From NCBI RefSeq assembly GCF_900157305.1, contig NZ_LS974202.1:1860001-1924000 (forward strand): DNA of 64,000 bases, read 5' to 3'. Shown here in pieces: positions 1 through 64,000 of this stretch (positions are counted from its first letter, which is position 1; every line of letters starts with the position of its first letter). The notes below the pieces were generated by a model, which worked only from the letters and a program-made list of their open reading frames with translations, did not search any database and was not told the origin of the DNA. This stretch comes from Mesotoga infera (GTDB taxonomy: Bacteria; Thermotogota; Thermotogae; Petrotogales; Kosmotogaceae). Made by a program: the position numbers and the translations under genes.

Positions 1-41
1 GACTGATGGAGTATCTCAAAGAAAAAGAAAAAAAAGATTGA
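1..41 (+). CDS. C-terminal tail of an upstream gene (partial)
   Basis: Reading from base 3, an open frame enters from the left edge and ends with TGA at 39-41, giving the tail LMEYLKEKEKKD. The Lys/Glu-rich end is typical of a real C-terminus, and a hairpin terminator follows about 60 bases on. Too short to assign a family. It could be a chance open frame. Confidence 0.35.
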   Translation, partial: LMEYLKEKEKKD

Positions 42-67
42 TTTACTTGATCGATTAAGTGTATAAT
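38..67 (+). promoter_or_regulatory. Candidate sigma-A type promoter
   Basis: TTGATT at 38-43, an 18-base spacer and TATAAT at 62-67. Transcription would start near 74, and a terminator follows at 101-126, so the product would be an RNA of only about 55 nt. It may be fortuitous. Confidence 0.4.
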
Positions 68-100
68 CACTGTGAAGGGTTACTTCAGCGCAGAGTATAG

Positions 101-126
101 CCGGTGTGAAGCACCGGTCTTTTTTT
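101..126 (+). terminator. Rho-independent terminator opposing sufU
   Basis: CCGGTG (101-106) pairs with CACCGG (112-117) around a TGAAG loop, followed by a T-rich run from 118. The T-run on this strand overlaps the 3' end of sufU on the other strand and supplies its final AAG AAA TAA codons. There is no T-run on the minus-strand side. Confidence 0.75.
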
Positions 127-541
127 ATTTCTTTAACGCTCTTTCTGCCGTTTTCCAGGCCAGAGAAACGCATTTTACTCTCATCGGATACTCTCTGAGT
201 CTTTCGAAAAGGGCGGCATCTCCAAGAAGATTTTCGTCGAAGGTTTCACCTCGCAGCATTTTGCTGAAATTAGCCAGTGTCTTCCCGGCTTCTTTCAGGG
301 TCTTTCCTTCGAGAAGATCGGCCATCACCGAAGCCGATGCTTGACTTATAGCACAGCCATGACCGTCATAGGACAGAGAAGTTATCTTCTCATCTTTCAT
401 TCGTATGAAGAGAGTTATCTCGTCTCCGCACGAGAGATTCGACCCCTTTTCCACGAGGTTGCTCTCTTTATCTATGCCCCTATGAACGGAGTTTCTGTAA
501 TGGTGCATTATGAAATCGGAATAGATATCATCGAAACTCAT
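125..541 (-). CDS. sufU: Iron-sulfur cluster assembly scaffold/sulfur acceptor SufU
   Basis: IscU/SufU-type protein of 138 residues that accepts persulfide sulfur from SufS for Fe-S assembly in the cytoplasm. The three family cysteines are visible at about C38 (LSCGD), C63 (GHGCAIS) and C124 (RVKCV). The start at 541 (MSFDD) is chosen over an in-frame codon 8 positions upstream because GGGAGGTGG sits 6 bases before it. It overlaps the end of sufS by 14 bases and is the last gene of the suf operon, so translation is probably coupled. SufU versus IscU is decided by the operon and the spacing between the cysteines. Confidence 0.9.
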   Translation of the reverse strand: MSFDDIYSDFIMHHYRNSVHRGIDKESNLVEKGSNLSCGDEITLFIRMKDEKITSLSYDGHGCAISQASASVMADLLEGKTLKEAGKTLANFSKMLRGETFDENLLGDAALFERLREYPMRVKCVSLAWKTAERALKK

Positions 542-1760
542 CGAACCACCTCCCGGCCTCTTCAAGGGAATTTGCGAGTCTATCTACGTCTTCGAATGTA
601 TTGTAAAGGTAAAAGGAAGCCCTGCAAGCCGATATGATTCCAAGCTCTTTCATCTGTAACTGGGAACAGTGATGACCGCTCCTCAGAGCGATGTTCATCT
701 TTCTTCCTAGAAACTCGGCGATATCGTGAGAATGTACCCTGCTGTGAGTAAAAGTGATAACCGCCCTGCTGGATTCGGGGCTGTGGATTATGTACCCGCC
801 GATGGCCCGGATTTTCTCTCTGGCCCTGGAAGTCAAATTGGAAACATGGGTACTGATTCTTTCCATTCCGGCGTTTTCCAGATACTCGACAGCGGCCAGC
901 ATCGAGACGGCGCCGGAGATATTCTGGGTACCGCCTTCTAATTTTGCGACACCTTCGGAGAAAATCGTTTCCTCCTTTCCAACCAAGTCTATCATCTGAC
1001 CGCCGAAAACGAAGGGATTCAGCTCTCCCAGAAGTTTCTCTCTTCCGACGAGACAGCCTATCCCTGTTTCTGAGAGCATCTTGTGACCGGAGAAGACGAG
1101 AAAATCGACGTTGCTTTCGCTGAAAGAAAACTTCTCGTGCGGAATCAGCTGGGCACCGTCGAGCACCATGATACCGCCGGCCAAATGAACGAGCGATCCT
1201 ATCTCTTCGAAAGGAGGTCTGTAACCTGTTGAATTCACCAGACCTGCCAGAGAGAAAACGAATCTGCCATTCATCCGCTGGAGAGTCTCTTTCACCAGTG
1301 ACATATCGAGAGAGTTTTGGCTTATCGGAAGCGGAATAAATCGCAATCCATTTTTCCTGGCGTGATACTGCCAAGGGACGAAATTACTGTGGTGTTCGAA
1401 GACCGGTACGATGAAGGTGTCGTAGTCTCCACAGATGGAGAGGGAAGAGGCGAGAACGTTTAGGCCTTCGGTCGAACCTTTGGTGAAAACCAACTCGCAA
1501 GGTCTGCAGCCCACGAAGCCGCTCAACCTTCTTCTGGAGGATTCGTAAAGTTCGGTAGCCGCTTCGGCCAGTGGATAGACACCCCTGTGAACGTTCGAGT
1601 TGTTCCTTTCGTAGAAATCTCTGATCGCTGCGAGAACGGACGAGGGTTTCTGGGTCGTGGCGGCGCTGTCAAGATAAACGAGCGAAGGATCGTGAGAAAA
1701 TATGGGAAAGTCTCTCTTCAGACCCTCGAAATAACCGTTCAATTCTTCAGGCGAAAACAT
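528..1760 (-). CDS. sufS: Cysteine desulfurase SufS
   Basis: PLP-dependent group II cysteine desulfurase of 410 residues that takes sulfur from L-cysteine and hands it to SufU. The PLP lysine is K227 in SGHKM, and the persulfide cysteine is C365 in RSGHHCS, the usual SufS context. The N-terminus DPSLVYLDSAATTQKP is typical. The ATG at 1758-1760 is preceded by AGAGG. It overlaps sufD upstream and sufU downstream, consistent with one translationally coupled mRNA. Confidence 0.95.
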   Translation of the reverse strand: MFSPEELNGYFEGLKRDFPIFSHDPSLVYLDSAATTQKPSSVLAAIRDFYERNNSNVHRGVYPLAEAATELYESSRRRLSGFVGCRPCELVFTKGSTEGLNVLASSLSICGDYDTFIVPVFEHHSNFVPWQYHARKNGLRFIPLPISQNSLDMSLVKETLQRMNGRFVFSLAGLVNSTGYRPPFEEIGSLVHLAGGIMVLDGAQLIPHEKFSFSESNVDFLVFSGHKMLSETGIGCLVGREKLLGELNPFVFGGQMIDLVGKEETIFSEGVAKLEGGTQNISGAVSMLAAVEYLENAGMERISTHVSNLTSRAREKIRAIGGYIIHSPESSRAVITFTHSRVHSHDIAEFLGRKMNIALRSGHHCSQLQMKELGIISACRASFYLYNTFEDVDRLANSLEEAGRWFDEFR

Positions 1761-2934
1761 GGTTCAAACCTCTTGAATGGTCGGGAAAGAGTTTTGCAAT
1801 CTTTTCAAGAACGGGATCGAAAGTCCCTTTGATTATGAGCTTCAGGGCTTCTTCCCTTGTCAATCCTCGCGACATGAGATAAAAGACTCTTTCCTCGTCC
1901 AGTGACCCTACCGTTGCTGCATGAGATGCGTTCACTTCGTTTTCATCGACCAGAAGAGAGGGTATGGCGTCCGTCCTTGCCTCGCTGGATAGTACCATCA
2001 CATTGCTGTGTTCCTTACCCGTGGCTCCCTTTGAACCTTTTCTGAGATCTACTGTTCCTCTGAAAACGGAGTGGCCCCTGTCCATCACCACACCGGTGCC
2101 GTCTATAATCGCCTGAGATCGGGCAGATTTTACCCGCGCGATGTACTGCAAATCGATCTTCGAATCTCCGTGGGCCATGAAGACCGGTTCGAAAACCATC
2201 CGTGATTCTTCGCCGACGGCGACTCCCATGTGGTAACTGGCAAGAACTCCACCGCCGTAAGAAACTTCATACACGTTCAAGCGAGCACCGGCCTCGAGCA
2301 GGTAAAAATTGTTCAAAAAACTAAAATCGTTTTTAGAGAGACCGTTGACGATCAACAGGTCGATGGAAGACTCTCTCTTCAGGAGAAACCGGTTGTTCTG
2401 AAGAGACCAATTTCCCCGTCCGGTCGAGTTCAGAACTATCTTCATATATGAACCTTTTCCTGCTACGAAGAGATTACTTGAAATGCTTGAATTCATCTCC
2501 TCTCTGTTGAATATGTAAGGTTTTTTAAGATGGATTCCGTAAGGGATTGAAAAGAAGTAACCGGTATCGAAGAAGATATCTCCCAGGAGCAACAGCTTCC
2601 TGTCAGATCCCTCGAAATCCAGATTATCCAGTAGTTCAACTTCTTCGCTGGTAAGCCACTTAATCGGTTTCACGTATGGATCCGGATAGTGTTTTCCGTT
2701 TTTCCCAGAGACAGGCGGAAGTACCATCTTGCTTATATCGACCCTCTTCCAGAGAGGAAAAGCGAGTTTTCTGTATTCGGAATACCGGTTGCTCACGAAA
2801 ACCGACATGGCATTTCCAAGAGGTTCGGATGAGATGAGGAAATCGCGGTCACCGTAATCCGGAATTTCTAGTTCCCGCCTGAGTGGCGAGACCATTTTGT
2901 AGTTGTTGTGTTCAAGGTTCAAAGTCTTCTCCAT
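1747..2934 (-). CDS. sufD: Fe-S cluster assembly protein SufD
   Basis: SufB/SufD-family beta-helix protein of about 395 residues, one half of the SufBCD scaffold. Family marks include the C-terminal half with SSEARTDAIPSLLVDENEV and SHAATVGSLDEERVFYLMSRG, the characteristic end of SufB/SufD proteins. The N-terminal part is variable, as usual for SufD. The start at 2934 has GAGGTG four bases upstream. An in-frame ATG at 2946 would overlap the sufB stop as ATGA and is the alternative. It lies between sufB and sufS in the suf operon. Confidence 0.93.
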   Translation of the reverse strand: MEKTLNLEHNNYKMVSPLRRELEIPDYGDRDFLISSEPLGNAMSVFVSNRYSEYRKLAFPLWKRVDISKMVLPPVSGKNGKHYPDPYVKPIKWLTSEEVELLDNLDFEGSDRKLLLLGDIFFDTGYFFSIPYGIHLKKPYIFNREEMNSSISSNLFVAGKGSYMKIVLNSTGRGNWSLQNNRFLLKRESSIDLLIVNGLSKNDFSFLNNFYLLEAGARLNVYEVSYGGGVLASYHMGVAVGEESRMVFEPVFMAHGDSKIDLQYIARVKSARSQAIIDGTGVVMDRGHSVFRGTVDLRKGSKGATGKEHSNVMVLSSEARTDAIPSLLVDENEVNASHAATVGSLDEERVFYLMSRGLTREEALKLIIKGTFDPVLEKIAKLFPDHSRGLNHVFA

Positions 2935-2942
2935 ATGGCACC

Positions 2943-4337
2943 TCATCCGATACTGCTTTCCATTTCCAGGTCAATCAAACGGTTCAACTCCACCGCGTAT
3001 TCGACCGGAAACTCCCTGGAAACCGGTTCCATGAATCCTCTAACGATCATCGATCTGGCCTGCGTTTCGGAAAGTCCCCTGCTCATCATGTAGAATACTT
3101 GTTCCTCGCTTATCCTGCCTATTTTGGCTTCGTGGCCGATGTTGGCCGAATCGCTTTCAACTTCTATAATCGGAACTGTGTCTGACTTGGAATCGTTGTC
3201 TATCATGAGTGCGGTACATTGAACCAAGGATTTCGCGTTATCGGCCTGGCGAGAAATCTTTAAGGCTCCACGGTAAAAGGCCCATCCACCGCCGACGCTT
3301 ATGCTTCTGACGTCGACCATTGAACTGGTTTCCGGAGCCAGATGGATCACTTTTGAACCGGTATCCATGTGCTGCCCTGGGCCGGCGTAAGTTATACCCA
3401 GATGTTCAGCTCTGGCTCTCCTTCCTTTGAGAATGGTCGCCGGATAGAGCATCGTCTTCATACTTCCGAGCGAACCGGATATCCACTCCATAGTTCCGTC
3501 TTCTTCAACTATCGCGCGCTTTGTGTTGAGATTGTACGTATTCTTCGACCAGTTCTGTATGGTTGAGTACCTGACCTTCGCCCCCTTTAAGACGAAGATT
3601 TCCACCATGCCGACATGCAGGTTCAGTTCATTGAATCTGGGAGCAGAACAGCCTTCTATGAACTGGAGGTTAGAACCTTCGTCGGCGATGATCAGGGTGT
3701 GCTCGAACTGCCCTGAGCTTGCCATGTTCATTCTGAAGTATGCCTGCAAAGGCAGAGGTACGGCAACGTTTTTCGGAACGTACACAAAGGAGCCTCCGCT
3801 CCAGACGGCGCCATGAAGGGCGGCGTATTTGTGATCTGAGGGAGTTACAGCTTTCATGAAGTATTTCTCCACGTATTCGGGATATTTTTTCACGGCTGTT
3901 TCCATATCGAGAAAAATTATCCCGAGCTCCTCGAGATTCTTTTTTATGTTCTGATAGACCACTTCAGAATCGTATTGAGCGCCAACTCCGGCCAGAGAAT
4001 TCCTTTCTGCTTCGGGTATTCCGAGCTTTTCGAAGGTTTCCCTTATCTCCTTCGGCACTTCCTCCCAGGATCTGTTGCGCCCGGAACCGGGCTTTAGATA
4101 GGCGACTATGCTTGAGAGATCTAGATCCCCCACTCCCACCCCGAAGCCGGGCTCTCTCGAGCGGCCGAATATTTCGAAGGACTCCAGTCTTTTCCGAAGC
4201 ATCCATTCCGGCTCGTCTTTATTCGTCGATATCTGTCTTATAAGATCCTCATCGAACCCCTTTTGGCTTATGTAGCTGTAATCGGTCGTGGAAATGAAAT
4301 CGAATCTCGAGCTGTCCAGAAAGAGATCTTTATCCAT
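2943..4337 (-). CDS. sufB: Fe-S cluster assembly protein SufB
   Basis: SufB, 464 residues, the main scaffold subunit of SufBCD on which the nascent cluster forms. The sequence runs from an N-terminal MDKDLFLDSSRFDF through the conserved GVWSGGSFVYVPKN, LHVGMVEIFV and SVGGGWAFYRG segments to GHEAKIGRISEEQVFYMMSRG near the C-terminus. The ATG at 4337 follows GGGAGG at 7 bases. It starts 2 bases after the sufC stop and touches sufD, in the order sufCBDSU seen in many bacteria outside the Proteobacteria. Confidence 0.96.
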   Translation of the reverse strand: MDKDLFLDSSRFDFISTTDYSYISQKGFDEDLIRQISTNKDEPEWMLRKRLESFEIFGRSREPGFGVGVGDLDLSSIVAYLKPGSGRNRSWEEVPKEIRETFEKLGIPEAERNSLAGVGAQYDSEVVYQNIKKNLEELGIIFLDMETAVKKYPEYVEKYFMKAVTPSDHKYAALHGAVWSGGSFVYVPKNVAVPLPLQAYFRMNMASSGQFEHTLIIADEGSNLQFIEGCSAPRFNELNLHVGMVEIFVLKGAKVRYSTIQNWSKNTYNLNTKRAIVEEDGTMEWISGSLGSMKTMLYPATILKGRRARAEHLGITYAGPGQHMDTGSKVIHLAPETSSMVDVRSISVGGGWAFYRGALKISRQADNAKSLVQCTALMIDNDSKSDTVPIIEVESDSANIGHEAKIGRISEEQVFYMMSRGLSETQARSMIVRGFMEPVSREFPVEYAVELNRLIDLEMESSIG

Positions 4338-4339
4338 AC

Positions 4340-5092
4340 TTACGCCTCCCTGAAAGCTTTCCAGTCCCTTTCATAGCCCCTCTCTTCAATATCTCTTGCC
4401 AGTTCGGGACCGCCTGTCATGACTATTGAACCGTCCACGTATATGTGAACGTAATCGGGCTCGATATACTCTAGGAGTCTCTCGTAATGGGTTATAAGGA
4501 TCACGCCGTTTTCCGGGGACTTGAAACTTTTTATAGAAGCGGCTATGGACCTAATGGCATCTACATCGAGACCTGAGTCGATCTCGTCGAGGATTGCCAG
4601 AACGGGTTTTAAAAAATGCATCTGCATGATCTCTGTCTTCTTCTTCTCTCCGCCGGAGAAGCCGAGGTTGAGATACCTGTCTATGAACTCTCTGCCTATG
4701 CCTATCTCGTCGGCCAGCTTTTCGAGTTCTCTGCTCTTCTTTAAGATCGACTCGTCATTTTTCAGGTTGTGTGAGGCCGACATCAAGAAACTGCGAAGTC
4801 GAATCCCGCTTATCTCCTGAGGATACTGAAAGGACATGAATATACCCAGCCTGGCCCTTTGATCGACGGAGAGATCGTTGATAGTTTTGTTCTTAAAGCG
4901 AATTTTGCCGGACGTGATTTCGTATTTGGGGTTTCCCATCACCACATTTGCCAGAGTGGACTTCCCACTCCCATTGGGACCCATTATTGCGTGAAGCTCG
5001 CCGGCCCTGACTTTTAGATTGACTCCTTTCAAGATCTCCTTTCCATCTTCTCTGAGTGTGGCTCTCAATTCCTTTATATCGAGTAAATCCAA
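4340..5092 (-). CDS. sufC: Fe-S assembly ATPase SufC
   Basis: ABC-type ATPase of 250 residues that powers SufBCD. Walker A is GPNGSGKST near residue 40, the signature is FSGGEKKKTE, and Walker B is LAILDEIDSGLD, the SufC-specific form. The reading frame stays open upstream, but the start is placed at TTG (5090-5092). GGAGG lies 7 bases before it, and the protein then begins LDLLDIKEL as SufC normally does. It is the first gene of the operon, with an extended -10 promoter about 30 bases upstream. Confidence 0.94.
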   Translation of the reverse strand: MDLLDIKELRATLREDGKEILKGVNLKVRAGELHAIMGPNGSGKSTLANVVMGNPKYEITSGKIRFKNKTINDLSVDQRARLGIFMSFQYPQEISGIRLRSFLMSASHNLKNDESILKKSRELEKLADEIGIGREFIDRYLNLGFSGGEKKKTEIMQMHFLKPVLAILDEIDSGLDVDAIRSIAASIKSFKSPENGVILITHYERLLEYIEPDYVHIYVDGSIVMTGGPELARDIEERGYERDWKAFREA

Positions 5093-5126
5093 TTCGATCC
5101 CTCCAAAGTGGGTATTATTTGTCAAC

Positions 5127-5156
5127 ATTATAACATATTCCGACAAAATATGACAG
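5127..5156 (-). promoter_or_regulatory. Promoter of the suf operon
   Basis: On the minus strand, TATAAT (5127-5132) is preceded by TG one base upstream, giving an extended -10. A weak -35 CTGTCA (5151-5156) lies 18 bases away. The predicted start of transcription is about 25-30 bases before the sufC TTG. Confidence 0.65.
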
Positions 5157-5176
5157 CAATAAAATCGCTTCGCAGC

Positions 5177-5205
5177 TTCAATCTGACAGTTGAAGGTTAT
5201 ATAAT
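5177..5205 (+). promoter_or_regulatory. Promoter of the DUF368 gene
   Basis: TATAAT at 5200-5205 with TTCAAT at 5177-5182, spacer 17. The leader would be about 15 bases and carries GGAGGTGG just before the ATG at 5227. It is divergent from the suf promoter. Confidence 0.6.
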
Positions 5206-5226
5206 CTTTCTACTCGGAGGTGGAGT

Positions 5227-6054
5227 ATGTTTTATGTGATTACGATCGGCGTCATCATGGGTCTTGCAAATCTCATACCGGGAGTCAGCGGCGGTACTAT
5301 CGTGCTGCTCGGAGGTCTTTACGAGAGGTTCGTTGGTGCTGTCGCTTCTCTTTCCGAATTCAAATTCGAAAGAAAGCAACTTCTGTTCCTTGTTGAGCTC
5401 TTCGCAGGGGTAATTGTAGGACTGTTAGCCTTTTCCAGTCTCATCGAGTTATCTCTTACAACTGTCCCTTCGTTGATGTACGGAATCTTCTGTGGATTGG
5501 TGGTGGGAAGTGTCCCGGTAGTGCTTAAAAATATAAAGAAGTTCACCCCCACCTCGGCTGTATCTTTCGCGGTTGGCGTGATCCTGGTGATGGCCATGGC
5601 CTTTTCTGGAGCCAGACCCGGGGACGATGCACTCCTGACACACTCTCTTCCGGCCTTTCTGTACGATTTGCTGGCCGGATTCGTGGGTGCGGCGGCCATG
5701 GTTCTCCCCGGACTAAGCGGGGCCTTCGTGCTGCTCTTGATGGGTGAGTACTCAAGGGCGATATCGGCCATCAACGACCGCGACCTATTGATAATACTTT
5801 TCATAGGATTGGGAGTTGTTGGGGGAATAGTTCTTGTAAGTAAGATCCTGAAGTCGTTGATGAAAAAACGTCAAAACGAAACCTTTTCGTTTCTACTGGG
5901 TCTGATGATCGGTTCCATCCCCGACCTTCTGACCAGAACCGGCGAAGCAACGCGCTTATCGTTACTGGTTCCGGGAGTGGTGCTCGGGGTTTTCCTCTCT
6001 TACCTCCTCGCCGTCTTTGAAAGAAAAAACAGGCCCGTATGCTGTGGTCGATAG
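5227..6054 (+). CDS. DUF368 family membrane protein, probable undecaprenyl-phosphate translocase (PopT-type)
   Basis: Polytopic membrane protein of 275 residues. The two DUF368 hallmarks are present as an internal pair: NLIPGVSGGTIVLLGGLYERF near residue 15 and VLPGLSGAFVLLLMGEY near residue 160. DUF368 proteins were identified as undecaprenyl-phosphate flippases (PopT) that recycle the lipid carrier for peptidoglycan and surface polymers. The specific role here is by family. Strong SD GGAGGTGG, single-gene transcript, convergent with tRNA-Arg. Confidence 0.88.
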   Translation: MFYVITIGVIMGLANLIPGVSGGTIVLLGGLYERFVGAVASLSEFKFERKQLLFLVELFAGVIVGLLAFSSLIELSLTTVPSLMYGIFCGLVVGSVPVVLKNIKKFTPTSAVSFAVGVILVMAMAFSGARPGDDALLTHSLPAFLYDLLAGFVGAAAMVLPGLSGAFVLLLMGEYSRAISAINDRDLLIILFIGLGVVGGIVLVSKILKSLMKKRQNETFSFLLGLMIGSIPDLLTRTGEATRLSLLVPGVVLGVFLSYLLAVFERKNRPVCCGR

Positions 6055-6139
6055 CAACCGGTAAAAGTAATCCTTACACAGTCTCGCGTGGACTCCAGGA
6101 GAGACGGTTCCTGACAATTTCCCCGATATCGCTGTTCTA

Positions 6140-6215
6140 TGGCGTGCTCGGTGGGATTTGAACCCACAGTCTCTGGATCCGGAGTCCAGCGCTCTATCCG
6201 TTGAGCCACGAGCAC
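6140..6215 (-). tRNA. tRNA-Arg(CCG)
   Basis: 76-nt cloverleaf with encoded CCA (6140-6142). The acceptor pairs GTGCTCG with CGAGCAC. The anticodon arm is CTGGA-CTCCGGA-TCCAG with anticodon CCG, and the T-arm carries GTTCAAATC. Its first 22 bases also encode the last codons and stop of ruvX on the same strand. Confidence 0.96.
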
Positions 6216-6901
6216 ATGTACACGGCACAATTGTCTGCCGGCTCGATGCTAGAAGCGGGCAGTTCAGCACCTTCAGTGATTACTATTATATCGTAAGTTG
6301 AGAAGTCGATATCGTCAAGAAGGTTTTTCGGTTTGAAGCCCTTTTTCACGAAGGAGAGATATATCTGTGGATCTTCCACATAGACGTCCATTTCTTTTGT
6401 CGAATCGAGCCCCACTATCTTTGAAGAGAGCGGCGCGTAGAGTAGCGCTTTTTTTCCGGCATCTATAGGCGGAAAGTTACGACATACGGGAAAGAGATCC
6501 CTAACTTCCCAGTTTACTGTGGTTCCGCGAGAGTAGTTTCTCAGTATTTCCATAGCGCTCAGTATATCGCGCCGGGTCGAGAAACTCAGCCCACTGTCTT
6601 TTGCGATCCTTTCGGAGGATTTCGTTGTGAGTCTTTCGTCGGTCAATATCACCCTACCCGGAAATATCTTTTTCACTTTTTCGGCGAATGCAACGACTTT
6701 CATCGCCAGCTGGTTGAACCGACCCGACATAGAAAGTGGCAGCCCTATGACCGTTAGATCTATCTCTCTTTGAGAGAAGATTTCCTTCAGGCTTTTGCGA
6801 TAATCTCTGTGCTCTATCGTCTCGAGTGGAATCTCGATACCTTCTATTTGGATCGCCAGACCGATTCTCACAGTGCCGAAGTCAATTCCCAGTATCTTCA
6901 T
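6194..6901 (-). CDS. ruvX: RuvX/YqgF-type RNase H-fold nuclease with a C-terminal extension
   Basis: The first 140 residues match RuvX (YqgF): GIDFGTVRIGLA at the N-terminus, VIGLPLSMSGR in the middle and the TDERLTT motif near residue 92. The family is implicated in pre-16S rRNA maturation and in Holliday junction resolution. The usual length is about 140, but this protein has 235 residues. The extra ~95 residues (LLYAPLSSKIVGL... to the end) look folded and are unassigned. The final residues CSWLNG and the TAG stop lie inside tRNA-Arg. It overlaps the preceding DUF3343 gene by 20 bases. Confidence 0.85.
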   Translation of the reverse strand: MKILGIDFGTVRIGLAIQIEGIEIPLETIEHRDYRKSLKEIFSQREIDLTVIGLPLSMSGRFNQLAMKVVAFAEKVKKIFPGRVILTDERLTTKSSERIAKDSGLSFSTRRDILSAMEILRNYSRGTTVNWEVRDLFPVCRNFPPIDAGKKALLYAPLSSKIVGLDSTKEMDVYVEDPQIYLSFVKKGFKPKNLLDDIDFSTYDIIVITEGAELPASSIEPADNCAVYMCSWLNG

Positions 6902-7154
6902 AAAACTCTCTCACGGGATTTGAATGGCAGTGAGCTATTGAAAGCGGGTCCAGACCATTTCTCTCCAGAACCTCGAGGCAACATTCCAAATTGCCAGAAG
7001 AAATGGCAATAGATATTGAACAGCCCGGAAAACGTTGCGGCGGGGTGGGAAAGAGTTTGGCGGCAACTCCCGCTTCTCTCAACGCTTTCATGGAAGGAAG
7101 AACGGCTCCCAGGGGCATTAAAAGCAGGATGTCCAGACACGCTGTCTCAACCAA
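6882..7154 (-). CDS. DUF3343 family protein (putative Se/S carrier-like)
   Basis: Small protein of 90 residues. The pattern MPLGAVLPSMKALREAG followed by KLFPTPPQRFPGCSISI matches the DUF3343 layout, a short alpha/beta domain with a conserved Pro and Cys. Members are annotated as putative Se/S carrier-like proteins, with little direct experimental support. The start is TTG at 7152-7154 with GAGGTG 7 bases upstream, inside the last codons of recJ. Overlaps with recJ (8 bases) and ruvX (20 bases) imply coupled translation. Confidence 0.7.
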   Translation of the reverse strand: MVETACLDILLLMPLGAVLPSMKALREAGVAAKLFPTPPQRFPGCSISIAISSGNLECCLEVLERNGLDPLSIAHCHSNPVREFYEDTGN

Positions 7155-10100
7155 CTCTCAGCACCTCTTCGGAATTGGTAAGACTGCGCAACAGTCCCCT
7201 GGTGGTCATAGTCGAAAGCTTTGTGGCAAACCAGCGCGTCATTCTCTTTTCAGCTATACCCTCTCTGTATCTAAGGGTTTTTTTGACCAGAGTAGTATCC
7301 AGTTCTCCATTCGAACTGCTGTACCACACATTGCCATCGTAATTCAGCAGGTTCATCTCTTCCAGAATCGAAAGATAGACCTTGGAGATACCGTCTTCGA
7401 AGCTCAAAGCCTTTCTTATATCTCTTTCGGGAGCGGGAAGTACATCTTTCAAATCCTGATAGACGGCTTCCAGCTCTTCAATAGTAGGGAAAAGCCTGTC
7501 CATTTCGCTTGTGTTCGAAAGCAGGTCGCTTTTGTTGAACGAGAGGTTCAAGAAGAGCTCGGAGTCTTCGCCAGGCCTCGTTGAGACGGAATCGAGAACC
7601 TCCAGAAAGTTTCTCGGAGCGCTGTAAAATACGATGTTAGAATTTCCTAACGTGACTCCGAGTCCGTCGCTGGAGGGCGTGGTGATCAGAACTCTAATCT
7701 TTTGTCTTTCGACCAACGAGTAGATCACCGATCTCTGGAAGTCCTTTAACATATAGTTGTAGAATATCAACTCGCCGTTTTGAAGGGCGTGAGAAAGCCT
7801 CGAACCCATTGATTTGGCCAGCGTCACAGTCTTATGTGGAGAATCGACGATAACTGCTACGTTTTCTCCATGACCGACGATGGACATGACTTGCTCGACC
7901 TTTTTCCGGGAGCCTCTGTTGTCTATGATACCTACCTTTTTTATGGGGTTGGGCTTATAAACGTGGGAGATTCTCCTATCGGCAAGAAACTCCTTGAGGT
8001 CGTCGTAATACACGCTTCCGGTGAAGCCCGATATGTCCAAAACCGAATCAATAAGACTTAAAAAGCCTTCGAGATCAGGATGGCCCTTGAATATACCCGA
8101 GAGAATATAGGCCGGTTCGTCAAATATTACCTCTCCTGCGGTTTCCAAGATCCTTGCAAAGTTTTCGACGAAGAAGGGAAGGGTAACGAATATAACGTTC
8201 TCTTCTAGACTTCCCCTGTACAGAGAATTGGCAAAAACTGGTTTAATCGCATCGAGGTAATGTTGAAGAGAGTAGTAAGTGTGTGCGAGCGTTCCGTTGA
8301 TAGCCGAAACTATGAAGGTCTTCAGCCCTTTCTGGTAGTTTCTTAATATCCTTAAGGCAAGAAAGGGGTTCTTCAAACGTATATTGCCGAAGGTGCCCCA
8401 GGGACTCTTCGAACTTATATCCATGAATTCCGGGCATTTGTGCGAGAGCTTCTTTTCGAGTTCTGAAATCAAAGCCGAGACGTCATTCTTAACCTGAGAA
8501 GCAGGCTGCTGATTTTTCCAGTCCCTTATGAATTCAAAAACAAAGTTTTTGTCCCTGACTTCCTCTTCGAAGACGGGATCTATGTACAGATTGACATCTG
8601 AAAGCGAAAGCTTCACGCTTTGGAGCCCGTAGAGGTTGTCGCTCTTTATAGAGGCAACGGCATCCACCTTCAAAAGATTGGGTTTTACGTATTTGAAGTC
8701 ATCAAAAATGGAACTCATGTTGTAGCCTATTGCGAGTGTTTTTCTATCGCCCGACCGGAGGATCATCTTCACGTGATCGCTTCCACTCCCGAAGGTTTTG
8801 GCCTTTTCTATGTTCAGACCCTTTATCAGAAACTTGGGTTCGGGATTCGAATGTCCGAAAGGTCTGAGAATCTCGAGTTTGTCCAATACGTGGGGAGTTA
8901 TCGATTCGAGAGACAAAACGTCGTCCACATCTATCTTAAAGACTGGCAATTTTCTTCCGTATTGCCTTATATAAGCTTCATTGATAGCCCTGCGAAATTC
9001 CGGAATGTTTTCTTTGTCAATACTGAAGCCAGCGGCCATTTCATGCCCTCCGAACTCCCTGAGCAGAGAAGAGACCTCGTTCAACAAACTGATTATGCTG
9101 ACTCCAGAAGGACTCCTGGCCGATCCCTTTCCGTCCTGTCCAGTGGTGGAGATGAGAAAAACAGGTTTGTTGTGTATAGAGACAAGTCTTGAAGCGACGA
9201 TGCCCAGTACTCCAAGGTGCCAGTTATCTCCATCGATGACGAGTGCGAAATCGTCGTTCATTCGATGGTTTATCTCTAGATCTTTGGAAGTCTGCTCGAA
9301 AATTTTGGCCTCGATCGTCTGGCGATTCTGATTGTGCTTCAAAAGTCTGCTGGCCGTGTTCATTGCCGAATCCATGTCCTCGCTAATAAGCAACTCCAGT
9401 GCCACAATGGCTGAATCCATTCTTCCTGCCGCATTGAGTTTGGGTGCTATCTTGAAGGCGATATCTTGGGCCGTCAGATTTTCCGAAGGAATTCTCAAAT
9501 AAGATAGGAGAGCTTTCAACCCCAGAAGAGGGCTGCTCTGTATCTTCGCCGTTCCTTCTCTCACGATGTATCTATTTTCGTCGCGCAGTGGTACAATGTC
9601 GGCTATAGTTCCAAGGGCTACTATGTCTAGATATTCTTCGGGATTGATGGGGCAACGCAGCGTCTCATTCAACGCCACCAGAAGTTTGAAAGCAACTCCG
9701 ACACCGGCCAACCCTTTGAAGGGATAAGAATCGTCAGGTCTCTTTGGATTGATAACCGCGTTTGCAGGAGGAAGAATGTCCTTTACTTCGTGGTGATCGG
9801 TGACTACCACATCGAATCCGATTTCTCTTGCGTACTCTATTTCACTGAACGATGTTACTCCGCAATCTACAGTTATCAGGAGACTGTGACCCCTGTCACG
9901 GAGATCTTTGAGGGCGTCTCTACTGAGACCGTAGCCCTCCTCGAGTCTCAGGGGTATGTAATAGCTGACTTTGAAGCCCATTCTCTTCATTGCCAAATAA
10001 AGCAGTGCGGTACTGGTAACGCCGTCCACATCGTAATCGCCGAAGATCACGATACTCTCATCTCTGTCTCTCGCACCGATAATGGTTCTGACGGCTACCG

Positions 10101-10290
10101 TCATGTCCTGGAGTATAAAAGGATCGTGAAGGATCGTCTTATCTGGGTTCAGGAACTTCATAGCTTCGATTTCGTCTTTTATACCCCTTGTAACAAGCAA
10201 TCTGGCCAAAAAAGTATCTATTCCCAAATACTCGACGAGCCTCTTCACAGATTCATCGTCGGGCTTAAGCAGAAGCCACTCCTTTCTCAT
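7147..10290 (-). CDS. recJ: Single-strand-specific exonuclease RecJ, long form
   Basis: The N-terminal half is canonical RecJ, a 5'-3' ssDNA exonuclease used in recombination and repair. It shows DYDVDG at 85-90, VDCGVTS near 142, DHH at 165-167 and the DHHA1 motif FGGHEMAAGFSI near 415, followed by an OB-like segment. At 1047 residues it is far longer than the usual 550-800. The extra C-terminal ~470 residues resemble a worn helicase/NTPase region (VIVDSPHKTVTLAKSMGS, RVLITTPSSDGLGVTL) without an obvious Walker A. The ATG at 10290 has GAGGGTGG 7 bases upstream. It is the first gene of recJ-DUF3343-ruvX-tRNA-Arg. Confidence 0.9.
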   Translation of the reverse strand: MRKEWLLLKPDDESVKRLVEYLGIDTFLARLLVTRGIKDEIEAMKFLNPDKTILHDPFILQDMTVAVRTIIGARDRDESIVIFGDYDVDGVTSTALLYLAMKRMGFKVSYYIPLRLEEGYGLSRDALKDLRDRGHSLLITVDCGVTSFSEIEYAREIGFDVVVTDHHEVKDILPPANAVINPKRPDDSYPFKGLAGVGVAFKLLVALNETLRCPINPEEYLDIVALGTIADIVPLRDENRYIVREGTAKIQSSPLLGLKALLSYLRIPSENLTAQDIAFKIAPKLNAAGRMDSAIVALELLISEDMDSAMNTASRLLKHNQNRQTIEAKIFEQTSKDLEINHRMNDDFALVIDGDNWHLGVLGIVASRLVSIHNKPVFLISTTGQDGKGSARSPSGVSIISLLNEVSSLLREFGGHEMAAGFSIDKENIPEFRRAINEAYIRQYGRKLPVFKIDVDDVLSLESITPHVLDKLEILRPFGHSNPEPKFLIKGLNIEKAKTFGSGSDHVKMILRSGDRKTLAIGYNMSSIFDDFKYVKPNLLKVDAVASIKSDNLYGLQSVKLSLSDVNLYIDPVFEEEVRDKNFVFEFIRDWKNQQPASQVKNDVSALISELEKKLSHKCPEFMDISSKSPWGTFGNIRLKNPFLALRILRNYQKGLKTFIVSAINGTLAHTYYSLQHYLDAIKPVFANSLYRGSLEENVIFVTLPFFVENFARILETAGEVIFDEPAYILSGIFKGHPDLEGFLSLIDSVLDISGFTGSVYYDDLKEFLADRRISHVYKPNPIKKVGIIDNRGSRKKVEQVMSIVGHGENVAVIVDSPHKTVTLAKSMGSRLSHALQNGELIFYNYMLKDFQRSVIYSLVERQKIRVLITTPSSDGLGVTLGNSNIVFYSAPRNFLEVLDSVSTRPGEDSELFLNLSFNKSDLLSNTSEMDRLFPTIEELEAVYQDLKDVLPAPERDIRKALSFEDGISKVYLSILEEMNLLNYDGNVWYSSSNGELDTTLVKKTLRYREGIAEKRMTRWFATKLSTMTTRGLLRSLTNSEEVLRVG

Positions 10291-10325
10291 AAGGAATCCA
10301 CCCTCTCTTTTTTTCTTTTGTAAAG

Positions 10326-10334
10326 ATTATACCA
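10326..10334 (-). promoter_or_regulatory. Extended -10 promoter of the recJ operon
   Basis: The minus strand reads TGGTATAAT (TATAAT at 10326-10331), an extended -10 with no good -35 at the standard distance. It lies about 35 bases before the recJ ATG. Confidence 0.55.
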
Positions 10335-10365
10335 TTGACCGCGTTACCCTGGTTTAGCAAACGCC

Positions 10366-10394
10366 TGGTTAGGTAAGAAATACTGGTGTAGAAT
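10366..10394 (+). promoter_or_regulatory. Candidate promoter giving a leaderless rsuA mRNA
   Basis: TAGAAT at 10389-10394 ends only 6 bases before the ATG at 10401, with a weak TGGTTA (10366-10371) 17 bases upstream. Transcription would start at or next to the A of the ATG. No SD is present before this gene. Confidence 0.4.
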
Positions 10395-10400
10395 CTATTT

Positions 10401-11099
10401 ATGAGAATAGATCGCTTTATTTCAGAGTTTGAAGGACTTAGTAGGAGTTGCAGTAGATCGTTGATAAAGAGTGGAAAAGTCTCCGTTGATGGCATGATTG
10501 TGCGCGATCCCTCTCTTCACGTGGAAGAGAATGCCAGTGTTGTACTCGATGGAAAGAGAGTGGTCGTTTTCGGAATGATTTATATCATGATGAACAAGCC
10601 GGCCGGCTATGTCTGTTCCAGAGAGAAATCGGAGGGGCCGAGCGTTTTTGATCTTGTAAAGGAAAGGTTTTCGCACGACCTCTCCGTTGCCGGAAGACTC
10701 GACAGGGATTCCACCGGGTTGACTTTACTGTCGAACGACGGTCAGTTCGTACACCATGTTATCTCTCCGAAAAAAGCGATCGAAAAGGAGTATCTTGTCC
10801 AGACGGTGAAGCCGCTAACACCTGAACAGATCGAAGCCATGAGTGGTGGTCTGCTCATAGGTCGTGGGGAGTTTTCGAAACCTGTGAGGGTTAGGGTTAT
10901 GGGAGAGAGTTCGATCGAGATAACACTTACCGAAGGACGTTTCCACGAAATCAAAAGGCTTGTAAAGGCTTCGGGAAACGAGGTGCGGGCACTTCACAGA
11001 AGCCGAATCGGCGGTCTTTCACTCCCGGAGTCTATGAAACCCGGCGAGTGGATCGATATCGGAGAAAATGCACTGAAAAAAATAACCGGGGCTAAATAG
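10401..11099 (+). CDS. RsuA-family rRNA pseudouridine synthase
   Basis: 232 residues. An N-terminal S4 RNA-binding domain (about 1-60, MRIDRFIS...VSVDG) precedes the catalytic domain with GRLDRDSTGLTLLSNDG, whose D in RLD is the catalytic aspartate. The TEGRFHEIKRLVKASGNEV motif is of the RsuA type. It is probably a small-subunit rRNA (U516-like) enzyme, but RluB/E/F-type targets cannot be excluded. No SD precedes the ATG. The last codons and the stop are built from the shared terminator with the facing PEGA gene. Confidence 0.87.
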   Translation: MRIDRFISEFEGLSRSCSRSLIKSGKVSVDGMIVRDPSLHVEENASVVLDGKRVVVFGMIYIMMNKPAGYVCSREKSEGPSVFDLVKERFSHDLSVAGRLDRDSTGLTLLSNDGQFVHHVISPKKAIEKEYLVQTVKPLTPEQIEAMSGGLLIGRGEFSKPVRVRVMGESSIEITLTEGRFHEIKRLVKASGNEVRALHRSRIGGLSLPESMKPGEWIDIGENALKKITGAK

Positions 11100-11110
11100 C
11101 CCCGGTTATT
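11076..11110. terminator. Bidirectional terminator between rsuA and the PEGA gene
   Basis: AATAACCGGGGCTA (11081-11094) is the exact complement of 11097-11110, with a two-base loop. On the minus strand it is followed by a seven-T run (A at 11076-11082); on the plus strand by TTATTT. The stem contains the rsuA stop codon. Confidence 0.85.
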
Positions 11111-11130
11111 TCTGGATATCGATCGAGATC

Positions 11131-13161
11131 TCAATCGATTTTAGTCAGATTAAATGAAAGGTTGTGATCTCCCTTTCCGAAGTAGCGATAAGTGATCGAC
11201 ACCCTATAACCTTCAAGAACGATTATTATTTCGTAGTACCCGGGTTCCAGCTCGACAATGCGGTCGGTTATTCCGTAGTCCTTACCGTTTATAAAGATCC
11301 TGGCGTTCTTGGGATCTGATGTTATGTTTATTCTCGCGACCGGTTTCTCTTCCTGCATAACTACCTTCAGCGACGATGTTGTACCGGCGCTCAGATTTAC
11401 GTCTCTGGTCTCGGTTAGATAGCCGGCCTTTTCGATCTTGACCGTGTGTCTTCCTGCATCTAGATCTATGGTTATAGGAGATCTTCCGACATATGAGTTG
11501 TCAACATAGATGGTAGCGTTGGAGGGATCGGTTTCGATCGAAAGTCTGGCCTTCTTGCTGTAGAGCGTTGCGGTCACCTGTCTATCTCTATCCAGATTGA
11601 CAGATGTCACGAAGTCTTCGTAGCCGTCGAGCGTAAGCTGAACCGTGTATGTTCCCTCTTTCAGTGTCAGCGCTATCGGTGTCATGCCTTCGTAAGTACC
11701 GTTGATATAGACTCTGGCATTCGAAGGAGAACTCGAAACCGATAGCTTGTAGGTCTTGATTTGAGGGGAGAGCGTTATACTCTTGGATATCGAACGGTTC
11801 AGCAGCAAGGTCTCGTAATAGGTTTCGTAACCCGACTTCTCGATCCGCAGATTCTTGGTCCCTTCAGGAAGTGTAAGGTTAAGCGGGCTGCGTCCCATGT
11901 ACGTGTTGTCGATATATACATCGGCACTCGAAGGGTTCGTTATCAGTGAGAGCTGGTAATTGACGACGATCGGTTTGAGAGTTATGTTCTTGGAAATCGA
12001 GCGGTCGAGCACGAAGGTCTCGTAATAGGTTTCGTAACCTGATCTATCTATCCTCAGATTCTTGGTTCCCTCTTCGAGCGTCAGGTTGAGCGGACTGCGA
12101 CCCATGTACGTGTTGTCGATATAGACATCTGCTCCCGAAGGATTGGTTATGAGAGATAACTGATAACTGGCGGCTATCTTCTTCAGGGATATGTTCTTGG
12201 AAATCGAGCGGTCGAGCACGAAGGTCTCGTAATAGGTCTCGTAACCGGACCTTTCGATCCGCAGGTTCTTGGTTCCCTCTTCGAGTGTCAGGTTTAGCGG
12301 ACTGCGACCTACATACCTGTTGTCGATGTAAACGTCGGCACTCGAAGGGTTAGTTGCGATGGACAGCTGGTAGTTGCTGACCAATTTCTGAAGATCGATC
12401 TTGATGTCCACAGTTCTACCGGCGCTTATGGTGAACTGCCTAGTTTCCGTTCTGTAACCGTCTCTGTAAGCGGTCACTATATGGTTGCCTTCGTCCAGTT
12501 CCAGTGTGATCGGGCTTGTTCCGATGTTCTTTCCATCGACATACAGGATGGCGCCAGAAGGCGTGGTAGTTATCCTGGCGTATCCTTTGTTCGGCATAAT
12601 GTCGAGGTAGAACCAGGCCGTAGAAACTGCGTACTCCTGCTTGTCGATGACCGGTATGACTTTGGAGACAACGAAATCGTCGGCACTGGAGCTGGCTTTC
12701 GGGAAGACATCACCGCTCTGGACTTTCTTTAGGAGATCGTCGAGAAAACCCAGGGGCTGTGTCGATGCCACTATCTGGAAGATCTCCTTTCCTCCGCCGG
12801 TTTCACTCGTCAGTTGCAATCTATAACGTGTCGTTGCACTGTCGGTGGGAAGGGTGTAATTTCTATTTGCCCTTACGAAATTGTCTCTATCATAGCCATT
12901 GGGGAAGATCAATTGTATTTCTCCATTGGGAGTAATGTCGTATATGGCCACATAAGCATCCTTGTTGACTTTGAAGTACGTTTTCACTTCCTCACCGGAG
13001 TAATATAGAGATCCGTTGTCTCGATCGAGCCAGATCGTAACCTCGAGAGTACCCTGAGGTTTTTCTGGAACGATTATCACCTTCTGTAGATCGTAAGTTA
13101 CCACTCCAAAGGAAACAGCTGCCAGGACTATTAAAAATGAAACCAGAAGCGCTTTTTTCAT
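11131..13161 (-). CDS. Secreted DUF4384-like protein with seven PEGA repeats
   Basis: About 676 residues from the ATG at 13161 (GGAGGG 7 bases upstream), with a signal peptide MKKALLVSFLIVLAAVSFG. Residues ~25-160 form a DUF4384-like domain (FKVNKDAYVAIYDITPNGEIQLIFPN). Seven PEGA modules follow, each with an S-A-x-V-Y-I-D-N/G-x-x-x-G-x-x-P core. Three of the seven are near-identical 69-residue units. PEGA domains are surface-associated beta modules of uncertain role. It is the last gene of the acpP-rluD-peptidase-DUF5693 run. An exported envelope or periplasmic protein is likely. No enzymatic function can be stated. Confidence 0.8.
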   Translation of the reverse strand: MKKALLVSFLIVLAAVSFGVVTYDLQKVIIVPEKPQGTLEVTIWLDRDNGSLYYSGEEVKTYFKVNKDAYVAIYDITPNGEIQLIFPNGYDRDNFVRANRNYTLPTDSATTRYRLQLTSETGGGKEIFQIVASTQPLGFLDDLLKKVQSGDVFPKASSSADDFVVSKVIPVIDKQEYAVSTAWFYLDIMPNKGYARITTTPSGAILYVDGKNIGTSPITLELDEGNHIVTAYRDGYRTETRQFTISAGRTVDIKIDLQKLVSNYQLSIATNPSSADVYIDNRYVGRSPLNLTLEEGTKNLRIERSGYETYYETFVLDRSISKNISLKKIAASYQLSLITNPSGADVYIDNTYMGRSPLNLTLEEGTKNLRIDRSGYETYYETFVLDRSISKNITLKPIVVNYQLSLITNPSSADVYIDNTYMGRSPLNLTLPEGTKNLRIEKSGYETYYETLLLNRSISKSITLSPQIKTYKLSVSSSPSNARVYINGTYEGMTPIALTLKEGTYTVQLTLDGYEDFVTSVNLDRDRQVTATLYSKKARLSIETDPSNATIYVDNSYVGRSPITIDLDAGRHTVKIEKAGYLTETRDVNLSAGTTSSLKVVMQEEKPVARINITSDPKNARIFINGKDYGITDRIVELEPGYYEIIIVLEGYRVSITYRYFGKGDHNLSFNLTKID
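11762..12382 (-). repeat. Three tandem 207-bp near-identical PEGA-coding repeats
   Basis: Matching sequence starts at 11783, 11990 and 12197, exactly 207 bases (69 codons) apart. Each encodes YQLS...YIDN.Y.GRSPLNLTL.EGTKNLRI..SGYETYYE. High nucleotide identity points to recent duplication or gene conversion. The flanking PEGA modules in the same gene are much more diverged. Confidence 0.9.
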
Positions 13162-13186
13162 GCTAAATCCCTCCTCACTCAAGATG

Positions 13187-14704
13187 TTATTTAGACCCCT
13201 CTCTGCTTTCCACGTTCAAAGATCCTTCCGATTCTTTGATAATGTTACCGTTTTTATTAGAAAACCACTTCAATACCAGCGCGAACAATACGCCGAAGAC
13301 CAACGAGTACAGACTCCTCAGAAGGCCTGTCCAGAGGGGAACAGTGGCATGGCAAAAAGTGTTGACGACTGAAACTATCGATATTGAACCACCGGCAATT
13401 ATCAACGGTCCGAGCTTTCCCTCGAACTTGAAACCGTTCTTTATTGATATCACCAGAAGCGGGTACGCCAGAATCTCTTTGAAACGCGGTCTTACAAGCA
13501 ACAGGCTATCTAGAATATCCCTGATTTGCCTTTCCAGGTCCAGCACCAACGAAAAATTCCCGCTTCTCAGTATGTAGTATACAGCCCCGATGGCTACCAG
13601 ACAAAGAATCGCGACATCTGCTCCGCTCATCTTTTGCTTTGCGCTTCGCAGGAAACCTCTCAGGAAGAGCCATCCGGGAAGGGTGACGAGGGACAGTTTT
13701 ACTCCACGGAATAGTTCAAGACCGTTTTGATAGGCCGGTGTAAGCATGGAAGAGTTGATCGACAATCCAAGAAAAACCGAAAAGGCAAAAAATAACAGGA
13801 TTCCTCTCACAGTATCTCTTGCGGTCTTCGATAGATAGTAATATATGGCGAAGTGTCCCGATATCGCTCCCAACGGTAGTCCTATGGAAGGGAAGAATAT
13901 CCATAAAGGCAGGATCACCAGTGCCAGAAAAGGACTGAGGGAGGCCACCAGAAAGAGGATGAAAGCCGTGGAAAGAATGAAAAACCTGGAATTCCCCGCC
14001 CTGGGAGAGGTAACCGAACTCTGAAGAAGGTTCAATTCTTCAAGTTTCTCGTCAACCTGCCTGACGAAATCTTCGTAGGCGAAGTCGTTTTCAGGTTTTA
14101 AGAAAAGTAGCATATCGATACTTCTTTCACGAACGGCCCTGACATATCTCACAACGGCCGCCTTAACATCGTAGTTCGGGTATTCCTTTTTCTTCAAGTT
14201 GTGCACTCTAAAGACCAGGGTCTTCTCTCTTCGCAATTTCAGTACCTCTTTGACGTATTCGCCTCGCTCATCGAACTCCATATACCCGGTGTACGTAGAG
14301 TGACTGTCCAACATCTCGGCCAGTTGCGCAGCGGTATAGGGCGAAATGCCGGTCAATATTATAGGCCTCTGGAGGGGGAGAATCTCCGGGAGAAGCGACC
14401 AATGATCCTTCAAATCGATGAATATGACTGAAACACCGAGTTCCGACGAACGCGACTTCAAATCTTTCGCAGAGATCAAAGTCAAAGAATCGACTCCTTC
14501 AACGGCACTTTCGGTAACCAGAGTGGTTTTTGCGTATACTTCGTCGAATCTGAATCTCCATGGAATATACAGTATGGCTATTATTATACCCATCAGGGCA
14601 GCTAACAAAATAAATTTCCCGGTGAGTCGTTTTACAACTTTTGATCGATCTCTCCGCCTTCTTCTTTTTTCAGACTTTCTGGGTTTAAGTGGAACTGCCG
14701 CCAA
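13187..14704 (-). CDS. DUF5693-like polytopic membrane protein
   Basis: About 505 residues. An Arg/Lys-rich cytoplasmic N-terminus (KSEKRRRRRDR) precedes a membrane segment (residues ~30-50), an extracytoplasmic domain of ~200 residues, and then about eight hydrophobic segments. The stretch RYVRAVRERSIDMLLFLKPENDF resembles DUF5693 proteins. The frame is open upstream, but TTG at 14702-14704 has GGAGGAGGG 7 bases before it and gives a sensible N-terminus. It overlaps the preceding peptidase gene by 73 bases and lies 25 bases upstream of the PEGA gene. Function unknown; probably an envelope role. Confidence 0.65.
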   Translation of the reverse strand: MAAVPLKPRKSEKRRRRRDRSKVVKRLTGKFILLAALMGIIIAILYIPWRFRFDEVYAKTTLVTESAVEGVDSLTLISAKDLKSRSSELGVSVIFIDLKDHWSLLPEILPLQRPIILTGISPYTAAQLAEMLDSHSTYTGYMEFDERGEYVKEVLKLRREKTLVFRVHNLKKKEYPNYDVKAAVVRYVRAVRERSIDMLLFLKPENDFAYEDFVRQVDEKLEELNLLQSSVTSPRAGNSRFFILSTAFILFLVASLSPFLALVILPLWIFFPSIGLPLGAISGHFAIYYYLSKTARDTVRGILLFFAFSVFLGLSINSSMLTPAYQNGLELFRGVKLSLVTLPGWLFLRGFLRSAKQKMSGADVAILCLVAIGAVYYILRSGNFSLVLDLERQIRDILDSLLLVRPRFKEILAYPLLVISIKNGFKFEGKLGPLIIAGGSISIVSVVNTFCHATVPLWTGLLRSLYSLVFGVLFALVLKWFSNKNGNIIKESEGSLNVESREGSK

Positions 14705-15402
14705 TATCTTTCCCTCCTCCCGACAAGAAGATAAAGAAAAATTACAACACCTATCAGAAATGGAGAGTAAGGCAGAAGAAAGAAGACTCTCCATTTAGCG
14801 ATAAGGCTGTCCAGGCTGGATCCAAAAATAGCTCTGAAAGACGAATTCATATCGCCGCTCGAGGAGAACTCGTCGACAAGGTACAGCAGACTTTTGTAAT
14901 CGAACCGCGATAAGAGAAAACTGGCAAAACTTTCGACTGCACCGTAGAAGATTGTCCTATCTTTCTCGGGTGGATAATTCTTTGCATATGCCGTGAAGTC
15001 GAAAAATCCCGATCTGAGAGGAGGTCTCCCCGTTCGGGAATGCAGATTCTGGAAGCCCTCAGCGACCAACTCATGATACCATAAAGGGATCGTTTCCGGA
15101 CCCAAACCTTTCTTTCTCAAATGCTCGAAGAAATAGACATGGGCCAGTTCGTGCCGGGCCACGCCATCTCTGAAGCTGGAAGTATAAAGGAAAATCTGGT
15201 ACATTCCGTCATCATCTATTGCGGCCGGCTGTTCGTGTCCCTGACCGGTGAGTATTGTCAGGTTGTATCTTACCTGAAAACCGTATATTTCAATCAATTC
15301 TTCGTTGGCAACCTTTATCTCGTTTCTTATTCTCGTTTCGGTCTGAGCAAGGAGAGACAGAGAGATTAGAAGCCATATTATCAAGGGTGATCGTGCTTTC
15401 AT
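14632..15402 (-). CDS. Membrane-anchored HExxH metallopeptidase-like protein (peptidase MA type)
   Basis: 256 residues with an N-terminal signal segment (LIIWLLISLSLLAQ) and a C-terminal membrane helix (FLIGVVIFLYLLVG). In between is HELAH at 84-88, followed 27 residues later by E115 in HELVAEGF, the gluzincin arrangement. The catalytic domain should lie outside the cytoplasm. The start overlaps the rluD-type stop as ATGA. The substrate is unknown. The neighbouring DUF5693 and PEGA proteins suggest an envelope module. Confidence 0.75.
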   Translation of the reverse strand: MKARSPLIIWLLISLSLLAQTETRIRNEIKVANEELIEIYGFQVRYNLTILTGQGHEQPAAIDDDGMYQIFLYTSSFRDGVARHELAHVYFFEHLRKKGLGPETIPLWYHELVAEGFQNLHSRTGRPPLRSGFFDFTAYAKNYPPEKDRTIFYGAVESFASFLLSRFDYKSLLYLVDEFSSSGDMNSSFRAIFGSSLDSLIAKWRVFFLLPYSPFLIGVVIFLYLLVGRRERYWRQFHLNPESLKKEEGGEIDQKL

Positions 15403-16268
15403 TCGAGTGACGCCAGGACCTTAAGTAGATCCTCTGGTAGTTTTGAATCCACAGTTATCTTCGATCCCGAACTGTACGTAAATCCAAGGTGCTGGCAGTG
15501 GAGAAAATACCTTTTCAAACCGCTGGCCTTTTTGAAGTTCCTATTGAATGTCCTGTCGCCGTAAACATCGTCCCCGGCGACGGGGCAGCCGATTTGGGCC
15601 ATCTGGCGCCTGATTTGATGCTTCTTTCCTGTGTGAAGACGCACCTTGAGCAACGATACTTCTCTATAACGCTTCTCGAGTGAATACTCGAGCGCTTCGA
15701 GGACCCCTTCGCTCATGGATTCAAGCCTTCCATTCTCGGCTTGCGGAAAATCTTTAACCAGTGTAAGGTAGATCTTCTCGACTTTGTGTTCTCTAAACAA
15801 CCTGGAAACTTCCCTGGCCGAAGCCAGGGACTTCGAGAACAGGATAACGCCGGATGTGTGTTTGTCGAGCCTGTGAACTGGGTGAGGTTCGAACCCTTTT
15901 TCTCTTCCGTAGGCCAGCAGGCCTTCGATCAGCGTTACTATCTGTATCCCCTTTCCTGGATGCACCGAGATACCGGCCGGTTTATCCAACGCGATAATGG
16001 CATCGTCTTCGTAGATGATATCGAGCGGAATCTTCCGGGGTGTAAGTTCTCTGGTCTCTTCCAGCCTTTTCATTCTTGATGAGTCGCCCAGGTAATAAAC
16101 CTGAAGAACATCTCCAATAGAAAGCCTGTGAGATCCATCTTTCACCCGTTTACCGTTTACTTTGACGTTTCCCTTTCTGAGAAGTTTGTATATTGAAGAG
16201 AGCTTCAGATCATCGAGAACATTTCTCAAGAACCTGTCCAGTCTCTCGTAATAATTACCGTCTTCCAC
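15399..16268 (-). CDS. RluA-family pseudouridine synthase (RluC/RluD type)
   Basis: 289 residues. An S4 domain at ~8-65 (LDRFLRN..., VKVNGKRV) precedes a catalytic core with HRLDKHTSGVILFSKS, where the aspartate of HRLD is the nucleophile. HQIRRQMAQIGCPVAGDDVYG near residue 225 is the family's second hallmark. The enzyme likely isomerises uridines in 23S rRNA. The start is GTG at 16266-16268 with only a weak SD (AGAG). It lies downstream of acpP beyond a hairpin, and upstream of the HExxH peptidase with an ATGA overlap. Confidence 0.9.
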   Translation of the reverse strand: MEDGNYYERLDRFLRNVLDDLKLSSIYKLLRKGNVKVNGKRVKDGSHRLSIGDVLQVYYLGDSSRMKRLEETRELTPRKIPLDIIYEDDAIIALDKPAGISVHPGKGIQIVTLIEGLLAYGREKGFEPHPVHRLDKHTSGVILFSKSLASAREVSRLFREHKVEKIYLTLVKDFPQAENGRLESMSEGVLEALEYSLEKRYREVSLLKVRLHTGKKHQIRRQMAQIGCPVAGDDVYGDRTFNRNFKKASGLKRYFLHCQHLGFTYSSGSKITVDSKLPEDLLKVLASLE

Positions 16269-16305
16269 CTTGAATTCTCTATAGATTTAGACCACCCCTA
16301 CGATA

Positions 16306-16327
16306 ACGGGGAGCTTTAGCTCCCCGT
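16306..16327 (-). other. Perfect hairpin between acpP and the rluD-type gene
   Basis: ACGGGGAGCT and its exact complement are separated by two bases. No T-run follows on either strand, so it is probably an RNA-stability or attenuation element rather than a classical terminator. Confidence 0.5.
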
Positions 16328-16333
16328 GAAAAC

Positions 16334-16585
16334 TCACTCTTCTAATTTGAGACCCTTGCTTATCTGCTCAACTATATCTCCAACCGTGGAGATATTTTCG
16401 ATCTGCTCATCTTCGACCTTCAAATTGAACTCATCTTCAAAAGCCATTACCAGATCGACAAGATCCAGGGAATCGGCTCCAAGATCCTCGGTCAAATCGG
16501 AATCGATCGCTATTTCATCCTCTTCAATACCGAGTTTTTCGGCTATTATGGTCTTTACCCTGTCAAAAACCTCGTCTTGCGTCAA
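16334..16585 (-). CDS. acpP: Acyl carrier protein
   Basis: 83 residues of acidic helical ACP. The phosphopantetheine serine is in GADSLDLVDL, and EDEIAIDSDLTEDLG precedes it. It carries acyl chains in fatty acid synthesis. The start is TTG at 16583-16585, with GGGAGGA 6-7 bases upstream, giving the canonical begin (M)TQDEVFDRVK. The frame open upstream of this does not resemble ACP. The promoter region is shared with the divergent PNP gene. Confidence 0.95.
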   Translation of the reverse strand: MTQDEVFDRVKTIIAEKLGIEEDEIAIDSDLTEDLGADSLDLVDLVMAFEDEFNLKVEDEQIENISTVGDIVEQISKGLKLEE

Positions 16586-16661
16586 AAGATTTCCTCCCTT
16601 CTCGTTGAATCTGGAAATCAATACCAGAACGAAAACCCCGGGTAAATGTAATCACCCGTAG

Positions 16662-16690
16662 ATTTCACGATGCTCTCATTATTATATAAT
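16662..16690. promoter_or_regulatory. Overlapping divergent -10 elements for PNP and acpP
   Basis: The palindrome ATTATATAAT (16681-16690) reads TATAAT on the plus strand at 16685-16690 (candidate -35 ATTTCA at 16662-16667, spacer 17). On the minus strand it reads TATAAT at 16681-16686. The two polymerase sites would be mutually exclusive. Confidence 0.45.
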
Positions 16691-16727
16691 AACTTCGTAC
16701 GATACGGTTTGATGCCGGAGGTTGTCG

Positions 16728-17555
16728 ATGTTGAATTATTTCCAGATAGCGAGTTCAATGATTAGAGATATCGGAATGAAGCCGAAAATTGCTCTAATTC
16801 TCGGGTCGGGGCTAGGATACCTTACGTGCGAGTTTCAGAATAGCACAGCTGTATATTACTCGCAGATACCGGGTTTTCCAGCTTCAACTGTGCAGGGACA
16901 TTCGGGAAGGTTTATTTTCGGTAACTTTCACGGTATTCCATCGGTTGCGATGGAAGGACGGTTTCACTTTTACGAAGGTCACGAAATCAGAGATGTTGTA
17001 TCTCCCATTTATCTTTTCAAGGAGATGGGGATCGAACGCCTTTTGATAACCAATGCCTCCGGAGGTATCAACAAGACTTATTCGCCCGGAGAAATCGTCG
17101 CGATAAGAGACATAATCAATCTCGGATTCAGGAATCCTCTAAGAGGGCCGAACGAAGAAAAATTTGGTGTCAGGTTCCCCGATATGTCCTCCGTTGTGGA
17201 TCTTGAATGGCTCGCCCGTCTCAGGGAAAGGCTTTGCCGGGATGGACACGAACTGAAGGAGGGGACCTATATCTGGACACTCGGACCCTCTTATGAAAGT
17301 CCTTCGGAGATAAAATCGTTCGAGTTTCTAGGAGCCGACATGGTAGGTATGTCCACGGTGCCGGAATTGATAGCCGCCAACCATTGCAGAATGAAGACCC
17401 TAGCGCTTTCATGTGTAACGAATATGGCTTCGGGAATTCTCAAGGAAAAACTGTCGCACGACGATGTTGTTAGAACGGCCAATAGAATAAGACACAGATT
17501 CAGCGATATTGTTGGCAAGGCGCTGGAAGTTTTAAAGGAGATCGATGATGAATAG
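16728..17555 (+). CDS. Purine nucleoside phosphorylase (trimeric, class I)
   Basis: 275 residues. It cleaves purine nucleosides with phosphate to the base and (deoxy)ribose-1-phosphate. The family motifs are LILGSGLG (phosphate loop), VAMEGRFHFYEGH, ITNASGGIN, GPSYESPSE and the VGMSTVPE region. The ATG at 16728 has GGAGG 6 bases upstream; an in-frame TTG at 16722 is too close to the SD. It overlaps the next gene by 11 bases, coupling salvage to the NrnA-type phosphoesterase. Confidence 0.93.
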   Translation: MLNYFQIASSMIRDIGMKPKIALILGSGLGYLTCEFQNSTAVYYSQIPGFPASTVQGHSGRFIFGNFHGIPSVAMEGRFHFYEGHEIRDVVSPIYLFKEMGIERLLITNASGGINKTYSPGEIVAIRDIINLGFRNPLRGPNEEKFGVRFPDMSSVVDLEWLARLRERLCRDGHELKEGTYIWTLGPSYESPSEIKSFEFLGADMVGMSTVPELIAANHCRMKTLALSCVTNMASGILKEKLSHDDVVRTANRIRHRFSDIVGKALEVLKEIDDE

Positions 17556-18552
17556 AACCATGAACGCGGTTTTTTCGAGGTTACTTCAGGCTCAAAATAT
17601 AATGGTTTGCGGCCACATAATGCCGGATGGAGATTGCATATCTTCGGTGGTATCGCTCTCCATGGGACTTGAAAAATTGGGAAAGAAGACGACAATGGCC
17701 ATTGATTGGAAGATTCCGTCGGTATTTTCACCTTTTCCTCAGGTAGGTAGGATTGTCGATTATTCCCACTATTCAGCTCGGGTAGAAGATCCCGAGCTGT
17801 TGGTAATCGTCGACGCGTCTTCACCAGACAGAATCGGAAGGTTCGAAAGATTACTCCGTTATGGAGTGCCTTCGATTCTTATTGATCACCACGCGACCAA
17901 CACTCACTTCGCCAATCTCTGCTGGGTCGAGCCTTCCTATTCATCTACCGCACAGATGATCTTCGATCTCTTGAAGTTGATGGAAGTTTCTTATGATAGC
18001 GATCTGGCTCTGATGAACTATATCGGAATAGCTACCGACACGGGTTTTTTCCGTTATTCCAACGCTAACAGCACGGTGTTCGAAGCCGCAGCCGAGCTTG
18101 TAAAACTCGGTGCAGATCCATGTCTGGTCGCCACCGCCATTCTCGAAACTCGAAGGCTGGAAGAGTTTTTTCTTGAGAGAGACGCCATTGACAACCTGAG
18201 GTTGCTTTCGAACGACAGGTTTGCGTACTCTTATCTCAAGGCCGAAGATTTCGAGAGATACTCTCTGAGGGAGGATGATTTCGGAGGCTTCGTGGGTGAT
18301 TTGCGATCCATAGCGACCGTTGAGGTAGCCCTTTTTGCTTCGGAATCTGTAAGAGGCGAGGCACACGTATCATTGCGCTCGAAGAGCTATTTCGACGTCA
18401 GCTCTGTCGCAGTGGCATTTGGAGGGGGCGGGCACCCCAGGGCTGCCGGTTTTACGCTCAAGTACGATGGCGACCTTGAAGAGGCACTTCAGGAGGCCGT
18501 CGAGTTTATAAGTAGAAGGCTGGAGACGCACCCGAAAAACACTATACTATGA
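17545..18552 (+). CDS. DHH/DHHA1 phosphoesterase, NrnA-type (nanoRNase/pAp phosphatase)
   Basis: 335 residues. The DHH-domain metal motifs are CGHIMPDGDCISS (residues ~22-34), VIVDASSPDR and LIDHHATN. The C-terminal DHHA1 motif is GGGGHPRAAGF. NrnA proteins degrade short RNAs and dephosphorylate pAp; c-di-AMP/pApA activity is possible in the family. AAGGAG lies 4-7 bases before the tandem ATGs at 17545/17548. Its 3' end overlaps the facing M50 gene by 11 bases. Confidence 0.9.
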   Translation: MMNRTMNAVFSRLLQAQNIMVCGHIMPDGDCISSVVSLSMGLEKLGKKTTMAIDWKIPSVFSPFPQVGRIVDYSHYSARVEDPELLVIVDASSPDRIGRFERLLRYGVPSILIDHHATNTHFANLCWVEPSYSSTAQMIFDLLKLMEVSYDSDLALMNYIGIATDTGFFRYSNANSTVFEAAAELVKLGADPCLVATAILETRRLEEFFLERDAIDNLRLLSNDRFAYSYLKAEDFERYSLREDDFGGFVGDLRSIATVEVALFASESVRGEAHVSLRSKSYFDVSSVAVAFGGGGHPRAAGFTLKYDGDLEEALQEAVEFISRRLETHPKNTIL

Positions 18553-19177
18553 GCCAGGAAAGGATCTGAATGAACTGGGTAACGGGCCACATGATGAGCT
18601 GGATCACGCCGATGAGAGAAAGCACCAGGAGGACAAGTATGCCGTACAGCTCGTATTTCACGAGCCAGTTTACATAGCTTTCTGGAACGATCACAGTGAT
18701 GATGTTGGCACCGTCCAGAGGCGGAATGGGCAAAAGATTGAAGAAAGCAGTGCTCAGATCGATGAACATTACCCAGTAGATCACGTCTGCGAAATAACTC
18801 AACGGGTAACTACTAAGGTAGTCGGGCATCAGGGTGGAATACCTGTGAAGACCTGAAAGATAGAAAATCAGACCGGCCAGAAGACCTACGACGAAGTTAC
18901 CCAGAGAGCCCGAAAGGGCCGTCAATATCGCCTTCGAGTAGCCGAGCTTTCTCAGTTTCCAGTAGTTAACGGGATAGGGTCTAGACCAACCGAATTTGAA
19001 GAGATAGTACATCAACAGGCCAACGGGGTCTATCCTTCTTATAAAGCCCGGTTTGCTCCACTCGGTTCTCGTTCTGTCGAAATAGCGGGCCAGATAGTAA
19101 TGCGAATACTCATGAGTAAGAATGGCTACGATTATCGCCGGTGTCAGAGAGATAAAATTCCTAAGCATCTCTAGCAT
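18542..19177 (-). CDS. Site-2 protease family (M50) membrane metalloprotease
   Basis: 211 residues, hydrophobic, about five membrane segments. The zinc motif HEYSH is at 22-26 in the first helix, and the third ligand region NLLPIPPLDGANI lies near residue 160, as in the short M50B proteins. ATG 19177 is preferred over GTG 19183 because AAGGAG is 8 bases from it. It overlaps rsmI by 17 bases. The substrate is unknown. Confidence 0.9.
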   Translation of the reverse strand: MLEMLRNFISLTPAIIVAILTHEYSHYYLARYFDRTRTEWSKPGFIRRIDPVGLLMYYLFKFGWSRPYPVNYWKLRKLGYSKAILTALSGSLGNFVVGLLAGLIFYLSGLHRYSTLMPDYLSSYPLSYFADVIYWVMFIDLSTAFFNLLPIPPLDGANIITVIVPESYVNWLVKYELYGILVLLVLSLIGVIQLIMWPVTQFIQILSWLIV

Positions 19178-19874
19178 TTTCACCGCTCCTTCCGGAAACT
19201 ACAACCGTCAGTTCTCCAACAGGTTCACTCGAAGCGAAATGGGCTATGATTTCTGAGATTTTTCCATTGAGGGATTCCTGAAACTTCTTGGTCATTTCTC
19301 TGGCGACGAAGATATCCCTATCACCCAGTGTCTCCAGCAGATCTCTCAGCGTCTCCAAAAGTCTGTACGGCGATTCGAAGAAAACGATCAAACTTTCTTC
19401 GAACGTCCCCGTGGAGATCCTTCTGAAAAGCCTTCGTCGATTCTTTCCTCTGGGTAGAAACCCCAAGAAAGTGAAGTTGGCGCCCGGAAAACCGCTCAGA
19501 GCGACAGCCGTTGTGACCGCGCTCGGACCGGGGATTACATCCACTTCGATGCCGTTCTCGCGGCAGATTCTTACCAGCGTTGCGCCGGGGTCGGATATCA
19601 CCGGCATTCCGGCATCGCTCACCAGAGCGATCTTTTCACCGTTTTTCAGACGGCCAAGAAGAATCGGTATCCGACGGGACTGGTTATGCATGTTGAACGA
19701 GATTATCTCTTTGCGCTTCAATTCAAGGGCACTCATGAGACTCGATGCTCTCCTGGTATCTTCGGCAACAACCAGCTCTACCTCTCCCAATATTCTCAGG
19801 GCACGGAGAGTTATGTCCTCCAGGTTTCCTATCGGTGTGCCTACAAGGTAAAGTCTTCCAAATTGTGGATCCAT
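19161..19874 (-). CDS. rsmI: 16S rRNA 2'-O-ribose C1402 methyltransferase RsmI
   Basis: 237 residues of tetrapyrrole-methylase fold. It begins MDPQFGRLYLVGTPIGNLED, the RsmI N-terminal signature, and carries EDTRRASSL, SDAGMPVISDPG, IPGPSAVTTAVALSGF and FFESPYRLLE. The start at 19874 shares TGATG with the rsmG stop and has GGGAGAG just upstream. The longer open frame 5' of it is simply rsmG in another frame. With rsmG it forms a 16S modification pair. Confidence 0.94.
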   Translation of the reverse strand: MDPQFGRLYLVGTPIGNLEDITLRALRILGEVELVVAEDTRRASSLMSALELKRKEIISFNMHNQSRRIPILLGRLKNGEKIALVSDAGMPVISDPGATLVRICRENGIEVDVIPGPSAVTTAVALSGFPGANFTFLGFLPRGKNRRRLFRRISTGTFEESLIVFFESPYRLLETLRDLLETLGDRDIFVAREMTKKFQESLNGKISEIIAHFASSEPVGELTVVVSGRSGENARDA

Positions 19875-20542
19875 CACTTCTCTCCCAAAGGAAATTTTGA
19901 TGCCATGCCGGGCTTCCTCGGGAAACCTTTCGGCGTTTCGGAGACCTTCTTGAAGATTACAAGTTTTCTGGATGAGCCATCCGAAAGCCTGTAACTCATC
20001 TCGTCCCGAAACTGTAATCCCAATTTGGCCGAGGCTAAGAAAGCAAAGCGTTTTTCGTCCTCCCAACCTGGCCCTTTGTACAGGTATATCACACCTCCCC
20101 TTTCAATCAGCGGTGCGGCCAATTCCAGCGCCACATCACCTCTAGCAACAGCCCTCATGACGGCGCCATCAAACCTTGAGCTCTCTTTCGAATACTCCTC
20201 GATCCTTGAAGCCACGGCCGTTACGTTTGATAGGGAAAGTATCGATGAAAACCTCTCTATCTCCCTCACTTTTTTCGTAATTGAATCCACTAGCACCCAC
20301 TCAGTTTCGGGAAAGGCAATCGCGAGAACCAGCCCGGGGATACCGCCTCCGCTGCCGATATCGATGTAGCTCCCTTCGAGTTTACGGCCTTCGAAGGCCA
20401 AAAGAGAATCTTCGATGTGGATAATCATAGCCTTTTCTCGGTCCTTTACGGAGGTCAAATTGTGGGGAGAAGAAATCAATAGATCTACCAGTCGTTGAAA
20501 TCTTTCACAAATGTCGCTAGAAAAAGAATCCCAAAAATTCAT
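19874..20542 (-). CDS. rsmG: 16S rRNA (guanine-N7) methyltransferase RsmG
   Basis: 222 residues, methylating G527 of 16S rRNA. The hallmarks are NLTSVKDREKAMIIHIEDSLL, the SAM motif DIGSGGGIPGLVLAI and AVARGDVALELA. The start overlaps the folE2 stop as ATGA, with AAGGG upstream. Neighbours are folE2 and rsmI. Confidence 0.95.
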   Translation of the reverse strand: MNFWDSFSSDICERFQRLVDLLISSPHNLTSVKDREKAMIIHIEDSLLAFEGRKLEGSYIDIGSGGGIPGLVLAIAFPETEWVLVDSITKKVREIERFSSILSLSNVTAVASRIEEYSKESSRFDGAVMRAVARGDVALELAAPLIERGGVIYLYKGPGWEDEKRFAFLASAKLGLQFRDEMSYRLSDGSSRKLVIFKKVSETPKGFPRKPGMASKFPLGEK

Positions 20543-21309
20543 CTGGAGCCCTTCTCAATGCAAGCGTAAGCCTCATGGTTGTGAATCGATTCCTGACTAA
20601 GAACCTCGACTCGATACCAATCGACACGCGAATCTTTATTTAGCTTGATAACGACTTCTCTGGAAAGATCCTCCACGAACCTCGGATTGTCGTAAGAGTG
20701 TTCAGTTATGTATTTTTCGTCTTCTCTCTTGAGGAGCGAATATGTCGGTGCACTGGCAGAGGCTTCGACTATGTCGATTATCTCTTCTATCCATATCAAG
20801 GAGTTCATCCTTACTGAAACCGTCACTTCGGCCCTTTGATTATGGGCGCCCCTGTCACTTATCTCTTTTGAACAGGGGCAGACCGTCATAACCGGAACGC
20901 GAACGCGAAGAACGAAATCGAAGTCACCATCCTTCCTGGATATGAAGGAGCAGATGAAAGAGCTGAAACTTTCGCTGTCGCTTACCGGAGCCTTCTTTCT
21001 CATGAAGTATGGAAACTCGACCTCTATATGGGCAACATCGGCATTCAAAGCCTGCCTCATATCCTCGAGAATAGACTCCATGTTCTTCGGAGTGATCTTT
21101 TTGTGGTGCCTCTCGAGAACCTCTACAAATCTGGACATGTGGGTCCCCCGAAAATCCTTTGGAAGATCCACGAACAGATCGAAGGTTCCTACCGTTTGTT
21201 GATTGCCAAATGCCCTATCCATAACTATTATCGGATATTTGATTGATTTGATACCGACCATGTTTATTCTTATGTTTCGTCTATCTCTCTCATTCTGAAC
21301 ATCTCTCAC
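20539..21309 (-). CDS. folE2: GTP cyclohydrolase FolE2 (type IB)
   Basis: 256 residues. It converts GTP to dihydroneopterin triphosphate, the first step of folate (and queuosine-type) pathways, using the metal-flexible type IB enzyme. The N-terminal MRDVQNERD is followed by GIKSIKYPI. The catalytic VMTVCPCSKEIS motif lies at the centre and the C-terminal SIHNHEAYA at the end. GTG at 21307-21309 keeps the conserved DVQ start; AAGGGG lies 9 bases upstream. First gene of folE2-rsmG-rsmI-M50. No other folate genes lie in the window. Confidence 0.93.
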   Translation of the reverse strand: MRDVQNERDRRNIRINMVGIKSIKYPIIVMDRAFGNQQTVGTFDLFVDLPKDFRGTHMSRFVEVLERHHKKITPKNMESILEDMRQALNADVAHIEVEFPYFMRKKAPVSDSESFSSFICSFISRKDGDFDFVLRVRVPVMTVCPCSKEISDRGAHNQRAEVTVSVRMNSLIWIEEIIDIVEASASAPTYSLLKREDEKYITEHSYDNPRFVEDLSREVVIKLNKDSRVDWYRVEVLSQESIHNHEAYACIEKGSR

Positions 21310-21322
21310 GATCCATCGCCCC

Positions 21323-21351
21323 TTGAATGTATGAAGACAAAGAGTTATAAT
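21323..21351 (+). promoter_or_regulatory. Promoter of tRNA-Ser
   Basis: TTGAAT at 21323-21328, 17-base spacer, TATAAT at 21346-21351. Transcription would start a base or two before the mature tRNA 5' end at 21360. Confidence 0.8.
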
Positions 21352-21359
21352 CGCACAGT

Positions 21360-21448
21360 GGAGGCGTATCCTAATTGGCTAAGGAGCCGGTCTTGAAAAT
21401 CGGTGGGGTTGATGCCCCTTGTGGGTTCGAGTCCCACCGCCTCCGCCA
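21360..21448 (+). tRNA. tRNA-Ser(UGA)
   Basis: 89-nt class II tRNA with a long variable arm (GGGG...CCCC) and encoded CCA. The acceptor pairs GGAGGCG with CGCCTCC. The anticodon loop is CTTGAAA with anticodon TGA, and the T-arm GTGGGTTCGAGTCCCAC is perfect. Confidence 0.97.
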
Positions 21449-21450
21449 GT

Positions 21451-21477
21451 AACCGGGAGAATCCCGGTTATTTTTTT
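21451..21477 (+). terminator. Terminator of tRNA-Ser
   Basis: AACCGGGA pairs with TCCCGGTT around a short loop and is followed by ATTTTTTT. The T-run also supplies the last two Lys codons and the stop of lepB on the opposite strand. Confidence 0.92.
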
Positions 21478-22310
21478 AGCGGACCGAAATCCTCCAATGG
21501 CCATATGGTCAACATAGGACTGCCAACAATCGCCCTTTCTGGCACAAAGCCGAAATACCTGCTGTCGAAACTCTCCGTCGAGTTATCACCCATCATGAAC
21601 CGGAATCCATCGGGGACGGTAACCAGAACTGAACCGGTTTCGGGATCGGTCTTTATGTACTTCTCCATACCGAGCGGAGCAAGCACGGAGTCGTAGTATT
21701 CTGTGTACTCAATCAGCCCCTTATACGCCTGAAACAATCTATAATAGGGAGAGAACCTCACTGAAGCGTCATCTGGATGGGCCAGTCCGAAATAAAATCT
21801 GGTATCGTTGAATATACCTTCTTTCACGTATCTCCTGTCTTCGAGTTGAGGTGGAACTTCTCCGTTGACATATAACTGGTAAACCGGTCGGGCAGCTGTA
21901 TAATCGGGGGCTTTACGCAGTTCAATTGTATCACCGGGCTTTCCGACCAGTCTTTTGACGTATTTCACATGGCCTTTAAACTCCGCGGGCGAGAAGAAAT
22001 CCATGAACTTGTCGAATCCCCTCAGATATTTCTGCGATTCGATATCCACATAAGGTGTCCAGAAGACCACTATATCTCCGTAATCCGGTTCTCTGTAAGA
22101 GTAAGTTATCTTTTCCACAAAAAGCCTGGCGGGTGGATTTATCGTTGGGATCATCGACCCAGTCGGTACGAGCATAGTTTCAAAGACGAACAGACGAATT
22201 ATTGTACCGAAGACCACGGCATAAAGGATCGCCTTTCCCCACTCTTTAACCTCGTGAAGAAATCGCGATCCTTTTTTACCAGAAGTCTTCTCCGATTTCA
22301 CGGAAGCCAC
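21468..22310 (-). CDS. lepB: Signal peptidase I
   Basis: 280 residues. An N-terminal membrane anchor (residues ~27-45) precedes the catalytic serine S52 in PTGSMIPT and the general-base lysine in YVKRLVGKPGD. MMGDNSTESFDSRYFGFVPE is the box-E region. It cleaves signal peptides at the outer face of the inner membrane. The insert of ~90 residues before the final box is longer than in small Gram-positive enzymes. The start is GTG at 22308-22310 with a poor SD, 6 bases after rplS. Confidence 0.93.
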   Translation of the reverse strand: MASVKSEKTSGKKGSRFLHEVKEWGKAILYAVVFGTIIRLFVFETMLVPTGSMIPTINPPARLFVEKITYSYREPDYGDIVVFWTPYVDIESQKYLRGFDKFMDFFSPAEFKGHVKYVKRLVGKPGDTIELRKAPDYTAARPVYQLYVNGEVPPQLEDRRYVKEGIFNDTRFYFGLAHPDDASVRFSPYYRLFQAYKGLIEYTEYYDSVLAPLGMEKYIKTDPETGSVLVTVPDGFRFMMGDNSTESFDSRYFGFVPERAIVGSPMLTIWPLEDFGPLKK

Positions 22311-22316
22311 AGGACT

Positions 22317-22664
22317 TCAGTCCCTTTTCTCTTTTATCTTTACCTTACCCTTCACATTTCGTATGTAGTATATCTTCGCTCTTCTGACTTTACCCTTTCT
22401 GAGGATTTCAATTTTTTCCAGAGAAGGACTGGTAAACGGGAATATTCTTTCGACTCCCACACCCGCCGCTCCAACTCTTCTGACAGTGAAGGACTTCCCC
22501 GTTCCGCTGCCCCTTATTCCCATGACTATTCCTTCGAAAGCCTGTACCCTCTCTTTATTTCCTTCCTTTATTCTTACACTGACCCTTACGGTGTCACCCG
22601 GGCCGATTTCGGGAAGGTCTTGCCTCATAAATTCATTTTCCAGAGATCTTATGTACTGATCCAT
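22317..22664 (-). CDS. rplS: 50S ribosomal protein L19
   Basis: 115 residues with all L19 marks: FRPGDTVRV-like GPGDTVRVSVRIKEG, RVQAFEGIVMGIRGSG, FTVRRVGAAGVGVERIFP and the end VRRAKIYYIR. It sits at the 30S-50S interface. It is embedded in the ffh-lepB operon, 2 bases after the SPOUT methyltransferase stop. Confidence 0.97.
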   Translation of the reverse strand: MDQYIRSLENEFMRQDLPEIGPGDTVRVSVRIKEGNKERVQAFEGIVMGIRGSGTGKSFTVRRVGAAGVGVERIFPFTSPSLEKIEILRKGKVRRAKIYYIRNVKGKVKIKEKRD

Positions 22665-22666
22665 GT

Positions 22667-23248
22667 TTAATCCCTCCTTTTTTCTGTATCTTCACCTATA
22701 AGTCTATCCAATATAACGGCTACGGCCGCACGAACCGAAAGATGGTTGAAATCCGAATTCGCGCGGATCGGTTCAAGAGCGTACTTGCAAAGTTTCAAAA
22801 CCTCTTCGGGTAATCCCCAGCTGGTTCCAAAGAGAAGGAGATGAGGAATCTCCGAAGTCCTTAGCAACCCTGACATTTCACCGTAAGAAAGTCTGTCGGG
22901 ACCTCTCTTGGCCGAAGTGAAAACCAGGTGCGGTCTAACGCCTTCGATCCTCTCTATATCTTCTATAACATCTTCGAGATAGGAGGCCTTCCTCACAACG
23001 GTTAAAGCTTCACTTCTGCTTGGATTGTACTCTCTGCCAAACTCCTCCAGCCAGTAACTAAGAACATTGTCCACTATCTCCCGCTGTGCTGGAAGGTTGC
23101 TAACCACATAGTACCCTTTGATGTTGTAAGTCCTGCACGTTCTAGATATATCGTGAACGTCGAGATTGGTCACGGCGCTGGAAACTATGTTTGCGTGTCT
23201 ACCGAGAACCGGGTAGTGTATCAAAGCCAGGTATATATTATTCAACAT
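22667..23248 (-). CDS. SPOUT-fold RNA methyltransferase of the TM1570 type
   Basis: 193 residues. IYLALIHYPVLGRHANIVSSAVTNLDVHDISR at the N-terminus and LLLFGTSWGLPEEVL near residue 140 are typical of the RNA methyltransferase family represented by Thermotoga TM1570. Some other bacteria carry this domain fused to TrmD. Here it is a separate gene overlapping the trmD end by 11 bases. The tRNA or rRNA target is not established from sequence. Confidence 0.85.
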   Translation of the reverse strand: MLNNIYLALIHYPVLGRHANIVSSAVTNLDVHDISRTCRTYNIKGYYVVSNLPAQREIVDNVLSYWLEEFGREYNPSRSEALTVVRKASYLEDVIEDIERIEGVRPHLVFTSAKRGPDRLSYGEMSGLLRTSEIPHLLLFGTSWGLPEEVLKLCKYALEPIRANSDFNHLSVRAAVAVILDRLIGEDTEKRRD

Positions 23249-23981
23249 TCTTTCTCAACTCCTCGAAAAGCGAGAGGATTGCCTTTTTGTCGTATAGATC
23301 CAGTTCGTGTTTCAAAAAGATATCTGGCCGCCTTTCCATGGTTCTCTCAAGGCTTTTTTTCCTTCTGAATATCTCTATCTTTTCGTGATCGCCGCTCAGG
23401 AGAACATCTGGTACTTCGAGCCCTCTGATGTTTCTTGGTCTTGTATAGTGAGGGTGATCCAGAAGGTCTCTGTAAAAGGAATCGTTAACGACCGATTCCA
23501 TATCTCCCACGACACCGGGAACAAACCTTGAAATGGCCTCGACCATAAGCAGCACCGGGATCTCTCCACCGCTCAGAACGAAATCGCCTATCGAGAGCTC
23601 TTCATCGACTATGGACATCACTCTTTCATCTATCCCTTCGTACCTTCCGCAGATAAACAACAGCCTTTCTTTTCTGCTTAGCTCTCTTGCCTTTGTATTG
23701 TCGAAAATCTCGCCCTGCGGTGATGTATATATCACATAAGGAACAGGTCCGTTTGCCCTCAAAGCATCGACCGCCCTGAGAATTGGACCGGCCTTCATTA
23801 CAAGGCCACCACCACCGCCAAATGGATAATCGTCCGTCGTTCTGTGACGATCGTCCGTGAAATCCCGGAGATCGACCGCACCGAATTCGATCAACCCGCT
23901 CTCGATGGCTCTGGAGATTACTCCCCACTTAAGAACCGCTTCGAAAAGATCGGGGAATATCGTCAGCACATCGATCTTCAT
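23238..23981 (-). CDS. trmD: tRNA (guanine37-N1)-methyltransferase TrmD
   Basis: 247 residues. IDVLTIFPDLFEAVL at the start, HRTTDDYPFGGGGGLVMKAGPI, the knot region LFICGRYEGIDERV, and DFVLSGGEIPVLLMVEAISR are diagnostic. It makes m1G37 in tRNAs to prevent frameshifting. It lies 4 bases after rimM and overlaps the TM1570-type gene, inside the ffh operon. Confidence 0.97.
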   Translation of the reverse strand: MKIDVLTIFPDLFEAVLKWGVISRAIESGLIEFGAVDLRDFTDDRHRTTDDYPFGGGGGLVMKAGPILRAVDALRANGPVPYVIYTSPQGEIFDNTKARELSRKERLLFICGRYEGIDERVMSIVDEELSIGDFVLSGGEIPVLLMVEAISRFVPGVVGDMESVVNDSFYRDLLDHPHYTRPRNIRGLEVPDVLLSGDHEKIEIFRRKKSLERTMERRPDIFLKHELDLYDKKAILSLFEELRKNVE

Positions 23982-23985
23982 CGCT

Positions 23986-24534
23986 CTATCTCACCTCTTC
24001 GTAATCGAGCGATCTGGCGATCACTATCTTTCTCTCGAAATCCATCGAAACGATATAGTCCTTTATCAGAGGAATCAGTTCTTCATGGATGTTGAAACCA
24101 TCCTGCCTTCTGATAACCATCACATCGTTCGAGCCCGTTTCGATTATATCCTCCACAGTTCCAACAAAATCTCCGCTCTCATTCCAAACCTGGCAACCGA
24201 GAACCTGGAAGAAATAATACTCACCCTCTACCAGTTCGGGCAGATAGTCTCTTTCTACGTAGATGTAATATCCACAAAGACGTTCTACTTGAGAGAGGTT
24301 TTCGAATCCTTCGAAGTGGAGGATCCATCCCTTGACTGCCTTTCTGGAACCATCTATTCTGACTTTCACGAGCGATGTTTCGTTTGCTGAAAGGACTGCG
24401 TTCTTAAACTTCCTGAAGACCTCATCATTATCGATGGCTATCTTGGCCTTTACTTCTCCCCTCAGTCCATGGGGTTTAATTATTCGACCGATGGGTATCA
24501 TGCCTTCATAATTGTCGAAGGAACCGCTTTTCAT
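23986..24534 (-). CDS. rimM: 16S rRNA processing protein RimM
   Basis: 182 residues. IPIGRIIKPHGLRGEVKAK at ~13-31 opens the RimM domain, and a PRC-barrel follows with EYYFFQVLGCQVWNESGDFVGTVEDI. It assists 30S head maturation through S19. The ATG at 24534 overlaps the khpA stop as ATGA, with AAGGTGG upstream. An in-frame Met 11 codons on is possible but has a poorer SD. Confidence 0.95.
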   Translation of the reverse strand: MKSGSFDNYEGMIPIGRIIKPHGLRGEVKAKIAIDNDEVFRKFKNAVLSANETSLVKVRIDGSRKAVKGWILHFEGFENLSQVERLCGYYIYVERDYLPELVEGEYYFFQVLGCQVWNESGDFVGTVEDIIETGSNDVMVIRRQDGFNIHEELIPLIKDYIVSMDFERKIVIARSLDYEEVR

Positions 24535-24764
24535 CTAACCACCTTTAGGATGAAGCTCTCTTTGGAGGAACCGGCAAGGGCATTCATCAAAACATTTATA
24601 GATTTTATAGTCCGACCATCTTTACCAATTATCTGGCCCACGTCGCTTTCGGAGGCCCTTATTTCAAAGACCCTGTTTCCATTTTCGTCGATCGTATCGG
24701 TAACTTTTATAAGATCTGGTTCCCTGACTATTCCTTTTAGAATGTGTTCAAGAACTTCTTTCAT
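24531..24764 (-). CDS. khpA: KH-domain RNA-binding protein KhpA
   Basis: 77 residues ([13 protein letters not shown]...), a single KH domain with the GxxG loop in IGKDGRTIKSI. KhpA binds many RNAs and partners KhpB in other bacteria. The start at 24764 shares TGATG with the rpsP stop. The open frame extending further 5' lies over rpsP and is not part of the protein. The rpsP-khpA-rimM order is widely conserved. Confidence 0.93.
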   Translation of the reverse strand: MKEVLEHILKGIVREPDLIKVTDTIDENGNRVFEIRASESDVGQIIGKDGRTIKSINVLMNALAGSSKESFILKVVR

Positions 24765-25051
24765 CACTCTTTGACTTCTCCGCTCTTCACGTACTTGAGT
24801 TCGTTGACTTTCTTCATTACGCCGAACTTTGAGAGAATAGATCTCGCAGTTTCTGTGGGTTGTGCGCCCTTCATGATCCACTGGACGGCCTTTTCCACAT
24901 CGACGTTAGTCTGCGCTGGATCTCTTATCGGGTCGTAAAATCCCAGCGAGTCTATGTAAGCGCCGTCACGCCTCCTCTGAGAATCCACTACCACTAGTCT
25001 GTAAAAGGGCCTGTTTCTCCTGCCCATTCTGGTGAGTCTTATCTTTACCAT
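24764..25051 (-). CDS. rpsP: 30S ribosomal protein S16
   Basis: 95 residues. [40 protein letters not shown] is the S16 signature. The ATG at 25051 has a GGAGGTGCAGG-type SD. It is second in the ffh operon. Confidence 0.97.
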
Positions 25052-25085
25052 GTTTTGCCTGCACCTCCTGAGTTGTTTTCACTAT

Positions 25086-26402
25086 TTAAAATGGAAATCC
25101 TTTGATTCCTTTTCTGAGTTTTCCCTTCCTGTTGAACTGTTTCATCATATCTTTCATCTGGTCGTAAGATTTAAGAAGCTTGTTCACGTCCTGTATGGTC
25201 GTGCCACTGCCCCTTGCCACGCGCTGCTTTCTCGAATAATTAAGCAATTTCGGGTTTCTTCTCTCTTTAAGAGTCATAGAATGGATTATGGCCTCGGTTC
25301 TTTTCATGCTCTTTTCGCTGCCGGCTAGATCAACGTCTTTGGGAGCTCCAGGTATCATCTCAAGGATGTCGGCTATTGAACCCATCTTCTTTATCTCTCT
25401 CAGTTGATCCAGAAAGTCCTCGAGGTCGAACTTGTTTTTGAGGAACTTCTCCTCCATTTCCCTTGCCTTTTCCTCGTCGACGTTGGCCTGTATCTTGTCA
25501 ATCAGGGATAGGACGTCGCCCAGGCCTAGTATCCTTCCGGCGACCCTGTCGGGATAGAATACCTCTAGGCCGTCTGGCTTCTCAGAAACACCGATGAACT
25601 TAACGGGTTTTCCAGTTACATGTCTTATAGAGAGAATCACACCACCCCTGGCGTCGCCGTCGAGTTTGGTGACAACAAAACCGGACAGTTCAAGCGCTTC
25701 ATTGAAGGCCTTGGCAGAATTAACGGCGTCCTGACCGGTCATCGCGTCAACCACCATGAGTATTTCGTCGGGCTTCACCAGCGCGGCTATCTCTTTCAAT
25801 TCACTCATCATTGTATCGTCTATGTGTAACCTGCCTGCCGTATCGAGTATCACGACATCGTTGATATTTTTTATCGCCTGTTGCATCGCCTCTTTGACGA
25901 TTACCACAGGGTTCCTGCGATCTCCGGTGAACACCGGAATATCTATTTGTTTTCCTAGCTGGACCAGCTGGTCAATAGCAGCCGGTCTGTAAACGTCTGC
26001 AGCCACCAAAAGAGGCTTCTTGCCTTCTTTTCGAAGGAGAGTTGCAAGTTTTGCCGAGGTGGTCGTTTTACCGCTCCCCTGGAGACCCACCATCATTATC
26101 CTGGCGGGTTGGCTGGATAATCTCAGCGGTGAGGATCTTTCCCCCAGCATGTTTATAAGCTCGTCTCTGACTATTTTTATGAACTGCTGATCCGGTGAAA
26201 AGGATTTCAAAACCTCTTCGCCGAGGGATTTTTCCGTTACACCGTTGATGAACTCTTTCACGACTTTGTAGTTGACGTCGGCTTCCAGGAGTGAAAGCTT
26301 CACCTGTTTTACTGCTTCTTCTATATTTTTCTCGGATATCCTTCCCTTTCCACTTAGCAGCCTGAAAGCTCTGCCAAGTTTATCCTGGAGATTCTCAAAC
26401 AT
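25086..26402 (-). CDS. ffh: Signal recognition particle GTPase Ffh
   Basis: 438 residues in three parts: an N domain (1-85), a G domain with GLQGSGKTTTSAKLA, DTAGRL and TKLDGDARGG, and an M domain (from ~300) with PGAPKDV and the RNA-binding RKQRVARGSGTTIQDVNKLL. It targets membrane proteins co-translationally. It heads the operon that ends with lepB, so targeting and signal-peptide removal share one transcript. SD GGAGGTG lies 6 bases before the ATG. Confidence 0.97.
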   Translation of the reverse strand: MFENLQDKLGRAFRLLSGKGRISEKNIEEAVKQVKLSLLEADVNYKVVKEFINGVTEKSLGEEVLKSFSPDQQFIKIVRDELINMLGERSSPLRLSSQPARIMMVGLQGSGKTTTSAKLATLLRKEGKKPLLVAADVYRPAAIDQLVQLGKQIDIPVFTGDRRNPVVIVKEAMQQAIKNINDVVILDTAGRLHIDDTMMSELKEIAALVKPDEILMVVDAMTGQDAVNSAKAFNEALELSGFVVTKLDGDARGGVILSIRHVTGKPVKFIGVSEKPDGLEVFYPDRVAGRILGLGDVLSLIDKIQANVDEEKAREMEEKFLKNKFDLEDFLDQLREIKKMGSIADILEMIPGAPKDVDLAGSEKSMKRTEAIIHSMTLKERRNPKLLNYSRKQRVARGSGTTIQDVNKLLKSYDQMKDMMKQFNRKGKLRKGIKGFPF

Positions 26403-26643
26403 CCAAACACCTCCGCAGCTTGAAAAGTATACTACGAGGTTCCCTTCGATTGTTTAATTTATACAAACATCGAAGGTGATAATACTCACCTATAATTAAT
26501 TTCTGGTTACTATAATGAAATCAATAAACCTAACTAATCCATAAAATCTTTGGGACGAAGAGAATGCTTTGTATAGATATCAAAACTCCGAATTCTATGA
26601 TCAACGATTAGAAAGCAAATCAGCAGATATGGACTTACTAATT
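26403..26643. other. AT-rich 241-bp intergenic region upstream of ffh, with inverted repeats
   Basis: No gene found. CCTTCGAT (26443-26450) and ATCGAAGG (26469-26476) form an inverted repeat extended by GTTT/AAAC with one bulge. It is followed directly by GGTGA-N6-TCACC (26475-26490). A weak ffh -10, TATACT, lies at 26426-26431 on the minus strand with the first repeat where the -35 should be. TATAAT occurs twice on the plus strand (26491, 26511) with nothing to transcribe. The tdk end has no clear terminator here. Confidence 0.5.
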
Positions 26644-27210
26644 TCATTTATTTGGATTCAGTTTTTTGTAACAATCACGGCAGACTGCTATGTATTTGTC
26701 CATTCCTCCCACGTCGATTTCACTATCAATATGGTTGGAAGTCCTGTGCGTGACTGTCGCGTTGTACTCTCCACACACATGGCAGACCGCTTTCTTCTTC
26801 ACAACTTCGTCGGCTATGGCCATAAGACTGGCCGTTATTGCGAAAGGGCGGTGCTTGTAACTCATATCCAGACCCACGCAGAAGACGTCAATTCCATCGA
26901 AGATTATCTGCTGAACTACCTCCAGCAATTGCGGATCAAAAAAGTTCACTTCGTCTATGAATACGGCATCGAGCCTGCCACTCTCTGCCTCGACAGCCCT
27001 CGTGACTTCGGCAGAGCTTTTTACATTCACCGCGAGAACCTTTTGACCGGTGTGGCTAACAACGTGGTCCGTCGAGTAACGGTTATCTATGAGTGGTTTG
27101 AAGACCTTGATGTTTTTCCTTCCAAGCGTATAGATCTCTACCATCGAGAGGAGCGTTGAGGTCTTTCCCGAATACATGGGTCCCACGACGACCGTAAGCT
27201 TTCCAGCCAT
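26644..27210 (-). CDS. tdk: Thymidine kinase (type II)
   Basis: 188 residues. P-loop GPMYSGKTSTLL at 10-21, FIDEVNFFDPQLL (Walker B and catalytic Glu), the lasso region, and the zinc cysteines CHVCGEYN and CRDCYKKL. It phosphorylates thymidine in salvage. SD AGGAGG. It is the last gene of the long run that starts at tRNA-Lys/infC. Confidence 0.96.
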   Translation of the reverse strand: MAGKLTVVVGPMYSGKTSTLLSMVEIYTLGRKNIKVFKPLIDNRYSTDHVVSHTGQKVLAVNVKSSAEVTRAVEAESGRLDAVFIDEVNFFDPQLLEVVQQIIFDGIDVFCVGLDMSYKHRPFAITASLMAIADEVVKKKAVCHVCGEYNATVTHRTSNHIDSEIDVGGMDKYIAVCRDCYKKLNPNK

Positions 27211-27222
27211 AGACTTACCTCC

Positions 27223-29879
<2,657 letters not shown>

Positions 29880-29891
29880 AAGAAACCCTCC

Positions 29892-30944
29892 TCAGTGTGT
29901 CGATTCGAACATCTTTGCGAGCGAAACATCATACGGTGGTCTTGCTATTCCCTTCTCAGTTATTATGCCTGTGATCATGTTCCAGGGTGTTACGTCGAAC
30001 GCGGGGTTGTAACACTTGACACCTTCCGGCGCGATCCGTATCTCCCCGATGTGAGTGATCTCTCTGTGACTTCTTTCCTCAATAGGTATCTCTTCCCCGT
30101 TATTGCAGGATAGGTCCACGGTGCTCAAAGGGGCAGCTATATAGAAAGGGATTCCGTGCTTCTGAGCAAGTATCGCCAGCGAATACGTTCCGATTTTGTT
30201 GGCCGAATCGCCGTTTGCTGCAATCCTGTCAGCCCCGACAACCACTAGGTTCACGTATCCTTTTTTCATTATCCAGCCGGCCATGTTGTCGCATATTAGA
30301 GTCACATCGATACAAGATTTCATCAATTCCCAGGAGGTCAGTCTGGCCCCCTGAAGGTAAGGGCGCGTCTCGTCAGCATAAACTCTGACTCTCTTTCCCA
30401 TCTCTACTGCTGATCTTATCACTCCCAGAGCCGTTCCATAATCGACGGTGGCGAGGGCACCAGCGTTGCAGTGGGTTAATATTCCGTCGCCATCTCTCAC
30501 GACCGAAGCTCCATTCATCCCGATTGCCATATTAGTGAGTATGTCCTCCCGGGAAATGGCTATCGCCTCTCTTTCGAGTGTTTTTATCAATTCGTCATGA
30601 CTCAGAGAAGGTGTACTGGCAAAAAGCCTTTCCATGCGTTCAAGAGCCCAGAAGAGATTTACCGCGGTCGGTCTGCTTCCGGCCAATCTGTCCTTGACGG
30701 CCTTCATGTGTGCGGCGAGTTCTTCAGGTTTCTTTTTGAATTCCATAGCTCCCAGCACGTAACCGAAAGCTGCACTGGCACCAATGGCTGGCGCGCCTCT
30801 GACCACCATGTCCTTTATTGCGCCATAAACTTCCTCGTGTGTTTTGCATTCTACATAGACTTCCTCGATCGGAAGTTTTCTCTGGTCTATAAATATGACC
30901 CTGTCTTCTCTCCATTCGAGAGTTATGCTCTTGAACCTGGCCAC
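29892..30944 (-). CDS. mtnA: S-methyl-5-thioribose-1-phosphate isomerase (aIF2B-like)
   Basis: 350 residues. MtnA motifs: RGAPAIGASAAFG, ILTHCNAGALATVDYGTALG (catalytic Cys), YADETRPYLQGARLT and VVGADRIAANGDSANKIGTY (catalytic Asp). It acts in methionine salvage, or alternatively in ribose-1,5-bisphosphate-type isomerisation, as for the wider family. No other methionine-salvage gene is visible in the window. GTG at 30944 follows AGAGGGTG, directly after the mrp stop. Confidence 0.92.
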   Translation of the reverse strand: MARFKSITLEWREDRVIFIDQRKLPIEEVYVECKTHEEVYGAIKDMVVRGAPAIGASAAFGYVLGAMEFKKKPEELAAHMKAVKDRLAGSRPTAVNLFWALERMERLFASTPSLSHDELIKTLEREAIAISREDILTNMAIGMNGASVVRDGDGILTHCNAGALATVDYGTALGVIRSAVEMGKRVRVYADETRPYLQGARLTSWELMKSCIDVTLICDNMAGWIMKKGYVNLVVVGADRIAANGDSANKIGTYSLAILAQKHGIPFYIAAPLSTVDLSCNNGEEIPIEERSHREITHIGEIRIAPEGVKCYNPAFDVTPWNMITGIITEKGIARPPYDVSLAKMFESTH

Positions 30945-30946
30945 TA

Positions 30947-31750
30947 CTATTTCACCCTCTGCAAGAGATTGTAGATCATACTCCTGTAGGCTTTCTCCAG
31001 TTGGGAGCCTCTCATATGTGTCACTATTCCCTGGCCGTTGTCGGCCAGTCCCACCAGTCTCGGGTCAAAAGGGAGACTTGCCAGAAGTGGAATGGAGAAG
31101 CTCTCTGAGAGCCTTTTACCGCCACCACTTCCGAAAAGGTCTATTCTTTCGCCGCATTTTGGACAGGTGAGATAGGACATATTCTCCACCAGTCCAAGAA
31201 TCTTTCTGTGCATGGTTTTGACTAGATTGATCGCTCTCTTGACATCCTGGATGGCAACCTCCTGTGGGGTTGTCACTATGAGGGCGCCTACATCGATGAG
31301 AGTCTGAAGAATGGTGAGCGGTTCATCACCGGTACCAGGAGGAGAATCTATGACCAGAAAATCCAGTTCACCCCAGATAACATCTCCGAGGAACTGGTAA
31401 ATAGCCGTGGTCTTCATGGGACCTCTCCAGACCACCGGCGCATCCTCTTCGATGAAGCTGGAGATACTCATGACTTTGAGGTTTGGAAGAACTTCTGGCG
31501 GAAAGATCTGCTCCTCCACGACTTGCGGACTCTTCTTCAGACCGACCATTCTCGAAACGTTGGGGCCGTGCAGATCGATGTCCATCAATCCGGTCTTGTA
31601 CCCTTCATCTGCGAGTGCGAGTGCCAGGTTCACCGCCACTGTGGATTTTCCCACTCCGCCTTTTCCCGACATGACTAGGGTCTTGTTCTTTATGGTTTTG
31701 ACGTTATCAGTTATCTTTTGCATTGTCTGTGCCATTTCTTCTGAGTTCAA
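30947..31750 (-). CDS. Mrp/NBP35-type P-loop ATPase (Fe-S carrier)
   Basis: 267 residues. A deviant Walker A (MSGKGGVGKSTVAVNLALALA) at 28-48 is followed by DIDLHGPN, and the C-terminal CPKCG pair (YLTCPKCGERIDLFG) serves as the Fe-S ligand. ApbC/Mrp proteins insert Fe-S clusters in target proteins. The start is TTG at 31748-31750 with GAGGAGG 7 bases upstream, overlapping the osmC-like stop as TTGA. Confidence 0.92.
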   Translation of the reverse strand: MNSEEMAQTMQKITDNVKTIKNKTLVMSGKGGVGKSTVAVNLALALADEGYKTGLMDIDLHGPNVSRMVGLKKSPQVVEEQIFPPEVLPNLKVMSISSFIEEDAPVVWRGPMKTTAIYQFLGDVIWGELDFLVIDSPPGTGDEPLTILQTLIDVGALIVTTPQEVAIQDVKRAINLVKTMHRKILGLVENMSYLTCPKCGERIDLFGSGGGKRLSESFSIPLLASLPFDPRLVGLADNGQGIVTHMRGSQLEKAYRSMIYNLLQRVK

Positions 31751-32169
31751 GTTTCATCCTCCTCGTATTCGATTTTAAAGGTGATGTCGACAGCCTTCTT
31801 GAGCATGGCCGATACCGAACAATACCTGTCCTGCGAAAGGCTCACGGCTTTCTCGATTTTGTCTTTTGGCAGATCTTTGCCGGCGAAGTGGTAAATTAGC
31901 CCGATTTTCGTGAAGACTCTCGGATGTTCCTGTGCATACTCGCAATTGGCCGATATCCAGTATTTGTAATCCTCCACCTTCATCTTGTTCAGAATAGCCA
32001 CAATATCCATCGAAGTACAGCCCATCAAAGCGGCCAGCACCGTTTCCATCGGTGTCGGGGCTGAACCGTCACCGCCAGAGGTCTCTTTCGCGTCCATATG
32101 AATGTCGTGCCCCGATGGAGTCCTCGCATAGAAGGCCATCTTCCCGATCCGTTTCACTACATAGTCCAT
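31747..32169 (-). CDS. OsmC-family protein
   Basis: 140 residues from MDYVVKRIGK. The two redox cysteines are in MGCTSMD (about residue 50) and DRYCSVSAM (about 115), the OsmC/Ohr layout; these proteins reduce peroxides by thiol chemistry. The specificity (OsmC versus Ohr versus YhfA type) is unclear. The ATG at 32169 is reached through GGAGG, which is fused to the T-run of the rplT terminator. The first 26 codons of the longer frame lie in that terminator and are not coding. Confidence 0.9.
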   Translation of the reverse strand: MDYVVKRIGKMAFYARTPSGHDIHMDAKETSGGDGSAPTPMETVLAALMGCTSMDIVAILNKMKVEDYKYWISANCEYAQEHPRVFTKIGLIYHFAGKDLPKDKIEKAVSLSQDRYCSVSAMLKKAVDITFKIEYEEDET

Positions 32170-32181
32170 CTCGCATCCTCC

Positions 32182-32206
32182 AAAAAAAAGGGGCTTCAAG
32201 CCCCTT
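32182..32206 (-). terminator. Terminator after rplT
   Basis: AAGGGGCTTGAAGCCCCTT on the minus strand is followed by an eight-T run that leads directly into the GGAGG of the osmC-like gene. The structure fits partial termination with read-through. Confidence 0.9.
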
Positions 32207-32210
32207 CCAT

Positions 32211-32570
32211 TCATTTTCCGGCCAAAGTAGATTTGGCCAGTTCGCAATAGTCTTTGAAAGTGTCGAAATCGTTCACCGCCAGGTCGGCCAGCATCTTTCT
32301 GTTTATATTGACTCCGGCTATCTTCAGGCCATGGATGAGATCGTTGTATTTCGTACCGGCCATTCTCGCTCCGGCGTTTATTCTTGTTATCCAGAGTTTT
32401 CTAAAATCTCTTTTCTTTATCTTTCTTCCAGCGTAGGCGTAAACTCCGGATCTAATGTAATACTGTTTGGCCAGCCTGTACCTTCTGCTGAGAGCTCCCC
32501 TGTAACCGCGCGCGGCTTTCAGGTACTTTATCTTCTTTTTCTTAGAATTGACTCCACCTTTTACTCGCAT
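32211..32570 (-). CDS. rplT: 50S ribosomal protein L20
   Basis: 119 residues. MRVKGGVNSKKKKIKYLKAARGYRG is the basic N-terminal tail, and LWITRINAGARMAGTKYNDLIHGLK the globular part. It is needed early in 50S assembly and, in other bacteria, binds its own operon leader. It lies 23 bases after rpmI. Confidence 0.97.
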   Translation of the reverse strand: MRVKGGVNSKKKKIKYLKAARGYRGALSRRYRLAKQYYIRSGVYAYAGRKIKKRDFRKLWITRINAGARMAGTKYNDLIHGLKIAGVNINRKMLADLAVNDFDTFKDYCELAKSTLAGK

Positions 32571-32593
32571 CTAAATACCACCTCTTAATCGGG

Positions 32594-32797
32594 TCAAATG
32601 CCCAGGCTTTTCTTGACTTTCTTTTCGTAGCCGCCTTCGACAACCGTCCAGTTTCTGGCTTCACGTCGGTTGCTCTCGCTCTTCTTGCCAGTGTTATGAC
32701 CAGTACCGGAATGGTTTCTCATGATCTTGCCACTGCCCGTTATTTTGAACCTTTTGGCACTCGCCCTATGCGTCTTCATCTTTACTTTGTTGCTCAT
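32594..32797 (-). CDS. rpmI: 50S ribosomal protein L35
   Basis: 67 residues. KMKTHRASAKRFKITGSGKIMR is the L35 signature. The ATG at 32797 has GGAGG 7 bases upstream and lies inside the last codons of infC (32-base overlap), so its translation is likely coupled to IF3. Confidence 0.96.
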   Translation of the reverse strand: MSNKVKMKTHRASAKRFKITGSGKIMRNHSGTGHNTGKKSESNRREARNWTVVEGGYEKKVKKSLGI

Positions 32798-33332
32798 TCT
32801 CTTTACCTCCTTGAGGAGCTGCCTTTGGCTTGAGTATCATCCACATATCTCTTCCCTCCAGTTTTGGAGGTCTATCGACATCGGAAATCTGCTGGAGCTG
32901 GGTCGAAACTCTGTTGAGGATTTCCTTCCCTTTATCTGAAAAGACGATCTCCCTTCCCCTGAACATTATGACTACCCTTACCTTGTTTCCTTTTTCAAGG
33001 AACTCCTGTATCCTGTTCGTCTTTGTCTGGAAGTCGTGCTCGTCGATCCTTATCCTGAACTTCATCTCTTTAAGCTGTGTCTGCTTGGTCTTCTTTTTGG
33101 CTTCCTTTTTCCTCTTGTCTTTTTCGTACTTGTACTTTCCGTAATCCATTATCCTTGCCACCGGAGGATTGGCGGCTGGAGAAACCAGAACCAGATCCAG
33201 GTTCTTCTCCCTGGCTATCTTCAGGGCTTCTGTCGTAGTGACTACGCCCAGTTGTTCGCCATTAACATCGACTAGTCTAACTGTTCTGGCCACGATTTCA
33301 TTGTTCTTAGGTGTCGAATCACCTTTCGCGAT
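32766..33332 (-). CDS. infC: Translation initiation factor IF-3, apparent AUC start
   Basis: 188 residues. The conserved region NNEIVARTVRLVDVNGEQLGV extends upstream of the only GTG in frame (33293), so the true start must be earlier. The frame closes at a stop 3 codons before ATC at 33330-33332. That ATC has GAGGTG exactly 7 bases upstream and no ATG, GTG or TTG competes. E. coli infC uses AUU, which lets IF3 repress itself; the same logic is inferred here. The C-domain RIRIDEHDFQTK...VVIMFRGREI is standard. The C-terminal tail is Gln/Glu/Asp-rich. Confidence 0.9.
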   Translation of the reverse strand: MAKGDSTPKNNEIVARTVRLVDVNGEQLGVVTTTEALKIAREKNLDLVLVSPAANPPVARIMDYGKYKYEKDKRKKEAKKKTKQTQLKEMKFRIRIDEHDFQTKTNRIQEFLEKGNKVRVVIMFRGREIVFSDKGKEILNRVSTQLQQISDVDRPPKLEGRDMWMILKPKAAPQGGKENEQQSKDEDA

Positions 33333-33455
33333 ACTACATCACCTCTTCAAATAAAAATTGGCGGAATAACCCGCCAAGTCAATAACCTTCAAGGTATTGA
33401 CCCCTCGACCTTAAGGCGGGGGTGGGAGATAAACTCCGCTTAATCTAAACAAAAC
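33333..33455 (-). promoter_or_regulatory. infC-rpmI-rplT leader, probable L20-type attenuator
   Basis: Between tRNA-Lys and infC the RNA can fold in two exclusive ways. In one, TTAAGCGG pairs with CCGCCTTAA (33436-33443 with 33411-33419), leaving the terminator free. In the other, CCCGCC (complement of 33415-33420) pairs with GGCGGG of the terminator stem (complement of 33370-33375) as an antiterminator. A TCAATA...TTATTGA stem lies between them. The layout matches known L20-controlled infC leaders; L20 binding itself is inferred. Confidence 0.7.
33349..33377 (-). terminator. Attenuator terminator upstream of infC
   Basis: On the minus strand TTGGCGG pairs with CCGCCAA around GTTATT and is followed by TTTTTATTT. 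It stands just 5' of the infC SD, so it controls entry into the operon. Confidence 0.85.
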
Positions 33456-33531
33456 TGGTGAGCCGTGCAGGGATCGAACCTGCAACCTATTGATTAAGAA
33501 TCAATCGCTCTGCCTGCTGAGCTAACGGCCC
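33456..33531 (-). tRNA. tRNA-Lys(CUU)
   Basis: 76 nt with encoded CCA (33456-33458). The acceptor GGGCCGT pairs with ACGGCTC (one G-U), the anticodon arm is ATTGA-TTCTTAA-TCAAT with anticodon CTT, and the T-arm is GCAGG-TTCGATC-CCTGC. It is first on the transcript that continues into the infC leader. Confidence 0.97.
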
Positions 33532-33544
33532 ACTGACGTTTTTT

Positions 33545-33573
33545 ATTGTATATCATCGACTCGGTCCTGTCAA
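33545..33573 (-). promoter_or_regulatory. Strong promoter of tRNA-Lys and the infC operon
   Basis: On the minus strand: TTGACA (33568-33573), 17-base spacer, TACAAT (33545-33550). Start of transcription is expected near 33538, a few bases before tRNA-Lys. It is the best consensus promoter in the window. Confidence 0.88.
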
Positions 33574-33581
33574 CCAGTTCT

Positions 33582-34385
33582 TCAACGGTAAAGGTCCTCT
33601 CTCAAGTTCGCGAAGTACCCGTGAGAGTTACCGGACTCTTTGTACCTGTACCTTTCCACCTGATGGATGTCGAGATCTGCCAGACAGAATCCTTCGCCCT
33701 TTCCGCAATCACATATTATCTCGCCCGAAGGCGAAACGATTCTGCTCTCTCCAACCAACTCCATGGAAGGACATCTGCCACTCTGACTTGCCGCCGCGAG
33801 AAAACAACCATTTTCAATGGCTCTGGCACGCGTCGCGATTTCATAGATCTCTCTCCTCTCTTTGCCGAAGGCGAATGGGACTAGCAACACCTGTGCACCT
33901 TCTCTGGAAAGCTTTCTGGATATCTCGGGGAAACCGATCTCGTAGCACATGAGTATCCCGAATTTCACCCCCGCGAAGTCGAAGCTCTTCAGTGCATTAC
34001 CGGGTTTGAAGACGTTTTTCTCGTTACGAAAGAGGTGCGTCTTGTTGTAATATACAGGTTCGTTGTAGGGAAGCATTATCACGGAAGAGTTGTAGAGGTC
34101 CTCTCCAGCCTTGTTGACCATGCCACCGACTATGACTACGTCGTTGTAATCGGAAAGAGCCGAGAGCGTTTCTATGGTTTCTTCCTGCATCTCGATGGCG
34201 TTCTTAATGACTACCTCGTCAGTCCCGTAACCGCTGTTGAACATCTCCGGCAGAAGTACGAGATCCACTTCTTCTTCCACGAGATTCTCGATGTAGTTGA
34301 CGGCTTTTTCGAGGTTTTCACCAGGTTCGTCTGTCTTCGAGTTGAATTGAACTACTCCGATTCTTATTCTCTTTTCTTTACCCAT
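33582..34385 (-). CDS. Carbon-nitrogen hydrolase (nitrilase superfamily)
   Basis: 267 residues with the complete triad: E47 (LLPEMF), K115 (YYNKTHLF) and C147 (ILMCYEIGFPE). These enzymes hydrolyse amides or nitriles. The sequence resembles omega-amidase/N-carbamoyl-type members, and the substrate is unassigned. It follows a small membrane protein gene by 2 bases, with AGGATGG as SD. Its 3' end lies just before the tRNA-Lys promoter. Confidence 0.9.
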   Translation of the reverse strand: MGKEKRIRIGVVQFNSKTDEPGENLEKAVNYIENLVEEEVDLVLLPEMFNSGYGTDEVVIKNAIEMQEETIETLSALSDYNDVVIVGGMVNKAGEDLYNSSVIMLPYNEPVYYNKTHLFRNEKNVFKPGNALKSFDFAGVKFGILMCYEIGFPEISRKLSREGAQVLLVPFAFGKERREIYEIATRARAIENGCFLAAASQSGRCPSMELVGESRIVSPSGEIICDCGKGEGFCLADLDIHQVERYRYKESGNSHGYFANLREDLYR

Positions 34386-34387
34386 GA

Positions 34388-34870
34388 TTATTCCATCCTA
34401 TCCCGTCCGGTGCAGTTTCCTGTAGGTTTCAATATCCTTCTCATATCCTGAAGCGCGACCAGGACCATGAGTGCTCCGGCCAGAAGGATACCTTTCGTTC
34501 CAAGTCTGGCGTATGCGACCTGTGCCAGAGATACAGCTATCAGTGCCCAGTATGCACAGGCGAATGGGATCGAAAGGTTCTTGCTGCGATGAAAGAGACC
34601 ATAAAACCCCGAGATTCCCTGCGCCATAGCCAGTAGAAAGACCTGATCGCCGTACGAAGGCGTCGATACGTTTTGCAAATATCCGAAGATAAGCAGTGCG
34701 TAAAACAGAACGAACGTGAGATTCTGGATTCGACTCACTCTTTGACTTTCTCTACCTAGCAACACACCGGTGACCATCACCGCCGAGGTTATAAATCCTC
34801 GAAGCAATCCATGGCCCATGATCGGCATCAGAAAGAGGGGGATCAAAGAGAAAACTATTCTGTAGAGCAT
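34388..34870 (-). CDS. Hypothetical membrane protein, about five TM segments
   Basis: 160 residues, mostly hydrophobic, with segments near 5-20, 25-40, 50-65, 75-92 and 100-145, then a basic tail (MRRILKPTGNCTGRDRME). I recognise no family. It lies between a TPR protein and a nitrilase on one strand with gaps of 1-2 bases, so it is in an operon. The SD is weak. Confidence 0.7.
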   Translation of the reverse strand: MLYRIVFSLIPLFLMPIMGHGLLRGFITSAVMVTGVLLGRESQRVSRIQNLTFVLFYALLIFGYLQNVSTPSYGDQVFLLAMAQGISGFYGLFHRSKNLSIPFACAYWALIAVSLAQVAYARLGTKGILLAGALMVLVALQDMRRILKPTGNCTGRDRME

Positions 34871-34871
34871 T

Positions 34872-35588
34872 TCAGTATCCGTTTTCCGTCAACCACTTCT
34901 GTGCCTTTTCCTTAGATTCCTGGCCCTGAACGATGAAATCTGGCTGAAGCTCCATTTCGACGACCTTTCTGTAATACTGGGCGGCCAGGTCTTTTTTCTT
35001 CCAGATTTCGTAAAGAAGCGCGAGCTCGTAATAGGAGTTAATATATGCCGGATCGTTCTCAATCGCTTTCAAAAACCTTTCTTCGGATTTGTTGTAGTCT
35101 CTGTACGGCCAGGGTGTATCTCTGTCTCTCATGCCTTTGGCTATGAACGGGAAGGGGCTTTCTGGCATCAGTTCCATCGCCTTGTCGATGCTCTTATCGA
35201 AATCGGTTATCAAAAACATCGATTGAATAATCCCTGCCATCTGTGCAAGCTGACCTATCGAGGCTCCTTTTACATAATAAGCCATACCGTAATTAGGGTT
35301 CAGCTTTATAGCCTTTTCCGCGAGTTCCCGTGCTGTCTTGTAGTGGGCCTCCCTGGTCTTCTTGTCCTCTATCCAATTCGCGTATTCCCTTTGGCAATCG
35401 GCCAAAAGTGTTAATATTTTGTAGTCGTTCAAATCCTCTTTTTCAACTTTTACTATGAATTCGGACATCTGTTCCGAATCTTGCATCGATCTGATCTGTA
35501 CAAACTCCCCGAGCAGAGTTTCAAAATCGGTGGAAAAAGCGAAAATGGTACTCCCCAAAACAATCAGAAAAATTATTAGTTTCCTCAT
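34872..35588 (-). CDS. Exported TPR-repeat protein
   Basis: 238 residues from MRKLIIFLIVLGSTIFAFS, a clear signal peptide. TPR-like helical pairs follow (ARELAEKAIKLNPNYGMAYYVKG; EERFLKAIENDPAYINSYYELALLYEIWKKKDLAAQYYRKVVE). GGAGGTG lies about 10 bases before ATG 35588. A longer frame starting 17 codons earlier has no SD. It is probably a periplasmic protein-interaction module of unknown role. Confidence 0.8.
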   Translation of the reverse strand: MRKLIIFLIVLGSTIFAFSTDFETLLGEFVQIRSMQDSEQMSEFIVKVEKEDLNDYKILTLLADCQREYANWIEDKKTREAHYKTARELAEKAIKLNPNYGMAYYVKGASIGQLAQMAGIIQSMFLITDFDKSIDKAMELMPESPFPFIAKGMRDRDTPWPYRDYNKSEERFLKAIENDPAYINSYYELALLYEIWKKKDLAAQYYRKVVEMELQPDFIVQGQESKEKAQKWLTENGY

Positions 35589-35659
35589 AAAAAAGCGCAC
35601 CTCCCCAAAAGAATGTATGATAGGAGTATTATATATCATGCAAGAAAGGAGTTATTCCA

Positions 35660-36874
35660 GTGGATAAATTCATCGTCGTCAGATACGGTGAAATAGCCTT
35701 AAAGCAGGGAAACAGAAAGATGTTCGAAAAGACTCTGACCGGCAATATAAAGAGGCAGATCGGAAAATCAACCGTACAGAGAATCAGGGGCAGAATAATC
35801 GTCACCGTATCCCCTGAAAAACTGTCAGAGGCCGAAATGGCTATAAAGAGAACCTCCGGTGTTCAGAATTACAGCCTTGGATCCTGGACTACGTACGATA
35901 TAAACGACATATTCTCCACATCGATAGAGCTCGCTAAGGCCGAGATGATGAAAGGGCGCAGGACCTTCAAAGTCGAAACCAGAAGGCTAGACAAGAGGTT
36001 TCCCATCAAGAGCATCGAATTGAATCCTCTCGTCGGAGAGAAGATTCTCGAAGCTATCCCCGAAGTTTCCGTAGATATACACAATCCGCAGTTTGTTGTA
36101 GAGATAGAGATAAGGGATGAAGGTGTGCTCATTTCCAGCGGCAAAACACAGGCGATCGGTGGACTACCGGTTGGCGTTAGCGGAAGGGCTTTGCTCTTTC
36201 TCTCCGGTGGTATAGACAGCCCGGTCGCCGGATGGCTAGCCCAGAAGAGGGGTCTAAGCATAGATGCTATACATTTCTCTAGTCCTCCTTACACGGGGGA
36301 AATGGCCTTCGAAAAGGTTCTCTCCCTTGCAAAAAGGCTCTCTCTCTTCAACGGCGGTAGAATGTTGAAATTCTACAGCGTTCACTTCACTCAAGCCCAA
36401 ATGGCTATTCACAGGCATGTACAGGAGAGGTACAGTCTGGTTTGTCAGAGAAGGCTCATGATGAGAATAGCCGACAGAATCGCCGACAAGACTCATATCA
36501 AGGCTATGGTCACGGGGGAGAATCTCGGTCAAGTCGCCAGTCAAACTCTGGAGAACATGGCCGTGATAGCCGAACCGACCGACAAACTTGTGTTGAGACC
36601 GCTGATCACTTACGATAAAATTGAGACGATCTCTATAGCTCGTGCCATCGAAACCTTCGAGATCTCTATACTACCTTACGAAGATTGCTGTACGATCTTC
36701 GTTCCATCGAGTCCTGTCACCAAGGCCAGAATGATAGATATTCAAAGAGTCGAGGCCGGGCTCGATTTCGATGAGATCGTTCGGGAGGCTTTAAATCGAT
36801 CGCAGGTCTATAGGATCAGGAATGGAGATGTCCTGGAGGTCGAAAAACTTGAGCTTTCTGAAGAAGCTTGTTAG
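35660..36874 (+). CDS. thiI: tRNA 4-thiouridine synthase ThiI (no rhodanese domain)
   Basis: 404 residues. An N-terminal ferredoxin-like domain and THUMP (to ~165) precede the PP-loop SGGIDS at 182-187 and a C-terminal adenylating domain (VTGENLGQVASQTLENM). It lacks the C-terminal rhodanese of E. coli ThiI, so it should use an external sulfur donor. It makes s4U8 in tRNA and possibly acts in thiamine synthesis. GTG at 35660 has AAAGGAG about 8 bases upstream. It is the first gene of thiI-plsC-DUF151-polyprenyl synthase. Confidence 0.94.
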   Translation: MDKFIVVRYGEIALKQGNRKMFEKTLTGNIKRQIGKSTVQRIRGRIIVTVSPEKLSEAEMAIKRTSGVQNYSLGSWTTYDINDIFSTSIELAKAEMMKGRRTFKVETRRLDKRFPIKSIELNPLVGEKILEAIPEVSVDIHNPQFVVEIEIRDEGVLISSGKTQAIGGLPVGVSGRALLFLSGGIDSPVAGWLAQKRGLSIDAIHFSSPPYTGEMAFEKVLSLAKRLSLFNGGRMLKFYSVHFTQAQMAIHRHVQERYSLVCQRRLMMRIADRIADKTHIKAMVTGENLGQVASQTLENMAVIAEPTDKLVLRPLITYDKIETISIARAIETFEISILPYEDCCTIFVPSSPVTKARMIDIQRVEAGLDFDEIVREALNRSQVYRIRNGDVLEVEKLELSEEAC

Positions 36875-37625
36875 TCTACTCATAACCTTGTGGATCGCCA
36901 TCATAGGCGTCCTGTATATCTGTGTGTACGGCGGACTTGTAATAATCATCGGCAGCTTAATCGGCAAATACAAAGGAAAGAAATGGAAGAAGCGGTTCAT
37001 ATCTCGCGAGGTTTCAAGGTTTGGAAGGGCTGCCTTCATTCTCTCCGGTTCAAGAGTTACCGTGCAGGGAAAGGAGAACGTTCCCGAGGACGGGCCGATG
37101 GTTATAGCGGCTAACCACCAGAGCGCCTTCGATATACCGTTGATACCGGGATATGTCTATCCAGGGATATCTTTCATCGCAAAAAAAGAGCTCTCGAAAG
37201 TACCGGGGATAAGCTGGTTCATAAAGGCGCTGGACGGCGTGTACATAGACCGTGGAAACAAACTCCAAACGGCCGGGGCCATGAGAAAGATCCTCAAGAT
37301 TCTGAAAGAGGACGGAACAATACTGCTGTTCCCCGAAGGAACGAGGAGCGAAAGCGGAGAGCTTGGAGAATTCAAAGAGGGAAGTCTCTCAATTCCCTTC
37401 AAGCTTGGTGTCGATGTTCTTCCGGTTGCGCTGGATGGAACCGAGAAACTAATGAAGAAGAACGGCTATCTCATCACACCCTCTAGGATAAACCTCTCAA
37501 TAGCCGGGCCGATTTCGCCGAAGGGTTTCGAAAGTGAAGAGCAGTTCAGAAAAGAGGTCTATAATATAATTAAGAAACACCTTGAATTATCCAGGAATCG
37601 AGGTGACTCGAATGTTACAGGTTAG
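36849..37625 (+). CDS. plsC: 1-acyl-sn-glycerol-3-phosphate acyltransferase (PlsC family)
   Basis: About 258 residues. An N-terminal membrane helix (LLITLWIAIIGVLYICVYGG) precedes the acyltransferase motif NHQSAFD and the substrate motif FPEGTRSESG. It makes phosphatidic acid at the membrane. TTG at 36849 has GGAGG 9 bases upstream. ATGs at 36822 and 36828 have poor SDs and would overlap thiI by about 50 bases. Confidence 0.9.
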   Translation: MSFLKKLVSLLITLWIAIIGVLYICVYGGLVIIIGSLIGKYKGKKWKKRFISREVSRFGRAAFILSGSRVTVQGKENVPEDGPMVIAANHQSAFDIPLIPGYVYPGISFIAKKELSKVPGISWFIKALDGVYIDRGNKLQTAGAMRKILKILKEDGTILLFPEGTRSESGELGEFKEGSLSIPFKLGVDVLPVALDGTEKLMKKNGYLITPSRINLSIAGPISPKGFESEEQFRKEVYNIIKKHLELSRNRGDSNVTG

Positions 37626-38133
37626 ACTCAGGGGACTGGCTCTGGATCAGAGTAATTCACCGGTGGTAATACTTGAAGTGGAAAAGACGAACAAGGGATT
37701 TGGAATCTGGATTGGTCCGTTCGAAGCCGAGGCTCTGGCGCTTGCCGTTAGCGGCAAGGACTTTCCCAGACCATTGACTTACGACCTTTTCATTAACACG
37801 GTGGAACGTCTCGGGGCTTCCTTCGAGATGGCCGTAATAGGCGACGTGAAAGACAACATCTATTACGCGAGCCTTCACCTGAAGGATCCATCGGGAAAGA
37901 CTATGATAATCGATGCAAGGCCTTCCGATTGCCTTGTTCTAGCAGTAAAAAAGAGCTTCGCAATTTTTGTTGACGATAGAGTCTTCGCAGAGAGTTCGAT
38001 AGATCTCGATACACTTCAACCCGATATGATCGGAAACAACCAGGAAGAAGACAGGGAGGGTTTCAAAAAGTTCGTGGAGAACCTCGATATCGAAGAGTTA
38101 AAGAGGCATTTCAAGGGCAGAGACGAAAAATGA
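37612..38133 (+). CDS. DUF151 (bifunctional nuclease family) protein
   Basis: 173 residues from MLQVRLRGLALDQSNSP. WIGPFEAEALALAVSGKDFPRPLTYDL and DARPSDCLVLAVKKS are the DUF151 hallmarks, as in Thermotoga TM0160. Plant members have nuclease activity; the bacterial role is unsettled. A ~35-residue charged C-terminal helical tail follows. ATG 37612 has GAGGTG 6 bases upstream and overlaps plsC by 14 bases. Confidence 0.9.
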   Translation: MLQVRLRGLALDQSNSPVVILEVEKTNKGFGIWIGPFEAEALALAVSGKDFPRPLTYDLFINTVERLGASFEMAVIGDVKDNIYYASLHLKDPSGKTMIIDARPSDCLVLAVKKSFAIFVDDRVFAESSIDLDTLQPDMIGNNQEEDREGFKKFVENLDIEELKRHFKGRDEK

Positions 38134-38969
38134 AGCTTGAAAAGTTCATATCTTTCTTCGATAAAAAACTAAGCGATCATCTCTGCGGAATTTGTAGTTA
38201 CACCCCTTTTCGCGAGATAATTTCGTACACTCCTCTGGTCGGGGGAAAGAGGCTGAGGCCGTATTTGATATGGGAGCTCTCCAGGTTGACATCTTTCGGA
38301 AGCGATAGGGCTCTGAAAACCGGGATCGCCGTTGAGCTCTTTCACAGTGGGAGTTTGATACACGACGATCTTCCACCGATTGACAACGACGATTTCAGGC
38401 GCGGAAAGCCTTCCAACCATTCGATCTTCGGTGAGGCCAGGGCCATACTGGCCGGTGATTATCTGATGCTTTACCCTTCGAAGGTCATATCTTCTCTGGA
38501 TCTCGATCACCGCTATAAAGAAAGGCTCATGAATTTGTGGAGCGATGTGTCGCTGCAGGTTGTCGAAGGGGAGTTTGCCGACGTCACCCCATCGGAGAGA
38601 ACCGAAGAGCTTCTCTCTTTTATACGCAGGGGAAAAACCGCTTCTCTGTTCGGCTTTTGTTTCGCCGCCCCTTTCTGTGTGGATGATGGATCTAAATTTA
38701 GTGAAATGTTCGAGCTCGGTGTAGACTTTGGAGAGATCTTCCAGATGATGGACGACATAAAGGATGCAACTTCGACACTTCAGGAGCTTGGCAAGACACC
38801 CGGGAAGGATCTCTCGCAGGATAAACTAACCCTTCTCAGCTTTAGATCGGTCGAACAGGCTGAAGCGATGGTAGAGAAGAGGTTCTACGCTTTCTGCGAA
38901 AAAATAACGGAGTATCGTGATCTCGCGGGTGAATTGGAAGATATTTTCCGGCTGATAGCGAGAAGATAA
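38130..38969 (+). CDS. Polyprenyl diphosphate synthase (FPP/GGPP synthase, IspA type)
   Basis: 279 residues. The first Asp-rich motif LIHDDLPPIDNDDFRRGKPSNH (DDxxxxD) is at ~77-98, and the second, FQMMDDIKD, near residue 205. GGKRLRP near 39 binds IPP. The long form of the first motif indicates a short-chain IspA-type product (C15/C20), inferred. It overlaps the DUF151 stop as ATGA. Confidence 0.9.
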   Translation: MKLEKFISFFDKKLSDHLCGICSYTPFREIISYTPLVGGKRLRPYLIWELSRLTSFGSDRALKTGIAVELFHSGSLIHDDLPPIDNDDFRRGKPSNHSIFGEARAILAGDYLMLYPSKVISSLDLDHRYKERLMNLWSDVSLQVVEGEFADVTPSERTEELLSFIRRGKTASLFGFCFAAPFCVDDGSKFSEMFELGVDFGEIFQMMDDIKDATSTLQELGKTPGKDLSQDKLTLLSFRSVEQAEAMVEKRFYAFCEKITEYRDLAGELEDIFRLIARR

Positions 38970-38977
38970 TTCGGAAC

Positions 38978-39838
38978 TTAAAAGAAAAAACGGCTGCTTA
39001 AGGCCTTTTTGAATTTGTCGGAGTCACGGTATCTTTTTTTTGGAGAGAAGGACATCGCTTTCTCAATAATCAGCCTGGCCTTTCTGTTTGATATGAGGCT
39101 CATTTCGAGAGGAATTCCCTTGACCCTTTCCGTGGCTGGAACTGGGTCTTTGCCACTCAGAAGAAAGAACATTATGCCTCCTATGGAATAAATATCCCAG
39201 GAATAATCAGGTACAGACGAAGCGAAGAATTTCTCGGGACATGAATAGCTTATCGAAATAACCTTGGCAGAAAGAAAAGAGAAGAAGGCATCCTTGAGAC
39301 ATGCGGCGCCAAAATCCATGACCTTTATCCTCCCATCGTCCGTGGCCATGATGTTTGTGGGCTTGAGATCACCGTGTATGTACCCCCTGTCGTGAATAGA
39401 ATCCACGCCGTCCAGGATGTCAAGCAAGATTCTGTAACATGTTTTCAGGTCGGGTATTCCGTTGCTTTTAACATATTCTTTGAGGTTCAAACCATCTATA
39501 AACTCCATTACATAGTACGCCGTGTTATTCTCCGTGAAGAAATCCAGAACCTTCACAACGTGGTCGTTGCTTATGGTGGAGATTATCCTGAACTCTTCGG
39601 AAAAGGACGAGAGTTTGTCGTAATAGACCTCCTTCAAGTCGTCGGCAACGGGACTCACATCGTTACCGCTCCTCTCCGCACCTCTGGGAAAGAATTCCTT
39701 CACGGCGACCCTTTCTCCGCTCTGAAGATCGGTGCACAGATAAGTTATTCCGAAGCCGCCCTTTCCAAGAGGTTCGTTTATTCTGTAACGTCTGTTCAAA
39801 ATCGTTCCCTGCTCCAGGTAGTATTCTATTAATATCAC
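38978..39838 (-). CDS. Soluble Ser/Thr protein kinase, HGD-type
   Basis: 286 residues, a kinase domain with nothing else. P-loop LGKGGFGITYL, K47 in VAVKEFFP, catalytic loop HGDLKPTN at 155-162, DFG 175-177. The arginine of HRD is glycine, so activation-loop phosphorylation control is unlikely (non-RD). The N-terminal LEQGTILNRRYRI and VKEFFP are typical of a bacterial subgroup. There is no membrane segment or sensor domain. GTG 39838 is kept because the conserved LxxGT precedes the next candidate start. Confidence 0.9.
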   Translation of the reverse strand: MILIEYYLEQGTILNRRYRINEPLGKGGFGITYLCTDLQSGERVAVKEFFPRGAERSGNDVSPVADDLKEVYYDKLSSFSEEFRIISTISNDHVVKVLDFFTENNTAYYVMEFIDGLNLKEYVKSNGIPDLKTCYRILLDILDGVDSIHDRGYIHGDLKPTNIMATDDGRIKVMDFGAACLKDAFFSFLSAKVISISYSCPEKFFASSVPDYSWDIYSIGGIMFFLLSGKDPVPATERVKGIPLEMSLISNRKARLIIEKAMSFSPKKRYRDSDKFKKALSSRFFF

Positions 39839-39888
39839 CTCTTGCGTCCGGATAATAGCATTTTACCTCATTAACGGGGGTGTTTTAC

Positions 39889-40731
39889 ATGTTGGTAGAT
39901 CTACACTGTCATTCCGATCGTTCAGACGGCACAGATCCTGTCCGATCTCTGGTCAATAAAGCCTGTGAGAAGGGGATTAAGATCCTATCAGTAACTGATC
40001 ATGACACAGTTGCTGCCCAGAATGACGCCAGGGTTTTCGCTGAATCGAAAGGAATAACCTATGTCAGCGGACTAGAAATAAGTTGCGATTATCATGAAAC
40101 TCTCGACATTCTCGGATACGGGTACGATCTGGACCTCGATTATCTCGAGAAGACTCTTTCCCGACTGAGGGATATGAGAGACGATCGCAACGGTCAAATT
40201 CTGAGAAAGCTTCGAGAACTCGGCATCTCTCTCGATGAGAGAGAACTTGAGGAGAACTTTCCCGGCGAAAGCTTGGGAAGGCCCCACATAGCAAACCTGT
40301 TGACTAAAAAAGGCTACGTCTCCTCTATGGAGGAGGCCTTTCGCCTCTACATAGGCAGAGGTGCCGCTGCCTTTGTCGAAAAAGGAAAACTCGAGATAGG
40401 TCGATCGATAGAACTCATAATTTCCGGTGGCGGGGTTCCCGTTCTGGCACATCCCATATCTTTAAAACTAGACTTGCATGAACTGAAAGAGATGATCCGC
40501 AAACTTAAAAACCTCGGGCTCGAGGGTATTGAGGTATTTTACAAAGAGTACGATCAAGATCTCAAGAAGGAACTCTTAGCCATTGCCCGTGAGATGGATC
40601 TGATACTGACTGGGGGCAGCGACTACCATGGCGAACACAAAGCCCATCTGGATCTGGGAATCGAGTTGCCCGATGAGCTGGCGTCGAATTTTCTGGAATA
40701 TCTCAACCGCCGACGACGGCCTTCAAGATGA
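39889..40731 (+). CDS. PHP-domain phosphoesterase (YciV/RNase AM, TrpH type)
   Basis: 280 residues. The PHP metal motifs are VDLHCHSDRSDG, SVTDHDTVAA, GLEIS, PVLAHPISL and GGSDYHGE. Related enzymes remove 5' nucleotides from rRNA or act on 3',5'-bisphosphonucleosides. ATG 39889 has GGGGG 8 bases upstream; GTG 39880 is an alternative. The 3' end overlaps the facing ThiS-like gene by 29 bases. Confidence 0.88.
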   Translation: MLVDLHCHSDRSDGTDPVRSLVNKACEKGIKILSVTDHDTVAAQNDARVFAESKGITYVSGLEISCDYHETLDILGYGYDLDLDYLEKTLSRLRDMRDDRNGQILRKLRELGISLDERELEENFPGESLGRPHIANLLTKKGYVSSMEEAFRLYIGRGAAAFVEKGKLEIGRSIELIISGGGVPVLAHPISLKLDLHELKEMIRKLKNLGLEGIEVFYKEYDQDLKKELLAIAREMDLILTGGSDYHGEHKAHLDLGIELPDELASNFLEYLNRRRRPSR

Positions 40732-40891
40732 TTACGCTTGAAGAATCTTCGATCTTCTCTTCAAGTGGTACCAGAGAACCATCTTTTATGACCAGATGAT
40801 CTTCAAAATCCAATCCCAACCGATCAAGCAACTCGTGAGCGGTCATTTCCCCTTCCAGTGAAAGGAAACCGTCGGCGTACTCCACTTTCAT
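40703..40891 (-). CDS. ThiS/MoaD-like ubiquitin-fold sulfur carrier (TtuB-like candidate)
   Basis: 62 residues ending in VVGG, the di-glycine tail that is adenylated and thiocarboxylated in ThiS, MoaD and TtuB. TAHELLDRLGLDFEDHLVIKDGSLVPLEEKIED matches the beta-grasp pattern. GGGGGG lies 6 bases before the ATG. It follows ptb (4-base overlap) and faces the PHP gene. No E1-like or thiamine/molybdopterin gene is adjacent. The TtuB suggestion (tRNA 2-thiolation) is by resemblance only. Confidence 0.75.
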   Translation of the reverse strand: MKVEYADGFLSLEGEMTAHELLDRLGLDFEDHLVIKDGSLVPLEEKIEDSSSVIILKAVVGG

Positions 40892-41793
40892 GGATTACCC
40901 CCCGTAGAAAGGCTTGCCAGAGCTATGGAAGCTAGCTTAGAAGAAGCCGAGTCGGCCCTTGAGACTATAACTATGGGAGCGATGGCGCCCACGACCAGGC
41001 CGGCGATGGTACCCCCGGCGAGGTAGACGGCCGATTTGCCGAGAAAATTTCCGGCAGCTATTTCTGGAACCACCAGAAGGTCGGCCATACCGGCGACCGG
41101 ACCTGTTACGTTTTTTATCTTCGCCGCTTCTAGAGACAGAGCGTTATCGAGGCCAAGCGGGCCGTCCACTTCGCAACTGGATATCTGTCCCCTTTGAGCC
41201 ATCTTGGCTATAACGGCCGCATCTAGAGTTTCAGGCATCTCATCGTTTACAACTTCCACGGCCGTTATCAGTGCCACCTTCGGTTTCTCATAACCGATGG
41301 ATCTCAAAAACTTGACAGCATTTTCGATTATCGAGACCTTCGTCTGGAGGTCGGGCTTTATTATCATTCCCCCGTCCGTGACGAAGACAATCCTGTCGAT
41401 TGAAGGTACGTCGAGTGCGGCGATATGGCTCAAAACCTTTCCCGAACGCAATCCCCACTCTTTGTTTAGAACGGCCTTCAGAAGTGTGGAAGTCTTTACG
41501 AGTCCCTTCATGACTATATCGGCCCGGCCCTGTCGTACGAGTTTCACTCCCTTCTCACAGGCCTCATCGCTGCTGTAAGCGGGGATCACTTCTATTTCTA
41601 GCCCTTCTTCGGAGAGGATCTGCGAGGTCCGCTTCTCGTCACCAACGAAGATCGGCAGTGCGATACCCTCTTCGACTGCCAATTTAAGAGCCTTGACACC
41701 TTCTCGATCTTCCGAACCGATGAGAACTACTCTCTTTGGTTCTCTGCCTTTTGCAAGGCGGATCAGATCCGAGAAGTTCTTCATATCTACCAT
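40888..41793 (-). CDS. Phosphate butyryl/acetyltransferase family protein (Ptb-like)
   Basis: 301 residues. PTA_PTB fold: VVLIGSEDREGVKALKLAVEEG, DIVMKGLVKTSTLLKAVLNKEWGLR, ALDVPSIDRIVFVTDGGMIIKP, EVDGPLGLDNALS and FLGKSAVYLAGGTIAGLVVGA. It resembles phosphate butyryltransferase more than Pta. No kinase partner is in the window. ATG 41793 has GGAGGG about 5 bases upstream. It is located between rlmD-like and ThiS-like genes. Confidence 0.88.
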   Translation of the reverse strand: MVDMKNFSDLIRLAKGREPKRVVLIGSEDREGVKALKLAVEEGIALPIFVGDEKRTSQILSEEGLEIEVIPAYSSDEACEKGVKLVRQGRADIVMKGLVKTSTLLKAVLNKEWGLRSGKVLSHIAALDVPSIDRIVFVTDGGMIIKPDLQTKVSIIENAVKFLRSIGYEKPKVALITAVEVVNDEMPETLDAAVIAKMAQRGQISSCEVDGPLGLDNALSLEAAKIKNVTGPVAGMADLLVVPEIAAGNFLGKSAVYLAGGTIAGLVVGAIAPIVIVSRADSASSKLASIALASLSTGGNP

Positions 41794-41803
41794 AATCACC
41801 CTC

Positions 41804-43135
41804 CTATGACTTAGAACTCGAGAGCACGACAACGGTCTCCACGTGCCAGGTCTGCGGAAACATATCGAAGGCTTTTACGGAAACAATTTCAAACCCGGAG
41901 CTTTTCAGAAGGGATATGTCTCTGGCCAGGGTCGTGGGGTCACATGAGATATAGGCCACCTTCGAAGGTTTGAATTTCTCCACCAAGATTATATCTCTTC
42001 CGACACCCGATCTGGGTGGATCCATAACGACCGTTGTGAAGGAATCTAGTTGCTTTTTAAGATAATCTACGACGTTGCTCTCGACAGACTGTGTCGCGAA
42101 CATCCCGTTGATCTTCGCGTTCGCCCTGAAGGCCTTCGCCGAGACGGGACTTGATTCCACGGCTACGACTCTTCTCAACTTCCTTCCAAGTGTGAGAGAA
42201 AAAGTTCCCACCCCCGCGTAGAGATCGAGAAGCGAATCTTCGTCGGTCATTCCTAGCTCTCTTTCTAGATGATCGATAATTGCCTCCGTTACACCTGAAT
42301 TGTTCTGATAAAAGGCGGTTGGGGGAATCTCGAATCTCTGCCAGGATAGTTGGTGGGACAGCACTCCATCGCCGTACAAAACGCGGGCAACACCTCTCAA
42401 GACCACTTTATCGCTGGTGTTTATAAGGTGAACTAGAGTCTTCACATTTTTCAGACGCTTTTGAACGTTCTCAACTATGTAAGCTTCGCCCGGAAGATTC
42501 TCGCCCTTCGTGATCAGTATGGCCATCGTCTGGTTGCCGTTTCCACGTAGAACGAGATGCTTGAGTTCGCCACTTCCACCGTTCCTGTCGTAAGGTCTCA
42601 GGGGAGTCTTTCTCAAAATCTCCTGAAAGGTCCGTCTCGTTTCATCGAAGCCCTTTAAACCCAGAACACAGCCGTCGCAATCGACCGGTGTGAGACTGCC
42701 TCTGGCGTACAGGCCGAGTGAAAGGCCTTCCTTCCCAGGGTATGAGACGAACTCCATTTTGTTTCTGTAATTCACTCTCTGTTGAGAAGGTACAACTACC
42801 AGTTGGGAGAGTTCCATCTTTCCGACTCTTCTGAACTGTTCTTTGACGATCTCGCCCTTCCAGTACAACTGATGAAAGTATTCTAGGTCCTGCCAGTCGC
42901 ATCCGCCACACTTTGGAAAGTTTTCGCACAGTCTTTCTCTCCTGTGTTCTGAAGGCGATATGAGATGACTGACCTTCATTATTTGAAAGTCCTGTTTTCC
43001 CTTCACGGAACTGGCAATCACAGTCTCGCCCGGATAACCCTCTTGAAGAAAGACGACTTTTCCGTCGCTCCTTCTTGCGAGTGAATAGCCGCCCGCGACT
43101 AACTTTTCAATCTTCAGTCTTTCCATCGGCTCCAT
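41804..43135 (-). CDS. 23S rRNA (uracil-5-)-methyltransferase, RlmD/RumA family
   Basis: 443 residues. An N-terminal TRAM domain (to ~55) precedes an Fe-S motif CENFPKCGGCDWQDL, with the fourth Cys later (DGCVLG). The methyltransferase has DLYAGVGTFSLTLG, MDPPRSGVGRDII and catalytic ISCDPTTLARD. The target is m5U in 23S rRNA (U1939 or U747 type) or tRNA. It lies 10 bases after argS. M4 is an alternative start. Confidence 0.9.
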   Translation of the reverse strand: MEPMERLKIEKLVAGGYSLARRSDGKVVFLQEGYPGETVIASSVKGKQDFQIMKVSHLISPSEHRRERLCENFPKCGGCDWQDLEYFHQLYWKGEIVKEQFRRVGKMELSQLVVVPSQQRVNYRNKMEFVSYPGKEGLSLGLYARGSLTPVDCDGCVLGLKGFDETRRTFQEILRKTPLRPYDRNGGSGELKHLVLRGNGNQTMAILITKGENLPGEAYIVENVQKRLKNVKTLVHLINTSDKVVLRGVARVLYGDGVLSHQLSWQRFEIPPTAFYQNNSGVTEAIIDHLERELGMTDEDSLLDLYAGVGTFSLTLGRKLRRVVAVESSPVSAKAFRANAKINGMFATQSVESNVVDYLKKQLDSFTTVVMDPPRSGVGRDIILVEKFKPSKVAYISCDPTTLARDISLLKSSGFEIVSVKAFDMFPQTWHVETVVVLSSSKS

Positions 43136-43145
43136 AAAGATTCGG

Positions 43146-44774
43146 TCACATGCTCTCCGGTGCGCTTACTCCCAGCAGTTCGAGCCCGCTTTTGAGGATG
43201 TTTTTGACCGACTCGCACATTGCAAGTCTTGCACCGGAGGTTTTCATGTTGCCTGGATCGACGACTATATACTTATTATAATAAGCGTGGAAGGCCCTTG
43301 AAAGATCTTCAAGATAAGAAGTCAAACGGTTGGTCCTGTAATCGAGAACTATCGAATCCAGAATCTCGGGGAACATGCTCACCAGCTTCACCAGATTCCT
43401 TTCCTCGTCCGTGCTGAGAAGTTCCATGGATTCAGTATCTACCGATACGCCCTTTTCGGATGCTGTCTTGAATATACTGGCAATCCTCGCGTGAGCGTAT
43501 TGCACATAGAAGACGGGATTCTCGTTCGACTTCTTTTTGGCGAGGTCTATATCGAAAAGCATGTGCGTATCGGGATCGAACATGGCGAAAAAATATCTCG
43601 TGGCATCCACACCGACAGATTCTACCAGTTCATCCAGGGTAGTGAACTCGCCTTTTCTGGTCGACATTTTCACGACCTCGCCCTCACGTTTCAGATTGAC
43701 GTACTGGTGAATTATTATGTTCAAAAAATCATCGGGAAGTTCCAGCGCTTTCATTGCCGCTTTCATTCTTGGAATATGTCCCATGTGATCTGCACCCCAA
43801 ATATCGTACACTTTAACGAACCCGCGTTCGAACTTGTTCGTGTGGTAGGCGATATCGGTCATGAAGTAGGTGTAGCTGCCGGTGGATCTCACTAGAACCT
43901 TATCGTCGTCCTCGCAAAACTGCGAGACTTTGAACCATTTTGCGCCTTCCGATTCGTAAACCAACCCGTTTTTCTGAAGCTTTCCAAGGACACTCTCGAC
44001 AGTGCCATCCTTTATGGTCGAGCTTTCGTAGAAGATATTGTCGAATCTCACGCCGAGAACGTTCAACGTGCCGGTTATATCGGACAACATGTTTTTGAGG
44101 GCATAATCTTTGAAGAGAGATTCAACCTGAGGGTTCCAGGTATCCTTGAATTGCTCCCCGTGCTTTTCGATGAACTCTCTGGCCATATCTATCAGGTAGT
44201 CACCCTGGTATCCGTCTTCCGGAAGATCGACCGTAGAACCCAGTAGTTGATTGTATCTCACCCACAGAGAACGGCCAAGTAAGTTTATCTGTCTTCCAGC
44301 ATCGTTTATATACATCTCTCTTTGAACCCTGTAGCCTCTCGAAGAGAAGATCCTACAAAGAACGTCCCCAAAAACGGCCTGTCTTCCATGTCCGACCGTA
44401 AACGGTCCGGTGGGGTTAGCGCTTGCGAACTCGAACTGTATGTCAACGCTTTCCGGTACTCTCCAGAAATCAGGGCAACTCAGCATTTCTCTCAAAACTT
44501 CGGATAGATAACTCGATGAGAAATCGACGTTTATGAAGCCGGGGCCGGCTATTTCCACTCTATCGTACTCCAGTTCTTTTTGAAGTTCTGCCACAAAAAT
44601 GGAGGCGATTTCTCTTGGGTTTTTCTTCATGATTCTGGATAAAAGGAAGGCCGCGTTGGTCGAAAGGTCGCCGAATCCTTCCGGTGGAATTTCTATCTTG
44701 AATTCGATTTCTTCTTCGATTCCCATTTTCTGCAAAACTCTGTTGACCGAATCCTTCAACTTCTCCTTAAGCAC
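43146..44774 (-). CDS. argS: Arginyl-tRNA synthetase
   Basis: 542 residues, class I. FEFASANPTGPFTVGHGRQAVFGD contains the HIGH-like HGR motif at about 120, and KMSTRKGEFTTLDEL the KMSK equivalent. The N-terminal additional domain and C-terminal anticodon-binding DALR domain are present. GTG at 44774 has GGAGGTGG 4 bases upstream. It heads the argS-rlmD-ptb-ThiS-like operon. Confidence 0.96.
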   Translation of the reverse strand: MLKEKLKDSVNRVLQKMGIEEEIEFKIEIPPEGFGDLSTNAAFLLSRIMKKNPREIASIFVAELQKELEYDRVEIAGPGFINVDFSSSYLSEVLREMLSCPDFWRVPESVDIQFEFASANPTGPFTVGHGRQAVFGDVLCRIFSSRGYRVQREMYINDAGRQINLLGRSLWVRYNQLLGSTVDLPEDGYQGDYLIDMAREFIEKHGEQFKDTWNPQVESLFKDYALKNMLSDITGTLNVLGVRFDNIFYESSTIKDGTVESVLGKLQKNGLVYESEGAKWFKVSQFCEDDDKVLVRSTGSYTYFMTDIAYHTNKFERGFVKVYDIWGADHMGHIPRMKAAMKALELPDDFLNIIIHQYVNLKREGEVVKMSTRKGEFTTLDELVESVGVDATRYFFAMFDPDTHMLFDIDLAKKKSNENPVFYVQYAHARIASIFKTASEKGVSVDTESMELLSTDEERNLVKLVSMFPEILDSIVLDYRTNRLTSYLEDLSRAFHAYYNKYIVVDPGNMKTSGARLAMCESVKNILKSGLELLGVSAPESM

Positions 44775-44878
44775 TTTGCCACCTCCAAATTAGCGAAACA
44801 TACCTGAGCATACGAAAGCATAACACCGCATTGTTGTGATAGAGTTTACTCCTTGTTTCTTCAGGTAGCCTGAGACAA

Positions 44879-44907
44879 TTGAAAGCCCCGGCTTATATAT
44901 GTATTAT
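44879..44907 (+). promoter_or_regulatory. Promoter of the argF-arcC operon
   Basis: TTGAAA (44879-44884), 17-base spacer, TATTAT (44902-44907). The leader is about 25 bases with AAAGGAGG before the ATG at 44938. No ARG-box palindrome was seen. Confidence 0.7.
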
Positions 44908-44937
44908 ATTAGAGATGACGAAAAAAGGAGGATCGAA

Positions 44938-45879
44938 ATGGGCGTAAATCTTAAAGGAAAGAGTTTCTTGACACTACTGGACTTCACGAGTGACGAAATA
45001 CGGTATCTACTGGACATCTCGAAACAGGTTAAGGTTGAGAGGAGGGCCGGTACGCCGACGAACCGGTTCGCCGGGAAGACACTGGCGATTATATTCGAGA
45101 AGAGATCTACCAGAACCAGGACTGCATTTGAAACGGCTTTTGGAGAAGAAGGCGGACATGCAGTTTTCCTTTCCAAGGATGATATACATCTGGGAGTGAA
45201 AGAGGACCTCAAAGATACCGCCAGAGTGCTCGGAAGAATGTTTGACGCGATAGCCTTCAGAGGATTCAAACAGGAGACCGTGGAGACTCTGGCAGCTTGG
45301 TCGGGAGTCCCGGTCTATAATGGTCTAACGGATCTGTACCATCCGACGCAGATACTGGCCGACTTTCTCACCATCGAAGAAAGCCTGGGCAGTCTCAAAG
45401 GCAGAAAACTGGTTTTTATCGGCGACTCGAGAAACAATATGGCCAACTCGCTTATGATAGGATCGGCCAAGATGGGACTTCACTTCATTGCATGCGGTCC
45501 GAAGAGTCTTCACACAGATCCGGCGATAGTTGATAAGTGCAAAGAGATCGCCAGAACCTCGGGCGCCACGATTGAGGTGACTGAAGATATAGATCTGGCG
45601 GTTAAGAACGCCGACGCCATATACACGGATGTTTGGGCATCCATGGGAGAAGAGGCGAAACTCCAGGAGAGAATAGCCCTTCTCAAACCCTTCCAGGTCA
45701 ACCGAGAATTGATGGAAAGAACCGGCAGGAGCGATACGATCTTTCTTCACTGCCTCCCGGCCGTCAAGGGAAACGAAGTTACCGAAGAGGTCTTCGAAAG
45801 TCCGGCATCAAGAGTATTCGAAGAAGCCGAAAACAGGAAACACACGATCAAGGCCGTAATGATCGCCACGCTTCTTTAG
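44938..45879 (+). CDS. argF: Ornithine carbamoyltransferase
   Basis: 313 residues. The carbamoyl-phosphate motif FEKRSTRTRTAFE at ~55, the ornithine-binding DVWASMGEE and catalytic FLHCLPAV are intact. The adjacent carbamate kinase favours a catabolic role (citrulline plus phosphate to ornithine plus carbamoyl phosphate, ArcB-like). No arginine deiminase is present in the window, so the direction is uncertain. ATG 44938 with AAGGAGGA SD; the frame before it is non-coding promoter. Confidence 0.95.
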   Translation: MGVNLKGKSFLTLLDFTSDEIRYLLDISKQVKVERRAGTPTNRFAGKTLAIIFEKRSTRTRTAFETAFGEEGGHAVFLSKDDIHLGVKEDLKDTARVLGRMFDAIAFRGFKQETVETLAAWSGVPVYNGLTDLYHPTQILADFLTIEESLGSLKGRKLVFIGDSRNNMANSLMIGSAKMGLHFIACGPKSLHTDPAIVDKCKEIARTSGATIEVTEDIDLAVKNADAIYTDVWASMGEEAKLQERIALLKPFQVNRELMERTGRSDTIFLHCLPAVKGNEVTEEVFESPASRVFEEAENRKHTIKAVMIATLL

Positions 45880-45887
45880 GTGTTTGT

Positions 45888-46826
45888 ATGAAGAGGATCG
45901 TAATTGCCATAGGCGGGAATGCCCTCAACAAACCCAACGAAAAGCCAACTGCCGAGGTTATGCAGAGGAATTTACTTTCAACAACCTCCTACCTCGCCGA
46001 TTTGATAGAAGAAGGGTACGAAGTGGTTATAACTCACGGTAACGGTCCACAGGTTGGAAACCTTCTGGTGCAGCAAGATATCGCCAAAGGAACCTTTCCG
46101 CCGTTCCCGATTGATGTCAACGATGCCATGACACAGGGCTCGATCGGCTATCTCATCGCACAGACACTCAACAACGAACTTCTCAAACGGGGCTTGAAAA
46201 AAAGCCTTGCATGTATGTTGACCCAGATAGTCGTCGATTCCAACGACCCTGGATTCCAGCATCCTTCCAAGCCCGTTGGTCCTTTCTACAGCGAGGAGAC
46301 TGCCAGGGAACTGGAGGAAAGCAAAGGCTGGACAATGAAAGAAGATGCAGGAAGGGGTTACAGAAGAGTTGTACCGTCACCGATACCGCTGGATGTGCTT
46401 GAAATCGATGCAATCAAGACTCTCATCGATGCGGGGACAGTCGTGATCGCTGCCGGCGGCGGGGGAATCCCCGTCGTGAGAGAGCCTTCCGGTCTTGTGA
46501 AGGGTGTCGAAGCCGTAATAGATAAAGACAGGGCGTCGGCTCTTTTGGCCAAACTAATAGATGCCGACGCTCTCGTCATTCTCACAGGCGTCGATTTCGC
46601 TTACATTAACTTCGGCAAGGAGAACCAGAAAGCCATCACTGTTCTCAGTCTCGACGAAGGCTATAAATTGATAAAAGAAGGCCATTTCGCGAAAGGGAGC
46701 ATGCTACCAAAAATCGAATCTGCGCTGGATTTCGTTTCCAACGCAGGCAGAGAAGCGATAATAACCTCTCTGGAAAAGGTCGATCTCGCCCTAAAAGGCG
46801 AGTCGGGGACGAGGATAATTCCCTGA
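45888..46826 (+). CDS. arcC: Carbamate kinase
   Basis: 312 residues. MKRIVIAIGGNALNKPNEKPTAE opens the amino-acid kinase fold; THGNGPQVGNLLVQQ and AAGGGGIPVV (nucleotide and phosphate sites) are typical. It makes ATP from carbamoyl phosphate and ADP. ATG 45888 follows AGGTG, 8 bases after argF. A terminator follows. Confidence 0.95.
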   Translation: MKRIVIAIGGNALNKPNEKPTAEVMQRNLLSTTSYLADLIEEGYEVVITHGNGPQVGNLLVQQDIAKGTFPPFPIDVNDAMTQGSIGYLIAQTLNNELLKRGLKKSLACMLTQIVVDSNDPGFQHPSKPVGPFYSEETARELEESKGWTMKEDAGRGYRRVVPSPIPLDVLEIDAIKTLIDAGTVVIAAGGGGIPVVREPSGLVKGVEAVIDKDRASALLAKLIDADALVILTGVDFAYINFGKENQKAITVLSLDEGYKLIKEGHFAKGSMLPKIESALDFVSNAGREAIITSLEKVDLALKGESGTRIIP

Positions 46827-46832
46827 ATTTTT

Positions 46833-46861
46833 GAACCGGGTTAAAAAACCCGGTTCTTCAT
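46833..46861 (+). terminator. Terminator of argF-arcC
   Basis: GAACCGGGTT (46833-46842) pairs with AACCCGGTTC (46847-46856) and is followed by TTCATTTAT, a modest U-rich tail. It overlaps the -35 of the next promoter. Confidence 0.78.
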
Positions 46862-46895
46862 TTATAAAGAATACTGTGTTATAATTTGTGTTATA
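46857..46895 (+). promoter_or_regulatory. tetR promoter with paired GTGTTATA repeats
   Basis: Extended -10 TGTTATAAT (TATAAT 46880-46885) and weak -35 TTCATT (46857-46862), spacer 17. GTGTTATA occurs at 46876-46883 and again at 46888-46895, 12 bases apart, across the -10. It is a candidate operator for the regulator it precedes. Confidence 0.5.
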
Positions 46896-46920
46896 CGAAC
46901 GATTGAAAGGAGTGACGACT

Positions 46921-47472
46921 GTGCGAGGTCAGGAAACAAGAGAGAAAATAATGGAAGCGGCAATAAGAGTAATTGCAGAGGAGACGATAGAAGGGCTGAG
47001 CACTCGTAAAGTATCGGGTATAGCTGAAGTGAACCTGGCTGCCATTCATTACCATCACCGCTCGAAAGACGGTATGCTTATAGATCTTTCGAGGTACATA
47101 TTGAACAATTATGTTCTGCCGAGACTCGAACCTCTAATAGATGCGGGCAAACAACCGGCCGATCTCATCAAGGATCTTTACAACGAGGTCCTGAAGATAT
47201 ACTCCGAGAGATCCGATATAATGATTTCGCTCGTGTATCTGTGGCTTCATGGAATGAAGAACAAGAGGATCAGGGAGATTCTCATCAACGCCAGAGCCGA
47301 TTTTTACGACAGAGTGGAAAGGGCTCTTGGCTCATCGATGTCGACGAGGAGAGCCGCCAAGGTCTCGAGAAGAATGTTGACCTACATAGCCGGAAAGATA
47401 ATGGAAATGTCCGTAGATGGAGAAACGCCTGACGAACGAGAGATAGAAGACATGGCAAAGTTGCTCTCGTGA
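46921..47472 (+). CDS. TetR-family transcriptional regulator
   Basis: 183 residues. The N-terminal helix-turn-helix (KIMEAAIRVIAEETIEGLSTRKVSGIAEVNLAAIHYHHRSKDGML) has the TetR spacing, and the C-terminal ligand domain is all-helical and unassigned. GTG 46921 has AAAGGAG 8 bases upstream. It is followed 15 bases later by a ParA gene, an unusual neighbour. Confidence 0.88.
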   Translation: MRGQETREKIMEAAIRVIAEETIEGLSTRKVSGIAEVNLAAIHYHHRSKDGMLIDLSRYILNNYVLPRLEPLIDAGKQPADLIKDLYNEVLKIYSERSDIMISLVYLWLHGMKNKRIREILINARADFYDRVERALGSSMSTRRAAKVSRRMLTYIAGKIMEMSVDGETPDEREIEDMAKLLS

Positions 47473-47487
47473 TACCGGAGTGATACC

Positions 47488-48285
47488 ATGCCGGTAATTG
47501 CGGTTGCCAACCATAAAGGCGGAGTTGGAAAGACGACTCTCGCTTACAGCCTGGCTTACGAATACGCTCTAGGTGGTAATAAAACGTTGATCATAGACCT
47601 TGATCCCTCAGGAAACCTCACCATTGCGCTTGACCTGGATCCGTACACGACCGAAAAGCCCAACCTGGCCTCGATAGTATCAGGAGACAGGATAGCCTCT
47701 TGCGAAGGTATATTAAGAACGGTAAACAAGGGATTCGCTTTCATCGACATAATTCCCTCTTCCGATGAGCTTTACAGGGTTGAATCGATGAACAACGGCC
47801 TTGGAAGTCTCTTCACTCTCAAAGACTTTCTGAAAAAATTCGGCTTGCTGGATCGTTATAGAGTGATACTCCTCGATACTCCACCTAACCTGGGCGTTCT
47901 TACGAACATTGCCCTTGTCTGTGCCGATTACTTCCTGGTTCCTGTATCACCGGGGAAATACGCGCTCAAGGGATTGGATAGAATGTTCGAAATAGCACAG
48001 ATAGTTAAGAAAACCGTCAATCCGGACCTCGGTTTCCTGGGGATCGTTATAAACAACTTCCGCAAGCATGAGCAACCTTCCAGAGCTCTTGAGAAATCGG
48101 TGAGGGATCTTTACAAAGACAGCTACATTGCACCGCCCGTGAGGAGAACCGTGGATCTCCAGAAGTCCGAAATAATGAGCGAACCCATTCAACTGGCTTT
48201 TCCCAATTCCGACGTGGTCAACGATATAAAGAGACTTTCTATGGAGGTGTTGAAGCGTGGCGAACCAAAAAAACAAGAAGCTTGA
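47488..48285 (+). CDS. ParA/Soj-type ATPase
   Basis: 265 residues. Deviant Walker A KGGVGKTT at 10-17, DLDPSGNLTIALDL (A'), LLDTPPNLGVLT (Walker B) and VINNFRKHEQ. These ATPases position DNA or protein cargo with a ParB-like partner. No ParB is adjacent; instead a small winged-helix-like protein overlaps by 29 bases. CGGAG SD. A chromosome-segregation role (Soj) is possible but the context is not the usual rsmG/oriC one. Confidence 0.9.
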   Translation: MPVIAVANHKGGVGKTTLAYSLAYEYALGGNKTLIIDLDPSGNLTIALDLDPYTTEKPNLASIVSGDRIASCEGILRTVNKGFAFIDIIPSSDELYRVESMNNGLGSLFTLKDFLKKFGLLDRYRVILLDTPPNLGVLTNIALVCADYFLVPVSPGKYALKGLDRMFEIAQIVKKTVNPDLGFLGIVINNFRKHEQPSRALEKSVRDLYKDSYIAPPVRRTVDLQKSEIMSEPIQLAFPNSDVVNDIKRLSMEVLKRGEPKKQEA

Positions 48286-48772
48286 CATAGATTCCCTCTC
48301 TTCTTCGATGAAAGACTCTCTGAAGCACAAAGACGACGAAGTCTCCAGAGGCCTTATGGAAGAAAGAGAGAAAGCCTTGAAGGCTTTTCAGGAACACTTC
48401 ATGGGCAAAACAAAAGAGACAGATCCTCCAGTTGAGACCAGAAAAGGCAGGAAAACCGGCAAGAGACTCACCAAAGGGAAATCAAAAGTTGCGGCCGATA
48501 AAGGGTTGCAGCTCTTTGACAGGATACGTGAAAGGTACGACCTGGATCTTTTTTCGAGGATCGATCTCACCTCGACGGAAAAACTGCTGATTCTATTTTT
48601 GCAGAGAATCGACCCCGAGAGAAACGGTGTACAGATAAGCGTACGCAATCTCGCCGCCGCGCTTGGGGTCAACAAAAACACTGCTCTTGATACTATTATC
48701 AGTCTCGAATTGAAGGAGATAATCTCCAGATCTTCGACACCCAGAGGGACGGCTCTAAGACTTTCACTTTAA
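48257..48772 (+). CDS. Small protein with a C-terminal winged-helix-like domain, ParA partner candidate
   Basis: 171 residues. The first ~95 are charged and low-complexity (KKLDIDSLSSSMKD, basic KGRKTGKRLTKGKSK). The rest looks like a winged helix: TSTEKLLILFLQRIDPERNG, then VSVRNLAAALGVNKNTALDTIISLELKEII. GTG start with GGAGGTG 9 bases upstream, overlapping parA by 29 bases, so the two are co-translated. A basic tail plus DNA-binding domain fits a centromere-binding adaptor. I recognise no named family. Confidence 0.65.
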   Translation: MANQKNKKLDIDSLSSSMKDSLKHKDDEVSRGLMEEREKALKAFQEHFMGKTKETDPPVETRKGRKTGKRLTKGKSKVAADKGLQLFDRIRERYDLDLFSRIDLTSTEKLLILFLQRIDPERNGVQISVRNLAAALGVNKNTALDTIISLELKEIISRSSTPRGTALRLSL

Positions 48773-49408
48773 TATGCTGATGTTTACCTGTACGCCGACG
48801 AAGCTGTACGCCGGAAAGGGGTTGAACTTAGTCAGGTCGTCCTCGATCTCCCATTTCAGAGAGCCGACTACCTCGACACTTTCTAGGTTGAGGAAATAAA
48901 ACTCTTTGCCTATATCGAACTTTCTTCTGGCCGAAAAGCCTACGGAAGTGAAGCTCATCCTTCCGATTTCGCCGGCCACTTTTTGAAACCGTCCAAGACT
49001 CGCGCTGACAATGCTAAAGCTGTTGTCGAAAAAGAACTCCGACTTGAGATGTCCTCCGAGGAAGGAAGCTCCCGGAGAATTGTATTCGTAAAGGGCGCCG
49101 ACTTCCAGATACACGAGTTTGAAATCGTATCCGAATTCTGCCGTCACCTTTGCCTGTTCGAGAGACGAGAAGGAAATTCTCGAGGCGATGTGAAAGTTGC
49201 TGTCGTACCCGAGTGCGAAATAGGGGCCTTCATTCATGAACCATCCGGCCTCGAGAAAGGATAGGATGCCGATTCGCAGGCCGAAGTCGCTGAACCCTCC
49301 GGTGATTCTCAAGGAACCGGGCTGCGTGAGTCTCGAAGAATAACCGGTTCCGAAAAGTATTGAAGAAACGAGGAAAAATACGACGATAATAAGATATACT
49401 CTTCTCAT
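48764..49408 (-). CDS. Small outer-membrane-like beta-barrel protein
   Basis: 214 residues from MRRVYLIIVVFFLVSSILFG, a signal peptide. Alternating amphipathic beta strands follow (FGLRIGILSFLEAGWFM, SRISFSSLEQAKVTAEFGYDF, KLVYLEVGALYEY) without helices. It ends SFVGVQVNISILK. Probably a toga (outer sheath) barrel. GAGGTG lies 6 bases before the ATG. It overlaps the winged-helix gene end by 9 bases. Confidence 0.65.
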   Translation of the reverse strand: MRRVYLIIVVFFLVSSILFGTGYSSRLTQPGSLRITGGFSDFGLRIGILSFLEAGWFMNEGPYFALGYDSNFHIASRISFSSLEQAKVTAEFGYDFKLVYLEVGALYEYNSPGASFLGGHLKSEFFFDNSFSIVSASLGRFQKVAGEIGRMSFTSVGFSARRKFDIGKEFYFLNLESVEVVGSLKWEIEDDLTKFNPFPAYSFVGVQVNISILK

Positions 49409-49484
49409 AAAGGACACCTCGGGCAACTAACGGTAGTTCAAGTATATAATAATTCCGGCTTTTTTCGATGGAGGGCTTGCTTTT

Positions 49485-50579
49485 ATGATTAAGACAACTC
49501 GAAACTGGGTTCTTGGATACTTTCTCGTCCTCTTTTCCACTCTCTTTCTCTTTCCAATGACATCTAGAGTACTTGGACTGGCTTTTCTCTTTTCTCTGAT
49601 AATAAATGCTCCATCAGAATTTGTCAGCAAAAAGGTGTCTAAAAGTGTTCTGAGCCTGGCAACCGGACTCGCACTTCTCGGTTTCATGTTCTTTCTTATC
49701 TACAGTGCTATACCCATTACTATAAATGGTGCCATGAGCATCGCCGAAGAACTCGAAGCCCTCTTAAAAGACGGCAGGTTCGATTCGTGGCTTGAGAAGC
49801 TGCCCGTGTTCATTTCCAGTGCGATAACCGATCTCGGTGAAACCGCTTCGAAATGGCTCAGCGAAAGCGCGATCAACATCGGCCGTTTCGTGGCGTCGAA
49901 CATCACATCCTGGCTCACCGGTACAATTCTGCTGATCGTCGCGGCTTTCTTCATAGCCAGAAGAACCGGCGTCATAAGGAGAAACGGCCAGCTCCTCTTT
50001 CCGCTCTGTGACCACAAAAAAGTGGAGGAGTTTCTCGATTCGCTTTACAGGGATTTTCAGACTTACGTTACCGGCCAGCTCTTGATAGCGCTGACAGTGG
50101 GAGCGATAATAGGTACGGGGACGGCGATCATCGGTGTTCCAAATGCATTGTTTCTAGGACTCCTCGCCGGCATAACCAATTTCATACCCTTTCTGGGCGT
50201 GGTGATAACGGCCATTCCGATGCTGGTGCTTTCTTTTGTAAACAAGGGCTTTTGGGGCCTGGTAGGGGCCGTAGTCGTTCTGGTTATAGCCAACCAGCTG
50301 GAAATGTGGGTACTGTCTCCTAGAATCCTTTCCAACAGAGTGAAGATCAACTGGTTCATAGTTCTGGTTTCACTCGTGGCCTTCGGCGAACTGCTGGGTG
50401 TGTTTGGAGTAGTCTTCGCAGTTCCCTTGTTGATATTCGTCAAACGCTTCTGGAAGGAATTCGTTCTTGTCGAAAGGAGTGGTAAGAATTGGGAATCTAC
50501 GACAGGGACTGGTATAAAGAAAGCCAGAAAGAAGAAGGAACCGTCTCAAGAAAAAGCGACAGATTCACAAAAGGATTGA
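49485..50579 (+). CDS. AI-2E family transporter (DUF20/PerM type)
   Basis: 364 residues, about eight membrane helices, with the family's GVPNALFLGLLAGITNFIPFLGVVITAIP and NQLEMWVLSPRILSNRVKINWF segments. The family includes autoinducer-2 exporters and Na/H antiporters, so the substrate is open. The C-terminal ~30 residues are basic, low-complexity and overlap a second small gene in another frame. GGAGG is 10 bases before the ATG. Confidence 0.85.
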   Translation: MIKTTRNWVLGYFLVLFSTLFLFPMTSRVLGLAFLFSLIINAPSEFVSKKVSKSVLSLATGLALLGFMFFLIYSAIPITINGAMSIAEELEALLKDGRFDSWLEKLPVFISSAITDLGETASKWLSESAINIGRFVASNITSWLTGTILLIVAAFFIARRTGVIRRNGQLLFPLCDHKKVEEFLDSLYRDFQTYVTGQLLIALTVGAIIGTGTAIIGVPNALFLGLLAGITNFIPFLGVVITAIPMLVLSFVNKGFWGLVGAVVVLVIANQLEMWVLSPRILSNRVKINWFIVLVSLVAFGELLGVFGVVFAVPLLIFVKRFWKEFVLVERSGKNWESTTGTGIKKARKKKEPSQEKATDSQKD

Positions 50580-50635
50580 TAACCGGTCTGGTGATCGGTT
50601 TTGTGATCGGTTTTCTGGTTTTCGGTTTCATCTGA
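50489..50635 (+). CDS. 48-residue single-TM protein with N-terminal YDRDWY motif
   Basis: TTG start at 50489-50491 with AAGGAG 9 bases upstream. It encodes MGIYDRDWYKESQ at the front and a Gly-spaced membrane helix (GLITGLVIGFVIGFLVFGFI) at the end. N-terminal YDRDY/W is a recurrent motif in small bacterial membrane proteins. It overlaps the last 91 bases of the AI-2E gene in a different frame, so the end of that gene and this one are dual-coding. Function unknown. Confidence 0.7.
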   Translation: MGIYDRDWYKESQKEEGTVSRKSDRFTKGLITGLVIGFVIGFLVFGFI

Positions 50636-50645
50636 TCCGTAAATG

Positions 50646-50671
50646 ACACGCCGCCCTTAAGGGCGGCGTGT
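50646..50671. other. Perfect 26-bp palindrome between convergent genes
   Basis: ACACGCCGCCCTT is followed immediately by its exact reverse complement. There is no T-run on either side. It may act as a transcription-ending or RNA-protecting hairpin for both converging transcripts. Confidence 0.6.
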
Positions 50672-50691
50672 GACCTATCTACAGAACGGCT

Positions 50692-52323
50692 CTAAAATAC
50701 GTAAGAGATGTATGGTCTGATTTCGAAGATCGCTTTCTCGTAGCCTCCGTACTTCTTGAAGTAGTCTCCGAAGTAAAGCGAGAAATCTCCGCCGAAAGTG
50801 AAATCGCGGTACGGAAAGGCAATCGCCAGCGTCACTATGTTTGCGCTCACCGTTTTGCCGACAGGGCCGGCCCAGTCTTCCGGATCTGTGAACTCACCGG
50901 GGTCGTCGGATGGATCGTCCATATTTAGGTAGGGGGTCTTGAGCGTTACCTCTCCCTGCCTGAAGTGGTCGTAAACCAGGCTAACCGTCATTCCGTTCTG
51001 GAAGAAACCTTTTGCCGATAAAGAAAAAGCGTTCATATCGGGACCGTATTTGAAGCCCAGCGGATAATCCGTAAAATCGCGGCTGCCCGGCAACTCGGAT
51101 TTCGTATAGATCCGGTTCGTGAAGATGAGGAGAGGCTGCCACCTGTTATACATCCAGGTGTCGGTGTGATAGAGTTCGATCGAAGCCAGGAGCATGATTT
51201 CCTTTAACTGTGTCGAATACCTTATACCCCCGCCATAGGCAAGTGCGGTCGGTTTTCCCCTGGCTCCAGCTTCGGTAGCTCCGAAGGCCACGTCGTCGCT
51301 GACTAACTCTCCGTAAAGCTCCACCCCTTTGAAAGGCACCACCGAAAAATCAACACTCGCCATAACGTTGGAGAAATCTTCGCCGTAAGTGTTGTGAAAA
51401 ATCACGAAGGGATTAATATCGTTCAGATCGGGATGCTTTCCTCCCACCAGGTTGACCTCACCGACTCCGAGCCTTACCCAGGGTGCGAACTGAACATCGA
51501 AGCGGTGCCCTATTATCGTTTTCGCCCCTTCGGTGTAGGGCCTTCTCTGATTGAGGTCCCAGACTTTGTCCTGCTTTATCCATTCTTCGGAGTTCAGCAT
51601 GGAGTTTGAGGAAATGAAAACGAACGAGTAAGTGAAACGACCGCTGCTTCCCAGTGCCGTCGTGTAGGTCGATGATATGTTGTCGTAGTACATGGAAGCA
51701 TCGCTTATCATTAGACCGTTCCTCATCGGACCCCAGGCGATTTTATACCTCCCGAGCGACGCGTAGAAGCCGCCGTTGCCGTAAGAGATGTACCCGAAGG
51801 ATGGCCAGCTCATATCGATCGCCTGTAGTTTTCCCTCGAAGATTTCTACGGGAAAGTTCATATAAGGCTTGGTGTTGAAATCGATCCCGTGGCTGATATA
51901 GCTTCTGTAATCCTTGGGAACGTCCAGGTTGATATACCCCTTCAGATTCTGAGAGATATCGCTTTCAAAGGCGAGCACAGTCCATGGTTTCAGAGTATCG
52001 TACCTGTACCTGAGATAGAGGGGCACTTTAGACTCAAGCCAAGAGGTCTCCTTGAAAGGCTCGAAATTGTGGATCAGAAACTGCGGGGTAAGTCTGAAAG
52101 AGACCTCGGTAACGCTGCTAGATTTCAACGGGGAAGTACCCATCTGAACTGACGCGAACGATTCGGGAATGGCGGTATTGGGTGTGAAGAGAGTCTTTCC
52201 TTCGATCAGGTTTCTTCCCAGAAGCAGATCGTGTTCGAGTGTACCCTTCAGGATAAGTTCACCCTGATTCGCAAGAAGTGCGATCGAGAGTACGAGGAGT
52301 ATCGGCAGAAGGATCTTTTTCAT
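50692..52323 (-). CDS. Wzi-like outer-membrane beta-barrel protein (paralog 1)
   Basis: About 543 residues with signal peptide MKKILLPILLVLSIALLANQ. Wzi-type landmarks: LGRYKIAWGPMRNGLMISD, IIGHRFDVQFAPWVRLGVGEVNLVGG, DINPFVIFHNTYGEDFSNV and VELYGELVSDD. The last residue is Phe (ISYVF), as in many barrels. Wzi proteins help anchor capsule; in this phylum a toga barrel is the safe statement. The SD GGGAGG serves the tandem ATGs 52326/52323, overlapping the preceding paralog. Confidence 0.7.
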   Translation of the reverse strand: MKKILLPILLVLSIALLANQGELILKGTLEHDLLLGRNLIEGKTLFTPNTAIPESFASVQMGTSPLKSSSVTEVSFRLTPQFLIHNFEPFKETSWLESKVPLYLRYRYDTLKPWTVLAFESDISQNLKGYINLDVPKDYRSYISHGIDFNTKPYMNFPVEIFEGKLQAIDMSWPSFGYISYGNGGFYASLGRYKIAWGPMRNGLMISDASMYYDNISSTYTTALGSSGRFTYSFVFISSNSMLNSEEWIKQDKVWDLNQRRPYTEGAKTIIGHRFDVQFAPWVRLGVGEVNLVGGKHPDLNDINPFVIFHNTYGEDFSNVMASVDFSVVPFKGVELYGELVSDDVAFGATEAGARGKPTALAYGGGIRYSTQLKEIMLLASIELYHTDTWMYNRWQPLLIFTNRIYTKSELPGSRDFTDYPLGFKYGPDMNAFSLSAKGFFQNGMTVSLVYDHFRQGEVTLKTPYLNMDDPSDDPGEFTDPEDWAGPVGKTVSANIVTLAIAFPYRDFTFGGDFSLYFGDYFKKYGGYEKAIFEIRPYISYVF

Positions 52324-53711
52324 CATAAACCTCCCTTGATTGTAAATGTTTTTATGAAACCGATATTCGTATAGAAGTGAAAGCGCTCCTTGAACATGAA
52401 TCTGGCCGAGGCGAAGATAGATGCGTCATTTCCAATCGCCAGCAATCCCTTCAGGGAGAGCGATACAGATCGCTTTATAGGCTCTTTCGGACCGTACCAG
52501 TCGGGATCAAAAGGCGGATAATACGGAGAAGTGATATCTATTGAACCGGTCCTCACATATTCGAGAAGGCCCGTGAAGGACAGCTCGGGTCTTTCGTATT
52601 TCACGCCTACCAGATCCACGACAGAGTCGGGACCGTAAGGAAAGCCGAAAAACCCCGATACTATGGGCCATGAGTCCAGCCAGAGTACGTTGAACCTATA
52701 AGCGTACGTGAACTTACCTATATCCTCGCCCCTGTTGTAAAGATAGGTTGTCGCGTGGTAGTGTTCGTAGAAGAGTTTCATGCCGCCTGCGGCTGCCAGT
52801 GTTTCATCTCTTATCGCGTGTTTCCTGTCGATCATATCGGGCCCCGCGTAGGCCTCTCCCGGTATCGAGTAAGATATTCCGGCCAGCCAGCCGAAGGCGG
52901 TGGGATTGGAGTTGGATCCTTCGCTCGCCAGTCTGAAATCGTCCAGGGTGAATTCACCGTAGATAAGACTTTCACCGAACTTCGCCTCGGCCGCCAGCGT
53001 TGCCGTCACGTTGGAACGGTCCTGGTAAGTGTGGTGGTATATCAGAAAGGGCCCCAGGTCCTGAAGATCTGGATAGACACCGTAAACCAGATTTTCTTCG
53101 CCGAAAGTCACCTTGAGTTTTTCGTTCATGAAGCCGAACCTGTGCCCAAGAAGTGTTTTCGGTGCACCGTAGATCGTTCTGTCCGCCGATATGGCAAAAA
53201 AGTTGTAGAAATACTCCCCCGCTTTTCCCCCCGCCGAAAGTCGGATCCAGAGGTTATCGAAATAAGGCAAAACGTCCGACAGAACGAAGCTGTAGGTCGC
53301 CGGACCGAGACTGAGTTTTCGCCGACCGATAGAGAGATGTACGTTTTCGTCGAGCCACTGATAGTAACCTATCCTAGGAAAGTTCATATCAACGGCCGGA
53401 ACTATTGAACCTGGAGAAAAAGGCAGATTGGAAAAATGGTTTCCGGTGAGAAAGGAAGAAAATTCCTGTCTCAGATCCATATTAACGTAAGCGGTTGATT
53501 TTCCTAATTCGATATTCAATCCTCCCGAAAATGCGGGCGGTAGATCGAAATATCTATTGAGATCTTCGAGATCGGGCTTATAACTTCCGGAAAACGGAGA
53601 AAAGTTATCAAGCGAGAGAGCCGGTGAAACTACCACAAAAAAACCGGTACCGCCTATGCAAATGAGTGGTATCATTATTAGAATCGTTAATAGCAGACAA
53701 TTTTTTGTCAT
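52323..53711 (-). CDS. Wzi-like outer-membrane beta-barrel protein (paralog 2)
   Basis: 462 residues from MTKNCLLLTILIMIPLICIGG, a signal peptide. The same order of landmarks as its neighbour: IGRRKLSLGPATYSFVLSD, LLGHRFGFMNEKLKVTFGEENLVYG, LGPFLIYHHTYQDRSNV and LIYGEFTLDDF. The two genes touch (stop/start overlap) and probably arose by tandem duplication. ATG 53711 has GGGGGG 6 bases upstream. It is divergent from an MFS gene with only 42 bases between. Confidence 0.7.
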   Translation of the reverse strand: MTKNCLLLTILIMIPLICIGGTGFFVVVSPALSLDNFSPFSGSYKPDLEDLNRYFDLPPAFSGGLNIELGKSTAYVNMDLRQEFSSFLTGNHFSNLPFSPGSIVPAVDMNFPRIGYYQWLDENVHLSIGRRKLSLGPATYSFVLSDVLPYFDNLWIRLSAGGKAGEYFYNFFAISADRTIYGAPKTLLGHRFGFMNEKLKVTFGEENLVYGVYPDLQDLGPFLIYHHTYQDRSNVTATLAAEAKFGESLIYGEFTLDDFRLASEGSNSNPTAFGWLAGISYSIPGEAYAGPDMIDRKHAIRDETLAAAGGMKLFYEHYHATTYLYNRGEDIGKFTYAYRFNVLWLDSWPIVSGFFGFPYGPDSVVDLVGVKYERPELSFTGLLEYVRTGSIDITSPYYPPFDPDWYGPKEPIKRSVSLSLKGLLAIGNDASIFASARFMFKERFHFYTNIGFIKTFTIKGGL

Positions 53712-53753
53712 GATCGTCCCCCCCACTCGATTTTACACCGGAGGTATAGGGTT

Positions 53754-54914
53754 TTGTCTGATTTGAAACTCGTAACGGGAAAATCGAATATGAGAGAGAT
53801 TTTCACGGAGTTTCTCGCCTATTCGAACCTGAGTTTGACCGCTCTTTTCAGTCAGTTCTTCGATTCAAAAGGCTATTCGCCGATACAGATTGGGATTTTA
53901 ATGGCCATATCGCCGACTTTCTCGCTGCTGGCCAACCCCTTCTGGTTTTCGCTTTCAAGGAAGAAGAGCGCGCCGGGAATACTGGGATTGATGACCTTTA
54001 TCGCGGCAATGGTTGTCTGGGGCATATACCTTTCAAGCAGTTTCGTTTTATCCTTTATCTCGGTGTCGGCTGTGGCCTTCTTCATCGCTAGTCTTATTCC
54101 GATCGCTGAATCCATAGTCGTCCCCTCCCTGTACATCAAAGGCAGAAGGTTCGATAGAGTCAGGCTCTTTGGGACGGTCGGATATGCTTCGACGGCACTC
54201 CTGTCGAGCTTTCTGGTAGAAATAAGCTTCTCCAGTATCTTCATTCTCTCCTCTGTGGCCTTGCTACTTCTCAGCGTTATCAGTCGTGGTTATCCCTCGC
54301 GCAGCGCTACGGTGAATAACGAACGAACTGGTAGCGGCAGACTCCCGGGTACTTTCATCGTGATGCTGGCCGTGGGCGTGACTTCTATCACCATAGGAGC
54401 CTTCGGCTCGACTTTTTTTCCCGTTTTAACCAGAGAACTCGGTTTCGATCTTTCAGCCGCCGGGTTGGGCTACTCCCTCATGGCCTTTTCAGAGGTCCCG
54501 TTTCTATTTTTCGCTGACAGGCTCCTTGTGAAGTTCGGCAATTTCAAGATACTGCTGTTCGGCTTATTTTTAACCGGCCTGAGATGGGTCCTTACCTCCC
54601 TGGTGGATTCCTTTCCCCTGTTCATGGCTTTGCAGTCTCTTCACGGACTGAACTACGTAATCGTCTATTATTCGGTGTTCAATTACATACATTTTAAACT
54701 TCCCGGCGATGTTGCGCTGAAGGCTCAGGCGATTTACTGGATGTCCACGATGGGTATAAGTTATTTACTGGGTTCTGTGGCAGGAGGCTTCCTGGTCGAT
54801 GCTTTTGGATTGAAAACCGTCTATTTCTCGCTGGGGATGTCAGGTATGATGTTATCGGTAGTGTTTACCGTCATGTTGATACATACTGCAAAAAGATTCC
54901 GACCGATCAGTTGA
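53754..54914 (+). CDS. MFS-type permease
   Basis: 386 residues with 12 predicted membrane helices in two halves. The repeated RRFDRVRLFGTVGYA after helix 4 is typical of the LacY/nucleoside-type MFS_1-like group. The substrate is unknown; the Wzi-like and envelope neighbours hint at a sugar. TTG start at 53754 with GGAGG 9 bases upstream. The 3' end overlaps the facing beta-propeller gene by 8 bases. Confidence 0.82.
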   Translation: MSDLKLVTGKSNMREIFTEFLAYSNLSLTALFSQFFDSKGYSPIQIGILMAISPTFSLLANPFWFSLSRKKSAPGILGLMTFIAAMVVWGIYLSSSFVLSFISVSAVAFFIASLIPIAESIVVPSLYIKGRRFDRVRLFGTVGYASTALLSSFLVEISFSSIFILSSVALLLLSVISRGYPSRSATVNNERTGSGRLPGTFIVMLAVGVTSITIGAFGSTFFPVLTRELGFDLSAAGLGYSLMAFSEVPFLFFADRLLVKFGNFKILLFGLFLTGLRWVLTSLVDSFPLFMALQSLHGLNYVIVYYSVFNYIHFKLPGDVALKAQAIYWMSTMGISYLLGSVAGGFLVDAFGLKTVYFSLGMSGMMLSVVFTVMLIHTAKRFRPIS

Positions 54915-55998
54915 GTCTCATGGTCAGCATAGCTCCTGTGTTCTTACCGGTTTTCCAGTCTTCCTGGAGCAGTACGGCGGCGTCTCTTCCACTGAAGACT
55001 ATATCAACCGGGTATCCTTCGAGCTTTACAGTTTCAACGAATCTGCCGGTTTCGTCGAGTATTTCGAGAGTGCCAGTTATCGTCTCGAGAACATAGATCA
55101 TGCCACCGTGAGGGACGGTCTTTATTGGCCCTTTACCGAGAAGATCGTAATATGTGGCCTCATAACTCTCGAGATCTATGCTCGCTACCCTGTCTTCGCC
55201 GGTTATGGAGATCCATAACTTGCCATTTTGTATGACCGGATAGTTAGGATATCTTCCGAGCTCGATCGTCCTTATTACCTTAAGGGTGGCTTTGTCGATG
55301 ACTTTCAGACTCTCTTCCATGTACGAGATTAGAAACAATCTCTCCCCATCGATAGAGATGTAGGAGGGTCTCTTGCCGATATCCAGGCTAGCCGAAAGCT
55401 GACCGTCGATATCGAAGACCATCAACCCCTTTTGCGTCTCCATTGAACGGTCCAGCGTGTTGTAATTATAGAAGAGAGAGACATAGAAGTGACTGGAATC
55501 TTCCGCTATCGTCAGTGCCGTTACTGGCAGCTTATAGCGCTTCAAAATCGTTCTGTTGATGGTTTCGAGCACTATAAACTCACTTTCATTCGAAAGTATA
55601 CCAAGCCTTCCATCGATAAAAGCGCCGGTTATTAACCTGCTAGAAGTAGGAATCTCGTCTATCTTTTTCCACCTGCCCGGGTAGCCTGAAGCGTCTATGA
55701 TTACGAGTCTGCCGCTGAAGAAACCAAAACAGTACAGTTTCCCATCTCTGTAGATAATATCGTTCACACCGTCGTTTTTAACGGTGTCCATAATGGTTAC
55801 CGGTTTGAAAGAGGAATCGAAGACTATCAGCTCCGAATCGCCTTTTACCAGGGTAACGTAATAAGTGCCATAACCGTTTTCTACCTTCACGATTCCCGAG
55901 GGCATTATACCCAGCGGGTACCTCTGACCGATTACTACCGAGCCGGATGCAATAGACACGATCACCAAACAGATTGAAATAAAGGATAATCTCTTCAA
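54907..55998 (-). CDS. Exported YVTN-like beta-propeller protein
   Basis: 363 residues. The signal peptide (LSFISICLVIVSIASG) is followed by repeated blades of the form LxVIDxxTLKVIRTIELGRYPNYPVIQNGKLWIS and LEILDETGRFVETVKLEGYP. These are YncE/YVTN-type surface or periplasmic propellers of unknown binding function. TTG start overlapping the lipoprotein gene's stop as TTGA, hence translational coupling. Confidence 0.78.
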   Translation of the reverse strand: MKRLSFISICLVIVSIASGSVVIGQRYPLGIMPSGIVKVENGYGTYYVTLVKGDSELIVFDSSFKPVTIMDTVKNDGVNDIIYRDGKLYCFGFFSGRLVIIDASGYPGRWKKIDEIPTSSRLITGAFIDGRLGILSNESEFIVLETINRTILKRYKLPVTALTIAEDSSHFYVSLFYNYNTLDRSMETQKGLMVFDIDGQLSASLDIGKRPSYISIDGERLFLISYMEESLKVIDKATLKVIRTIELGRYPNYPVIQNGKLWISITGEDRVASIDLESYEATYYDLLGKGPIKTVPHGGMIYVLETITGTLEILDETGRFVETVKLEGYPVDIVFSGRDAAVLLQEDWKTGKNTGAMLTMRLN

Positions 55999-57788
55999 GG
56001 CTTCTTCACCACGTAAACCAGCAATTCCTCTTTGAAATTCGAGGCTATGTTGAAGTCATGGGTGTAAACGTCCAGTTTGTTTCCTTTAATGGAACTTCCA
56101 GTGTCCTCGACAACGAAGAACCCTTTGTTGGGAGATGACGAGAAGAACGGTATATACACTATGGAACCGGTCGGAATGACCGTCGGGTCTGTGGCCACGG
56201 TTCTGTAACCCTTCACGTAGTTGCCGCTGGCGGTCATCTTGAAAGACGGGGAGGTCGGATTCTTGCCATCGTCCCATTCGGTGTACATGGTGACCTGGAA
56301 GGTACCGGCGTTGTCGAAGATGATGTCTGCCGGATTGACTGGAACGTCGGATTTCCAGAATTCGAAGTGCAGGTTTCCCTTTGCTTCGCTCGCGATTCCG
56401 ATCGTGTCGCCAACCCTCACAAAATCTCCTTTGGATACGGTTCTGCTTCCCAGACGCGCATAGACCGTCTTGATATTGTTCCCATGGTCCACTACGACCA
56501 TTTCTCCGTACAGGTCGTTGACCCTTTCCGAGAGTATTACCTTGCCTGGCAGGAATGCCGTGATCCTCGAATTGACCGGCACCGTGAGGTCTATGCCGGG
56601 ATTGGCGTAGCCGTAGTCGTAGCTTCCGAAGTTGGATTCGATAGAATCGACGAGAAACTCGATTCCCAGATTGAGCCCAAAGTGTGAAGCTAGAGAGGCC
56701 TTGGCCATAAGGTTGTCCAGCGAGAGAGGTATTTTGATCTCATCTCCCTTGTATATAAGGTTCCAGTTGGTTATTTCTGGGTTCATCTCTTTCAGCTGAT
56801 CCATAGTTATACCATAAGCCTTCGCGATACTTGAGAGATTGTCGCCGGATTTCACTATATAGGAAATATAAGAGACGGGTTCTATGGTTTCGTAAGCCGC
56901 CGCCCCGAGTCTGCTCCTTATGTCGGAGATCTCGCCTAGGAAAGTGCTCATAGAAACATAGTCGTCCGAGTTCTCAGACTGAACGTTTTCGGCCAGACTC
57001 CTGGTCCTTGCGTCCATCTCGTCTATGCGTGAGACCAGCTCGTTGAAAAGCTCCCTGTCTATGACGGAGGATCCCACGGTTCTTTCGAGCTCGCTCAGCC
57101 TTGTGAGAAGCGATTCGTATTTTGCGTTGTCGATCTCGGTGTTGTCGGATCTGGAGGCCAGTTCCTCGATCTTCGCCATCAGTTCTTCGTACCTGCCATC
57201 GTCGGTTTCCTGAATATTTATCACAGGTGGCTGGCTTTCGATCTCGTCGAGCCTTGTCAGAAGTTCCAGGTACTTGGTATCGTCTATGGAGCTGTCGTAG
57301 CTGTTGATCTCGGAAATTCTCTCGACCAGCTCGGTGTATCTGGAGTAATTGAGAGTCTCCAGGGCCTGCACTTTCCTGTTCAGATCATCGATCTCCTTGG
57401 TGACTATGTTGTTCTGTACCGAAGAGCCGAGAACGCCGTCTATCTTGTCGTAAAGCGTTCTCACTATGGCGGCTGAAGAGGCGGAATCGATTGCCGATTC
57501 CGCCAGCAGATTCTTTATTAACCGAAGTTCGTACTTGAGCTGTTCTATATCTTCATAACCTATAGAGGCCGGTTCAATTGCCTGGACGAAGTTGAAACGG
57601 AAAGTAAGTTCTTCGATCGCGTCTTCCAGCTGCACTATTCGCCGCTGTTCCATGGCCAGAGAATCTATTTTCTTCTCCAGGGCGTCCATTCTGAGAAGAA
57701 AATCATCTCGGGTTATGAAAATAGAATTACAACCTGTGAAGATAATCAGGCTCGCCGAAGCTATTACCAGAAGGATGATCTTTTTCAC
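55995..57788 (-). CDS. Lipoprotein with coiled coil, LysM, degenerate M23 and 3D domains
   Basis: 597 residues. The signal peptide ends in a lipobox-like FTGC. Residues ~25-295 are a long coiled coil with ~35-residue repeats (LLTRLDEIE..., ELMAKIEELA...). LysM at ~305-350 (YIVKSGDNLSSIAKAYGITMDQLKEMN) is followed by an M23 fold at ~375-490, then a 3D domain (YRTVATDPTVIPTGSIVYI, VVEDTGSSIKGNKLDVY). M23 zinc ligands are missing: NPGID for HxGxD and NLHFE for HxHFE. It likely spans periplasm and peptidoglycan. GTG 57788 is chosen by SD spacing. Confidence 0.85.
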   Translation of the reverse strand: MKKIILLVIASASLIIFTGCNSIFITRDDFLLRMDALEKKIDSLAMEQRRIVQLEDAIEELTFRFNFVQAIEPASIGYEDIEQLKYELRLIKNLLAESAIDSASSAAIVRTLYDKIDGVLGSSVQNNIVTKEIDDLNRKVQALETLNYSRYTELVERISEINSYDSSIDDTKYLELLTRLDEIESQPPVINIQETDDGRYEELMAKIEELASRSDNTEIDNAKYESLLTRLSELERTVGSSVIDRELFNELVSRIDEMDARTRSLAENVQSENSDDYVSMSTFLGEISDIRSRLGAAAYETIEPVSYISYIVKSGDNLSSIAKAYGITMDQLKEMNPEITNWNLIYKGDEIKIPLSLDNLMAKASLASHFGLNLGIEFLVDSIESNFGSYDYGYANPGIDLTVPVNSRITAFLPGKVILSERVNDLYGEMVVVDHGNNIKTVYARLGSRTVSKGDFVRVGDTIGIASEAKGNLHFEFWKSDVPVNPADIIFDNAGTFQVTMYTEWDDGKNPTSPSFKMTASGNYVKGYRTVATDPTVIPTGSIVYIPFFSSSPNKGFFVVEDTGSSIKGNKLDVYTHDFNIASNFKEELLVYVVKKP

Positions 57789-57793
57789 CTGAA

Positions 57794-58675
57794 TCAACCC
57801 CCTCCCGCGGGAATGGTTATGAACTCGAGGGGCAAGAAAGTCATATCAATCTCTCTCCCCTTGAAAACCTCGCTCAAAAGGCCCAGACCGGATACCAGAT
57901 AATCGTAATCACCCAGAACCTCTATCACGATGGGTGAAATAGTTGTAGGTTCACCATCGATTATAACAGTTGAACCTATACATCTTATATAAGTATAAGG
58001 CAAAATTCTCTTTCCGTTCAAGGAGATGCTCGTTGCCTTGAGCGAGTACAGTTCGTTCATCACTACCAGAAGATCGCTGTCGTGTAGTATGCTGCTCCCC
58101 TTGAAGCCCGACTCGATCCTGATCCTTATACCGCTGCCCTCTGTCGCGTCGTACGTAGGTACAGTTGAAATTTCCGGGAGTCTTATGGAATCCAGTCTGG
58201 AAATCACTTCTCCCTTAATCGACTCGACGTTCTTTAGGAATTCCGACTCCATGAGCTCTATCTTCCCCGCTAGTTCCTCTATTTTATATTGATATTCCGG
58301 GATTTCTTCACTCATAACCACAAGCGATTGCAATTCATTCACGGACTCTTCGAGACTTTCCAGTGATTCTTTCAGCGTCGAGTATCCGTGAGAATCTTGA
58401 AGTGTGAGACTGCCGATGACCGCTTCGAGTCTTGCAAAATCCTCCTTGAGAGAGAGTATGTGCGGGCTGTAATCCACGATATAGAGAGATTCGACCTTGT
58501 CTTTGACTTTCTCGATTTCGGTGGAAAGCGTCTTCAGTTCGATTTCCAGATTTTCAGTTCCGATACTGTCTATACTGGAAAGGATATCGTTCCTCAGGCC
58601 GACAGTGTATATGATGGTTATTACCGAAATGACAATTAGAGCGGCCACCAGCGAAGCGGTCAGGACGGTTTTCAT
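57794..58675 (-). CDS. DUF881-like membrane-anchored coiled-coil protein
   Basis: 293 residues. An N-terminal membrane helix (VAALIVISVITIIYTVGL) and a coiled coil (to ~165) precede a C-terminal domain with SDLLVVMNELYSLKATSISLNGKRILPYTYIRCIGSTVIIDG, the DUF881 pattern. DUF881 proteins are often near cell-division or envelope genes; the function is unknown. The SD GGAGGTG directly follows the T-run of the hup terminator. It precedes the LysM lipoprotein by 5 bases. Confidence 0.75.
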   Translation of the reverse strand: MKTVLTASLVAALIVISVITIIYTVGLRNDILSSIDSIGTENLEIELKTLSTEIEKVKDKVESLYIVDYSPHILSLKEDFARLEAVIGSLTLQDSHGYSTLKESLESLEESVNELQSLVVMSEEIPEYQYKIEELAGKIELMESEFLKNVESIKGEVISRLDSIRLPEISTVPTYDATEGSGIRIRIESGFKGSSILHDSDLLVVMNELYSLKATSISLNGKRILPYTYIRCIGSTVIIDGEPTTISPIVIEVLGDYDYLVSGLGLLSEVFKGREIDMTFLPLEFITIPAGGG

Positions 58676-58690
58676 AGAAGCTCACCTCCA

Positions 58691-58720
58691 ATAAAAAAGC
58701 GGCGGCCTGAGAGCCGCCGC
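58691..58720 (-). terminator. Terminator after hup
   Basis: The minus strand has GCGGCGGC...GCCGCCGC followed by TTTTTTATT, which runs straight into the GGAGGTG of the DUF881 gene. It is the same terminator-then-SD layout as after rplT. Confidence 0.9.
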
Positions 58721-58733
58721 GCAGCCTTGAAGA

Positions 58734-59006
58734 CTATTTTACCTTTTCTTTCAGTTCCTTGCCAGGTACAAACTTCGGTACCTTTCCGCCGGGGATGGTG
58801 ATGGGTTTCTTCGTTCTCGGGTTGACTCCCTTTCTTGCCTTTCTGGAAGCCACCATGAATGTACCGAAACCTACGAGTCTGACAACTTCGCCCTTGGACA
58901 GGGTCTTTTCGACTATTTCGATTACGGTGTCCAGGGTCTTGCCGGCATCTTTTTTGGTTACGCCTGTTCTCTCTGCGATTTCAGCGATGAGTTCCTTTTT
59001 GTTCAT
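58734..59006 (-). CDS. hup: DNA-binding protein HU
   Basis: 90 residues. MNKKELIAEIAERTGVTKKDAGKTLD and the arm FGTFMVASRKARKGVNPRTKKPITIPGGKVPKFVPGKELKE are textbook HU. Histone-like dimer that bends and compacts DNA. SD AAGGGGGG before the ATG, with its own promoter and terminator, so it is mostly a one-gene transcript. Confidence 0.97.
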   Translation of the reverse strand: MNKKELIAEIAERTGVTKKDAGKTLDTVIEIVEKTLSKGEVVRLVGFGTFMVASRKARKGVNPRTKKPITIPGGKVPKFVPGKELKEKVK

Positions 59007-59039
59007 ACAGTTCCCCCCTTCGCATGAGATATCGCTATT

Positions 59040-59068
59040 ATTCTACCACTCCGCGGCTCAATTACCAA
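59040..59068 (-). promoter_or_regulatory. Promoter of hup
   Basis: Minus strand TTGGTA (59063-59068), 17-base spacer, TAGAAT (59040-59045), about 33 bases before the ATG. Between here and 59222 there is no gene. A GGCTTTC/GAAAGCC inverted repeat (about 59131-59170) and a TATAAT at 59196-59201 lie upstream of the ABC transporter genes. Confidence 0.65.
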
Positions 59069-59221
59069 ATCCCTTTCAGAGGTCGATTCCATTCGCTATC
59101 TCCGGAATTTCCCTCTGAGAACCAAATAATGGCTTTCAGGCTCTCCATATGGCGTCAAAAGCTGGAAAGCCCTCGCTACATAACCAAAGTCAGTGTATAA
59201 TTTCGATGGAGGTGGTTATTC

Positions 59222-60142
59222 GTGAAGATATTTTTGGTAGCTACTCTTTTGATTTTTTCGACTCTTTTGTCGGCCACAGTAAACTTCATAAACCCGGTTG
59301 GACCGACACTGGTTCCGATCGCCCAGCTTCTATCTTCAAACGTTCCGGAGGAAGTTCCCGGTCTCGAGATAAATTTCTGGCGTTCGGTTGACGAAGCCAT
59401 TTCACTTATCGTCGGCAAAAAGGCTCAGATTAGCCTTCTTCCTGTAACTATCGGAGCGAAACTGGCCTCTAGCGGTATAGATATCAAGCTGGTTGCGGTC
59501 AGTATGTGGAACGGTTTTTACTTCATAACCATAGAAAAGGCGATTTCCAGTGTCGAAGATCTTGTGGGTATGGAGGTTTTCACGCTTCATGCCCCCGGGC
59601 AGACGGCCGATATCATCCTGAAAGGAGCCATTGAGAAGAGCGCCCTCAAGATCGGGAAAGACATAAAGATCGCCTATGTCGGCGGTGCCGAGGCCGTCCA
59701 GCTTCTGGCCTCCGGTAAGACCAGAGCTATACTGGTTCCCGAACCCTTTGCGACTCTCGCGATGACGAAGGTAGAAAAAGCCGTTAGATCGATGCCAATC
59801 GAAGAACTATGGGCCTCCTTCAACGAAGAGAGGATCAACATCCCAACCTCGGGGCTTTTCGTCAGCGGCGATCTTGATAGAAGTGTCGTAGAAGCGTTCT
59901 TGATGCTCTACGGTCAATCGATGAGCCTCTCTCTGGCAGATCGAGTGGGAACCGCTTCGGTCGTTTCGGAAAAGATGGGTGGCTTTCCGATCCCGGTACT
60001 GGAGAAGGCGATAGATACGGCCGGTTTCAGATTCGCAGATTCGCAGGAAGCGAGGAGAGAAGTCACGATTTATCTGAGAAAGCTCTTTGAGCTAGATCCA
60101 GAGTTAACAGGTGAAGTGAATCTAGATGGGTTCTTCTTCTAG
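59222..60142 (+). CDS. ABC transporter substrate-binding protein, NMT1/SsuA type
   Basis: 306 residues with signal peptide (IFLVATLLIFSTLLSA). The SsuA/THI5-like fold is suggested by QISLLPVTIGAKLASSGIDIKLVAVSMWNG and VPEPFATLAMTKV. The substrate could be a sulfonate, thiamine precursor or similar aromatic. No lipobox Cys was seen, so it is likely soluble in the periplasm. GTG 59222 has GGAGGTGG 6 bases upstream. First gene of a three-gene ABC operon. Confidence 0.85.
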   Translation: MKIFLVATLLIFSTLLSATVNFINPVGPTLVPIAQLLSSNVPEEVPGLEINFWRSVDEAISLIVGKKAQISLLPVTIGAKLASSGIDIKLVAVSMWNGFYFITIEKAISSVEDLVGMEVFTLHAPGQTADIILKGAIEKSALKIGKDIKIAYVGGAEAVQLLASGKTRAILVPEPFATLAMTKVEKAVRSMPIEELWASFNEERINIPTSGLFVSGDLDRSVVEAFLMLYGQSMSLSLADRVGTASVVSEKMGGFPIPVLEKAIDTAGFRFADSQEARREVTIYLRKLFELDPELTGEVNLDGFFF

Positions 60143-60887
60143 AAAGAAGGTAATATCTCCGCTATTGTCTATATTCATATTGATACTCGTATGGTTTGTG
60201 TCGGCGGAGATAGTTTCAAGCGACCTTCTTCTTCCCGGGCCCGTCGAGACTTTTGGGGGTCTCTGGAAAATCGTTACCAGCATCGATGGCTGGGAAACGA
60301 TACTTGAAACGTGCGTCAAAGCCTTCACTGGGCTTTTCATAGCTCTGGGAATGGCGCTGGTAAGCGGTTTCGTCATGGGCCTTGTCGAGATCGTTTACGA
60401 GCTACTAAAGCCAGTTGTGACCGTTCTCCAGTCTATACCCATAGTCTCCTGGCTTGCACTTGCCATATTCTGGTGGGGAGTGGGGTTCAGGTCGCCGGTT
60501 TACATCGTCTTCCTGACCCTGTTCCCCATATTCACCATAAACATCGCGGAGGGTGTAAGGAACGTTGACAAGAAACTGGTAGAAATGGCGAAGATCTACA
60601 GATTGCCAAAAAGGGTCGTTCTGACAAAAATCTACTTCTCTTCGGCCTTTCCTTTCATAGTATCTTCGATGAGGATTGGCATAGGCATCATGTGGAAGTC
60701 CGTTGCCGTTGCCGAGTTCATGGTTGGAACGTCCGGGATCGGAAGAGTCATAGCCGACTCGAAGTATTCCATAAATATCGTGAGGGTTTTCGCCTATACG
60801 CTTGTGCTTGTTGTGCTGGGTATAGTTACCGAAAAGGCTCTCGATTTCATAATAAAGAAGGGTAACCGCTATGCTCTTAAAAATTGA
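60126..60887 (+). CDS. ABC transporter permease, SsuC type
   Basis: 253 residues, six membrane helices. The EAA loop is EMAKIYRLPKRVVLTKIYFSSAFPFIVSSMRIGIGIMWKSVAVAEFM. LLLPGPVETFGGLWKI at the N-terminus is typical of the SsuC/TauC/ThiX group. It overlaps the binding-protein gene by 17 bases and the ATPase gene by 17 bases. Confidence 0.9.
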   Translation: MGSSSRKKVISPLLSIFILILVWFVSAEIVSSDLLLPGPVETFGGLWKIVTSIDGWETILETCVKAFTGLFIALGMALVSGFVMGLVEIVYELLKPVVTVLQSIPIVSWLALAIFWWGVGFRSPVYIVFLTLFPIFTINIAEGVRNVDKKLVEMAKIYRLPKRVVLTKIYFSSAFPFIVSSMRIGIGIMWKSVAVAEFMVGTSGIGRVIADSKYSINIVRVFAYTLVLVVLGIVTEKALDFIIKKGNRYALKN

Positions 60888-61560
60888 CGGACTGACGAAA
60901 AAGTTCGATGGAGAGACGGTTATAAATGACCTAACATACAGTATAGAGGGTAAATTCTTTCTCACTATACTCGGTAGTTCTGGGTGTGGAAAGACAACTT
61001 TGCTCCGGATTCTCAGTGGCGTTCTCAAACCCGACGGTGGTACGGTGCGCCTGTCTAGCGAGCGCCTTGCCTTTGTCTTTCAGGACGACCGGTTGATACC
61101 CTGGATAACGGCTAGAGAAAACATCGAAATAGCCTCGCCCGGCTGCGACGTGAACGGTTACCTGAGACTGGTGGGCCTGGAGGACCACGGAGGGAAGTAT
61201 CCCTCCCAGATGAGCGGTGGAATGAAACGAAGGCTCAACATAGCGAGGGCGATCGCCTTCGAGCCGGATCTGATACTCATGGACGAACCCTTCAACTCAC
61301 TGGATGTCGTAATGAAGGATCATTTGCTTGAAGAGATCAAAGAGATTTGGCATGAGAGGAAACTCAGTATAGTAATGGTTACGCACGACCCGAGAGAGGC
61401 TGCCAGACTTTCAACTGAGATAATGCTTGTTCGCGATGGCTTCAACAAAACTGAAATAGTTAAGCTGGAAAACCCCATAGGCAGAAGCGCAGACGACATC
61501 GATACCATATCGAGAAGGTTGCTCGAGAGGATGAAAGAATTTTCTTCTTATGTTCAATAA
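60871..61560 (+). CDS. ABC transporter ATP-binding protein, SsuB type
   Basis: 229 residues. Walker A GSSGCGKTTLL, Q-loop FQDDRLIPW, signature MSGGMKRRLNIARA, Walker B LILMDEPFNSLD, H-loop VTHDPREAARLS. It powers import together with the two preceding genes. It ends shortly before yceD; transcription may continue into yceD-rpmF-plsX. Confidence 0.92.
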   Translation: MLLKIDGLTKKFDGETVINDLTYSIEGKFFLTILGSSGCGKTTLLRILSGVLKPDGGTVRLSSERLAFVFQDDRLIPWITARENIEIASPGCDVNGYLRLVGLEDHGGKYPSQMSGGMKRRLNIARAIAFEPDLILMDEPFNSLDVVMKDHLLEEIKEIWHERKLSIVMVTHDPREAARLSTEIMLVRDGFNKTEIVKLENPIGRSADDIDTISRRLLERMKEFSSYVQ

Positions 61561-61621
61561 AAAGCGAATGAATCGAAATAACCTTGATGTAGTATTTGCT
61601 GGCAGCGAAGAGGTGATTATT

Positions 61622-62158
61622 GTGAACGACAGAAGAGATCTGGTGATAGACCTAAATACATTCGAGTTCAAAAAAAGCATAGACGCTTCGTTCGGGACAG
61701 ACTTCACGGATGAAGTGACTCTGATGGAACCGGTAGATGTCCATATAGATCTCTACAAAGACAAAGATTCGGTTATCGTTACGGGGACCGTCAACACATC
61801 GGTCGAAGAGAGTTGTGCCCGCTGCCTGAAGCCGGTGGTTATACAGATAAGGGGAACGATCGAAGCAACTTACGTTCACGAGATAATGCTGAAAAGCGTC
61901 GATGATGCCGGCAAAGACGAGCTGGAGAACGTTATAAAGTTAGAGGGAGAGCTTCTGGACTTGTCAGATCGAGTTATTGAGGCTATAATTGTTGAGGTTC
62001 CGTTGAAGACTCTATGCAGTAAGGATTGTGCGGGTCTGTGTCCGGCCTGTGGAACCAATCTGAACGAGAATCCCGATCACAAGTGCCAGGATCGGGTGAT
62101 TGTTGATGACAGCTGGCACAAAGCGATCTCAGAATTGAAAACCAAATTGAAGAATTAA
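61622..62158 (+). CDS. YceD family (DUF177) protein with zinc-binding C-terminus
   Basis: 178 residues. EESCARCLKPV and the C-terminal LCSKDCAGLCPACGTNLNENPDHKC cluster are typical of DUF177. The family is linked to 23S rRNA accumulation and almost always precedes rpmF. GTG 61622 has GAGGTG 6 bases upstream; the open frame before it is the end of the ATPase gene. Confidence 0.9.
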   Translation: MNDRRDLVIDLNTFEFKKSIDASFGTDFTDEVTLMEPVDVHIDLYKDKDSVIVTGTVNTSVEESCARCLKPVVIQIRGTIEATYVHEIMLKSVDDAGKDELENVIKLEGELLDLSDRVIEAIIVEVPLKTLCSKDCAGLCPACGTNLNENPDHKCQDRVIVDDSWHKAISELKTKLKN

Positions 62159-62175
62159 ATACAGGAGGGATTGAA

Positions 62176-62358
62176 GTGGCCGTTCCAAAGCAAAAACGAA
62201 GTAGAAGCAGGACACATCTCAAAAGAGCGAAGACGTACAGGGCGATCACGGTCTCCGTTTCTACGTGTCCTAACTGCGGAGAACCGAAGCAACCCCACAG
62301 AGTTTGTCTGCACTGTGGTCATTACGGAGGAAGACAGATTCTTGAGATTGGTGAATAA
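62176..62358 (+). CDS. rpmF: 50S ribosomal protein L32
   Basis: 60 residues. AVPKQKRSRSRTHLKRA and the zinc pair CPNCGEPKQPHRVCLHCGHY are diagnostic. This is the four-Cys, zinc-dependent form. GTG start with GGAGGG. It lies between yceD and plsX as in many bacteria. Confidence 0.97.
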   Translation: MAVPKQKRSRSRTHLKRAKTYRAITVSVSTCPNCGEPKQPHRVCLHCGHYGGRQILEIGE

Positions 62359-62361
62359 TCC

Positions 62362-63357
62362 ATGCCTGGCGTGAGGATCGCGCTCGATTCTGCTGGAGGA
62401 GACAAAGCGCCGAAAGTGAATCTTGAAGGCGCTCTTATGGCTCTGAAGGAGTTTCCAGACCTTGAAATACTTCTGGTCGGCAGGCAAGAGGAACTTTCCC
62501 CCGGTTTGAAAGGATATCCGGAGGCTTCAAGAATAAGAATAATCGATGCAAGAGAGGTCTTTCCAATGTCTGAAAAGCCCTCTCTTTTGTTGAGAAAGAA
62601 AGAGACTTCCCTGTATATAACGGCTCTTCAGGTAAAGGAGGGCACTGCAGATGCTATGGTATCGGCCGGAAACACAGGCGGTGTCCTTGTCGCGTCGCTT
62701 TTCGTTATCGGAAGGATCAAGGGTGTCGAAAGAGGCGCGATCGCCGTCAAAATACCTTCGAAAAACGGTTATACGATCCTCATAGATGCCGGTGCGAACG
62801 CCGAAGTCAGGGCCGAACACCTGAGGGATTTCGGACTTATGGGTTACGAGTACGCCAGATTCCTGGGAAGAGAGCCGATCAAAGTGGGGCTCCTCAACGT
62901 CGGCGAGGAGGAAGAGAAGGGCACCGATCTGACCAAAACGGCCTTTAATTACTTGAAGTCGGAACTGGGAGACAGTTTTGTAGGAAACGTCGAGGGAAGA
63001 GATATAAACTTCGGCGAAGTCGACGTTATAGTCAGTGGAGGGTTCGAAGGCAACGTAGCTCTGAAGGCCATCGAAGGGGCCGGAAAACTCATCTCTCAAA
63101 GGCTAAGAGAAGAGATAAAAAAGAGTGGAATTGCAGGTCTCATTGGCGCTTTATTGCTGAAAAAGGCCCTAGGGAGGCTCAGAGACTCCATGAATCCCAG
63201 CCAGTACGGCGGGGCCTTTATACTGGGAGTCAGTGGAGTGGTCTCCAAAGCTCACGGAAATTCCGACTCTCTCGCCATAAAAAACGCCATTAGAGTTGCG
63301 TACGAAGGTGTCAAAAGGGAGCTTGTTGAGAAACTTGGAAAGAGATTCGGGGGGTAA
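62362..63357 (+). CDS. plsX: Phosphate acyltransferase PlsX
   Basis: 331 residues. It makes acyl-phosphate from acyl-ACP for glycerolipid synthesis. RIALDSAGGDKAPKVNLEGA replaces the common DAMGGD by DSAGGD. VSAGNTGGVLVAS, IDAGANAE and GGAFILGVSGVVSKAHG are intact. It follows rpmF by 3 bases. With plsC in the window, two acyltransfer steps of phospholipid synthesis are represented. Confidence 0.95.
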   Translation: MPGVRIALDSAGGDKAPKVNLEGALMALKEFPDLEILLVGRQEELSPGLKGYPEASRIRIIDAREVFPMSEKPSLLLRKKETSLYITALQVKEGTADAMVSAGNTGGVLVASLFVIGRIKGVERGAIAVKIPSKNGYTILIDAGANAEVRAEHLRDFGLMGYEYARFLGREPIKVGLLNVGEEEEKGTDLTKTAFNYLKSELGDSFVGNVEGRDINFGEVDVIVSGGFEGNVALKAIEGAGKLISQRLREEIKKSGIAGLIGALLLKKALGRLRDSMNPSQYGGAFILGVSGVVSKAHGNSDSLAIKNAIRVAYEGVKRELVEKLGKRFGG

Positions 63358-63362
63358 GTGAT

Positions 63363-64000
63363 TTGTGTGGAATAGTTGGAATGGTGGGTGGCGACTTAAC
63401 GATCAAGAAACTCGTTGATGCGCTAAGGAAGCTGGAGTACCGGGGTTACGACTCGGCCGGCATAGCCTTCAGAACAAACGAAGGCCTGAGAGTGGAAAAG
63501 TCTGCCGGTAAGATAGATGTTCTCGAGTCTCATCTGGGAAATATGATGAGCACCGGTGTACTTCAGGGCATGGCCCATACCAGGTGGGCAACGCACGGAG
63601 AACCTTCGGATTTCAACGCCCATCCACACACTGACTGTACAGGAAAGATCGCCGTCGTTCACAACGGCATAATCGAGAACTTCGATGAGCTGAGAACGGC
63701 CCTGGAAAGCAACGGTCATATATTCAAATCCTCTACGGACACCGAAGTTATAGCCCATCTCATCGAGGACCATTACAGGGGAGACCTGATCACCGCCTTG
63801 AGACACACGCTGGTTGACCTTGAAGGCGCGTACGCGATAGGTGTGATGCATCAGGACCATCCCGATATAATAGTCGCGGCAAGAAAGGGCAGCCCCCTTG
63901 TCATAGGCGCCACGCAGGGCGGGGGATTCATGGCTTCGGATGTCACTCCTTTGCTCAAGTATCTGAGAGATGTACATTTCATGGAAGACGGGGAGCTGGC
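63363..64000 (+). CDS. glmS: Glucosamine-fructose-6-phosphate aminotransferase GlmS (5' part)
   Basis: First 212 codons; the gene runs off the window. The start is TTG at 63363-63365 with GGGGGG 8 bases upstream, giving Cys2 (CGIVGMVGG), the N-terminal nucleophile of the glutaminase domain. LRKLEYRGYDSAGIAF, HTRWATHGEPSDFNAHPH, VHNGIIENFDELR and KGSPLVIG follow. It makes glucosamine-6-phosphate for cell-wall precursors. No glmS ribozyme was seen, since the leader is only the plsX end. Confidence 0.95.
   Translation, partial: MCGIVGMVGGDLTIKKLVDALRKLEYRGYDSAGIAFRTNEGLRVEKSAGKIDVLESHLGNMMSTGVLQGMAHTRWATHGEPSDFNAHPHTDCTGKIAVVHNGIIENFDELRTALESNGHIFKSSTDTEVIAHLIEDHYRGDLITALRHTLVDLEGAYAIGVMHQDHPDIIVAARKGSPLVIGATQGGGFMASDVTPLLKYLRDVHFMEDGEL

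Follow-up and report, generated by a model that had tools for sequence, protein, structure and literature searches.

The window analysed here, a stretch of 64,000 nucleotides of the Mesotoga infera chromosome (contig NZ_LS974202.1, positions 1,860,001 to 1,924,000), carries on its minus strand a ruvX gene whose reading frame ends inside the tRNA gene that follows it in the same orientation. The features of the locus, in window coordinates, are the following.

6140..6215, minus strand: tRNA-Arg(CCG), single copy, CCA encoded (ARAGORN and Rfam)
6194..6901, minus strand: ruvX (yqgF) coding sequence, 235 aa (open reading frame and PF03652)
6194..6215, minus strand: ruvX/tRNA overlap of 22 nt, equal to the 5' part of the tRNA, in the same frame in 17/17 genomes of the family
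6278..6307, minus strand: codon-invariant block GACTTCTCAACTTACGATATAATAGTAATC, spanning ruvX codons 199-208 and likely the core of an internal promoter (codon constraint)
6285..6290, minus strand: TATAAT hexamer, candidate -10 box, 75 nt before the tRNA 5' end
6290..6318, minus strand: alternative promoter TTGACG-17-TACGAT, 9/12 matches, weak on its own because hits in the region equal the shuffle mean
6882..7154, minus strand: putative 90-aa open reading frame between recJ and ruvX, overlapping both (list of open reading frames)
7147..10290, minus strand: recJ-type exonuclease gene, upstream and in the same orientation, probably in an operon with ruvX

The final codons of ruvX (TGC TCG TGG CTC AAC GGA TAG) are nucleotides 2-22 of the tRNA, whose bases thus encode RuvX residues 230-235 (CSWLNG) and the stop. 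As the initial annotation had described, codon by codon, the ruvX stop lies within a same-strand tRNA-Arg, and the overlap extends over 22 nt. The bases in double use comprise the 5' strand of the acceptor stem, U8-G9-G10 and the D-arm, the stop codon TAG corresponding to tRNA positions 20-22. The tRNA itself, placed by ARAGORN and scoring 71.8 bits against Rfam RF00005, is the sole CCG tRNA among the 46 tRNAs of the genome, and it is also the only one of the 46 in which a coding sequence of at least 80 aa ends. The locus is a same-strand overlapping pair formed by a genuine coding sequence, with an in-frame stop, and a mature tRNA.

Upstream, the putative 90-aa frame overlapping both recJ and ruvX suggests that the two are transcribed together, and they likely form one operon. 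Downstream of the tRNA lies a convergent gene of the DUF368 type (PF04018). In many relatives mreB follows tRNA-Arg(CCG), but it is absent here, where the DUF368-type gene lies in the region 5227-6140 of the window, and in one further genome (G009).

The assignment of the protein is supported by matches to PF03652 (E=1.3e-23; 84.3 bits against a cut-off of 29.2) and TIGR00250 (60.7 bits against a cut-off of 43.25). M. infera RuvX shares with the solved members of the RuvX/YqgF family (PDB 7ess, 1nu0, 1vhx) a catalytic N-terminal domain, here residues 1-123, but at 235 aa it exceeds their single-domain length of about 130-150 aa, owing to a C-terminal extension of about 100-110 aa. RuvX chains in the PDB (117-151 aa) align over only about 130 columns, and the solved structures are without the roughly 100 C-terminal residues present in the Thermotogota protein. 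This extension (positions 6197-6480, minus strand) is predicted to be folded and falls outside all solved RuvX structures. The structure model has a mean pLDDT of 89 and places the last predicted strand at residues 226-230; in families f8 and f10 of our survey (families are numbered f1 to f11 below) the conserved C-terminal strand reaches the residues encoded by the tRNA.

The survey covered 103 Thermotogota genomes, 99 of which contained RuvX. tRNA-Arg(CCG) was the next gene after ruvX in 76 of these 99, and in 55 the ruvX stop lay 10 nt or more into the tRNA (57 if two genomes sharing a single base are counted). The overlap occurred in all genomes of f8 (10/10) and f10 (14/14), in all 11 f2 genomes having the tRNA at this place, and in all 17 genomes of f1, the family of M. 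infera, in each of which ruvX runs into tRNA-Arg(CCG) in an identical phase. Because the same frame enters the same tRNA throughout f1, and because more than half of the loci in the phylum overlap by at least 10 nt, the arrangement is not a chance one. Mapped onto the RuvX tree, the overlap required about 8 changes, versus 32 in shuffles. By genome comparison, ruvX forms with tRNA-Arg(CCG) a same-strand overlapping pair of ancient origin in the Thermotogota. The initial annotation had proposed to compare this junction among relatives, and held that relatives with the genes apart would speak against its reading. In this respect the picture is mixed: the overlap is old and conserved, but in f9 ruvX mostly stops 4-51 nt short of the tRNA, the overlap having been lost in 16/20 genomes, and in some groups the tRNA is missing or has changed place. 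It is located elsewhere in f7 and f11, and it was not found in the three genomes searched from genus 9 of f2 (G038, G039, G042), in which ruvX is intact and tRNA-Arg(UCG) presumably decodes CGG.

The position of the stop follows the tRNA. With A as base 9, U8-A9-G10 is the stop and the genes overlap by 10 nt. With G at that position, as in Mesotoga-like genomes and in G001, the triplet UGG codes for Trp and translation continues for four more codons, up to a UAG or UAA of the D-loop, 22 nt in. In frame-shifted lineages (G021, G054 and G086/G087) ruvX also ends at the D-loop UAG, and the stop has thus stayed inside the tRNA through at least three frame changes. At these junctions ruvX brings no stop codon itself; its frame is closed by triplets that the fold of the tRNA keeps constant.

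How the tRNA is transcribed bears directly on the consequences of the overlap. Other first-in-cluster tRNA genes of M. infera are preceded by a TTGACA-17-TATAAT-like promoter with its -10 box 14-22 nt upstream, the exceptions being Lys-TTT (-10 at 45 nt) and Ile-GAT, which probably sits in an rRNA spacer. No canonical promoter was found 14-22 nt upstream of tRNA-Arg(CCG) in this genome. The same gene lacked a canonical promoter in the f10 genome G090, as did the Ile and Trp tRNA genes there, which are probably co-transcribed with their neighbours. Since stable-RNA promoters of T. maritima are unusually strong (PMC3636130), the missing promoter is informative, and it suggests that ruvX and the tRNA share one transcript.

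A likely promoter was nevertheless recognised further upstream, within ruvX, in a block 75-80 nt before the tRNA. Codons 199-208, which contain TACGATATAATAGTA, hardly vary in codon choice among 10 genomes whose RuvX is 53-91% identical to that of the window: between codons 195 and 209, 7/11 conserved residues use a single codon, versus 2/66 elsewhere before the tRNA (Fisher p=4.5e-6). As this interval was picked after the data were seen, a whole-gene maximum-window permutation was applied, giving p<0.0005 in genus 1 of f1. The homologous site was also the window of strongest constraint in f1 genera 3 and 4 (p=0.009), f8 (p=0.001) and f7 (p=0.005); the permutation was not significant in Thermotoga (p=0.92), in f9 (p=0.32) or in f2 genus 9 (p=0.97), where the tRNA was not found. 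A TATAAT-like -10 box, as expected for sigma-70, lies inside ruvX under nucleotide-level constraint. Partners for it at -35, with 16-18 nt spacing, are clear in f8 (TTGGAA-17-TAT[CT]AT, with TGn before the -10) and f9 (TTGAAA-16-TATAAT); in the Mesotoga group the partner of TATAAT itself is poor, the alternative TTGACG-17-TACGAT overlapping it, and none was seen in f1 genus 4 or in Thermotoga. Scoring with a generic sigma-70 matrix against synonymous shuffles was set aside, as it gave no family-wide significance in f1, f2 or f10 (p about 0.2 in the Mesotoga group), and codon-level constraint was used as evidence because the promoter score alone was not significant.

The simplest reading of the constrained TATAAT block is that of an internal promoter, probably serving tRNA-Arg(CCG), since the block is intact in M. 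infera and in G009 even though mreB is no longer downstream. Members of f7 (e.g. L071, L094) have ruvX without the tRNA yet keep a codon-constrained GATATAAT block, followed by genes for small membrane-protein-like products, possibly of an ATP synthase operon. As it persists there ahead of other genes, the block does not depend only on the tRNA, and it may be an older promoter serving whatever lies downstream. Nor is it phylum-wide, as Thermotoga shows neither promoter nor constraint. In that genus (f10 genus 35; L111-L114, L116, L120, L122) a T-run, GATTTTTTT, comes immediately after the CCA of tRNA-Arg(CCG) and looks like a transcription end right after the tRNA, though mreB begins about 66 nt further on. 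A promoter inside ruvX that accounted for all of the tRNA would undercut the coupling of the two products put forward by the initial annotation. A separate promoter is likely present in the form of the TATAAT block, which speaks in part against that coupling, but the overlap on full-length transcripts remains, and Thermotoga gives no sign of such a promoter.

The explanation that we favour, and consider probable with some reserve, combines the overlap with an internal promoter, translation before cutting and removal of the non-stop products. In the Mesotoga-like group, the promoter in the last quarter of ruvX would probably start a short tRNA precursor with a leader of about 60-70 nt, some tRNA-Arg(CCG) thus probably having its own start, while longer transcripts from upstream (recJ/ruvX) would carry both ruvX and the tRNA. 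A full-length transcript must lose this stop when the 5' end of the tRNA matures, since the codon belongs to the mature tRNA; cleavage by RNase P at 6215/6216 would then leave, as initially proposed, a non-stop message, here ending ...GTG TAC AT, on which a ribosome would stall after residue 228 of 235. This predicted stall point is inside the last predicted strand of the model. tmRNA, whose gene is present in the genome, and 3' exonucleases should clear the stalled product and the message. The accompanying proposal that each transcript yields either the tRNA or a normal RuvX, not both, was too strong, given that translation may precede cleavage: RuvX would be translated from long transcripts before RNase P cuts, and both products would be possible from one molecule, which makes the conflict a question of what happens first and not a strict exclusion. 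RuvX is a low-abundance repair enzyme. CGG accounts for 5% of Arg codons here and for only 2.8 per 1000 codons in the long open reading frames of the window, so that little tRNA-Arg(CCG) is needed. A low requirement for both products would explain why the overlap is tolerated and perhaps even maintained.

Three other explanations were weighed against this one. That the overlap is an annotation artefact, RuvX really ending earlier or in another frame and the open frame being a coincidence, could draw on the poor conservation, in the Mesotoga group, of the approximately 20 residues before the tRNA; however, in 55 genomes no stop interrupts the frame before it enters the tRNA, the strand adjoining the tRNA is conserved in f8 and f10 as G[KR]-[LIM]-[VLM]-C-L, and the model is confident over most of the C-terminal part, with pLDDT of 72-83 near the end, which leaves this reading very improbable. 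We give more weight, while still judging it unlikely, to a neutral origin by packing, in which the internal promoter makes essentially all of the tRNA, cleavage of the rare full-length transcripts is irrelevant, and a lost ruvX stop was simply caught by the tRNA where no intergenic space was left. The internal block in f1, f8 and probably f9 is in keeping with this, as are the ease with which f9 lost the overlap and the case of an unrelated gene in 1/62 outgroup tRNAs (see below), which indicates that chance stop loss can produce such a pair; but a neutral trait would hardly be expected to show zero losses among the 52 overlapping genomes of these four families, and in Thermotoga the internal promoter is not detectable.

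A third reading takes the overlap for a selected regulatory switch: excision of the tRNA by RNase P would turn the ruvX message into a substrate of trans-translation and shut off RuvX through non-stop decay, in a manner tied to RNase P activity or tRNA demand, and this off-switch would be selectively maintained across the phylum. Without a visible separate promoter in Thermotoga, the tRNA and the mRNA probably share a transcript there, and the overlap persists in 55 genomes spread over the depth of the phylum, having survived at least three independent frame changes. Yet f9 shed it in most genomes, the searched genomes of f2 genus 9 do without the tRNA while keeping ruvX intact, an internal promoter outside Thermotoga would uncouple the tRNA from ruvX, and the C-terminal strand conserved in f8 and f10 up to tRNA-coded residues means that upstream nonsense could harm the protein itself. 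We regard such a switch as improbable, both as a mechanism and as a phylum-wide selected trait, and retain the combination of overlap, internal promoter and translation before cutting as the best explanation.

Several known systems resemble the pair in part. Bacterial transcripts joining an mRNA and a tRNA are cut by RNase P, e.g. secG-leuU in Escherichia coli, and like the ruvX pair they have the tRNA in or at the end of a protein-coding transcript; unlike in the ruvX pair, to our knowledge the coding sequence in such cases ends before the tRNA, so that cutting leaves the stop codon in place. In some mitochondria polyadenylation makes stop codons, of which there is no evidence for the ruvX pair. 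The nearest published parallel that we found is in organelle genomes of Blastocystis, where rps12 and tRNA-Asn overlap on the same strand by 7-69 bp (PMC5203790). There, likewise, the stop is inside the downstream tRNA and the overlap length shifts with frame changes, but that case is mitochondrial, whereas the ruvX pair belongs to a bacterial chromosome, is conserved across much of a phylum and has its stop at fixed tRNA positions. Unidirectional pairs of protein genes show short overlaps with translational coupling (PMC10666635); they are compact and on the same strand like ruvX and its tRNA, in which, however, the downstream partner is a structural RNA, so that the conflict would be between translation and RNA processing instead of the reinitiation described for those pairs.

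ruvX is not the only gene whose reading frame a tRNA has captured: a sample of 62 tRNAs, drawn from six genomes belonging to other phyla, contained one further overlap, that of an NAD(P)H-hydrate dehydratase gene (PF01256, E=1.9e-59) whose TAG is U8-A9-G10 of a tRNA-Thr. This pair (Omnitrophota, L276:1716-2648, minus strand; tRNA-Thr(TGT)) overlaps by 10 nt. What is unusual in the ruvX pair is its persistence through a phylum. No tRNA follows ruvX at the RuvX loci of other phyla sampled (eight weak relatives). At one Paceibacterota locus (L249:300-420) the order is reversed and the genes abut, tRNA-Arg(GCG) ending at 372 and the ruvX start codon beginning at 373. A second, apparent overlap in G090, between a tRNA-Thr(CGT) and a 131-aa open reading frame, was rejected as probably spurious, the frame looking non-coding and the tRNA having its own promoter.

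Searches of the open-licence literature for bacterial overlaps of coding sequences with tRNAs, for non-stop messages arising from tRNA processing and for yqgF-tRNA pairs returned no report of the ruvX pair, which is a real, conserved and little-noticed overlap. A single stretch of RNA has here to close an open reading frame and also to form the 5' portion of a mature tRNA, in a bacterial example kept across many genera. U8-A9-G10, widespread in tRNAs, can act as a ready-made stop codon, and the C-termini of Thermotogota RuvX proteins may be misannotated if pipelines forbid overlaps between coding sequences and tRNAs. Once cleaved, a molecule can no longer serve in both ways, and the locus therefore offers a natural and testable system in which translation, tRNA folding, RNase P and trans-translation compete.
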